Virus record (IMG/VR): IMGVR_UViG_3300032311_000795
Span: 1 to 38,532 of that record
DNA length: 38,532 nucleotides
From: a virus
Reading direction: 5' to 3' (one strand)
Position numbers and translations under genes: made by a program. This document shows, piece after piece, positions 1 through 38,532 of the stretch. The notes beneath the pieces were generated by a model. The model saw only the letters and a program-made list of their open reading frames with translations, did not search any database and had not been told where the DNA came from. Position 1 is the first letter of the stretch; every line of letters starts with the position of its first letter.

Positions 1-19
1 AAAAATCGCGGTCGGAACC
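1..19. repeat. Terminal direct repeat, left copy (contig closes into a circle)
   Basis: The first 19 bases (AAAAATCGCGGTCGGAACC) are identical to bases 38514-38532. This is what a circular assembly cut at an arbitrary point, or a genome with short terminal redundancy, looks like. A GpA-type terminase suggests cos packaging, but 19 bases is more likely an assembly overlap than a real cohesive end. Features near either end should be read as adjacent. Confidence 0.85.
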
Positions 20-132
20 AGCTTTCCCTAGAAAAAGGGTGCAGAAGTCTCCTACCATTAACAACTTGCGTATGCCGTGGTATACTCAAGGGCATTATCA
101 ATGACTTACATAGTGTGTCATTCTGTCTCATT

Positions 133-214
133 TGTAAGTGCTTGATTTTATTCATACTTATAGATTCTCTGTAAGTGTTTGACTGTCAAAGGGTGTGCTT
201 GTGTAAGTGAGTGT
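133..214 (+). repeat. Three directly repeated TGTAAGTG boxes (iteron or operator array)
   Basis: TGTAAGTG starts at 133, 170 and 202, all in the same orientation. The two best copies extend to TGTAAGTGCTTGA and TGTAAGTGTTTGA. A fourth copy is at 38485 (TGTAAGTGTTCAA), about 160 bp away across the circular junction, and a fifth at 11650 in another intergenic gap. One more copy, inside the tail-fibre gene near 15796, is probably chance. Clustering in gene-free DNA suggests binding sites for a phage regulator or replication initiator; the ligand is unknown. Confidence 0.6.
178..190. promoter_or_regulatory. Perfect palindrome TTTGAC-T-GTCAAA
   Basis: Six-base arms around one central base, overlapping the end of the TGTAAGTG box at 170. 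Read leftward it contains TTGACA (189-184), and read rightward TTGACT, so it could be a -35 element, an operator, or both. Similar GACA/TGTC palindromes accompany the promoter candidates at 705-718 and 11618-11628. No good -10 sits at the usual distance on either strand. Confidence 0.45.
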
Positions 215-274
215 TTTATGTTTGCTCTGTTTAACCGTTCAATTAGATATACTAATCATTCACGCTGTCTGCCT

Positions 275-480
275 TATCCTAGCCTATGCCCCCCCGCATT
301 GTTGGGGTGTCTCTGCCTTGGCTGGCTTGGCGGGTAGGTGCGTTGGGGTTGGGTAGGCTGGCTAGGGTTAGCCGTGGCTGGCTGGCTTGGGGTGTCCTAG
401 CCGATAGGGTGTGGTGGGTTGGCGGGGTTGGCTGTCTGTCACCGGGTGCGGGGTGCGTCTCCCCGCCTTGGCCTAGGATA
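275..480. other. G/T-rich, A-poor structured intergenic tract, bounded by an inverted repeat
   Basis: TATCCTAG (275-282) is the reverse complement of CTAGGATA (473-480), and the 190 bases between are strikingly G/T-rich with very few A residues. Inside are GGCTGGCTTGG twice (320, 380), many GGG/GGGG runs and a 6-bp GC hairpin (GCGGGG 448-453, CCCCGC 461-466). The skew flips at about 475: 481-700 is C/T-rich and shows no gene or clear signal. Possible ORFs here are low-complexity and have no ribosome site. It could be a replication origin, packaging site or structured RNA. Confidence 0.5.
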
Positions 481-703
481 TACATAACCCTGCTCACCTT
501 GTCACCTTGCTTGCCCTGCCCATCCTCCCGCCATTGTGAGGCATCCTATATCCCATCCTATTCTCGCCCCTGCCTATCTTCCTTTCTCGCTTGAGCCGTG
601 GCCGTGGGTGCGTTGCCCTGCTCCCTGCCTTGCGGAATTAGTAATATATAACCCGCCCGAAACTGCCCTAAACTACCCCCTCAAATTATTTTTACTTTCC
701 CTA

Positions 704-731
704 TTGACAAACCTGTCAGATGGGTTAGAGT
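704..731 (+). promoter_or_regulatory. Rightward promoter with overlapping operator
   Basis: TTGACA (704-709), a 16-base spacer and TAGAGT (726-731) form a sigma70-type promoter about 35 bases before the first CAACC leader and 64 bases before the first gene. TGACA (705-709) and TGTCA (714-718) form an inverted repeat overlapping the -35, which looks like an operator. It would drive the whole 795-3552 module. Confidence 0.65.
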
Positions 732-765
732 GTTGGAGTGTAAGGGAGGAATCCCTCTCACAATT

Positions 766-794
766 AACCAACCAACCAAGAAAGAACCAACCAA
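766..794 (+). promoter_or_regulatory. T-free AACC-repeat leader of the first small gene
   Basis: Twenty-nine bases with no T: repeated AACC units, a GAAAGAA purine core 10-16 bases before the ATG, then another AACC pair directly before the start. The same layout occurs at 1873-1905 and 2983-3022. Such tracts should be unstructured in mRNA; the purine core is the likely ribosome contact. Confidence 0.55.
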
Positions 795-938
795 ATGAAG
801 CAAACAACTAAAACAACAGACAAAAAGACAACGATAAAAAGTAGCCTACCCAAAGGCTACAAGAAGGCGATTAAAGACAAGCTCGCTGAAAAGGGAATCT
901 CTAGGGACTGGATGAGCAAACACCTAGAGATTATATAA
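795..938 (+). CDS. Small basic protein, first gene of the rightward module (47 aa)
   Basis: Not recognised. The 47-residue product is strongly basic: the first 20 residues are Lys/Thr-rich and the rest (GYKKAIKDKLAEKGISRD) looks like two short helices with a turn, as in small HTH or Cro-like DNA-binding proteins. The start is set by the AACC/GAAAGAA leader ending at 794, and the next gene follows after 17 bases with its own AGAAAGGA site. Being first behind an operator-bearing promoter fits a regulatory role, but that is inference only. Confidence 0.6.
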   Translation: MKQTTKTTDKKTTIKSSLPKGYKKAIKDKLAEKGISRDWMSKHLEII

Positions 939-955
939 AGAAAGGACACACATAA

Positions 956-1165
956 ATGAAGAAAATAACTCTTAAAAAGTATAAAGTTGAATATAAACAA
1001 GCAGAAACATTCGTGGTGGATGTTTATGCACTCAATCAAAAGGAGGCTGAAAAACTAGCCAATAAAAAGTTTAACGATGGAGACTATCAAGAGATTGGGG
1101 ATTGCGAGGTTGAGTTAAATAATGTTTATGATGTCACCAATACTGACGACCCTTTTAACCCATAA
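956..1165 (+). CDS. Hypothetical protein (69 aa)
   Basis: Unrecognised acidic protein with alternating beta-like and helical stretches. The segment FVVDVYALNQKEAEKLANKK resembles the strand-helix pattern of small phage proteins in which a short sheet precedes an Ala/Glu/Lys helix. AGAAAGGACACACATAA precedes the ATG, a good ribosome site. It ends 21 bases before the next gene. Confidence 0.7.
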   Translation: MKKITLKKYKVEYKQAETFVVDVYALNQKEAEKLANKKFNDGDYQEIGDCEVELNNVYDVTNTDDPFNP

Positions 1166-1186
1166 AAGAAAGGACAACTAACCACA

Positions 1187-1366
1187 ATGAAACACAAGAA
1201 ACACACACAAAACCAACGATGGCTAGTGGCCGTTAAGGAAGAAAACCCCCGCAAGAAAAACCATATCTTCGGATTCCCTACCAAGCGGGACGCACTTGGA
1301 TTTATTAAAGATATATCCAAGGATGATGTCGAATGGGCAATCGCTGACGCAAGGGGAAACGCCTAA
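1187..1366 (+). CDS. Small protein paralogous to the 2534-2740 product (59 aa)
   Basis: Fifty-nine residues, so under common ORF cutoffs. It shares a clear framework with the 68-aa product at 2534-2740: WLVA near the N-terminus, then a PTKRDAL block, F-I-(K/R)-D-I, VEW and a C-terminal ARGNA. Function unknown. The ribosome site is AGAAAGGACAACTAACCACA. Its TAA stop overlaps the next ATG by one base (TAATG), as does the paralogue with its own downstream gene, so the duplication appears to have kept the coupling geometry. Confidence 0.75.
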   Translation: MKHKKHTQNQRWLVAVKEENPRKKNHIFGFPTKRDALGFIKDISKDDVEWAIADARGNA

Positions 1367-1872
1367 TGAAAGCACTCATCCCATTAAAAGAAGTGGTCGC
1401 AAACCCTAGCGGTTGGGATTCTTTCTCTAACTATGCGGGAGAGATTCCAGAGGCCGATTGGCTTTGCGTTATGACTAGGAATAGAGATTCCGATTGCCTA
1501 ACAGAAAGCAACTGGCGTACAGCCCTTAAACTACTAGGTGGGGAATCTGAAAGCGTACAGATTGACCGTTTTGGTCATTGGGCTTGCGGGTGGTGGGAAT
1601 CCTTATCAGTTAAGGATGGCTCAAAGGCTCATCTTGTTGCTATTGGTATAAATCAAAGGATTCAATCCTATCCAGTTTTGGATGAGGATGACTTCTCAAC
1701 CTTTGAAATGGAAGAAGCCGACAAGGTGTGGAAAACTTGCTTCAATAACAAAGAGCGAATCAAATACATTCGAGAGAATTATGAGGATATGACATTCCAG
1801 TCGTTTGCCTCTCTGCTTTCGAGTGCGAGAGGGGAATACTTTGCGGGGAATCCTAGCGAGATTCTTTACTAA
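1366..1872 (+). CDS. Conserved phage hypothetical protein (168 aa)
   Basis: Recognisable as a widespread phage family of unknown function. The blocks MTRNRDSD, LTESNW, FGHWACGWWE and YPVLDE are typical of it. It has no membrane segment and no identifiable catalytic motif. The TAATG overlap with the upstream 59-aa gene implies translational coupling. A T-free CAACC leader follows the stop, so this gene closes the first sub-block of the module. Confidence 0.8.
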   Translation: MKALIPLKEVVANPSGWDSFSNYAGEIPEADWLCVMTRNRDSDCLTESNWRTALKLLGGESESVQIDRFGHWACGWWESLSVKDGSKAHLVAIGINQRIQSYPVLDEDDFSTFEMEEADKVWKTCFNNKERIKYIRENYEDMTFQSFASLLSSARGEYFAGNPSEILY

Positions 1873-1905
1873 CCAAACCAACCAACCAAAGAAAGAAACA
1901 ACCAA
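1873..1905 (+). promoter_or_regulatory. T-free CAACC/GAAAGAAA leader
   Basis: Thirty-three bases without T between the stop at 1872 and the ATG at 1906: several AACC units, a GAAAGAAA core, then CAACCAA directly before the start. Nearly the same order as 766-794, so a repeated translation-initiation cassette. Confidence 0.55.
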
Positions 1906-2187
1906 ATGAAAACAAAAGAGCAGTTCGAATCGTGGGTTGCAAGCGTCACAAGATACCCGCTCGCTCCCGCCGAATCACTAAAGACGAAAGAACAAGTTGA
2001 GGTAATGGTCATTCGTCTTGCCCTAGTTATTCGGAATGCAATTAGCCACCTTGAAAAGCATTATCCGGGCAAGCAGTATCCGGGATGGAGTGGTTGTGAA
2101 TACAATAAGGAATGGGCGGCCACTCTTTCAGAGCTGAAAGGCTGGTTAAGTAATGCCCAACCTATCCTAGAAAGGAACCAAATCTAA
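1906..2187 (+). CDS. Hypothetical protein (93 aa)
   Basis: Unrecognised, mostly helical. The segment KTKEQVEVMVIRLALVIRNA is a likely amphipathic helix, and the C-terminal half carries Trp/Gly turns (YPGWSG) followed by a short helix. The start is fixed by the preceding leader. The stop TAA overlaps the ATG of a 25-aa membrane peptide by one base. Confidence 0.65.
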   Translation: MKTKEQFESWVASVTRYPLAPAESLKTKEQVEVMVIRLALVIRNAISHLEKHYPGKQYPGWSGCEYNKEWAATLSELKGWLSNAQPILERNQI

Positions 2188-2264
2188 TGGACTTATGTTT
2201 AATTCTCCTAGTGATGTTCTCCATCCTCGGCACGATGGCTTACCAAGTTACCCGGAATCAGTAA
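2187..2264 (+). CDS. Membrane micro-protein (25 aa)
   Basis: Twenty-five residues: a Met-Asp start, a hydrophobic run LCLILLVMFSILGTMAY long enough for one membrane span, and a short polar tail (QVTRNQ). It begins in a TAATG overlap with the 93-aa gene and is followed 25 bases later by a normal ribosome site for the next gene. The junction and composition make it believable; function unknown (possible membrane-targeted host-takeover peptide). Confidence 0.5.
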   Translation: MDLCLILLVMFSILGTMAYQVTRNQ

Positions 2265-2289
2265 ACCCAAATAGAAAGGAACCAATACA

Positions 2290-2511
2290 ATGCTAACTAT
2301 TCAAGACGCTCAAAAGTATTTGAATGAATCTAGCGATTGGGGTTGCCCTCAATGCGAGATGAACGATGCAAGGGTCATTGAAAGGTCAAAGACTCTGAAA
2401 GAAGGAATCCTTCCTCCCCGCTTCAAATTGGAGTGTGGATGTTGCGGAAATCACTTTCATATCGTTTTGAACCTTACCAAACTAACACTACAACTTCACG
2501 GCGAAAGCTAA
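2290..2511 (+). CDS. Zinc-ribbon small protein (73 aa)
   Basis: Two CxxC pairs, C19-x-x-C22 and C49-x-x-C52 (C51 is also Cys), about 26 residues apart, make a classic zinc-ribbon knuckle. Residues between them are basic; the C-terminus is a beta-type hydrophobic tail (FHIVLNLTKLTLQLH). AGAAAGGAACCAATACA precedes the ATG. Likely a nucleic-acid or protein adaptor; no specific family named. Confidence 0.7.
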   Translation: MLTIQDAQKYLNESSDWGCPQCEMNDARVIERSKTLKEGILPPRFKLECGCCGNHFHIVLNLTKLTLQLHGES

Positions 2512-2533
2512 CCCAAGAAAGGAACCAACCATA

Positions 2534-2740
2534 ATGAAAAAAAATAAGTATCATAGAATCCCAAAAGCCACTTATGGCGGCGGCTGGCTTGTAGCCACTC
2601 GCACTGGGAATCCCCCCAAGGGATTTCAGCGGAAAGAAGTGTTCGAGTTTCCCACGAAAAGGGACGCTCTTTCATTCATCAGAGATATAGAGAAGAATAA
2701 TGTTGAATGGATGTTAGGAGAAGCAAGGGGGAATGCTTAA
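2534..2740 (+). CDS. Small protein paralogous to the 1187-1366 product (68 aa)
   Basis: Shares with the 59-aa protein at 1187-1366 the framework WLVA...FPTKRDAL.FI.DI...VEW...ARGNA; the middle is slightly longer (insert around GNPPKGFQRKE). Basic, soluble, function unknown. AAGAAAGGAACCAACCATA precedes the ATG. Its TAA overlaps the next ATG (TAATG), mirroring the paralogue. The two copies suggest a duplicated gene-plus-junction unit that later exchanged its downstream partner. Confidence 0.75.
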   Translation: MKKNKYHRIPKATYGGGWLVATRTGNPPKGFQRKEVFEFPTKRDALSFIRDIEKNNVEWMLGEARGNA

Positions 2741-2982
2741 TGAAAACAGATTTGTTCCCTCGCCCTTGGTGCGTCCACAAACCGAAGGTTAAAAACTTTC
2801 GGCCATTGATTCGAGCAGAGATTAAGAGAGTAAGCAAAAGGAAAAAGAATGGGTGGAGATCGCGGATTTTCGTAGGTGAAAGTCCTATGGGTCATAGTCA
2901 CTACAATTCTAAAACCCTTGCGGAATTAGGTTCTATTAAGATGCTCGAAGCATATACACAAGTTCACTATATAACCTCATAA
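2740..2982 (+). CDS. Basic hypothetical protein (80 aa)
   Basis: Start taken at 2740 (MKTDLFPRPW) because its ATG overlaps the previous stop as TAATG; an in-frame upstream ATG at 2707 would run into the paralogue gene and has no ribosome site. The middle is very basic (RAEIKRVSKRKKNGWRSRIF), consistent with nucleic-acid binding. Unrecognised. Confidence 0.65.
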   Translation: MKTDLFPRPWCVHKPKVKNFRPLIRAEIKRVSKRKKNGWRSRIFVGESPMGHSHYNSKTLAELGSIKMLEAYTQVHYITS

Positions 2983-3022
2983 GAACCAAAACAACCAACC
3001 AAAGAAAGAAAAAGAAAATACA
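2983..3022 (+). promoter_or_regulatory. CAACC/GAAAGAAA leader (third copy)
   Basis: Forty bases with a single T, containing AACC repeats then a GAAAGAAAAAGAAAA purine core before the ATG at 3023. Third example of the leader layout at 766 and 1873. Confidence 0.5.
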
Positions 3023-3457
3023 ATGAAAACACAATGCGTTGAACCAATCGATGCCCTTGCAATTCACTTGGGCGTGAATAAAGAAGAGATAACAGAGCAG
3101 ACATACACTCACTACGGCTTGCCGATATTTTCTATCGGCTCGAAGGAGTACGCCGTGGGCGATGATGAGCAAGCGGGGGAAGCATTATACGAGTATATTG
3201 AGCAAAGCGTCTGGGCGTTTCGTGCGTCCTTTATCGCTAGTGAATGCAACCTACCAGAATCGGAAGGAATGATTGAGGCGGCTCAAGAAAAGTGTGAGGG
3301 TGCGAATGATGGCATCCTTGCGATGATAAAAGGCACTTGTGGCCTTAATTCGTTTGTGGATTCAGCAGAATCAGCGGATGGCCGGGGTCACTTCCTTTCT
3401 CCTTACGATAGTGAGGAAAACGAGGTGGACGGCTTTTTCATCTATCGGTTAAACTGA
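3023..3457 (+). CDS. Conserved phage hypothetical protein (144 aa)
   Basis: Acidic protein belonging to a recurrent phage family of unknown function, recognised by the C-terminal pattern ADGRGHFLSPYDSEENEVDG ending in F-Y-R. The N-terminal half has a GVNKEEI...HYGLPIFSIG..YAVG block followed by a long helical region containing WAFRASF. The stop overlaps the next ATG as TGATG. Confidence 0.75.
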   Translation: MKTQCVEPIDALAIHLGVNKEEITEQTYTHYGLPIFSIGSKEYAVGDDEQAGEALYEYIEQSVWAFRASFIASECNLPESEGMIEAAQEKCEGANDGILAMIKGTCGLNSFVDSAESADGRGHFLSPYDSEENEVDGFFIYRLN

Positions 3458-3552
3458 TGAAAACAGATAACAGCGGGATGAACTTGCTACTCACGATATT
3501 GGTATATGCGGTTGCCTTTATTGTGAGATACTTCAAGAATATAAAGTATTAA
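3457..3552 (+). CDS. Membrane micro-protein (31 aa), last gene of the rightward module
   Basis: Thirty-one residues: polar N-terminus with Asp/Asn/Ser, one hydrophobic span (MNLLLTILVYAVAFIV), then a basic tail (RYFKNIKY). The TGATG overlap with the previous gene and a terminator 24 bases after the stop frame it as a real last gene. Function unknown; positive-inside rules predict N-out, C-in. Confidence 0.5.
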   Translation: MKTDNSGMNLLLTILVYAVAFIVRYFKNIKY

Positions 3553-3575
3553 CTAGAACAGAGCAAAGAGAGAAA

Positions 3576-3606
3576 GGGGAGGGGCGAAAATGCCTCTCCC
3601 CTTTTT
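3576..3606 (+). terminator. Rho-independent terminator ending the rightward module
   Basis: An 11-bp stem (3576-3586 with 3591-3601, two G-U wobbles), an AAAA loop and TTTTT at 3602-3606. It lies between the convergent ends of the rightward genes (3552) and the leftward genes (3739). On the minus strand the trailing run is only TTTCTCTC, so it may be a weaker terminator leftward. The remaining bases 3607-3738 show nothing else. Confidence 0.8.
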
Positions 3607-3738
3607 CGTGCCTACGCTCAAACAGATTCCTTGCTCCTATTGGCCTTGCCTTGGGGCGTTCTTTAGTCTCCCGCTATACCCATCCGCTAGGTATCTTTGA
3701 CGCATTCCTAGAGCTATTCTCGCTCTAATTCTTGTGGA

Positions 3739-4212
3739 TTAAACCTCGCCCCCCGCCTCTCTGAATGCTTCCACGATGGGGCGTGCTTCTTCGATAAACT
3801 GCCTTTTCTGGTCATCGCTCCAACTGCCCGGTGACTTGCGGGTTAGCCATTGTCGAGCCTTTATAATATAGGAGTGCCAAGCCGCTTCCGCTTTTGGGTT
3901 TGATGTCTCTATCGGGTCGGGAAGGATACCAGACCAAAGGGCAAGCTGTTTTAGCTGTGAGGGATTGGGTGCAGAAAGTAGTGGACGAGCCTTCGCCACT
4001 CTTTCCAGCCGTCTCCCCTCTTCCTCGTTCACTCCCGAAATTAGTAGGATTTCAACTATGTTTAGGTTTTCTTCCCTTGCCGATAATAAAATTTGACCAG
4101 CATCAGCGGCCAAACTGATTGTCTCTCCCATCGAGGAAATTGCCCTATCTTTTGCCTCGTTAAGAAGTTTGATTTGTTTCTTCAACTCTATGCCGATTTG
4201 TTTTTCACTCAT
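3739..4212 (-). CDS. DUF3102-like helical protein (157 aa)
   Basis: Last gene of the leftward transcription unit. Residues 20-75 follow the pattern of DUF3102-type proteins (AADAGQILLSAREEN then a helix ending in RRLERVAKARP), often found near ParB-like and replication genes in phages. Residues 95-150 are helical with Trp-rich turns. No catalytic motif. The start is preceded by GAAAGAGAAATCCTAA, combining a purine site with the AAATCC box seen before several other genes here. Family assignment is from pattern only. Confidence 0.65.
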   Translation of the reverse strand: MSEKQIGIELKKQIKLLNEAKDRAISSMGETISLAADAGQILLSAREENLNIVEILLISGVNEEEGRRLERVAKARPLLSAPNPSQLKQLALWSGILPDPIETSNPKAEAAWHSYIIKARQWLTRKSPGSWSDDQKRQFIEEARPIVEAFREAGGEV

Positions 4213-4236
4213 TTAGGATTTCTCTTTCTTGGTTAA

Positions 4237-4527
4237 TTATGCTTCCATTTCGGCCAACTCTTCGGCCTCAACTTCTGCGGGTGGTTCTATTTCACAAAAT
4301 CTTTCTACATTAAATCCTCTTTCGGGGTAAGGGGAAATTTCACTTGAGGGATTGGCAAATTCTTGGAGAGTTACGGAGATTTCCCCAGCCTCTCCATTTA
4401 TGCTTATTCCAACACTCATATCCCTAATGGTATATACATTGTTTTTGATCGGGAGGTGTTTGTAAAATAGTAGGATTTTATCTTCAAAATCATCATTGAC
4501 GCAAACCACCTTTGAACCTACTTGCAC
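4237..4527 (-). CDS. Conserved phage hypothetical, small beta protein (96 aa)
   Basis: GTG start overlapping the end of the upstream gene by 10 bases. The N-terminal half (VGSKVVCVND, LPIKNNVYTIRDM) matches a small phage family of unknown role, probably a beta-barrel of the SH3 or KOW type. The C-terminal 20 residues are Glu/Ala-rich and disordered-looking (PPAEVEAEELAEMEA). Confidence 0.65.
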   Translation of the reverse strand: MQVGSKVVCVNDDFEDKILLFYKHLPIKNNVYTIRDMSVGISINGEAGEISVTLQEFANPSSEISPYPERGFNVERFCEIEPPAEVEAEELAEMEA

Positions 4528-5051
4528 TTGCGTTTGCGTAAGCCTTTAGCCCACGCCTCCTTATTCCACTTGGGACATTGTTCACGCCGTTTCTTGTGAA
4601 CTCGTAACGCTCGCTCTTTGTAAATTTGCCTAACTCTTTCGCTTCGCTGAATGCGTAGCACTAACCCGGTGCGTTGTGATAGTTCAGTAAGGCGAGCCGA
4701 AATAGCCGCTCTGGTATAGGGTTTTCCAGTCGAGGGGTTGATGTAACGCTTTGCGATTGAGGTTAGGCTGTCTGGGCTTCGGTTCGATGCTAGGGCTAGT
4801 AGTGCCTCATCCAAGGTATCGTCCCTCCGATGCCTCAACATCTGCGAATCGCCTTCGTGCTTGATCGTCTGCTCCACCACCTCTGCCGTGAGCTTCGCCA
4901 GTTGGTCTAGGTCGATGGCTGGGTTCATCGCCTTCATCTGTGCGAGCCGTTCCTTCACCCGATCTTCTAGGGTGTCGATATGGTCTGCCATATTTGGCGT
5001 ATAGGATGCCAAGATAGAATCCGCTGGGTCTTGGCCTTGGTGGTGGTTCAT
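4518..5051 (-). CDS. Putative DNA-binding protein (177 aa)
   Basis: Acidic helical N-terminal 90 residues, then a helix-turn-helix-like region (residues about 95-135: SIAKRYINP, YTRAAISARLTELSQ), then a very basic tail with Lys/Arg clusters and two Trp. This layout fits a phage transcription or replication accessory factor, but no named family is recognised. ATGA overlap with the 3D-domain gene upstream. GTGGAAATCCA precedes the start. Confidence 0.6.
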   Translation of the reverse strand: MNHHQGQDPADSILASYTPNMADHIDTLEDRVKERLAQMKAMNPAIDLDQLAKLTAEVVEQTIKHEGDSQMLRHRRDDTLDEALLALASNRSPDSLTSIAKRYINPSTGKPYTRAAISARLTELSQRTGLVLRIQRSERVRQIYKERALRVHKKRREQCPKWNKEAWAKGLRKRKCK

Positions 5052-5602
5052 TGGATTTCCACTAACGCTGTCCGTCCAACCCTTGCTAGTTCCCTCTTTG
5101 CTTGCCGTTCTGTGGCATAGAAAAGATCAACGACTGGGAGCTTGGTTTTGCCAGATGCCGTCCGTTCAACTACTGCCGTTCCAGTATCGTGAGCGTGGTA
5201 TGCCTTGCCTTCGATTAGCAGGGTCGTTCCGTATGGGATTATTCTAGGGTCTACCGCACAAGACTTGCCAGAGACTAACCGTTTTCCAGTAGAGCTTTTA
5301 TAGCCAAACTCGTCCTCACCCAACCAGTATGCCGTGATGCGAGCCTTGATTGTTTTCTTGGCTGGTGGCTTTGGCGTTTCGATCATTATGTTCGCCGCTT
5401 GGCTTGAGCATAAGAGCGTGATGGCTAGGATGATGATGGCTTTTTTCATCGTTAAGAAGTGGAGTCGCTCGCATAGGTGGCGGTAGCGTCTCGATGGGGA
5501 TTCGTCTCCCTTGGTTCTTTTGCCTTGCTCGTTGTCAATCGGAGTCTTAAGCTTGTCGATCTGTTCCTCGATTGCCTTGGCCTCCATCTTGTTAATCTTC
5601 AC
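5048..5602 (-). CDS. 3D-domain cell-wall protein with internal membrane segment (184 aa)
   Basis: The C-terminal 110 residues are a 3D (Asp-Asp-Asp) domain like that of MltA-type lytic transglycosylases and related wall enzymes: AVDPRIIPYGT, HDTG and VVDLF carry the three aspartates. Residues 52-71 (MKKAIIILAITLLCSSQAAN) would be a signal peptide if translation began at 5449. The better start is the GTG at 5602 with GGAGGTGAAGC before it, which adds a charged 51-residue N-terminus and makes the hydrophobic stretch a signal anchor. It probably acts on periplasmic peptidoglycan. It lies far from the main lysis cassette. Confidence 0.75.
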   Translation of the reverse strand: MKINKMEAKAIEEQIDKLKTPIDNEQGKRTKGDESPSRRYRHLCERLHFLTMKKAIIILAITLLCSSQAANIMIETPKPPAKKTIKARITAYWLGEDEFGYKSSTGKRLVSGKSCAVDPRIIPYGTTLLIEGKAYHAHDTGTAVVERTASGKTKLPVVDLFYATERQAKRELARVGRTALVEIQ

Positions 5603-5888
5603 GCTTCACCTCCGTCCAATGGCATCGCTTGTTTGGCCTTTTGATCTTGCCCCTTCCCTCCAAATATCGTAGGTGGTATTGAATCGCCCCGTGTGTTTTC
5701 TTTAACACTTCGGCAATCGTGCAAGTCGGAATCTCGTTGGTGATTAGGGTGAACACGGCATCTCGGAGCATATCAATCGTGGCTTGGTTGCGAGTCGTGG
5801 CGTATAGCTTTTCTAGTTCCTTGCCGGGGTAGCGGTCAGAAAGGATGCCGTTAGCCTTTGCCTCTGCGGTTACATAAGATTCGTTCAT
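5592..5888 (-). CDS. Winged-helix DNA-binding protein (98 aa)
   Basis: Start set at 5888 (MNESYVTAEA), where the ATG overlaps the stop of the ABC/GNAT gene as ATGA; a longer frame to 5975 lies inside that gene. Residues 55-90 look like an ArsR/MarR-type wing: TIAEVLKKTHGAIQYHLRYL is the recognition-helix region, followed by EGRGKIKR. Likely a transcription regulator or a replication-linked HTH protein. It overlaps the next gene's GTG by 11 bases. Confidence 0.7.
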   Translation of the reverse strand: MNESYVTAEAKANGILSDRYPGKELEKLYATTRNQATIDMLRDAVFTLITNEIPTCTIAEVLKKTHGAIQYHLRYLEGRGKIKRPNKRCHWTEVKRED

Positions 5889-6973
5889 TGAGTTTTTAAG
5901 GTAGTTTGAGTCTGGTTTGATGCAAGGGATGGTTTTGGGTTGTTCAGCATTCCAATATATTCGTGAGAGAAGCATATTCTCTTAAAGTCTCGCTCGATAT
6001 GTTCTATTGATTTCCCGAATCCCCTCTGAACTCTAGCCACACCATCCTTCATATAGGATGTTCGCCTAACCATATTGGTGCTTGTCGGCCTCCATAACGG
6101 GCTTTTATTTCTGTAATTACCGAGCGATGGATGTGCTGTTTTCTCAAAAAATCTCAAGCCTCTTTCTTTGTATATTTCTGCTACCGCATTAGAAAACTTA
6201 ACTCCGATTCCTATGCCTTGGTATTCTGGTAACACAACTAATCTGCTTCCAGCCCAATAAGACTTAATATCCCTTCCGCATCTATGGATTACGGCATAGA
6301 AGGCAACAATCTTGTCCTCGATATATCCAGCATAGAAATGACAAGATTTGCTGACGGCTGAACTCAAATAGTGATGGTTTTTGAAATAAAACCAATCTTC
6401 GAAATTGGCTGGCTTAATGGTAAGTAAAATAGATGGTCGTTGAAGAAACCTCCCGCCACGAAAGGTGGCTTTATCTGTGTCATAAACAATGTCCGGGCAA
6501 AGCCATTCCTCTATATCGCTATGGCAAGTAGAAACCACAAATAGGCTTTCTTTGTTGATGTGCCTTCTTAAGCCAATAGATAGGGATTTTGCAGTGTCTC
6601 TATCAACTGTCGAAGTAAATTCATCTACACATATTTGTTTTTTTTCTAGTATTCTGGCTATTGTAGCTCTGTGCTTTTCGCCATTCGATAGCGTTTCGTA
6701 TTTCCTAAACCAAGTTGGTATTGACCGTAGGCCGGATATCTTGAGGAACTCTTCCCCGCTTTCTATTGAGTTAAAGTTCTCTATAAGAGCCTTATCTGAA
6801 TCAAAGCTGATGGATGGTATCTCATTAAACCAGTTTTTAAGTATGGTTGTTTTACCGCTTCCACTCTTTCCAACCAACAAAACTAATCCTTTTTCTGGTT
6901 TTCTTGGTATCTTAATTTTTTCCTCAATATGATCTGCAACATCATAGTTTTTTTTAATTTGCTCTACATTCAT
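5885..6973 (-). CDS. ABC-type ATPase fused to a GNAT-like acetyltransferase domain (362 aa)
   Basis: Residues 1-175 are a compact ABC ATPase: Walker A GKSGSGKT (35-42), signature LSNGEKHR (95-102), Walker B ICVDEF (114-119, E118 catalytic) and an H-loop histidine at 151. There is no transmembrane partner, so this is not a transporter. Residues 185-350 look GNAT-like: a KNHHYLS segment (198-204), then the acetyl-CoA loop motif RLVVLPEYQGIGIG (244-257). The architecture matches COG2401 (ABC ATPase fused to predicted acetyltransferase). Phage Mom-type DNA modification enzymes are also GNAT-fold, so nucleobase modification is a reasonable but unproven guess. ATGA overlaps both neighbours, in an HTH-rich early block. 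Confidence 0.8.
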   Translation of the reverse strand: MNVEQIKKNYDVADHIEEKIKIPRKPEKGLVLLVGKSGSGKTTILKNWFNEIPSISFDSDKALIENFNSIESGEEFLKISGLRSIPTWFRKYETLSNGEKHRATIARILEKKQICVDEFTSTVDRDTAKSLSIGLRRHINKESLFVVSTCHSDIEEWLCPDIVYDTDKATFRGGRFLQRPSILLTIKPANFEDWFYFKNHHYLSSAVSKSCHFYAGYIEDKIVAFYAVIHRCGRDIKSYWAGSRLVVLPEYQGIGIGVKFSNAVAEIYKERGLRFFEKTAHPSLGNYRNKSPLWRPTSTNMVRRTSYMKDGVARVQRGFGKSIEHIERDFKRICFSHEYIGMLNNPKPSLASNQTQTTLKTQ

Positions 6974-7236
6974 AGGTAATACTCCGCTACGCTCTTTCCG
7001 CTGTTCATCTTTATGGTTCGCTTCTGCACATCGTAACCAGCCTTACGCAAATCACACACTCGGCTCGCCAAGCGGAAGCACTTGAACCAATCGAGTGCCT
7101 CCAAAGCCGTGAGTGTTCGTCCAGATTGCAAGTGGGCTAGGATGCGAGCGTTCTGGTCGTTGCCTTCCGTCTTTACTGGATGCGTTGTCCTCATAAAAGG
7201 CAACTCAAACTGCTCTGATTCGACCATAGCGATCAT
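6970..7236 (-). CDS. Small helix-turn-helix protein (88 aa)
   Basis: The core NDQNARILAHLQSGRTLTAL then EALDWFKCFRLASRVCDLRK, GYDV is the pattern of small phage winged-helix domains (HTH_39-like), which bind DNA and often follow recombination or replication genes. AAAGGAGGCTCAAG precedes the ATG, an excellent ribosome site. Overlaps its neighbours on both sides by 4 bases. Confidence 0.75.
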   Translation of the reverse strand: MIAMVESEQFELPFMRTTHPVKTEGNDQNARILAHLQSGRTLTALEALDWFKCFRLASRVCDLRKAGYDVQKRTIKMNSGKSVAEYYL

Positions 7237-7634
7237 CTTGAGCCTCCTTTGGCCTTGCGAACAGCAAAGTTACGGCTCTTTGCGTTCATTATGGTTGTTC
7301 GGTGAACTCCCCAAGCTCTTGCAAGCTCGCTCATCGACATTCCGCTATCGAGTTGATGCTTCCAAAGCGTCCATCGCTTCTTTACAGTCGAATACTCGCG
7401 ATTTCGCCTTGCTCCATCCTTTCCACGGGTCGGAATAAGCTCTTTTGGGATGTCTAGGGGGGTAGTTACCCCTATTACGAACCTTTCAAGCCCTTTAGAG
7501 GCCAATTCTGCTCGATTTTGTGCCATTGTAGAGGTTAATGTGCTTACCATTTGCTCAAACTCCCTTAATTTGTCCTCACACATCTTTACCCGGTGGATGG
7601 TTGCCGCTAAAACTAATTCTTGTGGATGGTTCAT
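7233..7634 (-). CDS. HTH protein, possible replication accessory (133 aa)
   Basis: Start chosen at 7634 (MNHPQELVL) because it overlaps the previous stop as TAATG; the frame remains open to 7658. The N-terminal half is a coiled-coil-like helix (residues 10-45); a basic linker follows; the C-terminal HTH has the shape MSELARAWGVHRTTIMNAKS. Its position immediately after the initiator-like gene suggests a replication or regulatory helper. Confidence 0.65.
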   Translation of the reverse strand: MNHPQELVLAATIHRVKMCEDKLREFEQMVSTLTSTMAQNRAELASKGLERFVIGVTTPLDIPKELIPTRGKDGARRNREYSTVKKRWTLWKHQLDSGMSMSELARAWGVHRTTIMNAKSRNFAVRKAKGGSR

Positions 7635-8365
7635 TATGGACACCCCGCATTCATCCACTCGGCGTGAGTATTGAATCCAGCTAATTTATATGTTGGCGGG
7701 GATTCGCACCCCGATTTAATAGGTTTTCTCATTGGTTGATTTCCTTTTGTTGGTTGTTGGTTGCTCCTACGCTGACAATTTCTGGCACACGCTCGCCAAT
7801 CTTTAACAGATGCCCTTCCACCGACCTTCCATCCGTTCGATTCATAATAATCAAATGCACTTTCCACATCCGTTCCTACCCAGCCAATTTCCTTTGCATA
7901 AGCCAACCAATCCGCACGCATAGGACGCACTTGCGTCCTTGTATGTTCTAGCTTCTGGCTTCTAGCTTCTAGTCTCTGCCTCGGACTTTTTATGGGACAT
8001 TTGCTGGACATTTGCTGGACATCGCCGTGACGCATACGCATCTTTCTACTAGCGTCTGACTTACGCATTTGCTCATCCTTCACCATTCTGCGTGAAATGA
8101 TGGTCTCTTTGTCGAATGAGAACACACCAGATGCGTGCAACTCGTCCATCAATTCGGCTGTCCTATTTGGCATAAGACCACATATTCTAGCCAGTTGTTC
8201 GCTTCGTGCTGGCTTGCCTCCAATAAGCAAATATCCGTGTCGTTCTGATTTTGCCATTAGACAAATCATATCTGCCCAAAGCCCTCTAGCCTCCACCGAG
8301 CAAGACCGAAGAGCCTCATCGGAAAGCCAGTCGGCAACATAGAATTTAATCCAAGGCAACTTCAC
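7634..8365 (-). CDS. Phage replication initiator-like protein (243 aa)
   Basis: GTG start overlapping the previous stop (GTGA). The N-terminus WIKFYVADWLSDEALRSCSV, then EARGLWADMICLM, is the signature of DUF1376/lambda-O-like replication organisers with a winged-helix DNA-binding domain (residues 1-95). The middle is basic and low-complexity; residues 150-205 (DWLAYAKEIGW...FDYYESNGW.VGGR..VKDWRACARNC) are a typical C-terminal partner-binding segment of this group. It probably recruits the host helicase to the phage origin; no phage helicase is seen. Confidence 0.75.
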   Translation of the reverse strand: MKLPWIKFYVADWLSDEALRSCSVEARGLWADMICLMAKSERHGYLLIGGKPARSEQLARICGLMPNRTAELMDELHASGVFSFDKETIISRRMVKDEQMRKSDASRKMRMRHGDVQQMSSKCPIKSPRQRLEARSQKLEHTRTQVRPMRADWLAYAKEIGWVGTDVESAFDYYESNGWKVGGRASVKDWRACARNCQRRSNQQPTKGNQPMRKPIKSGCESPPTYKLAGFNTHAEWMNAGCP

Positions 8366-8571
8366 TTCTTGGCCTTTTCCATATCTATCTTTTGATACTT
8401 CTTTGCTCGTTCTAATAGCTCTTTAGTGATACGATGCGAGTAGTCAAGGTGGCTGATGATGTCCTTGTAGTTCTCCCGCTTGGCGTGGTCGAAGTCCTTG
8501 AATAAATCCTTTAACCTTTTCGACACGATTGCGTGGAACTCGTCCACAAGTTTTAATCTTTTAACGCTCAT
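8362..8571 (-). CDS. Hypothetical helical protein (69 aa)
   Basis: Unrecognised, highly charged, almost entirely helical with heptad-like hydrophobics, so a possible coiled coil. ATGA overlap with the membrane gene upstream and GTGA overlap with the initiator gene downstream place it firmly in the operon. Confidence 0.65.
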   Translation of the reverse strand: MSVKRLKLVDEFHAIVSKRLKDLFKDFDHAKRENYKDIISHLDYSHRITKELLERAKKYQKIDMEKAKK

Positions 8572-8720
8572 TTCTTTTTAATCCTTTCCAGAATATCTTT
8601 TCCCAAATCCCATAATAGGTCGCTCACATACAGAATGGTTAGATAGAGAGACAAACATCCTAAACCGATTAGGAATAAGTCCCACAAAACTTTCCCTATG
8701 GATAAAAGGAAAGTCACCAT
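8568..8720 (-). CDS. Small membrane protein (50 aa)
   Basis: Starts at an ATG inside the end of the DUF551-like gene (7-base overlap) and ends in an ATGA overlap with the 69-aa gene. The product has one or two hydrophobic stretches (VLWDLFLIGLGCLSLYLTIL) and a basic C-terminus (KDILERIKKK), so probably one span with C-in. It explains this stretch better than the frame at 8578-8853, which overlaps the DUF551-like gene by 140 bases. Confidence 0.6.
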   Translation of the reverse strand: MVTFLLSIGKVLWDLFLIGLGCLSLYLTILYVSDLLWDLGKDILERIKKK

Positions 8721-8932
8721 TTGGGTGCAGTCGGCCAGCTTGACCAGAGCCGAATATCTTTTTTGGCAATTTCACCAACAACACAAATAAAGCGAGCATC
8801 GACATAACGCCCGCTATAAACCACACCGCCACAATCCATAAGAACTCTCTCATCGTTTTTAGGTATCTCCTTTACTGTGTGCCATTCAATCATTGACCAT
8901 TTTAGCTTTGGAACATCGACATCAATGTTCAT
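8714..8932 (-). CDS. DUF551-like small protein (72 aa)
   Basis: Pattern of DUF551-type phage proteins: W near the N-terminus, KEIPKNDERVLM, a GRYVDARFICV middle, and a C-terminal W-x-x-WPTAP motif. Function unknown; common in phage early regions. The start overlaps the stop of the 59-aa gene upstream as ATGA. Confidence 0.7.
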   Translation of the reverse strand: MNIDVDVPKLKWSMIEWHTVKEIPKNDERVLMDCGGVVYSGRYVDARFICVVGEIAKKDIRLWSSWPTAPKW

Positions 8933-9108
8933 CCCAGCCTCCGAAGGGCTACGACAACCTCATTGAGAATGTCTTGGATAACTTGATCTTCTGTTCCATC
9001 GGCTAGTCGTTGGACAAGTTCGGCACACCGCTCCCTTTCGAGGGCGGCGGCCTTACTCATCGCATCGTTAATGATGTCTTGAAGTTGGTCAGAATGGGAT
9101 TTCATCAT
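8929..9108 (-). CDS. Small helical protein (59 aa)
   Basis: Runs between the recombination gene (20-base overlap) and the DUF551-like gene (ATGA overlap). AAAGGAAATCCCA precedes the first ATG at 9108; a second in-frame ATG is at 9105. The product is a long charged helix (AAALERERCAELVQRLADG) of the kind seen in many phage early accessory proteins. Function unknown. Confidence 0.65.
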   Translation of the reverse strand: MMKSHSDQLQDIINDAMSKAAALERERCAELVQRLADGTEDQVIQDILNEVVVALRRLG

Positions 9109-9916
9109 TGGGATTTCCTTTCGCTATGGCATCTGCTTCCGCAAGAATCTCTGCGATTATCTCGTTGCGAATGATGTCGTTCTTATAAGGCTTGCCATCT
9201 GCACCGGGCTTGAGGTCTTGCTTGCTCAACCACTCCAAGTAGTCCAAGCCCTTGTTTCCAAAGGCGGCAATCTCCCGAAGAGTCGAACCCTTGTGCTTGC
9301 CAAACTTTAATTCCATATCTCTTGGCTCACCGCAATTCGTCTTGACCGCAACTTCGTTGAGCTTTGCCGTGATGTCTGCAAGGTCAGCTTTGCTGATTGA
9401 GTCTGACTTAACTGTATCTAACTTAACTGGCTTGGGTGCTGGCTCATACTTGTCTGTGTTTATATCCTCAAACCCACCGACAGGAATCTCCTCTGCCGGG
9501 GTCGTACTCAACTTGGAGTCTATAAGCACGACTATATGTGCGAATGCTGAACGACAAGCCCTGCTAATTGCTCTGGTCTGAACCATAGCCCTTTTTGCAT
9601 AGGTCGGACGCTCGAACCACATCTTTTCGTCATCACCCAAGAACCCCTCGGCACTTGAGATTACTTGGCCGTTGTCCATTCGCTTCACCTCACCGATGCA
9701 CCTATAACCATCTTCAAGACGCTCGACATCTCTGGCCGATGCGACACATCCGTGAGCTACTGCGATTGCTTGCCAGCCTTCGACCCGGACATAGTCCTTT
9801 TGGCCTATGCGTTGGCAAGTTTCTTTTACGATGGCTCGACAAGCCCCAGCCACATCAGTCGCTTGGCGAATATGGGTTGAGACTCCGTTGCCGTTGGTTA
9901 CTGCTAGTTCATTCAT
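9089..9916 (-). CDS. Recombination/annealing-type protein with DUF3820-like module and SSB-like tail (275 aa)
   Basis: Residues 1-140 follow a widespread phage recombination-associated pattern: EGWQAIAVAHG, later YAKRAMVQTRAISRACRSAF, resembling Erf-type annealing proteins. Residues 200-240 (ELKFGKHKGSTLREI...LDYLEWL) match a DUF3820-like module. The extreme C-terminus is DEIPF, nearly the DDDIPF tip by which SSB recruits repair partners. Likely acts on ssDNA during phage recombination. Start supported by AAAGGAGAAACAACCA. The exact annealing family is uncertain. Confidence 0.65.
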   Translation of the reverse strand: MNELAVTNGNGVSTHIRQATDVAGACRAIVKETCQRIGQKDYVRVEGWQAIAVAHGCVASARDVERLEDGYRCIGEVKRMDNGQVISSAEGFLGDDEKMWFERPTYAKRAMVQTRAISRACRSAFAHIVVLIDSKLSTTPAEEIPVGGFEDINTDKYEPAPKPVKLDTVKSDSISKADLADITAKLNEVAVKTNCGEPRDMELKFGKHKGSTLREIAAFGNKGLDYLEWLSKQDLKPGADGKPYKNDIIRNEIIAEILAEADAIAKGNPNDEIPF

Positions 9917-9930
9917 TGGTTGTTTCTCCT

Positions 9931-10158
9931 TTATTGTAGCCCCTCGGCTATTCTTTTGTTTTGCCTAGCGATTTCCTTGTGGAAATCCTCTGGCGTTCTT
10001 GCAAAAATAAGATTACCAGTCATCTTTATTTTCTCTCCAAAGTTTTTCCTTACCCACCAATCATCTGCCTTGGATTGCATAATTCGCTCATCAGATTGGG
10101 CTTTCTTCCAAGAGTCTGTCTGGATAGCGTTATGCTTATCATCATAATATGCACTCAT
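9931..10158 (-). CDS. Hypothetical protein (75 aa)
   Basis: Unrecognised charged protein with aromatic-rich N-terminus and a basic helical tail. AAGGAAAATCTT precedes the ATG, with an AACAACCAA tract further up, so it shares the leader style of the rightward genes. ATGA overlap with the upstream gene. Confidence 0.65.
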   Translation of the reverse strand: MSAYYDDKHNAIQTDSWKKAQSDERIMQSKADDWWVRKNFGEKIKMTGNLIFARTPEDFHKEIARQNKRIAEGLQ

Positions 10159-10367
10159 AAGATTTTCCTTATTGGTTGTTCGCTATAAACATTATCGCCA
10201 AGGGACTCCCTATCTTCTCTGCTTCCTCTGATTGGAAGATTCAAACATCTTGCATCGTGCATCTGGTCGTAGAGGGTGTCTGGAATCGGGCCATCCACTC
10301 TCGTCACCCATTCTTCTAAGGTTTCTCCTTCGAGGCGTTTTGGATACCTTGGCACACAATCACTCAT
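10155..10367 (-). CDS. Hypothetical protein (70 aa)
   Basis: Unrecognised. Acidic, with YPKRLEGETLEEWVTRVDG in the N-terminal half and an Arg/Glu-rich C-terminus. AAAGGACAAAAAA precedes the ATG, and both ends overlap neighbours by 4 bases. Confidence 0.65.
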   Translation of the reverse strand: MSDCVPRYPKRLEGETLEEWVTRVDGPIPDTLYDQMHDARCLNLPIRGSREDRESLGDNVYSEQPIRKIL

Positions 10368-10684
10368 TTTTTTGTCCTTTCATTTATGGTTTTGATTATC
10401 GGGGAAAGCCACTTGGTGCTTATGTCGTGGGACGGCACTCGGAAAACTAGGATGCCCATCGAGGCGGCAAGATTATACTTTTCCATATCACTCAAGAACC
10501 CGGTTGGCCTCGTGTGTCTGCCCCTGCTCCATACCCCGCCCTCAAGCTCAATGGCTACGCCCTCGATGTGGTAATAGTCGAATCTGAATCTTCGGCCCTC
10601 CGCAAACTTGTATTCCTTCTTTAGCTCCCCACCACCAAGACTCTTCCAAAGAATCTCGAATTTGGCTGATGGGGTTAGCTTCAT
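10364..10684 (-). CDS. PD-(D/E)XK-like phage nuclease (106 aa)
   Basis: Residues 30-85 carry a nuclease-like core: FRFDYYHIEGVAIELEGG (candidate catalytic D, then E-x-E) followed by RHTRPTGF..DMEKYNLAA, then a strand ILVFRV. This matches small phage endonucleases or resolvase-like proteins that trim or resolve DNA branches. One base separates it from the upstream gene, and its stop overlaps the next ATG. Confidence 0.7.
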   Translation of the reverse strand: MKLTPSAKFEILWKSLGGGELKKEYKFAEGRRFRFDYYHIEGVAIELEGGVWSRGRHTRPTGFLSDMEKYNLAASMGILVFRVPSHDISTKWLSPIIKTINERTKK

Positions 10685-10685
10685 T

Positions 10686-10931
10686 TTAGTTTCTTCCCAC
10701 CCAGTTCTTTGTAGGCAAAAGTAATTCTGCTTCTTTAGATTTTAATTCCTTTGCTTCTTTAATTATTTTATCCATACGGTCTAAATCTTCGGCTACTGAT
10801 AAATAAAATCTACGCTTCTCATAATTCTGTTGGTCTATGTGTTTTGCTAAAAGGCATAGCCCTCTGCAAATTAGTAAACCAACAACAACCAAAACAATAA
10901 AAATCACCAGCGTATCCTCTGTTTTTGCCAC
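10686..10931 (-). CDS. Single-span membrane protein with cytoplasmic coil (81 aa)
   Basis: GTG start inside the end of the ligase gene (28-base overlap). Residues 7-29 (TLVIFIVLVVVGLLICRGLC) are a clear membrane helix, followed by a charged helical region (DRMDKIIKEAKELKSKEAEL). Function unknown. Confidence 0.6.
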   Translation of the reverse strand: MAKTEDTLVIFIVLVVVGLLICRGLCLLAKHIDQQNYEKRRFYLSVAEDLDRMDKIIKEAKELKSKEAELLLPTKNWVGRN

Positions 10932-11470
10932 TCTGGGGATATATATTTAGGGTTGGTAATAAATGGATATTTACCAAGGTCTTTCATTACAAAGCCTTCC
11001 CAAATAACTTCACCAGCCTTGTTATTTTGAAAGTTCATTTCCTCCCATATCGAATTGATTTTGGAATGAGCCAAGCGAACAAACCGAAGGAGCTTGTTGT
11101 CTGGAACATCAAATGTGACGGCCTCTAGGTGTTCGATCTCTTTCATCCGTTCTACATAAGGCTTTGGGTTTTCTGGGTCAAAAGCATCCATAACAACGAT
11201 TGTTCCCCTGCCAGTCTTTGTGCGTTGTCCCATTATCTCGCAATCAATATAGGGGGCTTTGATGCCAGCATTGGCAAGACGCTCTACCATCAAGTTATGA
11301 TTTGATGCAATCTTTCCGTGGCGGTTATATCCAATGCCAGTTTTTTGATGAAACAATCCACGCCATCCGTTTAGCTTGCCTTCAATAGCAGAATCTTTTG
11401 CATACACCTTGTCTGATGCTGGAACAGATGAGCCGTCTGGTCTAGCTGGTAGAGGGATTAAGGATTTCAT
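10904..11470 (-). CDS. Minimal ATP-dependent DNA ligase-like nucleotidyltransferase (188 aa)
   Basis: Nucleotidyltransferase motifs are in order: motif I KLNGWR (K32 would be the adenylated lysine), YNRHG just after it, motif III IDCEIMG (75-81), motif IV EGFVMK near residue 163, and a basic C-terminal K-Q-R-I-R for motif V. At 188 residues it is only an adenylation domain, with no OB-fold or N-terminal domain, shorter than most phage ligases. It would seal nicks after replication or recombination. Upstream is AAAATCCTACAACAAGTAAAG, no clear Shine-Dalgarno. Confidence 0.7.
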   Translation of the reverse strand: MKSLIPLPARPDGSSVPASDKVYAKDSAIEGKLNGWRGLFHQKTGIGYNRHGKIASNHNLMVERLANAGIKAPYIDCEIMGQRTKTGRGTIVVMDAFDPENPKPYVERMKEIEHLEAVTFDVPDNKLLRFVRLAHSKINSIWEEMNFQNNKAGEVIWEGFVMKDLGKYPFITNPKYISPEWQKQRIRW

Positions 11471-11509
11471 CTTTACTTGTTGTAGGATTTTGATTGTGCT
11501 TGTAAAGAC

Positions 11510-11596
11510 TTATTTTAGCAGTTGCTCAACGATAAAAAGAGTTGAGCCAGCCCCCACGATTAGACCGACAATGTAAGCCACTAGGATTTTGTTCAT
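11510..11596 (-). CDS. Membrane micro-protein (28 aa)
   Basis: Twenty-eight residues: Met-Asn-Lys start, a glycine-containing hydrophobic span (ILVAYIVGLIVGAGSTLFIV) and a short tail (EQLLK). First possible gene behind the internal leftward promoter at 11603-11630, but no ribosome site is visible. Function unknown. Confidence 0.4.
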   Translation of the reverse strand: MNKILVAYIVGLIVGAGSTLFIVEQLLK

Positions 11597-11602
11597 ACGA
11601 CC

Positions 11603-11662
11603 ACACTATCATACCCCGACAACTTGTCAAGGGTTTATTTACGATTGTTTGTAAGTGATTAA
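11603..11662 (-). promoter_or_regulatory. Internal leftward promoter with operator elements
   Basis: TTGACA at 11630-11625 and TAGTGT at 11608-11603 with a 16-base spacer, the same spacing as the rightward promoter at 704. The -35 overlaps a GACAA-C-TTGTC palindrome (11618-11628), and a TGTAAGTG box lies at 11650-11657. It would re-start transcription into the ligase/replication block. The -10 is weak (3 of 6). Confidence 0.5.
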
Positions 11663-11669
11663 TATACAG

Positions 11670-11843
11670 TTAAATACTCTTGCTCGAAATGAAGTCTAAT
11701 GGCTTTTTTAGCTTGGGTCTGCCACCCTTCTTGCCATTCACAATAGAGGCGAGTCTTTTGGCTTCGGTTTTAATTTTCCCAATCTGTCCAGTAAAACTAG
11801 ATGCTGGGATTTCTTTTTTACAATGTGGGCAAATGCAGTTCAT
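11670..11843 (-). CDS. Zinc-knuckle protein with basic GRPK motif (57 aa)
   Basis: MNCICPHCKKEIP holds a C-x-C-x-x-C knuckle; the C-terminal half is basic with KKGGRPKLKKP, similar to an AT-hook. Likely DNA-binding. ATG at 11843 preferred over the TTG at 11852; neither has a clear ribosome site. Confidence 0.55.
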   Translation of the reverse strand: MNCICPHCKKEIPASSFTGQIGKIKTEAKRLASIVNGKKGGRPKLKKPLDFISSKSI

Positions 11844-11879
11844 ACCAAACAAGTCTCACAATCGAATAAGCAACACAAG

Positions 11880-12146
11880 CTATTTTTTGTCTAGTATTTT
11901 GTAGGCTTTTATCCATCTAAAGATTCTCAAGCCCTTTTTGCTTGTAATAATCACTTGAATTTTCCGAACCTCCAATTTCTTTTTATCGAGTAGCTCACGA
12001 AGGATGCGGTCAATCGAACTGGATTTCTTGCCCATCAATTCCATTATTTCTTCACGAGTCTTGAACCCCTCTGGTCGTGGGGGACATTCTTTATTTTGGA
12101 TGTGTTCTTCGAGAAGTTTCTGCCAAGGATTTCGGATGGATTTCAT
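11880..12146 (-). CDS. Winged-helix DNA-binding protein (88 aa)
   Basis: Start at 12146 (MKSIRNPWQKL), where the ATG overlaps the phosphoesterase stop as TAATG. FKTREEIMELMGKKSSSIDR then ILRELLDKKKLEVRK is an HTH plus wing, followed by a basic strand-rich tail. Likely a regulator or accessory of replication. Confidence 0.65.
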   Translation of the reverse strand: MKSIRNPWQKLLEEHIQNKECPPRPEGFKTREEIMELMGKKSSSIDRILRELLDKKKLEVRKIQVIITSKKGLRIFRWIKAYKILDKK

Positions 12147-12886
12147 TAGAAGGATTTTATATTTGTGGGCAGATGGAACTTGTTGCCTCGTTGTCTTGCT
12201 TGAAATACATCGTGCGTCTTGTCTGGGTAGATCATACCAAATGCCCAGCCGTGTTGCCATCTTAATCTACGCAACTGGCCTCGGTTATATTCGGGAGTTT
12301 TATTGCACAAGCATCCAATGTTATACCCGGTTCGAGGGTCGATGGAGACGCTACGAAAATAATCAATGGCGTGTGTATGCCCAAAGATAACATCTCCGTA
12401 AGCGTCTGCGTGTTGCTTGCCAGAGTGCATTGCGTGACCGTAGCCGTGGACGAACGAAAGGTTGCCACACTTGTAAATCCCGCCGACTGAATCATAGGGG
12501 AACATCCTCGCTTTTGTCTCCTTCATTATCAATTCTATATTCTCAATTCCATCGTTGGCATAATCACGAGCCACTCCGCTTCGGCTATTCCTAGCCATAT
12601 CGAAAATCCGTTCATCGTGGTTGCCCCTCAAAAAGATTCTCTCATCCCCAAACTTAAAGAACTCTCGCAAGAACTCCTCACCGCAATCCCAATCCTTCTG
12701 CAAGCTGGATGCTTGCTCTTCATCTCCCGCACCTTTGCGGATTGCTCGGAAGTCCCATAGGTCACCAATGCAAACCACTAGGTCGGGCTGATATTCTTTC
12801 GTAAATGCAAGTAAGGCTTTTACCGAAGGAGCGTCTTGTTCATCGCCGTGGATATCGCCACAAGCAACGAACTTAATTGGCTTCAT
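12146..12886 (-). CDS. Calcineurin-like metallophosphoesterase (246 aa)
   Basis: All metal-binding blocks are visible: GDIHG (10-14), GDLWD (41-45), GNHDE (88-92), H147 in VHGYGH, and GHTH (169-172). The fold is the calcineurin-like phosphoesterase family, which in phages includes Ser/Thr phosphatases and nucleases/nucleotidases; the substrate cannot be read from sequence. ATGA overlap with the MazG-like gene upstream and TAATG overlap with the winged-helix gene downstream. Confidence 0.85.
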   Translation of the reverse strand: MKPIKFVACGDIHGDEQDAPSVKALLAFTKEYQPDLVVCIGDLWDFRAIRKGAGDEEQASSLQKDWDCGEEFLREFFKFGDERIFLRGNHDERIFDMARNSRSGVARDYANDGIENIELIMKETKARMFPYDSVGGIYKCGNLSFVHGYGHAMHSGKQHADAYGDVIFGHTHAIDYFRSVSIDPRTGYNIGCLCNKTPEYNRGQLRRLRWQHGWAFGMIYPDKTHDVFQARQRGNKFHLPTNIKSF

Positions 12887-13239
12887 AAGGGTTTAGTTTG
12901 ACCAGTCAGCGTTGTGTAAATTAAATTGCAACACTCTCTAGCACGAGGATTTGTCAATGTTTCGTCTGTGCATCCATCCCTTGCTAATTCAAGAACTATG
13001 TGCATTTGGGAACGAAGCGTGAGCAGATAGGTTAGCTGATCGGTTGCCTCTTCGATTGCGTTTTCAACGAGCCTCACCGCTGGCATCTCCCAAAGTTTTG
13101 TCCCTCCGTGTTCCTCAACTCCCCGCTTGTATTTTTTCTCCATTGATTCAACCGCCGCCATTTGAAGCGTGGTCATATGAAGTTCGTGTTTCTTGGTAAA
13201 ATGCTTTTGGGTTTTCTCCACGCTTTGTTCGGATGTCAT
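12883..13239 (-). CDS. MazG-like helical protein (118 aa)
   Basis: The block KYKRGVEEHGGTKLWEM followed by an ENAIEEATDQLTYLL helix matches the EExxD-type core of all-alpha NTP pyrophosphohydrolases (MazG/dUTPase-like), which clean non-canonical nucleotides or alarmones. It is short, and a full set of metal ligands is not certain. AAAAGG abuts the ATG, an unusually close ribosome site. Confidence 0.5.
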   Translation of the reverse strand: MTSEQSVEKTQKHFTKKHELHMTTLQMAAVESMEKKYKRGVEEHGGTKLWEMPAVRLVENAIEEATDQLTYLLTLRSQMHIVLELARDGCTDETLTNPRARECCNLIYTTLTGQTKPL

Positions 13240-13243
13240 CCTT

Positions 13244-13750
13244 TTATCTGCTAGACCACGGCCTCTTGCTGACTAGAGAAACTTTTTGATTATTCACCTC
13301 TTGCTTTTGTGGAGACACCAACTCCCTCCATCCAGAAATGTTTGCGTCCTCTAAATGCGGTTGCTCCCATTCAAGATGTCGAAGCTGGTGTTTCTCTGCT
13401 ATCTTTTGGCAAATCGAATAGGTTTGGTCATCCTCCCAAGAGGCCACTAAATCACCGCTTGGAGTGCGGGCTAGGGGAACATAGTCAATAGCGTGAGACC
13501 CTACGCCTTGGTCAATGTGGAGCGATTGTGGGGGTATTCCGCGTGCGTTTGTGACTTTCCTCCCTGCCTTTGTTCGCCCTTGGGCGTATAGTTCCTCTTG
13601 TTCTTGGGGGGTACGCACCGAACAATAGATCAAAACTGGAATCTTTTTGCTCATCAACTCCGAGTACCAAGCCCCCACCCTCTTGCCGAAACTAGGCTCG
13701 CACTTTTCTATGTGGCCTCTTGACCTTTCCACCGCCTCTCGAATCGTCAT
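13244..13750 (-). CDS. Endolysin, M15-type peptidoglycan endopeptidase (168 aa)
   Basis: Resembles L-alanyl-D-glutamate peptidases and VanY-type M15 enzymes: CSVRTPQEQEELYAQGRTK near the N-terminus, a metal-binding stretch QSLHI...GSHAIDYVPL (H78, H86, D89) and a C-terminal PHLE block around H132 where the catalytic region ends. It cuts peptide stems of the cell wall at lysis. It carries no signal peptide, so it needs the adjacent holin candidate for release. TAATG overlap with the lipoprotein gene upstream. Confidence 0.8.
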   Translation of the reverse strand: MTIREAVERSRGHIEKCEPSFGKRVGAWYSELMSKKIPVLIYCSVRTPQEQEELYAQGRTKAGRKVTNARGIPPQSLHIDQGVGSHAIDYVPLARTPSGDLVASWEDDQTYSICQKIAEKHQLRHLEWEQPHLEDANISGWRELVSPQKQEVNNQKVSLVSKRPWSSR

Positions 13751-14028
13751 TACTGGTCAAGCCTCTTGCGGAGTCGTTCATTTTCCTCCACAAGTCGAGA
13801 TATTGTTTTGAGCGTTTGCCCATAAAGCTGACGGTATTCGTCTGGGGTTGCTTTGGTTCGGTCGAGCTTGTCCCACCGCATAATGTAATCGGTAATCGAA
13901 TCTTGGTTCGGGATTTCGCCAATGTCGTAAGGTCGGGTGGTTGCACACCCACAAAGGAAACTACCTACGATGAATCCAAGCGTCCACTTCCGAATCTCGC
14001 AAACGCCGATTGTAAGCAATTTCTTCAT
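13750..14028 (-). CDS. Outer-membrane spanin-like lipoprotein (92 aa)
   Basis: The N-terminus has a hydrophobic region (WTLGFIVGSFL) ending in a lipobox-like LCGC with Cys28 as acylation site, then a polar linker and a coiled-coil C-terminus (KTISRLVEENERLRKRLDQ). Size, lipobox and coil fit an o-spanin, which joins the outer membrane to an inner-membrane partner at lysis. Its start lies inside the preceding 53-aa membrane gene (68-base overlap), as in embedded Rz/Rz1 pairs. The long basic N-region before the lipobox is atypical. Confidence 0.55.
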   Translation of the reverse strand: MKKLLTIGVCEIRKWTLGFIVGSFLCGCATTRPYDIGEIPNQDSITDYIMRWDKLDRTKATPDEYRQLYGQTLKTISRLVEENERLRKRLDQ

Positions 14029-14122
14029 CGTCTCTTTCCTTGCGGGTCTTGGCTCTGTTCTTTGTCCACCAAGCGATGATTCCGATTACACCAGCAAGCG
14101 AGGCGAGAATGGCCTCCCACAT
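13961..14122 (-). CDS. Inner-membrane spanin-like small protein (53 aa)
   Basis: N-terminal span (WEAILASLAGVIGIIAWW) followed by a highly charged helical tail with many Arg/Lys/Glu. Begins two bases after the holin candidate ends and overlaps the lipoprotein gene by 68 bases in another frame. An i-spanin partner is plausible, although it is much shorter than lambda Rz; it could instead be an extra holin-like protein. Confidence 0.5.
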   Translation of the reverse strand: MWEAILASLAGVIGIIAWWTKNRAKTRKERDDEEIAYNRRLRDSEVDAWIHRR

Positions 14123-14124
14123 TG

Positions 14125-14298
14125 TTATTTCCGTGAGAGATACTTCGAAATGAAGTCTACAATTTTTTGTAGGGTAGCTTCGGGTTCGTCACCGGGGAAC
14201 AGAGAAGCGACTGCGATAGCCGCTGTCAGAAGGGCAGTCAAAGCACCAAGCCAAGCAAACACATCTTGAGACTGAACGAAGGCGAGTAGTTGTTCCAT
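14125..14298 (-). CDS. Holin candidate (57 aa)
   Basis: One hydrophobic region (FAWLGALTALLTAAIAVASL), followed by an acidic turn (FPGDEPEATL) and a basic tail (DFISKYLSRK). Position directly upstream of spanin-like genes and endolysin supports a holin. Start at 14298 (MEQLLAF) preferred because a longer version from 14352 overlaps the tail gene by 38 bases; a dual start, as in holin/antiholin pairs, is possible but unproven. Confidence 0.5.
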   Translation of the reverse strand: MEQLLAFVQSQDVFAWLGALTALLTAAIAVASLFPGDEPEATLQKIVDFISKYLSRK

Positions 14299-14314
14299 AA
14301 GAAGGCGGGGAGTG

Positions 14315-14854
14315 TCAAAGGGGATTCCCAGTAGCGGTATCGTATGTGCCATTATAAGACCAATAAGATATTGGGGTGATTAAAAATGACAAAGCCCCGC
14401 CACTTGTTCCGTAAAATGTCATACCCTCAAAGCTAAATGTCTCCTCATAACCAGAAGATGTTTGAGATGTTACCGCAAAACCACCACCTTGCCCTTGTTC
14501 ATAAAGTGCAGATATCCTATAATTTGGTATAATTAAATTTCCATATTTATAAAACTGACCACCTTCATACCAAGAACCAACTATATCCACAAGTGAAGAA
14601 GATGATGAAACTTCCCAAATTGGATTACATACAATTTCTTCTTCTTTAGTTGCTGTATTTGAAAGAACAATACTAAAGTCTAAAACTGAACTTGGCCCAT
14701 TGTATGTTCCAGTTATAGAAAATGAACGCAATACCCAAAAAGATTTCATAGCAACTGCAACACTTGCAGTTGTGAATTGAGTTACCTCATCTTGAAACTC
14801 TGGCAAACAAAATGGGAAATACCCGCTTTTGCTTGCGTGCAACACTTTACCCAT
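14315..14854 (-). CDS. Putative tail-tip or adsorption protein (179 aa)
   Basis: Unrecognised. Beta-rich with many Ser/Thr/Gly/Tyr and repeated aromatic turns, typical of phage receptor-binding or tail-tip domains. The N-terminus MGKVLHASKSGYFPFCLP resembles a start shared by small phage structural proteins. No cleavage signal. AAATCCT directly precedes the ATG instead of a purine site. Located after the fibre gene and before lysis. Confidence 0.5.
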   Translation of the reverse strand: MGKVLHASKSGYFPFCLPEFQDEVTQFTTASVAVAMKSFWVLRSFSITGTYNGPSSVLDFSIVLSNTATKEEEIVCNPIWEVSSSSSLVDIVGSWYEGGQFYKYGNLIIPNYRISALYEQGQGGGFAVTSQTSSGYEETFSFEGMTFYGTSGGALSFLITPISYWSYNGTYDTATGNPL

Positions 14855-14882
14855 AGGATTTAGTTAGGGCATTAGCCCAAGC

Positions 14883-16523
14883 CTAATAACCGATGACGGT
14901 GATACGGTAGGTGGCGGTATTTACATCCCTAGAAACGCTGTCGGCATTGACGCAAGAAAGGCAGACGGTGTTCGCTTTATAAACTACGCCTTGAATTACT
15001 GCCCCTGCTGAAACGGCCGCAGGCAGTCCAATAAGCACAATATCATTCACGGTTGCACCCGTCACAACTACATCCCGATAATGCTGATCGTTGCTAGCTA
15101 TCGTTCCAAAGGTGACGGAGGTTAGCGTGGTGACTGAATAGGAGGATTGCGGAAGAACTCCGTAGCTAACACCGCTTGCAATTAAGCCGACATTGATTAG
15201 GCCAGAAACGACATTTCCATTTGTGGGTTGTGCCGTAACGGACACCCCATAGAATCCCATAGGAGTGTTGGCAAAGGCCAATCCAGTTCCATAAGAAACT
15301 ACTTGTGTTCCAGAGTTATTGTTTAGCGTCCTTGCCCCGAAATTAACAGATGTTACGGCAGAGGAATCGGCAAGACCACGAGCCGTAGAATTTACGCCAG
15401 TCGTTGAGTTGCGAACAAAGGCGGCATAGCTCTCGGCAGAAGTAAGGTACGAGGCTTGGGCGGCGGGAACAGCACTACCGCTGGTCAATAAATCCCTACG
15501 AACCGTGACATCAGTTTGAAGAACTGTCTTGGGTGTTCCATTCTGTGTTAAGCTAACCTCAATTTTGGGCGAAACTGTATCTTCGCCAGATTCTGCAAAT
15601 AGCTCATCGAGTTCTGCTGTTGCCATCGTAACAGTAGATTGCAGAAAGTTTCCAAAAATAACTCCACTTGCGTCGAGAGTAAGTGCGGTTGTGATGTTTG
15701 TAAGGCCAAGGTCACGAACAAAAGAAATGGAATAGTTGCCAGCATTATTACCAACATCAACACTTATATTCCCATTGCTAATTGTATTTATAGATGTAAG
15801 TGCTTCTTGAAAACTTGCCGCAGTTGAGCCTACTGGAATAGCGGTAGTCGAGTTAGTTCCATAGTTAAGAACAACCGAGCCACCCTCTGCATCTGACCCA
15901 ATTGCTAGGTTATAGGTTTCATTCTGCGTTGCCGAACCATCTTGAACTTTTGTAAGCGAAACAACCCCAGCAGTAGGAGAAGCAACGAATGTGTCCGAAT
16001 AAACAGCAGGATTACGAACCAATCTGATGACTTGTTGTGCGGCTACCGATGAGGTGGGGAATCTGCGGGTACTTACAAGAACCGAGCTAGTTGGGAAAAG
16101 CGTAAAGGCATCGCCCCCAAACGACATAGCCGTGTTTGCCGTTGCTGATGTGATTAGGTAGGCATAATTTTCATTGCCATAGGTTGTTACGGTAACCCCA
16201 GTACCAGCAATACCAGAAATAGCTGTATAAACTTGGAGCGGAGTCGCATTGAAAGAAATGGCATTTGAAGTTACGCTATTGAGAACCAGCTTAAATTGTC
16301 CGTCCGTTGGGTCGGCATCAATCCCACCGATACCCAGCTTAATAGAAGAACCAGTTAAATCTAAATCACGAAGAAGCCCACTAGAATCTCTCTCTTGTAA
16401 ACGAACTCGAAGGTTGTAGGAGTCGTTACGGGTAAGGGTTGGAAGCGTCCCATTCCTAGCCGACCCAGCGGCTACTAGGTTTCCATTGGTTGTGTCAATG
16501 TAGATGTCTAAACTTTGAGCCAT
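14883..16523 (-). CDS. Tail fibre/baseplate-type protein (546 aa)
   Basis: The N-terminal 80 residues (LTRNDSYNLRVRLQERDSSG, then DLDLTGSSIKLGIGG) look like a BppU/baseplate-attachment domain. The middle is Ser/Thr/Gly-rich beta repeats. The C-terminal 80 residues (HYRDVVVTGATVNDIVLIGL, later NTATYRITVIGY) match a small beta-sandwich module common at the ends of phage tail proteins. A structural host-contact role is likely. Shadow frames inside it are discarded. Confidence 0.7.
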   Translation of the reverse strand: MAQSLDIYIDTTNGNLVAAGSARNGTLPTLTRNDSYNLRVRLQERDSSGLLRDLDLTGSSIKLGIGGIDADPTDGQFKLVLNSVTSNAISFNATPLQVYTAISGIAGTGVTVTTYGNENYAYLITSATANTAMSFGGDAFTLFPTSSVLVSTRRFPTSSVAAQQVIRLVRNPAVYSDTFVASPTAGVVSLTKVQDGSATQNETYNLAIGSDAEGGSVVLNYGTNSTTAIPVGSTAASFQEALTSINTISNGNISVDVGNNAGNYSISFVRDLGLTNITTALTLDASGVIFGNFLQSTVTMATAELDELFAESGEDTVSPKIEVSLTQNGTPKTVLQTDVTVRRDLLTSGSAVPAAQASYLTSAESYAAFVRNSTTGVNSTARGLADSSAVTSVNFGARTLNNNSGTQVVSYGTGLAFANTPMGFYGVSVTAQPTNGNVVSGLINVGLIASGVSYGVLPQSSYSVTTLTSVTFGTIASNDQHYRDVVVTGATVNDIVLIGLPAAVSAGAVIQGVVYKANTVCLSCVNADSVSRDVNTATYRITVIGY

Positions 16524-16550
16524 AATGTTCTATTGGGTGTCAATATGCTA

Positions 16551-16799
16551 TTATGGGCCGTAAACAATTATGGTTGCTGGCTCTCCATTTGAACACACAT
16601 TTAATTCATAGGTTACCGCATTAAATGGATTACTTCCAACACCACTAATAGAAATTGCAATTCCATTCTCTTCTTGTTTAATAGCAATTCCATAGCCAGC
16701 TAGTGGCTTGGTGCATTCAATCCTTCTGATTACCTTATTGTAGAACTCTTTAGTTAGGATTGATACACCCTGCAATTCGTTAAGTTGATTCTCTCTCAT
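16551..16799 (-). CDS. Hypothetical tail-region protein (82 aa)
   Basis: Unrecognised beta-rich protein ending in ATIIVYGP, placed between the 218-aa gene and the fibre gene. AGGGGATTAA precedes the ATG. Probably a tail-tip accessory. Confidence 0.6.
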   Translation of the reverse strand: MRENQLNELQGVSILTKEFYNKVIRRIECTKPLAGYGIAIKQEENGIAISISGVGSNPFNAVTYELNVCSNGEPATIIVYGP

Positions 16800-16807
16800 T
16801 TAATCCC

Positions 16808-17464
16808 CTAGCTTACTGTGGCAATTTGCTGTACTTCGTGATAGGTATTTCTAGCAACCAAGAAAAGCCCTCGCCTTTCGCAAGACATTGAAAGAACACA
16901 ATAACCGCTATATTGAGCTATAACACCAGTACCAGAGGAGAAGAAAGCTGATCTCGGGTCTCTTGGCATAGCATATCCATTTATGATTTCTGGCATTTTT
17001 ATTGTTGGGGTAAATAACCCAACTCGTTGTAGGCCGTTGTTCTGTGCCAACTGCCCAGCCATAAACTCTGTCTCGCTTACATCGGTTAGATATTCTGCTT
17101 CGATAACTAATGGAGGGCCGTAAATTCCCTCACCAGCCGTAGGAATGAGTCTTACTATGGGCGGTGGCAAGCCATTTACAGAAGTTAGTCCAACATAAGT
17201 AACAAGCATTTGAGTAATCCCGCCATCTTGTTCTTCTGTTGCAACAGATTCAACAACCATTCTATCATATTTGGGTTCAGCACTTGAAAATGAAGTATGA
17301 GTTCTAAATCTATTTGGAACAATGATGTGTCGATTTTCTGTTTTAATAGCGTAAGCCTCAATAATTGTCTCTAAACCATTGGGTTCTTTATTGAAATTTA
17401 CCCTCTGCAAAACCTTTGAGTCGGTATATGCTCCGATTGCATTTCCAATAATTTCGCTTGCCAT
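16808..17464 (-). CDS. Hypothetical tail-tip protein (218 aa)
   Basis: Beta-rich, soluble, unrecognised. Lies directly after the tape measure gene, where siphophages encode distal tail and hub proteins. Ends NTYHEVQQIATVS. One base separates it from the tape measure stop. Confidence 0.6.
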   Translation of the reverse strand: MASEIIGNAIGAYTDSKVLQRVNFNKEPNGLETIIEAYAIKTENRHIIVPNRFRTHTSFSSAEPKYDRMVVESVATEEQDGGITQMLVTYVGLTSVNGLPPPIVRLIPTAGEGIYGPPLVIEAEYLTDVSETEFMAGQLAQNNGLQRVGLFTPTIKMPEIINGYAMPRDPRSAFFSSGTGVIAQYSGYCVLSMSCERRGLFLVARNTYHEVQQIATVS

Positions 17465-17465
17465 A

Positions 17466-18881
17466 TTATACCACAGTTCCAGATTTCATAGTGTCTACTA
17501 AAGATTGAACAGTTTTAATAAGTTTGTCTGTTAAGTCCTTACTTCCAGCACCAGACTCCGATGGAACTGATGCACCCCCAGCCGAAGGCAATCCAGAAGC
17601 ATTTGTTGGAATAGGGCTAATTTGTGTTCTGAATCCACCAGCACCACCTCTACCATTGGGAGCACCGCCAGCAGTTCCAAGTCCAGTCTTTTGTATTTCT
17701 GGAACTCTCAATCCAACGGCCTCTTCTGCCATTCTTCTTCTTACATCTGCCATACTTAAAGGTTTATTCTGCATTCCCGGTTTAGCATTTTCTGCTTTTT
17801 GCCTAGCAAGAACCGCCTCTTCTTCCGTTCTAAATGCGGCTTTCTTATCGACCATACCCTTCTTTTTTTCCGCTTGAGCCAATGCTTGCTGACCGCCTCT
17901 TCCTCCCCCAGCCAACATTTTACCTTGCTCTGACCTAATTGTTTTAATTAAATTTTGCTCTGCATTTAGGGATGCAACTCTAGCTTTATTCCTATCTGTT
18001 CTAACTGATTCAAGCGTTGCCAAATCCTTATTCTGTGTAGCAATTTTTTCTATTTCTGAAAGTTCTCTTTCTCTTGTGTCTAATATGTTTAATTGTAAAT
18101 CATATTCTTTTTGTGCTAATCCAATGGAGTTTTTTAATGTGGTGGTAACTTCTTTAGTTTTTTCATTAGTTGTAAAAATATATTTGTTTTTTTCTTTTTC
18201 TAATTGTACGGATGCTTCTTCTATTGAAAATGTTTCTTCCATTGCTTTAGACATAGAATTTCCAGCAGATACAGACATTTCTATTGTCTTTAGTCTTTTT
18301 TGTTCTATCTCTAGTGAGGCTTTATCCTTCTTGGCTTGCTCAATCGCTTTTTCATCTAAATTTGTTTGCAAATCTAAAGCAATTCCCATCTGTCCTGCGG
18401 CTGATTCAATCCATTTTCTGACTTGTTTCCATACATCTAGGCGTTGAGTTTTTTGTTCCAAATCAAAAATCTGGTCACCGATGCTCTTTGCAGAGGCTCT
18501 TGCCTCATCAGATGATTTTGATAGCATCCCAGCCCTAAATGTATCTGAAAGCGTTTTACTTGTTTTTTCTGATTCAAGCCTCAAATCCTGCATTTGTTGA
18601 ACAAACCCAATTGTTCCACGAGCAAGAACGGCAAAACCCAAGGCTACTCCACCAGCCTTACCAGCAAACCTTAAAGCCGCAGATAAAGCCGATGCGTTGC
18701 TAGTTGCAGAAACAAGCCCCAGCCCAAACCTCTGAATTTCTTTTTCAGAATGAGATAACTGTCTGCCAGTTTCTTTCGATTGCTTGGAAAGACCGCTTAA
18801 ATCCTTCGTCAGCCTATTTGTATTTTTAGACGCCCCCTGCGTCTTAATGACAATCTCTCCCTCGGCTACTCTAACGCTCAT
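17466..18881 (-). CDS. Short tape measure protein (471 aa)
   Basis: Long helical protein with extended Lys/Glu/Gln coiled-coil stretches, one hydrophobic segment near residues 65-90 (ALRFAGKAGGVALGFAVLAR) and a Gly/Pro/Ser-rich end. Its place after the G/GT chaperones supports a tape measure role. At about 0.15 nm per residue it would set a tail of only about 70 nm, short for a siphophage. ATGA overlap with the previous gene. Confidence 0.75.
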   Translation of the reverse strand: MSVRVAEGEIVIKTQGASKNTNRLTKDLSGLSKQSKETGRQLSHSEKEIQRFGLGLVSATSNASALSAALRFAGKAGGVALGFAVLARGTIGFVQQMQDLRLESEKTSKTLSDTFRAGMLSKSSDEARASAKSIGDQIFDLEQKTQRLDVWKQVRKWIESAAGQMGIALDLQTNLDEKAIEQAKKDKASLEIEQKRLKTIEMSVSAGNSMSKAMEETFSIEEASVQLEKEKNKYIFTTNEKTKEVTTTLKNSIGLAQKEYDLQLNILDTRERELSEIEKIATQNKDLATLESVRTDRNKARVASLNAEQNLIKTIRSEQGKMLAGGGRGGQQALAQAEKKKGMVDKKAAFRTEEEAVLARQKAENAKPGMQNKPLSMADVRRRMAEEAVGLRVPEIQKTGLGTAGGAPNGRGGAGGFRTQISPIPTNASGLPSAGGASVPSESGAGSKDLTDKLIKTVQSLVDTMKSGTVV

Positions 18882-19600
18882 ATATTAGTAAAAACCTTGT
18901 CAGCCGTTTTCTTCATTTCATCCTCAAGCCATTCCTTCATATCTGCCTCTTCTATTTTCATAGCTATGTCTAAAGGTTTTCCAGCTATTTCGCTAACATT
19001 CATAAGTATCTTGTCAGACCTAGATGGTGGGTATGCAGTATTATAGAAATAAGACCTTACAACTGGGCCGGGTTTTGCCACTATGCCACCACCCTTACTT
19101 GCTGTTCCCTTTGGACTTGATGGTGGCTTTACGCCAGAAACATTAGAACCAGCCCTTTTGAACAGGTTTAATGCGGGATACCACCCAGAGGTTATGTATG
19201 CCGTTGAACTCAAAATAGAATTAAGAAATTTCATAGCCAACCCACCCATTTCTTTTCCTCCAACTGGTCTTTGTCCCCTTCTTTTTCTCCAATAGTTGTA
19301 AATTTTATATACCAATAAAGTCTTTGTTACTCTTGGGTTTTTTGGCCTAACCGTCCTATACTTGCCACTCTTTCCAGCTTTGGGATATTTAATAACTTCT
19401 GAATGTATAATTTCCTTCCCAACCGATTTGTGCATAAAAGCTCTAATTGCACTAGCACTTGCCCTTCTGGTATATTGCATAGACTTCATTATGATGTTGG
19501 CACTTCTCTTATTCACTTGAGAAGCAACATTCTTTTGCGTGTAATTAAGATACTTTGTAAGCTGACTATTGAATTGTCTTGTATCTAATATAAACGCCAT
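18878..19600 (-). CDS. Hypothetical tail assembly protein (240 aa)
   Basis: Basic protein, many Lys/Arg, with a helical N-terminus (TRQFNSQLTKYLNYTQKNVA), a Gly-rich middle and an acidic helical C-terminus. Sits between tail chaperone and tape measure genes. Resembles minor tail or tail-completion proteins by position and composition only. Confidence 0.55.
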   Translation of the reverse strand: MAFILDTRQFNSQLTKYLNYTQKNVASQVNKRSANIIMKSMQYTRRASASAIRAFMHKSVGKEIIHSEVIKYPKAGKSGKYRTVRPKNPRVTKTLLVYKIYNYWRKRRGQRPVGGKEMGGLAMKFLNSILSSTAYITSGWYPALNLFKRAGSNVSGVKPPSSPKGTASKGGGIVAKPGPVVRSYFYNTAYPPSRSDKILMNVSEIAGKPLDIAMKIEEADMKEWLEDEMKKTADKVFTNI

Positions 19601-19615
19601 AATAATTGCCTATTG

Positions 19616-20202
19616 TTAAAGGCCGATTAGTTTGGATATGTTGTCATACTCGTCTTGTTTCATTGGTATTCTCATTCTTACCTTAACACCAGAAAGCCAC
19701 ATAAATGTATGGCTTGCTTGGTTAAGTATAGATATTGGAACTTCCCATAGTATGTAATTAATATCCCAACCAGTTTTTTCAGCCAACGAGAATACCACAG
19801 AGGCAACCCCCGCTGGCGTTATTCGTTTCCCACTTGCCCAGAACTTCCAGCAGTAGGGATAACCTCAACTTGTCCTTTGTTGGATTCTGAAATTATTGAG
19901 GATACAAGTGTTGTTGCAACTTCTCTGTCCATCTCTGTTTTTGAATCTGCCCAAGACAAAACCTTGTCTCTAAACAAATCCTTATTCCAAGCTAACTTAA
20001 TCGCATCTTTTCGATTCTTCTCTAGCTGTATGTGCATATATATGAAAGCCCACACAAAGAATATGGAGCTATCTGCCTCATCATATACTTGCAACATAAG
20101 CAGGCGAGAGCCTTCCGTGTAGGAGGCTAGTTTTTCGCCCATAAACTCCTTTTGAGGGGATATAAATGCCGAGTTTAGTTCTTCTTCTAGGGATATGCTC
20201 AT
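19616..20202 (-). CDS. Tail assembly chaperone GT fusion via -1 frameshift (about 195 aa)
   Basis: Predicted frameshift product: the first 126 residues of G, then after a -1 slip at 19831-19825 the downstream frame RITPAGVAS..VFSLAEKTGWD..YILWE to 19616. The T part has only a GTG (19798) with no ribosome site but is open back to the slip site. The block AEKTGW...IL(W)E.PISIL..A.H..MWL is characteristic of T-type chaperone regions. In lambda-like phages, G and GT coat the tape measure and recruit tube subunits during tail assembly. Confidence 0.8.
19782..19831 (-). other. Programmed -1 frameshift signal (slippery site plus stem)
   Basis: GGGAAAC at 19831-19825, in the phase G-GGA-AAC, two codons before the G stop. 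After a 7-base spacer, GCCAGCG (19817-19811) pairs with CGTTGGC (19788-19782) with one G-U wobble, leaving a 22-base loop. Lambda G/GT uses GGGAAAG. A heptamer, ideal spacing and open downstream frame support a functional signal. Confidence 0.8.
19819..20202 (-). CDS. Tail assembly chaperone G (127 aa)
   Basis: Zero-frame product ending in VGNE-stop, directly after the slippery heptamer. Helical; the WAFIYMHIQLEKNRKDAIKL and WADSKTEMDRE segments fit G-type chaperones. Overlaps the upstream gene by 4 bases; CAATCCTAAAGCACTT precedes the ATG. Confidence 0.75.
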   Translation of the reverse strand: MSISLEEELNSAFISPQKEFMGEKLASYTEGSRLLMLQVYDEADSSIFFVWAFIYMHIQLEKNRKDAIKLAWNKDLFRDKVLSWADSKTEMDREVATTLVSSIISESNKGQVEVIPTAGSSGQVGNE

Positions 20203-20573
20203 AAGTGCTTTAGGATTGCCCTTCTTTGCTCCGAGGTTGCGTTTTCTGATATGAGTAAAGTCTGCCCGCCCCTTTGTATCACACGAACCGGAACGGCTCT
20301 TTTAAGCAATCCTAGGAAGGTTTCTCGGTTCTCTAGGGCGGCTCGGACATATCGAATTGGGCTTTCTGGGTCGCTTTTCATTTCTGCCCAAGTGCGTTCC
20401 ATTTCTGCCTTGGCCTCTGCCCCTGCCCCAGCCTCGAACCAGAATGTTGCTTGAGTGCTTCCGTCCTCTTTGATTGTCCTTGTTACTGGGTCGAGTTGTC
20501 TTGGCTTTGCACCAAATGAAGCAACGGCACTTGCGACTTTTATGTTAGTCGTTCCCCAGTAGGCTTCGGTCAT
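20199..20573 (-). CDS. Hypothetical tail protein (124 aa)
   Basis: Unrecognised mixed alpha/beta protein between tube and chaperone genes, the usual slot for minor tail or tail terminator-like factors. GAAATCCTAAACTT before the ATG. Confidence 0.6.
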   Translation of the reverse strand: MTEAYWGTTNIKVASAVASFGAKPRQLDPVTRTIKEDGSTQATFWFEAGAGAEAKAEMERTWAEMKSDPESPIRYVRAALENRETFLGLLKRAVPVRVIQRGGQTLLISENATSEQRRAILKHL

Positions 20574-20591
20574 AAGTTTAGGATTTCAAAT

Positions 20592-20610
20592 TAGAGGATT
20601 AGAACCTCTA
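20592..20610 (-). terminator. Weak hairpin after the tail tube gene
   Basis: TAGAGG/CCTCTA six-base arms with a 7-base loop directly after the stop at 20611; on the minus strand followed by only ATTTG. May attenuate or protect the tube mRNA; too weak for a confident terminator. Confidence 0.3.
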
Positions 20611-20967
20611 TTAAGTTACATTCGGGTATCCAGTAGCCGAGATGTCGAGCGTCACAAACGCATCGTTAGACTTGTTCAGCGTGATGGAGTCGATGCGAAG
20701 AGAGCCGTTCCCAACAGCCGTAGTTGCATTGTTCAGGGCCGCAAGAGCCGCCCCTGCGGTTACATTATAAGCACCAATAAGGGCAACTGATAGTGAGTAG
20801 GAGGTTGTGGCGTTATAGTATCCAACGGCAACAATATCGCCGGCGTTGTTTCGGACTTCGTTCTTCTCGATATTGCGAGCCTCCGAAAAGCTCTGAACCA
20901 ACCCAATGCTACCCTCGGAAACAGTTGCAAAGGTCAAATTGGAAGTTCCGATTGTCGTGGCGGCCAT
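20611..20967 (-). CDS. Putative major tail tube protein (118 aa)
   Basis: Small beta-rich protein, Ala/Thr/Asn-rich with GDIVAVGYYNATTSYSLSVA and LRIDSITLNKSNDAFVTLDI, typical of tube subunits. Location before the G/GT chaperones and its own promoter candidate support an abundant tail protein. At 118 residues it is small for a tube subunit. Confidence 0.6.
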   Translation of the reverse strand: MAATTIGTSNLTFATVSEGSIGLVQSFSEARNIEKNEVRNNAGDIVAVGYYNATTSYSLSVALIGAYNVTAGAALAALNNATTAVGNGSLRIDSITLNKSNDAFVTLDISATGYPNVT

Positions 20968-20993
20968 TAGATTGAAACCTCGTTAGAAAGTGT

Positions 20994-21023
20994 ATTTTGC
21001 ATAATCTCCTTTGCTTGTGTCAA
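20994..21023 (-). promoter_or_regulatory. Candidate promoter for the tail tube gene
   Basis: TTGACA at 21023-21018, an 18-base spacer and CAAAAT at 20999-20994, just ahead of the tube gene in one of few real gaps of the leftward unit. A perfect -35 with a moderate -10. Confidence 0.45.
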
Positions 21024-21024
21024 A

Positions 21025-21300
21025 TTATCGTGGGAACACCCGCACCTTTATGAGTTCCCAGATTGTAGAGAATACCGCACCCGATATTAGGGCAACCAAC
21101 CAGAGCTTCGTTTTGATGGTGTGGGCATCCCTTTCTAGGGTGTCTACCTTGGTATTGATTTTATTTGTCCATTGAGCAAGTTCGCTAGTGTGACGCTCTA
21201 AAACCGAGATTATATTTTGCTGTCTTTCTTCTATTCTTGCGATGGCCTCTCGGACGGTAGATAAACGCTCTTGAAGTTCTGCAACTTGGTCTGCACTCAT
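21025..21300 (-). CDS. XhlA-like coiled-coil/membrane protein (91 aa)
   Basis: Long N-terminal coiled coil (AELQERLSTVREAIARIEER onward), then a C-terminal membrane helix (LWLVALISGAVFSTIWELI) and basic end. This is the layout of XhlA-type hemolysin/holin accessory proteins and of some spanin-like factors. Overlaps the 51-aa gene by 4 bases. Confidence 0.6.
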   Translation of the reverse strand: MSADQVAELQERLSTVREAIARIEERQQNIISVLERHTSELAQWTNKINTKVDTLERDAHTIKTKLWLVALISGAVFSTIWELIKVRVFPR

Positions 21301-21452
21301 AGCCTTGCTTTCTCTGCACCGGGGGCAATACGAACCATCTGCTCGCCCTTGTCGTTATAAAATATCTCTATGTAACCCTCGGCCTCCAAGAACTTGAGGC
21401 TTGCCATAAAGTCACGCCAACTAGGAGTATTCTTATCATCCGTGGCACTCAT
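21297..21452 (-). CDS. Small hypothetical protein (51 aa)
   Basis: Starts directly after the lipoprotein stop and ends in an ATGA overlap with the XhlA-like gene. Content such as PSWRDFMASLKFLEAEGYIE with a beta tail suggests a small wHTH-like or adaptor fold; unrecognised. Confidence 0.6.
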   Translation of the reverse strand: MSATDDKNTPSWRDFMASLKFLEAEGYIEIFYNDKGEQMVRIAPGAEKARL

Positions 21453-21572
21453 TCATTTTGCCTTCCCCGCATCTTCAGCCGCACCCATATCGCTATATCG
21501 TGGCAGAGCGTTGTTGTCCGTGTGTTTTGGCGAGCAGGAGCAAAGCAAGAGGGCTATGAGGAGGAGGGGCAT
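21453..21572 (-). CDS. Very small lipoprotein, second spanin candidate (39 aa)
   Basis: Thirty-nine residues: MPLLLIALLLCSCSP is a lipoprotein signal with LCSC lipobox, followed by about 25 polar residues. Comparable in size to Rz1-type o-spanins. TAATG overlap with the lectin-like gene. Clusters with a coiled-coil membrane protein, making a second lysis-like group within the tail module. Confidence 0.55.
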   Translation of the reverse strand: MPLLLIALLLCSCSPKHTDNNALPRYSDMGAAEDAGKAK

Positions 21573-22348
21573 TACGGCAATCCTAGCCCTGCACCGAGGG
21601 TGGTTTTGTAGAGGGTGTAAACGTCCAAATTTAATTGCGTGCTTGGAGTCGCGTTTATCTTAATTACAGCAGAAATTGTTCCATTAAAATATCCGCCGAA
21701 CAATGGGAAAGCCCCGATTCTGCAATTTTTCCCAGTTTTATTTAGGACATTATTTAGCGCAAAAGATGTGACAGTTCCCCCGTTTTTGCCCTTAAATCCA
21801 AGACTTGTATTACCCTGAAATAACGACTTAAAACTTGTATCAGATGCCTCAATAATCACATCTGTAAACGCCATTGTGGCTAGATCGTTCCCAGTTGCTC
21901 CTGCTTTTAGGTGGTAATAATTAGTTGTAGCACCAACAGCTTCCCCTTGCCCAACTATTACTGAACCAGTTCCTCCGCTTGGCTTGAAAAATGCCAAAAA
22001 TGATTCTGCTGAATTACCGGAACTAAATGAATTGTCTGGAAGTGTTATAAAATCATTATTCCCATCGAACACAATTCCATCCGCTGACCAAGTCGGCCCA
22101 TTGGTTAGCGTTCCATCAAAAGCACCCAATCCGCCCAAAGAGTAAGCTGTTGTTCCTGATCCTTTGTTTTGACTTGATCGAAACAACCACACAACCATCG
22201 AGCTGTAATAATTAAGTGCTTTCATTGCTAGCACAAAATCATTAATTGCATTTTGTGCAACTACATCTGTAATCCCGACTTTACCAATATAGGCAACAGC
22301 ATCTAGGTCTGCCGTTGGCTTAATTACTTGCCTACGATAAAGAGGCAT
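21572..22348 (-). CDS. LamG/ConA-like lectin-fold tail protein (258 aa)
   Basis: Residues about 70-255 show a LamG/jelly-roll pattern: DGIVFDGNNDFITLPDN, FFKPSGG, and a C-terminal RIGAFPLFGGYFNGTISAVI block. Such domains bind glycans and sit on receptor-binding proteins. Start at 22348 preferred over the GTG at 22351 because GGAG-TAGGTG precedes it. Confidence 0.65.
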   Translation of the reverse strand: MPLYRRQVIKPTADLDAVAYIGKVGITDVVAQNAINDFVLAMKALNYYSSMVVWLFRSSQNKGSGTTAYSLGGLGAFDGTLTNGPTWSADGIVFDGNNDFITLPDNSFSSGNSAESFLAFFKPSGGTGSVIVGQGEAVGATTNYYHLKAGATGNDLATMAFTDVIIEASDTSFKSLFQGNTSLGFKGKNGGTVTSFALNNVLNKTGKNCRIGAFPLFGGYFNGTISAVIKINATPSTQLNLDVYTLYKTTLGAGLGLP

Positions 22349-22357
22349 CACCTACTC

Positions 22358-23548
22358 CTAACTAACTTCGGTTATTCTAGCAGTTCCAGCCGTGGCGAAT
22401 ACTGCGGTATGAGCAAGGGAAAGTTGCCCCTGCGGACATTCCCAATAATCGCCACTTGATAGACGCACTTGGTAACTGATAGTGGTGCAGGTTGCATTTG
22501 GAGAAATATGTAGATTTCCAGCTCCTTCATTAAACACGCTTAAGGCTTTCCTTCCAGCAACCGCAGATACAAGTGAAGTTGAAGAAGTTAGGCTAGTAAA
22601 GTTTGAATTTGTTACAGTCGTTCCTTGGGCTGAATAAACTGTTATAGCTGTATTTGAGATAGATGCCGTGACTGAACCAATCTGATTCGTGCCAGCCGCT
22701 AAAGCAGGAAGCGAACCGATAGTTACGGAATTGCCAACAGTGACGGAGGAAATGCTGATCGGTACCGTTCCAGAAATTGATGCGGTAACAGACCCAATTT
22801 GAGCTGTGCCAGCGACTAGGGCGGGGAGCGAGCCGAGTGATACTGGAAGGCTTGTGGCACTAGCTAGTGAAGTGTTTCCGATTGATTGGATTCCAGAATA
22901 AATATATGTGTTAGTTCCATTATAGCCTTGCAACGAGCCTCCATAGACTCCGTTTGTAGGCAAAACGATTGGAATGGCTGTGGCGGCTGTGGAAGAAAGC
23001 GAAACTGCAGTTTGAGAATAAGTTAAATTTGCAGTTATGCTTCCATTAACCGTTACGCTCGTATTTGCAATCGTCACCCCGTGAGTTACGCAAGAGCCGA
23101 TGGTGATGGAATTGCCAACCGTAACTGATGAAATGCTAACTGGAACAGTTCCGCTGATGGAAGCTGTCACGCTTCCAATTTGCGATGTGCTTGCCCCGAG
23201 TGTGACCGTCCCTGCTCCAATTGTCACTACGCCAATGCGGTTTGTGCCAGCGGGGAGGGCAGAGTCTATAACCGATATTAAGAATCCATCATCTGTTCCC
23301 TTTAGAGTTATTGGGAGATTATTTACAATATCAATAACAGTTAAATTCGCCGTCACCGTACCAGCAATCGTCTGTGTGGATGGGAAGTTGGATATTGAAA
23401 CAACGCTCCCACTTACTGCACTTTGCATATCTGTAATTGCTTGAGTGCCAAGGCTAACAACCGTGTGGGCTGTGATGTGTTGCCCACTAGAGAGGATGGT
23501 TGAGAGGGTGGTTGCCGACTGGTTGCCGTCTAAAATTGAAAGTGCCAT
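22358..23548 (-). CDS. Repeat-rich tail fibre protein (396 aa)
   Basis: Nearly identical 29-residue blocks at 123-151 and 250-278 (beginning QIGSVTASISGTVP, ending GNS-TIG) plus a partial third at 289-299, with valine/isoleucine/serine alternation typical of beta-helical or collagen-free fibres. The C-terminal 70 residues (AGRKALSVFNEGAGNLHISP onward) are a compact cap domain common to phage fibres. AAGGCTAT precedes the ATG. Confidence 0.65.
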   Translation of the reverse strand: MALSILDGNQSATTLSTILSSGQHITAHTVVSLGTQAITDMQSAVSGSVVSISNFPSTQTIAGTVTANLTVIDIVNNLPITLKGTDDGFLISVIDSALPAGTNRIGVVTIGAGTVTLGASTSQIGSVTASISGTVPVSISSVTVGNSITIGSCVTHGVTIANTSVTVNGSITANLTYSQTAVSLSSTAATAIPIVLPTNGVYGGSLQGYNGTNTYIYSGIQSIGNTSLASATSLPVSLGSLPALVAGTAQIGSVTASISGTVPISISSVTVGNSVTIGSLPALAAGTNQIGSVTASISNTAITVYSAQGTTVTNSNFTSLTSSTSLVSAVAGRKALSVFNEGAGNLHISPNATCTTISYQVRLSSGDYWECPQGQLSLAHTAVFATAGTARITEVS

Positions 23549-23564
23549 ATAGCCTTATACCTTG

Positions 23565-24056
23565 TTAAATGACTGCCACATACATTGAGTTCCTCTTTTC
23601 GTGGAAATTCAAGTATCGCAAGCCATCGTCTAATTCTGATGGGGTGCAGATAAGGCTCATCTTTAGTCCTCTCTGCCAAGCCGTTTTAGCGGTTCTAATG
23701 GTTGGGGTCTGCCCGGTGATTCGTGCCGTGTAAACCTTGGTGTCAGTTATGTTGTTTTGAATCTTTGTAAAGAGGGGCGGCGTTTCAGAATAGAAAGCCT
23801 CAAAGATTGAGCAATATTCAGCGTCAAAAGCCTCTTGGCTAATCTTGGCCGCCGTGTCAGAATAGTCGATTGTAACGGCCACTTCATAGACCCCAGTATA
23901 GTTGCCAAGCACTTGACCCCCTACCGAGGCCGATATTGTTGCAAATGGTAATAGCTTTGCCCCTATTCGATTTGTCTTATAGATGTTGAGGTCAGAGATA
24001 TGAGCCAGAAGATTCTCAAGTGCATCTTCAACATTGATTTGGACGCTGTTGTTCAT
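23565..24056 (-). CDS. Tail-completion-like protein, paralogue B (163 aa)
   Basis: Start at 24056 (MNNSVQINVEDALENLL) from the ATGA overlap with the upstream paralogue; the frame extends to 24101 inside that gene. Shares with its neighbour an N-terminal helix, a GVY.V.VTI.Y strand, an AFDAEYCSIFEAFY helix and a V-Y-T-A-R-I-T-G-Q-T-P strand pair. The pattern fits neck or tail-completion factors. Confidence 0.65.
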   Translation of the reverse strand: MNNSVQINVEDALENLLAHISDLNIYKTNRIGAKLLPFATISASVGGQVLGNYTGVYEVAVTIDYSDTAAKISQEAFDAEYCSIFEAFYSETPPLFTKIQNNITDTKVYTARITGQTPTIRTAKTAWQRGLKMSLICTPSELDDGLRYLNFHEKRNSMYVAVI

Positions 24057-24469
24057 TTCTTTGCGGTTGCTGTGATGTCTAAAGTCATAGCCCTTGACCA
24101 AGTGCGATTTTGGCTTATCACGGCGGGGGTATCGCCAGTCACCTTCGCAACATAGAAAGTTATGTTTGAATTGCTGGTTAGATAACTAGCTAGGTCTGGG
24201 TCACGATAGAGTTGCTCTAGTATGTCGTAAAACTTTGCGTCAAAGTCTGCTCTTGCAGTTGTGTCTGCTCTAGCCACATAGGTGATAGTAGCAGGGGTTT
24301 TGAACACACCAGAAAAGGGGATTAGTTCCTCTGACCCAATCTGGGCTTGAACTGTTACGCTTGGAATCGTCCTAGGCGTGTCTCTTTCACTTGTAAAGAA
24401 GTTCACCCCGCCAATACCAGAAACAACATTTAGGAGGGCGTTCTCAACCTCCCTCTCTATTGAGGCCAT
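24053..24469 (-). CDS. Tail-completion-like protein, paralogue A (138 aa)
   Basis: Shares the paralogue B pattern: GVFKTPATITYVA, FDAKFYDILEQLYRD, then FYVAKVTGDTPA and a final strand set. A tandem duplication in the neck/tail joining slot. Begins exactly at the end of the previous gene. Confidence 0.65.
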   Translation of the reverse strand: MASIEREVENALLNVVSGIGGVNFFTSERDTPRTIPSVTVQAQIGSEELIPFSGVFKTPATITYVARADTTARADFDAKFYDILEQLYRDPDLASYLTSNSNITFYVAKVTGDTPAVISQNRTWSRAMTLDITATAKK

Positions 24470-24786
24470 TAGGTCGTAATCTCCGCAAGTTCGATGGTAT
24501 ATGAAAGACCATCTGTGCTTTGCGAAAATCCTCCGATCATACGCTCCACCCCGCTAACTGTGCAGAGCGATCCGATGACTGGGGCAGAGATTCCAGAAGC
24601 TAAAACAACTAGGCTTTGCGTAACTCTAAACACCTCGCCACCTATCTCTAGTTCGCTTGCCGTGGTTAGGTCGGTAACGGATGCAGAAACAGAAGAAGAA
24701 CCCAAGCCAGTCACGGATTGATACAAGTCCTCAATCATATAAGATAGGTCAGTAGCGAAGTAGGAGGTGCTGATAGTGCCAGCCAT
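24469..24786 (-). CDS. Putative head-tail joining protein (105 aa)
   Basis: Small beta-rich protein at the neck position, first structural gene after the glyco island. Features such as GGEVFRVTQSLVVLASGISA are like gpFII-type attachment proteins. Weak sequence evidence. Confidence 0.5.
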   Translation of the reverse strand: MAGTISTSYFATDLSYMIEDLYQSVTGLGSSSVSASVTDLTTASELEIGGEVFRVTQSLVVLASGISAPVIGSLCTVSGVERMIGGFSQSTDGLSYTIELAEITT

Positions 24787-24802
24787 AAAACCACCCTCTA
24801 TG

Positions 24803-25477
24803 TCAATCCATAGTTATCATACCTTCAAAGCTGAAAATGTTGTCTGTTTCCCACTCGTTTTTCTGTGGGAAAAAGCCAGTTTGCTTGTCTCTTCTGGTTG
24901 CCGAAGCAAGGATAATCGGGGTGCTATTGATTGCCCAAAAGTCAGTAGCCCCCCGGATTGCCTTTGCCATCTGCTCAACTGATGGGGCGGTATAGGTGCT
25001 TAACCCTTGAATCTTAATGTCGGCTGGACATAGCACAAAGAAGTTCTCTTTTCCCATAGTCTGCCTAGCCCTTACGATTAGTTCTAGTGGGTTTCGATAG
25101 TAGCCTTGGGATAGCCCAAAGGGGGCAATTAGGTTGTAAGACTCTGGGAGTCCCTCGGCTGGTTTATCGTCTAGCTTATCTAGGACAATGTTGGTCTTGT
25201 CTGCATCCTTAATCTCTGGATGGCTATAAACAAAGTCAGTCCAGCTTCTCTTGCTTTTCCGATAAGCCTCGTACTGGTTCGGCCATACCTCTAAATCGAT
25301 AACATCGCCCATCCTATGCCCAGCCTTCACATAGCTGGTCAGTTCAAAAACTCCGTGATATTGGGCGAAGCAATCAAAGAAAACTTCGTGGCCTTGGTCG
25401 GCTAGATGCTTGGCGGCTGGTAGGCAACGAAGCACATCCCCCAACCTCTGCGAGTATTTGATAGTTTTAACACTCAT
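24803..25477 (-). CDS. GT9/heptosyltransferase-like glycosyltransferase (224 aa)
   Basis: N-terminal YSQRLGDVLRCLPAAKHLAD matches the GDVLR-x-LPA motif of heptosyltransferase-type (GT9) enzymes; a later NLIAPFGLSQGYYRNP and a TDFWAINSTPI...A block fit the nucleotide-sugar side. Shorter than a standard GT9 enzyme (about 320 residues), so perhaps reduced. Start at 25477 (MSVKTIKYS); 11-base overlap with the previous gene. Last gene of the glyco island. Confidence 0.6.
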   Translation of the reverse strand: MSVKTIKYSQRLGDVLRCLPAAKHLADQGHEVFFDCFAQYHGVFELTSYVKAGHRMGDVIDLEVWPNQYEAYRKSKRSWTDFVYSHPEIKDADKTNIVLDKLDDKPAEGLPESYNLIAPFGLSQGYYRNPLELIVRARQTMGKENFFVLCPADIKIQGLSTYTAPSVEQMAKAIRGATDFWAINSTPIILASATRRDKQTGFFPQKNEWETDNIFSFEGMITMD

Positions 25478-26234
25478 CGGCAACGCTCTTGTCTGTGATG
25501 AAAGGGAAATAATCTCTCAATCTAACTGGGCTAGTAGTTTGTTGTAGCTTCTCCCATCCCTCGACTAGCCCTTTATAGCCATAGAAATCTTCCTTGAATT
25601 GTGCTTGTTCCTTTGTGGCGTATGCGAAGTGGTCAAAGGTTAAGCCCCAAGTTTCTGTCACTCCCCTTGGAATCATCATCGACTGGACATTAAGTTTTGG
25701 TGGTTCGTGGCTAACAAACTCAACTCCCCTGCCCCACTTCCAAGCCCTCAACCATTCGTACCAATGCGAAGCAAATCCTTCCCTAGTCACGACTTTTTTA
25801 TTCTGCCCAACATAGTAGTTACAATGGAACTGCATCGCTCGACCCTCCTCACAACCCTTGAGATGCCCAAAGATTGCGTCTAGCTGGTCAGCTCTCCACA
25901 TCTCGTCAGAATCAATTTGCATCACAACGCCTTTCTCCACCCCTTGCAGAGCCTCTTTAATCATCGCCAGCTTGCCGGGAAAGGGTTTTGCTTGCCAATA
26001 GACTGAAACATTATCGCCCCTAATGCTCTCAAGGTATTCGTGCGTTCCGTCCACGCTCACAAAGTTCTTGTGGTACTTCTCTGGAACTTGCTTACACCAG
26101 CGGGTACATCCCAGAGGCTCGGCCACTCCCTCGACAATCCTCCACTCCCAAGGAATCTTTAGTTTTTGAAACTCTGCTAGATGCCTCTGGATATAGGGCA
26201 TCCCATTGAGGACGATGGTAAAGATTGTCAGCAT
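25467..26234 (-). CDS. GT2-like glycosyltransferase (255 aa)
   Basis: FTIVLNGMPYIQRHLAEFQK opening and QIDSDEMW (D-x-D metal motif) around residue 107 fit a GT-A fold; GLTFDHFAYATKEQA near the C-terminus carries a candidate catalytic residue. Probably adds sugar to a phage or host surface structure. Overlaps the methyltransferase gene by 7 bases. Confidence 0.65.
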   Translation of the reverse strand: MLTIFTIVLNGMPYIQRHLAEFQKLKIPWEWRIVEGVAEPLGCTRWCKQVPEKYHKNFVSVDGTHEYLESIRGDNVSVYWQAKPFPGKLAMIKEALQGVEKGVVMQIDSDEMWRADQLDAIFGHLKGCEEGRAMQFHCNYYVGQNKKVVTREGFASHWYEWLRAWKWGRGVEFVSHEPPKLNVQSMMIPRGVTETWGLTFDHFAYATKEQAQFKEDFYGYKGLVEGWEKLQQTTSPVRLRDYFPFITDKSVADEC

Positions 26235-26740
26235 TTCAATCGACCATAGATAACGCTAATCTCTGGACAAAAAGAAACCGAGTCGTGCCGATAGCACTCG
26301 AACCCAATCGAATCAAACCAATCAATAAACTCTTTTAACCAAGCGTCTGAATAGTGTAGCTCGATGGCAATCTCTTTTAGATTATGAACATTCCCAATTT
26401 GCAGAAGTTGAGTCTCGTCTCCCTCGATGTCGCACTTAATATGGGTGATAGAGTTCTCTGTTATCCAAGCATCCATTTGGAATGCGGAGTCTGCCTTTTC
26501 GCACAAGAACTTTCCTTGCGGGTATTGTTGAGAAAGAGTGTTGATGTCTCCTTGGTTTATGTCCACCCCTATATAAAACTCTGGCTTTTGTGATAAGAAA
26601 TACTTGGTCGTTCCATTCGCCTCTTGTCTTTCTGTTTCCGTCCAGAACGCACACCCCAAGTCAAGCACCCTGCCGCCAGCTACATTGAGATGCTCCCAAT
26701 GGATTTCTGGCGATTCTGATGTGATGATTCCTTTAGTCAT
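26228..26740 (-). CDS. FkbM-like methyltransferase (170 aa)
   Basis: Rossmann SAM-binding blocks: RVLDLGCAFW (glycine motif), FYIGVDINQ, and IKCDIEGDE, the IKxDIEG motif of FkbM-type O-methyltransferases, which often methylate sugars. ATGA overlap upstream. Confidence 0.75.
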   Translation of the reverse strand: MTKGIITSESPEIHWEHLNVAGGRVLDLGCAFWTETERQEANGTTKYFLSQKPEFYIGVDINQGDINTLSQQYPQGKFLCEKADSAFQMDAWITENSITHIKCDIEGDETQLLQIGNVHNLKEIAIELHYSDAWLKEFIDWFDSIGFECYRHDSVSFCPEISVIYGRLKC

Positions 26741-27345
26741 AGTTCAAAGATGACCGCACCATTACGAACAGACCAATCCTCCCAGAGCAGTTTTCCAAAT
26801 CCCTTCAGCTTGTTATAGTTCGCCAAGTTCTTGATGTCGTTCACATCGTCCAATGCGATGATTGCCTTTTCTGCTAGGAATGGCCTTACGCAACGGAGTT
26901 CGGCCTCACCAGAAAAAGGAGAGCCATCAATCAGCACAAAGTTAAAGTCCACATTATGCTCAAAGTGAATATCCTCGATTGCGTTGGTTGAGTAAGGGAA
27001 GGCGGTCTCTAGGCAGACATTGTGCCAGCCTAAAACTGTTTCGAGTGGATACTGGTTGAGGCTTGTTTTAGTGGTTCGATAAAATTCTTCAATGTCGTTC
27101 TTGTTCATCCATAGCTTCGATAGAGTTGCCGTGCCGTTGATGGCAACGCCCCCTCTTGCGGATAGGTTCATCGAGTGCCTACCGATGCGGTCTGGGTGGT
27201 TCTCTATGCTGAATAGCCTTTTTGTCCTAATGCATTGAGTTGAACCATCCCCAGTTCCTCCCCCGATCTCTAGGCCAACATCCAGCCCCTCGCTATATTT
27301 TGCAAGGGCTTTTCCAAATGAATCGTTGATGGTTATTTCTTGCAT
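26737..27345 (-). CDS. Class I SAM methyltransferase, Methyltransf_24-like (202 aa)
   Basis: GLEIGGGTGDGST is the SAM-binding loop; LFSIENHPDR is the ribose-contact strand; FVLIDGSPFSGEAE then AIIALDDVND are the acidic strands typical of small glycan O-methyltransferases. Overlaps the upstream gene by 13 bases and the downstream gene by 4. Confidence 0.7.
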   Translation of the reverse strand: MQEITINDSFGKALAKYSEGLDVGLEIGGGTGDGSTQCIRTKRLFSIENHPDRIGRHSMNLSARGGVAINGTATLSKLWMNKNDIEEFYRTTKTSLNQYPLETVLGWHNVCLETAFPYSTNAIEDIHFEHNVDFNFVLIDGSPFSGEAELRCVRPFLAEKAIIALDDVNDIKNLANYNKLKGFGKLLWEDWSVRNGAVIFEL

Positions 27346-27587
27346 TTCGCCATCCCTGCTAATGCTTTTTTGATTGCGTACTCAATCACGGCTTCTGGGT
27401 CGTGCTTTAAGGCAAGCATCCCAGCCTCATACAATTCCTTCCCAGCCTTATCATCATAGATAATATCCACTAGCACATACTTTGTTTTGTCTACGCTAGA
27501 CTTGCCGAAGGTAATCATACCAAGCCCCTTCGTACTCTCTCCCTTTTTCGATTTCCTACATCCAATTATTTGTTTTGCGTTTTTCAT
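27333..27587 (-). CDS. Hypothetical protein in the glyco island (84 aa)
   Basis: Unrecognised basic protein with a beta strand pair (KTKYVLVDIIYDDKAGK) and C-terminal helix. Overlaps the two-domain glycosyltransferase by 32 bases, with AAAGGA 10 bases before the ATG. Confidence 0.55.
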   Translation of the reverse strand: MKNAKQIIGCRKSKKGESTKGLGMITFGKSSVDKTKYVLVDIIYDDKAGKELYEAGMLALKHDPEAVIEYAIKKALAGMAKCKK

Positions 27588-29208
27588 AGATCGCTTTTCC
27601 TTTCTCGTAGAATTCTGGCTTGTTGTGGTTCTTTAGTTGTTCGTCTGGTTGGCCGCCATTAAACATAGGGTTATCGTGCTTAAAGACTAAATCCTTCGCC
27701 TCAATAACCACGCTATCAGCGTAGGCTCTATCCGTGAACTCATTGTCCGAGTAGATGCCATCTGACTCTTGGTAGTCTGGGTGGAATAGATGCCCCTGCT
27801 TCTTGAGCCTAGATTGCGTCATAATCGCCATACAAAGGAGTTTATCTTGTCGTAGGCCATCTGATACTGCCAGCACTTTCTCTTGCGTTGCATCCCCAAT
27901 AGCGTTCGAAATTAGGGCATCCCAATGGCGGGGGGGTGTCCAGTCATCGCTCATTTGAATGATAATATCCCCTTTGGCTATTTTTGCCCCAGCGTTCCAA
28001 GCGTTAATCATCCCGCCCGGATTGCACCTAATCGCTTGGTGAGGGGTGTAGTCGGTTGGGTCGTTATGGTCTACCATAAACAACCATTCAATTTCTAGGG
28101 GCTTTTGAGCCAAGGAAAGCCACATCCAACGCCTCTGCCAAGCGACTTGTGGTCTGCCTCTGGTAGCGTGAACAATGCTAATCTTGGGTGCTGGTCGCAT
28201 CTTCCTAATCTTTTCAGCCTCACCAGCTTCTCCCACGCATACCGAGGCAGTTTCATATAAGTCCATAGCTTGCCAGTTATAGATTGCCTCAACAAGATTC
28301 CAATAATGAGACTTGGGACGATGTAGGGTCATACAAGCCCGAATAGAGCCATAAGCCTTAATCCAGTTGCCCTTTCCCGACCAATGATTAGCGATATAGA
28401 AATAAGCCTCTCTGCGGTCTGGTTGCAACGCTACGGCTTGACCAAGATAAGTGAGCCTCTCGTTTTCTGGAACAATCCTACCCAAATTACAAAGCACATC
28501 GTAGCGAAGTGTGTCCTCTAGCTCTGTAAACATAAGAGCCTTCTTGCTGGATTCAATGCACTTGTCGTGCTGGTTCGACAAAAAGTATTCTTGAGCTTGG
28601 TAGTAAAGAGAGTTTGGTGCTGGAACAAGGGTGTCAGCCAAGATGTTGAAGTTCCTCTCTGCACTTCTTGGCTTGTAGCCGTGGGGTTTATGGATTCGGA
28701 AAATCTTATCGACTCCAATAGTTTTGTTTGGCTCTTTAGTAACAAGCATTTCGTGAACTCGATTCTTCCAGCTACAAGTTCCCCTCTTGGAGATTTCTTC
28801 TCGGAGTGGGATGAGTCCAGCGTTATCTACATTGTATTTTAACGCCACTAGGTGAGCGTCTTTTTGAATGGCAAGGTCAATAGCCTCTTCAACAACCTTC
28901 GCCCCATCCTCGGCCATTACATCGTCAGCATCGACCCATAAACACCACTCGCTTGAGCAAGCCTCAAGAGCCGTGTTCCTTGCCGTTGCAAAATCATCTA
29001 TGTGATTCCAGTCAGTTCTTTGATTCTTGTAATGAACGATTTTTGCACCAATCCCACTCGCAATTTCTTCCGTCTTATCTGGCGTAGCTGACCCCCTAGA
29101 AATGCAAACAATAAGTTCCGCTGAAATTGGCTTAAAGCTTTCCAAGCATCTACCGATATACTCTTCTTCATTTCCAGCGATGAGATAGACTGAAATAGGA
29201 TATTTCAT
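27556..29208 (-). CDS. Two-domain glycosyltransferase with TPR-like middle (550 aa)
   Basis: N-terminal GT2 domain: ISVYLIAGNEEEYIGRCLES and WVDADD (91-96) for the metal site. Residues about 200-320 are TPR-like helices (LYYQAQEYFLSNQHDKCIES). A second GT-A-like domain follows from about 343 (ISIVHATRGRP...) with a QMSDDW metal motif near 415. Bifunctional sugar transfer is likely. AGAAATCCTATCAAA precedes the ATG; TTGACA at 29242 is a weak promoter candidate. Confidence 0.7.
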   Translation of the reverse strand: MKYPISVYLIAGNEEEYIGRCLESFKPISAELIVCISRGSATPDKTEEIASGIGAKIVHYKNQRTDWNHIDDFATARNTALEACSSEWCLWVDADDVMAEDGAKVVEEAIDLAIQKDAHLVALKYNVDNAGLIPLREEISKRGTCSWKNRVHEMLVTKEPNKTIGVDKIFRIHKPHGYKPRSAERNFNILADTLVPAPNSLYYQAQEYFLSNQHDKCIESSKKALMFTELEDTLRYDVLCNLGRIVPENERLTYLGQAVALQPDRREAYFYIANHWSGKGNWIKAYGSIRACMTLHRPKSHYWNLVEAIYNWQAMDLYETASVCVGEAGEAEKIRKMRPAPKISIVHATRGRPQVAWQRRWMWLSLAQKPLEIEWLFMVDHNDPTDYTPHQAIRCNPGGMINAWNAGAKIAKGDIIIQMSDDWTPPRHWDALISNAIGDATQEKVLAVSDGLRQDKLLCMAIMTQSRLKKQGHLFHPDYQESDGIYSDNEFTDRAYADSVVIEAKDLVFKHDNPMFNGGQPDEQLKNHNKPEFYEKGKAIYEKRKTNNWM

Positions 29209-29236
29209 TTTGATAGGATTTCTAACTGCTAGAGGA

Positions 29237-29242
29237 TGTCAA
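29237..29242 (-). promoter_or_regulatory. Candidate -35 for the glyco island
   Basis: TTGACA on the minus strand between the terminator tail and the glycosyltransferase start, with only TCCTAT at about the -10 distance. It would uncouple the island from capsid transcription, but the -10 is poor. Confidence 0.3.
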
Positions 29243-29244
29243 TT

Positions 29245-29285
29245 AAAAGAAAAGGGGGGAGCAAGTTATTCACTCACTCCCCCCT
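29245..29285 (-). terminator. Strong Rho-independent terminator after the major capsid gene
   Basis: Nine-base GC-rich stem AGGGGGGAG/CTCCCCCCT (29253-29261 with 29277-29285), 15-base loop, followed on the minus strand by TTTCTTTT. Placed 27 bases after the capsid stop, before the glyco island. Confidence 0.85.
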
Positions 29286-29311
29286 CTTCGGAGGAAACAA
29301 CCAACCAATCT

Positions 29312-30274
29312 TTAGCTGTAAGTCGTCGTGATTCGGACGGCGGCGTTCGCATCAATGACTTTCTCGGATGTGTTCATACGAACACGGAGAACATTGGAGC
29401 GACGAGCCTCATCACGATAGCTCTCGGAGACGAAACCACCGGGAGCATCATCAGACCAGACCAATGTGCGACCTAATCCACCAGCGGTGAATTGACCGCC
29501 AGCAACATTAGCAACAACGATCTTGGTGTCGGGAACAATGAACGAGCCAGAATAGCTCTTATTCTTGTTCGCTGTGTTATAAGCCGCACGACCGATGTAG
29601 ACATTGTCCACACCGAAGGCGAGGGCGATCTGTTTCTCATCGAGGAGACGGCCACCAGTATTAGATACAACTCCGTAGAATTGATTTTGCAAGAGGGTGG
29701 TACGACGAACTCTCTCATACACATTGGCAGACATAATCACCGCATTAGCCTCGTAACCCAGCTTGTTGAGAGCCAATTTGCCAGCCGCAACATCCGCAGG
29801 GGCGTTGATGCTTGATAAGTTGCCTTCGATGTATGCAGCCGTGGGACTAATATCAGCCGTGGTGAAGGGGGTCGTTGTTGCCCAGAGCAAGTCAGCCACC
29901 CGCTTTTCGTGGGAGAGCTTAACCTGACGGAGCAAGAACTTCGCTGTTTCTGCCTCGATTGCGAAGAAGCGTGAAGCATCCGAACGGAAGGAATCGTCCA
30001 ACAATTCCTCTAGGCCGGTCTCTTGGCAATCGTAGGTATCAGAGGTGAATTTCCGAATCGCACGAGCGTATTCAGAACCAGCATTTCGCTTGGCCGCATC
30101 AGCGTTCAAGAGGTCAGCATCAGCCGTCTGTACTTTGAGGTACACACCACTCTTTGCCGATACTGGCAAGAGAGGCATAATGTCCGCACCAATCAAGCCG
30201 ATCTGTGCGGGGGCTTCGATGAGGGCTTGGTTAATATCAGCACGAATGGTCGTGCCACCAGAAATAAAGCTCAT
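29312..30274 (-). CDS. Major capsid protein, HK97 fold, gpE-like (320 aa)
   Basis: Follows the decoration gene and ends at a strong terminator. Segments such as ANAVIMSANVYERVRR, AFGVDNVYIGRAAYN and the C-terminal RVRMNTSEKVIDANAAVRIT match lambda-E-type capsid proteins. No N-terminal propeptide is evident. The (CAA)n leader and GAAAGAA site suggest high translation. Confidence 0.8.
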   Translation of the reverse strand: MSFISGGTTIRADINQALIEAPAQIGLIGADIMPLLPVSAKSGVYLKVQTADADLLNADAAKRNAGSEYARAIRKFTSDTYDCQETGLEELLDDSFRSDASRFFAIEAETAKFLLRQVKLSHEKRVADLLWATTTPFTTADISPTAAYIEGNLSSINAPADVAAGKLALNKLGYEANAVIMSANVYERVRRTTLLQNQFYGVVSNTGGRLLDEKQIALAFGVDNVYIGRAAYNTANKNKSYSGSFIVPDTKIVVANVAGGQFTAGGLGRTLVWSDDAPGGFVSESYRDEARRSNVLRVRMNTSEKVIDANAAVRITTTYS

Positions 30275-30311
30275 TTTATATTATTCTTTCTTTGTTTGTT
30301 GTTGTTGTTGT
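30275..30311 (-). promoter_or_regulatory. CAA-repeat leader of the capsid gene
   Basis: On the minus strand the gap holds AACAACAACAACAACAAAC, then AAAGAAAGAATAATATAAA and the ATG. Poorly structured CAA tract plus purine site, analogous to the CAACC leaders of the rightward module. Confidence 0.5.
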
Positions 30312-30674
30312 TTAGAACATCGGAATTGCAATCTCGATAACAGCCGATGAACTTGTAGCCGCTTCGAGTGCAACACCAGCAGTAATAGTATTGGCGGCCA
30401 ATGTGGTCACCAAACCAGTAGCGTCAAATTTCAAAGTATCGCCAACTGCCGCAACGCCAGAGACGGTTGCGAAGAAGGTCGGGTGAAACAATTTAACTGC
30501 AACAAAACCGCCAGCCGCAACATCTTCTTGAGTTACGCCGATAGCTTTGCTTGCACCAGTTACCGCAACATTAACGAAGCCAGCCGTGGTGGTGTCGGGC
30601 TGAACGAATCGGAACGCCGAGATGGCAGAAGCCGAGCCGAATGTGCGAAAATTACCATCAACTTGAGTAGACAT
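30312..30674 (-). CDS. Head decoration protein, DUF2190-like (120 aa)
   Basis: Beta-rich, glycine/alanine-rich, with GFVNVAVTGASKAIGVTQED and AVGDTLKFDATGLVT typical of DUF2190/gpD-type capsid decoration proteins. Sits between protease/scaffold and capsid genes. AAAAGGATAAAAGAAA precedes the ATG. Confidence 0.75.
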   Translation of the reverse strand: MSTQVDGNFRTFGSASAISAFRFVQPDTTTAGFVNVAVTGASKAIGVTQEDVAAGGFVAVKLFHPTFFATVSGVAAVGDTLKFDATGLVTTLAANTITAGVALEAATSSSAVIEIAIPMF

Positions 30675-30691
30675 TTTCTTTTATCCTTTTG

Positions 30692-31096
30692 TTAGATTTT
30701 GACGATGCCACGGCTTTTGGCCTCGGCATATTCTGTGGGGTTTGATAGCATCACGGCTTGCATAGCCTTGAGCTTTGAAGTGGAATAGTCGCTATGGGCG
30801 GCTACGAGTTCTTCAAAAGTTTTGGGTTCAACCTTCGCAGGGGCTTCAACAACTGGTGAAGCAGAGATGGGCTTAATGCCAAACTCTGTTAGAACTGCCT
30901 TGAGCTTCTCGGCCATCTGGCTTTCGTCCTTCTTGGCCTTTTCATCAACGGAAGGAACTTCGGTTGAAGGAACGACTGGTGCTTCGGATTTATCCTCTGC
31001 TTGGTCTTTGGCTTCGTCTGCGGGTTTCATAGCGGCTTCGAGAGCCTCTAGGCGGGCTTTTAGCTCGCTCAATTCGTCCATATATTTCTTATCCAT
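30692..31096 (-). CDS. Nested scaffolding protein, internal start (134 aa)
   Basis: In-frame ATG at residue 242 of the protease, preceded by AAGGAG (31111-31106) with a 9-base spacer, the best ribosome site inside the gene. The product begins MDKKYMDELSELKARLEAL, a coiled coil. Equivalent to Nu3 inside C of lambda. Confidence 0.7.
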   Translation of the reverse strand: MDKKYMDELSELKARLEALEAAMKPADEAKDQAEDKSEAPVVPSTEVPSVDEKAKKDESQMAEKLKAVLTEFGIKPISASPVVEAPAKVEPKTFEELVAAHSDYSTSKLKAMQAVMLSNPTEYAEAKSRGIVKI

Positions 31097-31819
31097 ATTT
31101 TTATTCTCCTTATTGTCAAGTGGTTCGTGTTCCACAACTGCTTGTGTATCGGCGGGAATGGTTGCACCCCCAGCCATATAACCCAGCTTGCTTCCAACTG
31201 CGAAAACAAGCATCTCAACATCTTTATTTTGAAAATCTCTAAATTTCTCGTTTGAGGCAGGGCTAGAAACTAGGTCGGCAGATTCAATCCTCTGGGGGCG
31301 AATGTAGTCCTTGCCTCCGATAGTTTCAGATTCATTCAAGAAGGCAAGGCTCACGCCAAACTGGTCTGGGGCTTCATTTGCCATCTCTTTAACTAGGCCA
31401 TAGTGAGGGGAGCTTTTTAGCAAGTGAAGGTCGGCTAATAGCTTGTCGCCTTCAATGCGAGGGTTGCGAGCAAATCCTAAAACTGCCTCTAATCCAGAGC
31501 CGTGATTCATCTTAACCTTCACGCCATTGGGTGCTTGAGACATTAGCTCATAGGCTTTCTCAATCGAGGTCTTATCAATGAACAAGTCGTGACCTCGTGC
31601 TTCGCCTTGGCTCAAGATATACACATTAGGGATAACCGTAGAATCTTCTTCTAGCCTAGCCTCTTTTCGTTGCTTCTTCTTGGAATCACGATAGGTCTGG
31701 TAGGCAACTGCCGCCCTTTGCTTCTGGTCTGGAAAATCCTTCACGGCTGTCTCGTGTCCCATAAAACGACCAACGAAATCTTTGCTTTTCTCGCCTTTTT
31801 TGGGTGTGAGTAATGGCAT
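30692..31819 (-). CDS. Prohead maturation protease with C-terminal scaffold (375 aa)
   Basis: N-terminal PKKGEKSKDFVGRFMGHET region, then a protease core with KMNHGSG (H106), FGVSLAF (S157) and ESADLVSSPAS typical of HK97-type prohead serine proteases. Residues 240-330 are a charged coiled coil that forms the scaffold. An internal start at 31096 can make the scaffold alone. Cleaves itself and scaffold during capsid maturation. Confidence 0.75.
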   Translation of the reverse strand: MPLLTPKKGEKSKDFVGRFMGHETAVKDFPDQKQRAAVAYQTYRDSKKKQRKEARLEEDSTVIPNVYILSQGEARGHDLFIDKTSIEKAYELMSQAPNGVKVKMNHGSGLEAVLGFARNPRIEGDKLLADLHLLKSSPHYGLVKEMANEAPDQFGVSLAFLNESETIGGKDYIRPQRIESADLVSSPASNEKFRDFQNKDVEMLVFAVGSKLGYMAGGATIPADTQAVVEHEPLDNKENKNMDKKYMDELSELKARLEALEAAMKPADEAKDQAEDKSEAPVVPSTEVPSVDEKAKKDESQMAEKLKAVLTEFGIKPISASPVVEAPAKVEPKTFEELVAAHSDYSTSKLKAMQAVMLSNPTEYAEAKSRGIVKI

Positions 31820-31823
31820 ATAA

Positions 31824-32201
31824 TTAAACTAGGGTTAAGAGGTATTTGAGTTGGTTCACGCTTCCAAGAATCTCGTCTCGGATATTCAACAAGTCCGTGT
31901 CACCTTCGTTCAGATAACCCGGTAGTTCATCAGAAAGGAAAGAAATAAACTCATCGTTGTATTCCGCAAAGCCTTCGGAGTAGTTATCTAGGCTAAAGTC
32001 AAAGGTAGAGGCAGAGATAATTCTGCCATACTTGCCCATAAAGGTTTCCACAAATTCATCAATGTTCTCCGTAAGTGAGCCATAGATTTCCCCAAAGCTC
32101 TTGTGTTGGCTATAACTCCTTGTCTGCCAATGAAATATCTTATACTGATTCTGATAGGTCAGCAAAGTTGTGAGAATTGTCTCGCCGTTGGCGTTTTCCA
32201 T
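31824..32201 (-). CDS. DUF5856-like ferritin-fold phage protein (125 aa)
   Basis: TLLTYQNQYKIFHWQTRSYS then HKSFGEIY..L...IDEFVETFMGKYGRI matches DUF5856, a helical bundle reminiscent of Dps/ferritin but without obvious ferroxidase residues. Found among head genes of many phages. GGAAGG-TGATT precedes the ATG at 32201. Confidence 0.7.
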   Translation of the reverse strand: MENANGETILTTLLTYQNQYKIFHWQTRSYSQHKSFGEIYGSLTENIDEFVETFMGKYGRIISASTFDFSLDNYSEGFAEYNDEFISFLSDELPGYLNEGDTDLLNIRDEILGSVNQLKYLLTLV

Positions 32202-32223
32202 AATCACCTTCCTAGTTTGTCAA

Positions 32224-34683
32224 TTACTTGGTCTTGTCTTTAATCGGGCCACCGACAATCCAAGCATCGCAAGTTCGTTTGGCCGCACATTTGAAATCAA
32301 AAATCTCGCAGTAACCAAGATCGCCACCAACTGCTACTTCGTTTGCATCTTCGCCAATACCCTTCTTAATGCAACCAAGGAGCTTGTTTGTTTGATTAAA
32401 GGCCGCACAATTACCACAACGCATTTTCTTCGCCGTGGCTACATCGCCTTGAAACTCGTCTGCCTTGGCCTTCCAATAAGAATCGTTCGACTCGTTTGGA
32501 TTTGCAGGGCCGTAGTTCGCATCATCCACGGCGTTCTGTCTATTGGCTAAATTGGTTTTGATGTCTTGCGTTGCGATTGGGCAAGAGGCTGGTTCTTCTA
32601 GTTTTTCATCTCGACTGTCCATTTGCTTAATGAGTTTTTTTACCCAAGAAAATCCTGCATCCCCACCCCATCCATTCCACGCTTGCCATCCCTTACCCTT
32701 ATCGTCCCAGCCTTCGCCTTTCTTATCGACTTCGTGACGGCTAAAGAAAGAGTGCATCCTTCGGATTGTGTCTGGCGATAAAGACTTCCCAGCAATCAAA
32801 TCCCTAGCCCTAGCGATGCCCACAGAGGTCATTCCTCTCTGGCTTGCTGGTTTCTCGCTTCGAACTTCCAAGGCTCGTTTGGCCGCTTCCCTAGCTCCTT
32901 GTGGAGGGGTAAAATCAATGTCCGAATACTTACCCAACTCGCAAGCATTAAGTATTCCATTAATAAGCATCTTAACGCTTTTGTTGTCTAGCTTGGAAAG
33001 TTCCTCTAGGTTATTATCAATCTGCTTACCACCAACCTTCTCTGTGTCCTCGGTTGCTCCTTTTTCGGTTGGTTCACGCTCCTCTCCCACATCAATATCT
33101 CCATCCCCACCAGTTGTTCGGCTTGCCGTGTCTTGTTCTTTAATTGGAGGAACAACAACAACTGCGTTTTCGTCTTGTGGCTCATCTTGCATTTGCTCTG
33201 GTGCTGGTGCTGGCGAGCCAAATGCAGGAGCTTGAACTGGCTTGTTAATATCAGAGATTGTGTCTGGGCTTACGCCATATTGTTCTGCTAGGTCTTTAAC
33301 TAGCTTTGCTTCCAATGCCCTCTGCCTCATCGAACTTTCAAAATCCAATCCCTTCTCTGCGTAAATTGAACTTGCCGTAGTTAGGCCAGCCTTGAACTCT
33401 GCGATATTGGCTACTGATTCACGGCCAAGGTCGATAGAAACATTTGCACCAAAATTGAAAATGCCCTTGGCACTTTTCCCTCCAAGGTTATTTGCAATCA
33501 ATCCCCTAGCAACTCCGTCTGCAATTACAATGTTCTTGAGTGGTCGCAAAACACGATCTTCTAGGAGCTTCTGGTATCTGCGGAAAGTGCGTCCAGCTTG
33601 TTGCATTTCAAGTCTTGCTGTCGGGCCAGACATCGAGGATGGGTCTACTGCGAAGCTATAAGGAATACCAACACCCATACAAATGTTTCGCAAAAGAATC
33701 TTGTGGAACTCCGCAAATGCTCCGCTTGGTCGGCTCGGCCCATCTGGGAAAATAATATCTTCATTGACTTCGAGATAGCTGACTTTACCCGGCTCAATGG
33801 TTTCTAATTTGATTCCTTGGTTGTCTGCGTTTAGGTCGTTGGTCAATGCAGAAAGATCAGAGGCGTTATTATTATTCCGCTTTACGATTCCAGCTTGTGA
33901 ACTGGCGTATTTAGCGGCCATCTTCTCTGACGCAATTATCTCATAAATATCCACGCAATCATTGATTGCCGTGTGGAAAGCAGAGATTCCCCGATACTGG
34001 TCAATGCGAAGCGGGTCATACAAGTGGAACGCTTGGCTTGCGGGTACGGTTGTTTGGAAAATGTAGGCGTTGCCATAAGTACGAAGGTAAATGTCGTACC
34101 CAGTTGGTGCACCAGTTTCTTGATCAACGTGGATTCCGCTAATAAGATTAAGGCTTGTATAGGTTCTGTTTGGGTCTCCAAGTCTGTCTGCCTCAATGCC
34201 TTGTAATCTTAAATTGCCTTGCTGGTCACGGACTAAAACAAAAAGAAAATCACCATCACGGAGCATCGACATCATAGCGATTTGCATTAGGAACGAGCCA
34301 GTATTCCTTCCAGATAGATCGCACTTGTCCCACCATTCATTCCAATAAGCCTCTACATCGCTATTGACCTTGGGGCTTTCTGTTCTTGCTTGATAAGAAA
34401 TGTTACCCGCACAATGGCTGGCAAACTTCATCAATAGACCACGCACCAATCCAACATTCTCTGCCAAGTCCCTAGAACGCTTTAGCAATTCTACTCGGTC
34501 ATAATTAGAACGAAAACCCTCTGCACCAGACAAAGAGGACGGCCCTCGGCGTTGTCGGTTGTATTGAGTTGCGTCATATTCAAACGCTGTGAGTTTTGCC
34601 CTTGAAGCCAAACGCTCAACGGCGGCTTGCGGATTAACAAAGGCAATCGCCTTATCAATTAGGTTTAACTCAACCTTCTTCAC
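32224..34683 (-). CDS. Portal protein with helical and six-cysteine C-terminal extension (819 aa)
   Basis: GTG start directly after the connector stop. Residues 1-480 are a lambda-B-like portal (SFHTAINDCVDIYEIIASEK, GPTARLEMQQAGRTFRRYQK). Residues 480-580 are an acidic linker. Residues 586-690 (FTPPQGAREAAKRALEVRSE, then a MTSVGIARARDL helix, MHSFFSRHE and a GWGGDAGFSWV turn) match a separate domain often seen beside phage protease or portal genes. The end has C756, C759, C771, C792, C799 and C805, a likely metal or Fe-S binding knot. Most portals are near 500 residues, so this is a fusion. Confidence 0.8.
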   Translation of the reverse strand: MKKVELNLIDKAIAFVNPQAAVERLASRAKLTAFEYDATQYNRQRRGPSSLSGAEGFRSNYDRVELLKRSRDLAENVGLVRGLLMKFASHCAGNISYQARTESPKVNSDVEAYWNEWWDKCDLSGRNTGSFLMQIAMMSMLRDGDFLFVLVRDQQGNLRLQGIEADRLGDPNRTYTSLNLISGIHVDQETGAPTGYDIYLRTYGNAYIFQTTVPASQAFHLYDPLRIDQYRGISAFHTAINDCVDIYEIIASEKMAAKYASSQAGIVKRNNNNASDLSALTNDLNADNQGIKLETIEPGKVSYLEVNEDIIFPDGPSRPSGAFAEFHKILLRNICMGVGIPYSFAVDPSSMSGPTARLEMQQAGRTFRRYQKLLEDRVLRPLKNIVIADGVARGLIANNLGGKSAKGIFNFGANVSIDLGRESVANIAEFKAGLTTASSIYAEKGLDFESSMRQRALEAKLVKDLAEQYGVSPDTISDINKPVQAPAFGSPAPAPEQMQDEPQDENAVVVVPPIKEQDTASRTTGGDGDIDVGEEREPTEKGATEDTEKVGGKQIDNNLEELSKLDNKSVKMLINGILNACELGKYSDIDFTPPQGAREAAKRALEVRSEKPASQRGMTSVGIARARDLIAGKSLSPDTIRRMHSFFSRHEVDKKGEGWDDKGKGWQAWNGWGGDAGFSWVKKLIKQMDSRDEKLEEPASCPIATQDIKTNLANRQNAVDDANYGPANPNESNDSYWKAKADEFQGDVATAKKMRCGNCAAFNQTNKLLGCIKKGIGEDANEVAVGGDLGYCEIFDFKCAAKRTCDAWIVGGPIKDKTK

Positions 34684-34941
34684 TTACGCCATCCCAATCG
34701 AACGAGCAGGGCCGAACTTTGCGTAGGTGGTGCGAATCCTTCCACCAGTTGCTTGCTGAATAGCTAGGGTCAATTCTGCAATCGTATCTCTCACCTCACC
34801 GAGATTCGCTCTTGAGAAAGAGCGTCCAGCTATTGAATAACTTGAACCCGCCACCGCTATCGCTTCAAGACAAGTGATATATTTATCACGCAGAGAAGTT
34901 AGGGTGGTTAGGGGTAGTCCAATAAAATCACCCTTCGCCAT
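34684..34941 (-). CDS. gpW-like head-tail connector (85 aa)
   Basis: Short helical protein between large terminase and portal, matching the gpW slot of lambda. Start at 34941 (MAKGDF), 14-base overlap with the terminase gene. Helix content TLTSLRDKYITCLEAIAVAG and GEVRDTIAELTLAIQQA fits gpW. Confidence 0.65.
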   Translation of the reverse strand: MAKGDFIGLPLTTLTSLRDKYITCLEAIAVAGSSYSIAGRSFSRANLGEVRDTIAELTLAIQQATGGRIRTTYAKFGPARSIGMA

Positions 34942-36715
34942 TCTCAACCTCCTCTGTCAAACTTGCGGGAGCTACTTTCAATCGTCCATAAAGTGACGCA
35001 CCAACAATGTTCATACACTCGCAATCCATTAAGTGATTATGCTTACCCACTTGCTTCCATACAAGTCTTTCCCTGCCAGTCATAGGATTTTTTACTCTTA
35101 CCTTTGCTTCTGCTTCAATATGAACTCTCCAAACATCGGGAGTGTCGAGAGCGATATATCCGGGTTCTTTCAATAGATTCGCTAGAATGTCTTTGATGGA
35201 TGGGTTCGACCAACGCCAAACTGGACAGAATTTCCATTTCCATCCAGTTTTTGATTGAACCGACCTACCGCTGAATGGGTCACCATTTGCAATTCGTGAA
35301 TATGGGCGTTGTAATTTATGATCTCCGACTATTTCAGAGAAGCTAGTGCGGTCTGAACCTACCAACGCTATCCAGCCATTCTTACAACAATTCAAATAAA
35401 CATCTCTGGTTTGATCGCCCGAATCGCAGAATACGCACTTGCTCTCAACTCCAAACTCTTCTGCCTTGGCTTGAATGTCTCCCCAAGTTTCTAGCCTCCC
35501 CGCCCACACAAGCCGTGATCTGCCCTCAATGTCCCAAGCCCTAACAACGCACCAAGCGTGAAAGCCCCCTGCCTCTTGGATGTCGCAAGCCATAATCAAT
35601 TTCTCATTCACTCTGACCTCACCCATCTTGTAGTCGCCAGCCACAATTTCCATCTTCTCTGATTCGTGTTCCATCCAAGGCTCGGCTAGAACTCGGTTCA
35701 CGAAGTCTTGTAGGCCGATGATTCCATTGTGCTTATCTTGCAGAAACTTTACCGCCAAACTTCCGAAGGATACCCAAGGGGCATATAGGCCGTTCAAATG
35801 ATAGGAGCGTCTGGCTGGTTCGCCCTTTAGGTTAGTTGCCCTCCACTCGCCCTCTCGAAGCATCTTGGTTTTCTGTCCGTCTGTAATCTTTCCCTTGCAC
35901 TCCTCGCACTCGTAATAGGTCGAGGATTTGACCAGCTTAAAATCATAGACTCCATCCTCAATCTTGGCCGACTCGTCCCACTTTACTTGCCCCCAGACCA
36001 GCTTCTGCTTATGCCCACAATGAGGACAAGGAACAAAATAGAAACGCATATCCCCTTTTTGCCACTCGCTCCAAATGATTGAGTCGGCAGTTGTCGGGGT
36101 GCTGGTTGCTATGATGAGATGGTTTGGATAGGTGCTTACTCGTGCCTCTGCTAATTGAACCGGGTTCGCTTCTCGTCCCGACCCTGCTTGCTCTGGGAAC
36201 TTGTCTACCTCATCCATACAGAGCAACGCAATCGAGCGACTGGAAAGAGCAGACGGACTAGTACCAGCCCACCAGACCGAGCATCGCTTGAAGTGTTGCT
36301 CTAGGATTTTGATTTTGTCGGTGTTGTCTGGCTTTTCTTTCGCAAGGGCTGGGCAATCGTCAATCATTGGCAACCACCTAGTTTCTGTGAATGATCTGGC
36401 TAAATGCTCGCTGGGCATTACCCACAAGGCGGGACAAGGTCGTTCTGCTATTCGGTACGCTAGGCCAGCTAGAATCGTTGTGGTCTTGCTTGTTTGTGCC
36501 CCCCATACTAGCACCACACGCCGAATCGAATCATCGCCAAAAGCCTCTAGAGGTTCACGGACATAGGGCGTGAGGGTTGTCGAATACGCACCGGGTATGT
36601 TCGTTACTCTTGCGGAAAGCGTTAAGTTTTTCTCTGCCCATTCTGGAATTGAGAGTTGTTCCCTTGGCTCAAACAACAGACGAGCAAAGTTCTTGGCCTC
36701 ATCAATCTGGTTCAT
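34928..36715 (-). CDS. terL: Large terminase subunit, GpA family (595 aa)
   Basis: ATPase: Walker A WGAQTSKTT (71-79), Walker B IALLCMDEVD (162-171), coupling motif near TSTPTTADS. Zinc-like CPHC and C-x-x-C pair (CPHCGHK, CEECKG). The C-terminal nuclease domain has LIMACDIQ, VFCDSGDQTRD and a final MDCEC acidic set. It translocates DNA into proheads and cuts concatemers, probably at cos sites. ATGA overlap with the HNH gene. Confidence 0.9.
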   Translation of the reverse strand: MNQIDEAKNFARLLFEPREQLSIPEWAEKNLTLSARVTNIPGAYSTTLTPYVREPLEAFGDDSIRRVVLVWGAQTSKTTTILAGLAYRIAERPCPALWVMPSEHLARSFTETRWLPMIDDCPALAKEKPDNTDKIKILEQHFKRCSVWWAGTSPSALSSRSIALLCMDEVDKFPEQAGSGREANPVQLAEARVSTYPNHLIIATSTPTTADSIIWSEWQKGDMRFYFVPCPHCGHKQKLVWGQVKWDESAKIEDGVYDFKLVKSSTYYECEECKGKITDGQKTKMLREGEWRATNLKGEPARRSYHLNGLYAPWVSFGSLAVKFLQDKHNGIIGLQDFVNRVLAEPWMEHESEKMEIVAGDYKMGEVRVNEKLIMACDIQEAGGFHAWCVVRAWDIEGRSRLVWAGRLETWGDIQAKAEEFGVESKCVFCDSGDQTRDVYLNCCKNGWIALVGSDRTSFSEIVGDHKLQRPYSRIANGDPFSGRSVQSKTGWKWKFCPVWRWSNPSIKDILANLLKEPGYIALDTPDVWRVHIEAEAKVRVKNPMTGRERLVWKQVGKHNHLMDCECMNIVGASLYGRLKVAPASLTEEVENGEG

Positions 36716-37017
36716 CTCTTAACCAGATAATCTTTTGCATACGCCCAAGCTGGGTTCATATGGATTTGATGATGGCATTCAAAGCACACCGCCAAGAAAA
36801 ACTCCATCTCGTTGAGCCTATCCCCAAACCTCCCTCGCCTATGATGAACTTGGCTCGCCATCTTGCAACGGCACACTTGGCAGACTGGATTGTTGGTTAG
36901 AAACTTCTCTCGAACATCTTTATACACTTCGTTCTGGCCTTTTCTCTTTGCAGATACTCGGCGTAGTTTCCCGCCTCGCTTGAGTGGGGTTTTGCGTTTT
37001 AGGGGGGAGCGTTTCAT
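36712..37017 (-). CDS. HNH endonuclease (101 aa)
   Basis: Start at 37017 (MKRSPLKRK) in an ATGA overlap; the frame is open to 37047. Basic N-terminus, C-x-x-C (CQVC), then QVHHRRGR and CFECHHQIH, the HNH/zinc pattern. HNH proteins beside terminases can stimulate cos cleavage. Confidence 0.85.
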   Translation of the reverse strand: MKRSPLKRKTPLKRGGKLRRVSAKRKGQNEVYKDVREKFLTNNPVCQVCRCKMASQVHHRRGRFGDRLNEMEFFLAVCFECHHQIHMNPAWAYAKDYLVKR

Positions 37018-37322
37018 TGATCGAAGAATGGAACATCGTGGGCACATAAATCCCTAAACTCTGGTATCTGCATAAGGGTTTTGTGAAGTGCGACTGGGTC
37101 TGCATTATCTCTTACAACTGCGTGATGAAAGTGAACCATCCAGTATCTTCCAACGCCCTGCCTTGTCTTTGGGTAGTCTTTGAAGCAACATCCTACGCAC
37201 ATAGCAAATCCATATTCTTCTTCAAAGCTTGGGAGTTGCCCGCTGTTCGGAACATAAAGCGTAGAGTGGCTAGAGTTCCGGCAGTAGGCCAATGCTATTC
37301 TTGTAGGCTTTGTGGTTTTCAT
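37014..37322 (-). CDS. Cysteine/histidine-rich hypothetical protein (102 aa)
   Basis: Unrecognised. Contains MCVGCC and several His (WMVHFHHAV), with a C-terminal helix and PFFDQ end. Overlaps both neighbours by 4 bases in the packaging operon. Confidence 0.6.
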   Translation of the reverse strand: MKTTKPTRIALAYCRNSSHSTLYVPNSGQLPSFEEEYGFAMCVGCCFKDYPKTRQGVGRYWMVHFHHAVVRDNADPVALHKTLMQIPEFRDLCAHDVPFFDQ

Positions 37323-37393
37323 CGGTCAAGGAATGGAAGCACTATGCCAAGGATTGCGATTGCTACCAGCAAAACAATAAAGCACTCGTTCAT
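37319..37393 (-). CDS. Membrane micro-protein in the packaging operon (24 aa)
   Basis: Twenty-four residues: MNECFIVLLVAIAILGIVLP span plus FLDR. ATGA overlap with the small terminase gene and a matching overlap with the 102-aa gene. The tight fit supports translation; no function known. Confidence 0.5.
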   Translation of the reverse strand: MNECFIVLLVAIAILGIVLPFLDR

Positions 37394-37989
37394 TTGAATG
37401 CTCCTTCTGCTTTCTGAATGGTCACAAAGATTTGATCGATGCCCTCTTGAATAGCTCTCTTGGCACACTCTGGGTCGCTAGGGTTTGCTCTTGCGGCCAA
37501 GCTTGAAGGCATAGCGTCCATTAGGTTTCTAATTGCTCCTAGCCATTTGCCGAACACTTCTCGCACCTCGTCCATTCTCACCAGCACTCTTGTTACCTCC
37601 TCGAATCGAGCGTGTTCCATTTCTGCCTCTGCGACTCGCTTTTTTGCTTCGCCCCATCCTTGCACAGCGGCTCGCATAGCTACTGGCGAGTTTTCTTTGT
37701 AAGACCGCATCACCAACGAGTATGCAACCATTTCTGCCCGCTTCGCACGATGTAATCTCCCAAGTGGCGTTTGCGACTTGAGTGACTCTATGTCCAAGTC
37801 CTCTGATGTCTCGGAGGAGTTCTCCGATGCTGACAAGATTGGTTGAAGTCTGCTTGGATTCTTTTGATTTGCTAGTTTCCAACGCTCGGCATCGCTCACG
37901 CTTGTAAGTGGCATCCCAGCCTTTACCATTTTTGAAATTTGGCCTTTGTCCATTCCCCATTTCTGAACTAAATCTATTTGTCGTATCAT
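37390..37989 (-). CDS. terS: Small terminase subunit, Nu1-like (199 aa)
   Basis: N-terminal HTH (MIRQIDLVQKWGMDKGQISK then MVKAGMPLT) like the winged-helix of Nu1; the middle and C-terminus are helical oligomerisation segments. Recognises packaging sites and recruits the large subunit. Confidence 0.7.
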   Translation of the reverse strand: MIRQIDLVQKWGMDKGQISKMVKAGMPLTSVSDAERWKLANQKNPSRLQPILSASENSSETSEDLDIESLKSQTPLGRLHRAKRAEMVAYSLVMRSYKENSPVAMRAAVQGWGEAKKRVAEAEMEHARFEEVTRVLVRMDEVREVFGKWLGAIRNLMDAMPSSLAARANPSDPECAKRAIQEGIDQIFVTIQKAEGAFK

Positions 37990-37992
37990 TCA

Positions 37993-38457
37993 TTAGAGGG
38001 GTTTGCCACAAGCCTCACACTTTTCTCCGCTGGCTTTCCCCTCCTCCTCTGGTGCAGTTGCTTCCATCATCTCGGCTATTTCTAGCTCTCCGAACCCGGT
38101 AATGTCCAGATCAATCTCGCCAGTATCCAATTCTTCAAAAATATCTTTTAACAAGGGAATATCAAACTCTCCACTTAACTTGTTTAGTGCGATGTTGGCC
38201 GCCCTTTCTTTTTGCTCGTCCAACCATACTGCCCACACCTCTACTTCTTCTTTCCCAAGGGCTTGATAGCACTTCAATCGCTGGTGGCCTCCAACGATAT
38301 TCCCAGTTTTAGCATTCCAAGTGATAGGTTGCAGATTGCCAAGTTCCGAAAGGCTTTTAGTCAATCGACCTAACGCATCGCTAGTAATTTTTCTTGGATT
38401 GTACGAAGCTGGCAAAAGCTCGGTTAGTGGCTTGGAGAGCAAACAGGGATATTTCAT
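37993..38457 (-). CDS. ParB/sulfiredoxin-like nuclease domain protein (154 aa)
   Basis: YNPRKITSDALGRL and IVGGHQRLKC are the ParB-type motifs (NPRK 20-23, GGHQR 56-60). The C-terminus adds EKCEACGKPL, a half zinc knuckle. In phages such proteins sit beside small terminase and may aid packaging or nick DNA. First leftward gene after the control region. Confidence 0.8.
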   Translation of the reverse strand: MKYPCLLSKPLTELLPASYNPRKITSDALGRLTKSLSELGNLQPITWNAKTGNIVGGHQRLKCYQALGKEEVEVWAVWLDEQKERAANIALNKLSGEFDIPLLKDIFEELDTGEIDLDITGFGELEIAEMMEATAPEEEGKASGEKCEACGKPL

Positions 38458-38513
38458 TTTAATTTCTTAACTTATCTATGTTGATGTAAGTGTTCAAGTT
38501 ACAACTCGTGCAA
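38458..38513 (-). promoter_or_regulatory. Leftward control segment with TGTAAGTG box
   Basis: Contains TGTAAGTGTTCAA at 38485-38497. Read leftward, TTGAAC overlaps the box and ATAAGT lies 16 bases on, giving a weak promoter candidate for the ParB/terminase genes. The box would sit in the promoter spacer and could block it. Confidence 0.4.
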
Positions 38514-38532
38514 AAAAATCGCGGTCGGAACC
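38514..38532. repeat. Terminal direct repeat, right copy
   Basis: Exact copy of bases 1-19. It joins the 38458-38532 segment to the 1-794 segment, making one intergenic control region of roughly 850 bp between the leftward ParB-like gene and the rightward small-gene module. Confidence 0.85.

Follow-up and report, generated by a model that had tools for sequence, protein, structure and literature searches.

What does a phage gain from a protein that joins a complete ABC ATPase to a GNAT-type acetyltransferase, and does the setting of its gene point to a substrate? The question is raised by an open reading frame at positions 5885–6973 of an IMG/VR virus record of 38,532 bases, which was analyzed as a whole and is referred to below as the window; all window coordinates given here are for features on the minus strand. 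Terminase, portal, capsid, and sheath-like genes give the window the content of a phage. Within its structural-gene region, a separate gene (27556–29208) matches the phage beta-1,4-glycosyltransferase family phrog_13126 (1e-29). An initial annotation of the fusion gene had proposed a DNA-modification or anti-restriction role, had compared the protein with Mom-type nucleobase modification enzymes, and had held that such a role would be new.

Domain organization of the ABC-GNAT protein

The reading frame is intact, its boundaries are exact, and it encodes 362 amino acids. PHROG 11143, a family of 'unknown function', matches the protein over its full length (2.5e-86), and the ABC ATPase-GNAT layout is supported by Pfam, PHROG, an alignment of 103 members, and an AF2 model of the whole protein (mean pLDDT 90.9, pTM 0.85). 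Residues 1–177 (6443–6973) make up the ATPase half, which matches the Pfam family ABC_tran (PF00005, 4.8e-6) and returned ABC ATPases in fold searches of the PDB. This half contains a Walker A motif, GKSGSGKT (residues 35–42; 6848–6871), in which G35, S37, G38, G40, and K41 are invariant among 103 relatives; an ABC signature, LSNGE (95–99; 6677–6691), with S96 and G98 invariant and L95 and E99 nearly so; a Walker B motif plus D-loop, VDEFTSTVDR (116–125; 6599–6628), with D117, E118, T120, S121, and R125 invariant; and an H-loop, C150-H151 (6521–6526), both residues of which are invariant. No transporter or transmembrane partner gene was found beside the reading frame in the list of open reading frames or in Pfam and PHROG searches of the neighbors. 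The motifs and the PF00005 match thus bear out the initial description of an ABC half with Walker A, signature, Walker B, and H-loop that lacks a transporter partner. An ABC transporter was ruled out as the identity of the protein, since no transporter gene adjoins it and its second half is a GNAT.

The GNAT half (residues 178–346; 5936–6442) matches Acetyltransf_1 (PF00583, 4.9e-5) and, when modeled as a separate domain, reached a pLDDT of 92.1. Its motif A, the acyl-CoA pyrophosphate loop RLVVLPEYQGIGIG (244–257; 6203–6244), has R244, P249, Q252, and G253 as invariant residues and contains QGIGIG, which fits the QxxGxG form of an acyl-CoA loop. Both this loop and the preceding segment KNHHYLS (198–204) are present where they were first described; within the segment, HHYL (200–203; 6365–6376) carries the invariant pair H201-Y202. 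No DNA-binding domain was recognized in the protein. Across the 103 relatives, most residues of the ATPase motifs are invariant, as are W194, H201, Y202, R244, P249, Q252, G253, and W294. Because of this invariance chance is ruled out by far as a source of the motifs, and selection for activity therefore appears to act on both halves.

The initial annotation had suggested comparing a predicted structure with Mom and with GNATs, and the comparison gave a divided answer. Ordinary GNATs were matched in the PDB (E 2.6e-6), the near solved folds including N-terminal and ribosomal-protein acetyltransferases (RimI, Naa50, NatC) at 9–19% identity, but Mom (8bv8) was not within the 50 best fold matches of the GNAT domain. 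As modeled, the second half is a true GNAT fold with an acyl-CoA loop.

Mom itself has a GNAT-type fold (PMC7824862), and the relation between the two proteins was followed further by sequence comparison. The Mom family PF25680 is absent from the best 25 of the 30 Pfam families matched by the ABC-GNAT protein (hmmscan, E≤1), so any match is not better than about E 0.14. Two Mom motifs, E-L-x-R and S-[FY]-A-D, are present in the Mom alignment and absent from the ABC-GNAT consensus, and the QxxGxG loop of ABC-GNAT was not seen in the Mom alignment. Profile alignment of the two families by hhalign was weak (probability 9–16%), yet its score was above that of every column shuffle: 25.7, versus a maximum of 18.9 over 100 shuffles, and, with 39 Mom sequences, 27.5 versus a maximum of 20.3 over 60. 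An invariant His-Tyr following the first helix, H201-Y202 in ABC-GNAT, aligns opposite the likewise invariant His-Tyr of Mom. Membership in the Mom family was rejected on the PF25680, motif, hhalign, and 8bv8 results. ABC-GNAT would be like Mom in role but is not a member of its family, and it is possibly distant kin; what survives of the 'Mom-type' designation is the likeness in role and the aligned His-Tyr.

The slot between two conserved HTH genes

The ABC-GNAT gene is flanked by two genes that border a variable slot. The left border is an HTH_39 winged-helix gene (HTH39, 6970–7236; PF14090, 1.5e-15), found in all 73 sister loci, and the right border is an HTH-like gene of 98 amino acids (HTH98, 5592–5888), whose start and protein are conserved among sister phages. 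Both overlap the ABC-GNAT gene, HTH39 by 4 nt and HTH98 probably by 4 nt as well; the overlap with two HTH genes had been described initially, but with the downstream gene as a 127-aa frame overlapping by 91 nt. Judged by the start conserved in sister phages, that gene probably begins at 5888 and encodes 98 aa. Directly after the slot lies a gene for a 3D-domain protein (PF06725, 5048–5602), probably cell-wall lytic or secreted, which is kept in the sisters. The HTH genes were ruled out as functional partners of ABC-GNAT, as they are core borders that are retained when the slot is empty.

Sister phages of the window were found through its ParB_N protein (77–96% identity), and the slot set comprises the 73 sister loci having both border genes, with median identities of 88% for HTH39 and 95% for HTH98. 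The slot is empty in 31 of these loci and filled in 42. Classified by HMMs built for the analysis, with a Pfam check on representatives, 38 of the 42 filled slots contain a recognized DNA-base-modification gene, the contigs being metagenomic, partly redundant, and mostly of uncertain completeness. Mom alone occupies 19 slots and Mom together with a methyltransferase one more (20 with Mom in total); N6/N4 methyltransferases are present in eight, TAGT (TET-associated glycosyltransferase) in five, C5 methyltransferases in four, and a further PF01555 methyltransferase in one (L418). Representative occupants match Pfam families clearly (Mom, PF25680, 4e-42; PF01555, 9e-49; TAGT, PF20691, 3e-32; PF00145, 1e-72). 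Nothing recognizable was found in the other four of the 42, so the slot may not be exclusive to modification genes. Among the loci compared, ABC-GNAT is the occupant in the window only. Wherever the TAGT cassette occurs (L414, L438, L447, L477, L479), it is accompanied by one and the same 141-aa gene, a possible partner in hypermodification.

The limits of the exchanged segment are visible in the junction alignments. The insert starts at the HTH_39 stop codon, and its last ∼20 codons are leader DNA common to sisters with an empty slot, with Mom, and with TAGT. No ABC-GNAT gene was found in 26 sister records; two weak matches, both to its last residues only, mark where the gene enters the native leader DNA. 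From the junction alignments and a tblastn search of residues 342–362 against an empty locus (L399), the exchanged cassette extends approximately from 5947 to 6973.

Other junctions in the neighborhood were compared in the same phages. At the control junctions HTH141-HTH39 and 3D-w177, inserts were present in 0 of 72 and 0 of 62 loci, respectively. Of 65 loci, 14 have an insert at the junction HTH98-3D, which in 10 cases carries a C5 methyltransferase. Inserts at w243-HTH141 consist of an unrelated gene that bears a P-loop-like motif and matched none of the modification profiles. From the contents of the slot and of HTH98-3D we therefore conclude that the region is a modification island in which ABC-GNAT is one exchangeable cassette. 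The C5 methyltransferases at HTH98-3D (L425, L436, L443, L451, L452, L465, L468, L470, L471, L475) are in some cases apparently truncated.

A shared slot position is evidence of a common role, not of chemistry. This positional evidence, an ABC-GNAT gene in a slot of known modification genes, is what is new here. Gene position strongly supports the DNA-modification role put forward in the initial annotation, and the model supports a GNAT fold with an acyl-CoA loop; the annotation's claim to novelty is taken up below.

Relatives and the ParB_N-linked clade

Relatives were found in 54 or more deposited phage records, and profile searches confirmed 418 places in bacterial genomes and at least 596 on viral contigs; a single-sequence search of bacterial genomes had found no close kin. 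Several phages of Gram-positive hosts, among them phages of Lactococcus, Streptococcus, and Oenococcus, encode the two halves as separate genes that overlap or adjoin. A number of deposited relatives are labeled, for example, 'hemin importer' or 'ABC iron siderophore transporter', which look like annotation errors (KU160494.1, MK448933.1, MT859305.1, and others). In the pT24 record LC168164.1 (L005, 5815–6987), the annotation divides ABC-GNAT into two CDSs, leaving a gap in the GNAT half that reflects a true interruption or else an error in sequencing. Two relatives are overlapped at their 3' ends by another gene, in L038 one with a weak Mom-profile match (6942–7865; 3e-12) and in L044 one with a C5 methyltransferase profile match (2871–3758; 5e-34).

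A tree of 113 proteins, midpoint-rooted for drawing only, has two main groups. The first is ParB-linked (47 of 56 rows labeled P). The second, which includes the window, is almost entirely ParB-less, with 55 rows lacking the linkage and one long-branched row having it. In a list of 80 bacterial-genome loci, a ParB_N gene lies directly upstream of ABC-GNAT in 57, often with an identical overlap, these loci being the best matches to their query and not a random sample. Because terminase or portal genes follow many of the ParB-linked loci, these are largely prophages. One locus (L002) is a triple fusion with ParB, ABC, and GNAT regions in a single 573-aa reading frame, its ParB region recognized by the analysis's own ParB profile and not by Pfam.

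The same type of ParB_N has other neighbors on viral contigs. Among 80 such loci, likewise the best matches to their query rather than a random sample and classified by the same HMMs, a DNA methyltransferase is fused in 40, a Mom-family gene adjoins in 12, and ABC-GNAT adjoins in four; the other 24 have different neighbors or are truncated (one truncated). Thus one position is taken by a methyltransferase, by Mom, or by ABC-GNAT. The ParB_N of the ParB-linked ABC-GNAT clade is 57% identical to the ParB_N part of the ParB-methyltransferase of phage P8625, and in Microbacterium phage Appa a Mom-like gene lies directly downstream of a related ParB_N gene. Viral loci with ParB_N followed by Mom are L194, L201, L210, L214, L221, L239, L245, L250, L251, L258, L264, and L266, and also L182. 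At the 24 loci with no recognized methyltransferase, Mom, or ABC-GNAT (L192, L199, L206, L208, L211, L231, L254, L257, and others), the neighbors may be further modification enzymes.

The argument from ParB linkage pertains to this other clade and not to that of the window, in which no ParB gene adjoins ABC-GNAT and none was found in 42 records. The window does encode a stand-alone ParB_N protein (37993–38457), the product of a core gene that lies ahead of the terminase genes and is not linked to the slot; it matches phrog_620 (1.3e-38) and phrog_498, a DNA methyltransferase family (6e-36). This protein ends in a CxxC tail, EKCEACGKPL, and is strongly conserved among the sisters. It was ruled out as a partner of ABC-GNAT, being kept in sisters that lack ABC-GNAT, and the ABC-GNAT clade of the window being otherwise ParB-less.

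Proposed function, alternatives, and known systems

We consider it likely that ABC-GNAT is a phage DNA-base acyltransferase directed against host restriction-type defences, with the ABC half as a gate and the gene as an exchangeable slot cassette. At its QGIGIG loop the GNAT half would bind an acyl-CoA, in the simplest case acetyl-CoA, from which the acyl group would pass to an exocyclic amine on a phage DNA base; His201-Tyr202 are predicted to sit in the active site. The ABC half would pair with that of a second copy around two ATPs, like soluble ABC ATPases that act on DNA, and this ATP-dependent pairing could gate or position the acyltransferase on DNA. The modified bases would then protect phage DNA from host restriction-type defences, and the gene would serve as an exchangeable cassette in a dedicated modification slot that in sisters holds Mom, DNA methyltransferases, or TAGT. 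That phage DNA is the substrate is probable, chiefly on the strength of the slot comparison.

Other GNATs use proteins or small molecules as acetyl acceptors, and the near solved folds of the GNAT half include the protein N-acetyltransferases RimI, Naa50, and NatC. Assisted by the ABC half, the GNAT half could acetylate a protein of the host, RNA polymerase for instance, in a host take-over comparable to that by the phage GNAT Rac, which acts on the RNA polymerase alpha subunit (PMC7824862). Against a protein target, which we regard as unlikely, stands the company of DNA-modification genes, which fill the slot in 38 of the 42 occupied sister loci. An ABC ATPase half is also, to our knowledge, no feature of Rac-like GNATs. 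RNA-acetylating GNATs are established as well, and a route through a free nucleotide precursor, which may still enter phage DNA, would suit the replication-gene neighborhood of several relatives. A target among tRNA, mRNA, or precursors is nevertheless quite improbable, as the other slot occupants come from DNA-acting families (Mom, DNA methyltransferases, TAGT) and Pfam and PHROG found no nucleotide-metabolism partner adjoining the gene.

Two further readings were considered. PADLOC returned weak matches to PtuA (1e-3) and, over the ABC signature region, to mad3 (1.5e-11), as might be expected of a defence or superinfection-exclusion ATPase of PtuA/MADS type for which the slot is a cargo site; these matches, that to MADS mad3 included, span generic ABC/P-loop motifs only, no nuclease or toxin partner adjoins the gene, and the other cargo of the slot is modification genes. 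The defence-system link was rejected, and such a function is very improbable. The presence of ABC-GNAT in the window alone among sister loci, together with the four filled slots that hold no recognized gene, would also fit an unlinked accessory gene with no part in DNA modification that reached the slot by chance. Against such an accident, which we think hardly credible, the independent ParB slot of other phages likewise holds a methyltransferase, Mom, or ABC-GNAT in exchange for one another, and the family is widespread and conserved.

The preferred reading of a DNA-base acyltransferase has a more specific form, on which our judgment is evenly balanced: an ATP-gated DNA acyltransferase, its catalytic GNAT distinct from Mom, that places on phage genomes a chemical group so far unrecorded in DNA, such as an amide-linked acetyl or larger acyl group on adenine, cytosine, or guanine, and that occurs both as a self-sufficient form, in the clade of the window, and as a ParB-guided form, in the prophage clade. 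The family is widespread, is often labeled as an iron or siderophore transporter, and had its function predicted in 2013. Strong evidence by position comes from the natural exchange of its gene with Mom, DNA methyltransferases, and a DNA glycosyltransferase among phages that are otherwise alike, which opens the prediction to a direct test by mass spectrometry of nucleosides. ParB_N and the slot are suggested as markers for finding more DNA modifications.

The 2013 prediction shows that a modification role is not new, as the initial annotation had supposed. In the account given in PMC7824862, Iyer et al., 2013 (NAR 41:7635) predicted that an ABC ATPase-coupled GNAT acylates a DNA nucleobase, and the prediction is restated there for Tenacibaculum phage pT24. 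By its sequence, the window protein appears to belong to that family, with an intact ABC half lacking a transporter, a fused GNAT, and homology to pT24. Among the papers searched, none reported an experimental test of the family.

Among known systems, that of pT24 has the same two-domain layout and predicted role, and the pT24 locus shows 37.8% identity across 83% of the window protein (E 7e-50), although pT24 is a jumbo phage and the window a 38.5-kb record of a contractile-tail-type phage. ParB_N-DNA methyltransferase fusions such as that of Verrucomicrobia phage P8625 resemble the ParB-linked clade in their ParB_N (57% identity, as above) and in the same pre-terminase position; they carry a methyltransferase in place of the acyltransferase, and the clade of the window has no adjoining ParB. 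ABC transporter ATP-binding subunits have the Walker A, signature, Walker B, D-loop, and H-loop in common with ABC-GNAT, which differs in having no membrane partner and a fused or adjacent GNAT. Mom, the adenine modification enzyme of phage Mu (PF25680, 8bv8), is similar in its GNAT-type fold and in the register of its His-Tyr; Mom relatives fill the same slot in 20 of the 42 filled sister loci and are ParB-linked in some phages, whereas the fused ABC ATPase is a feature of ABC-GNAT only.
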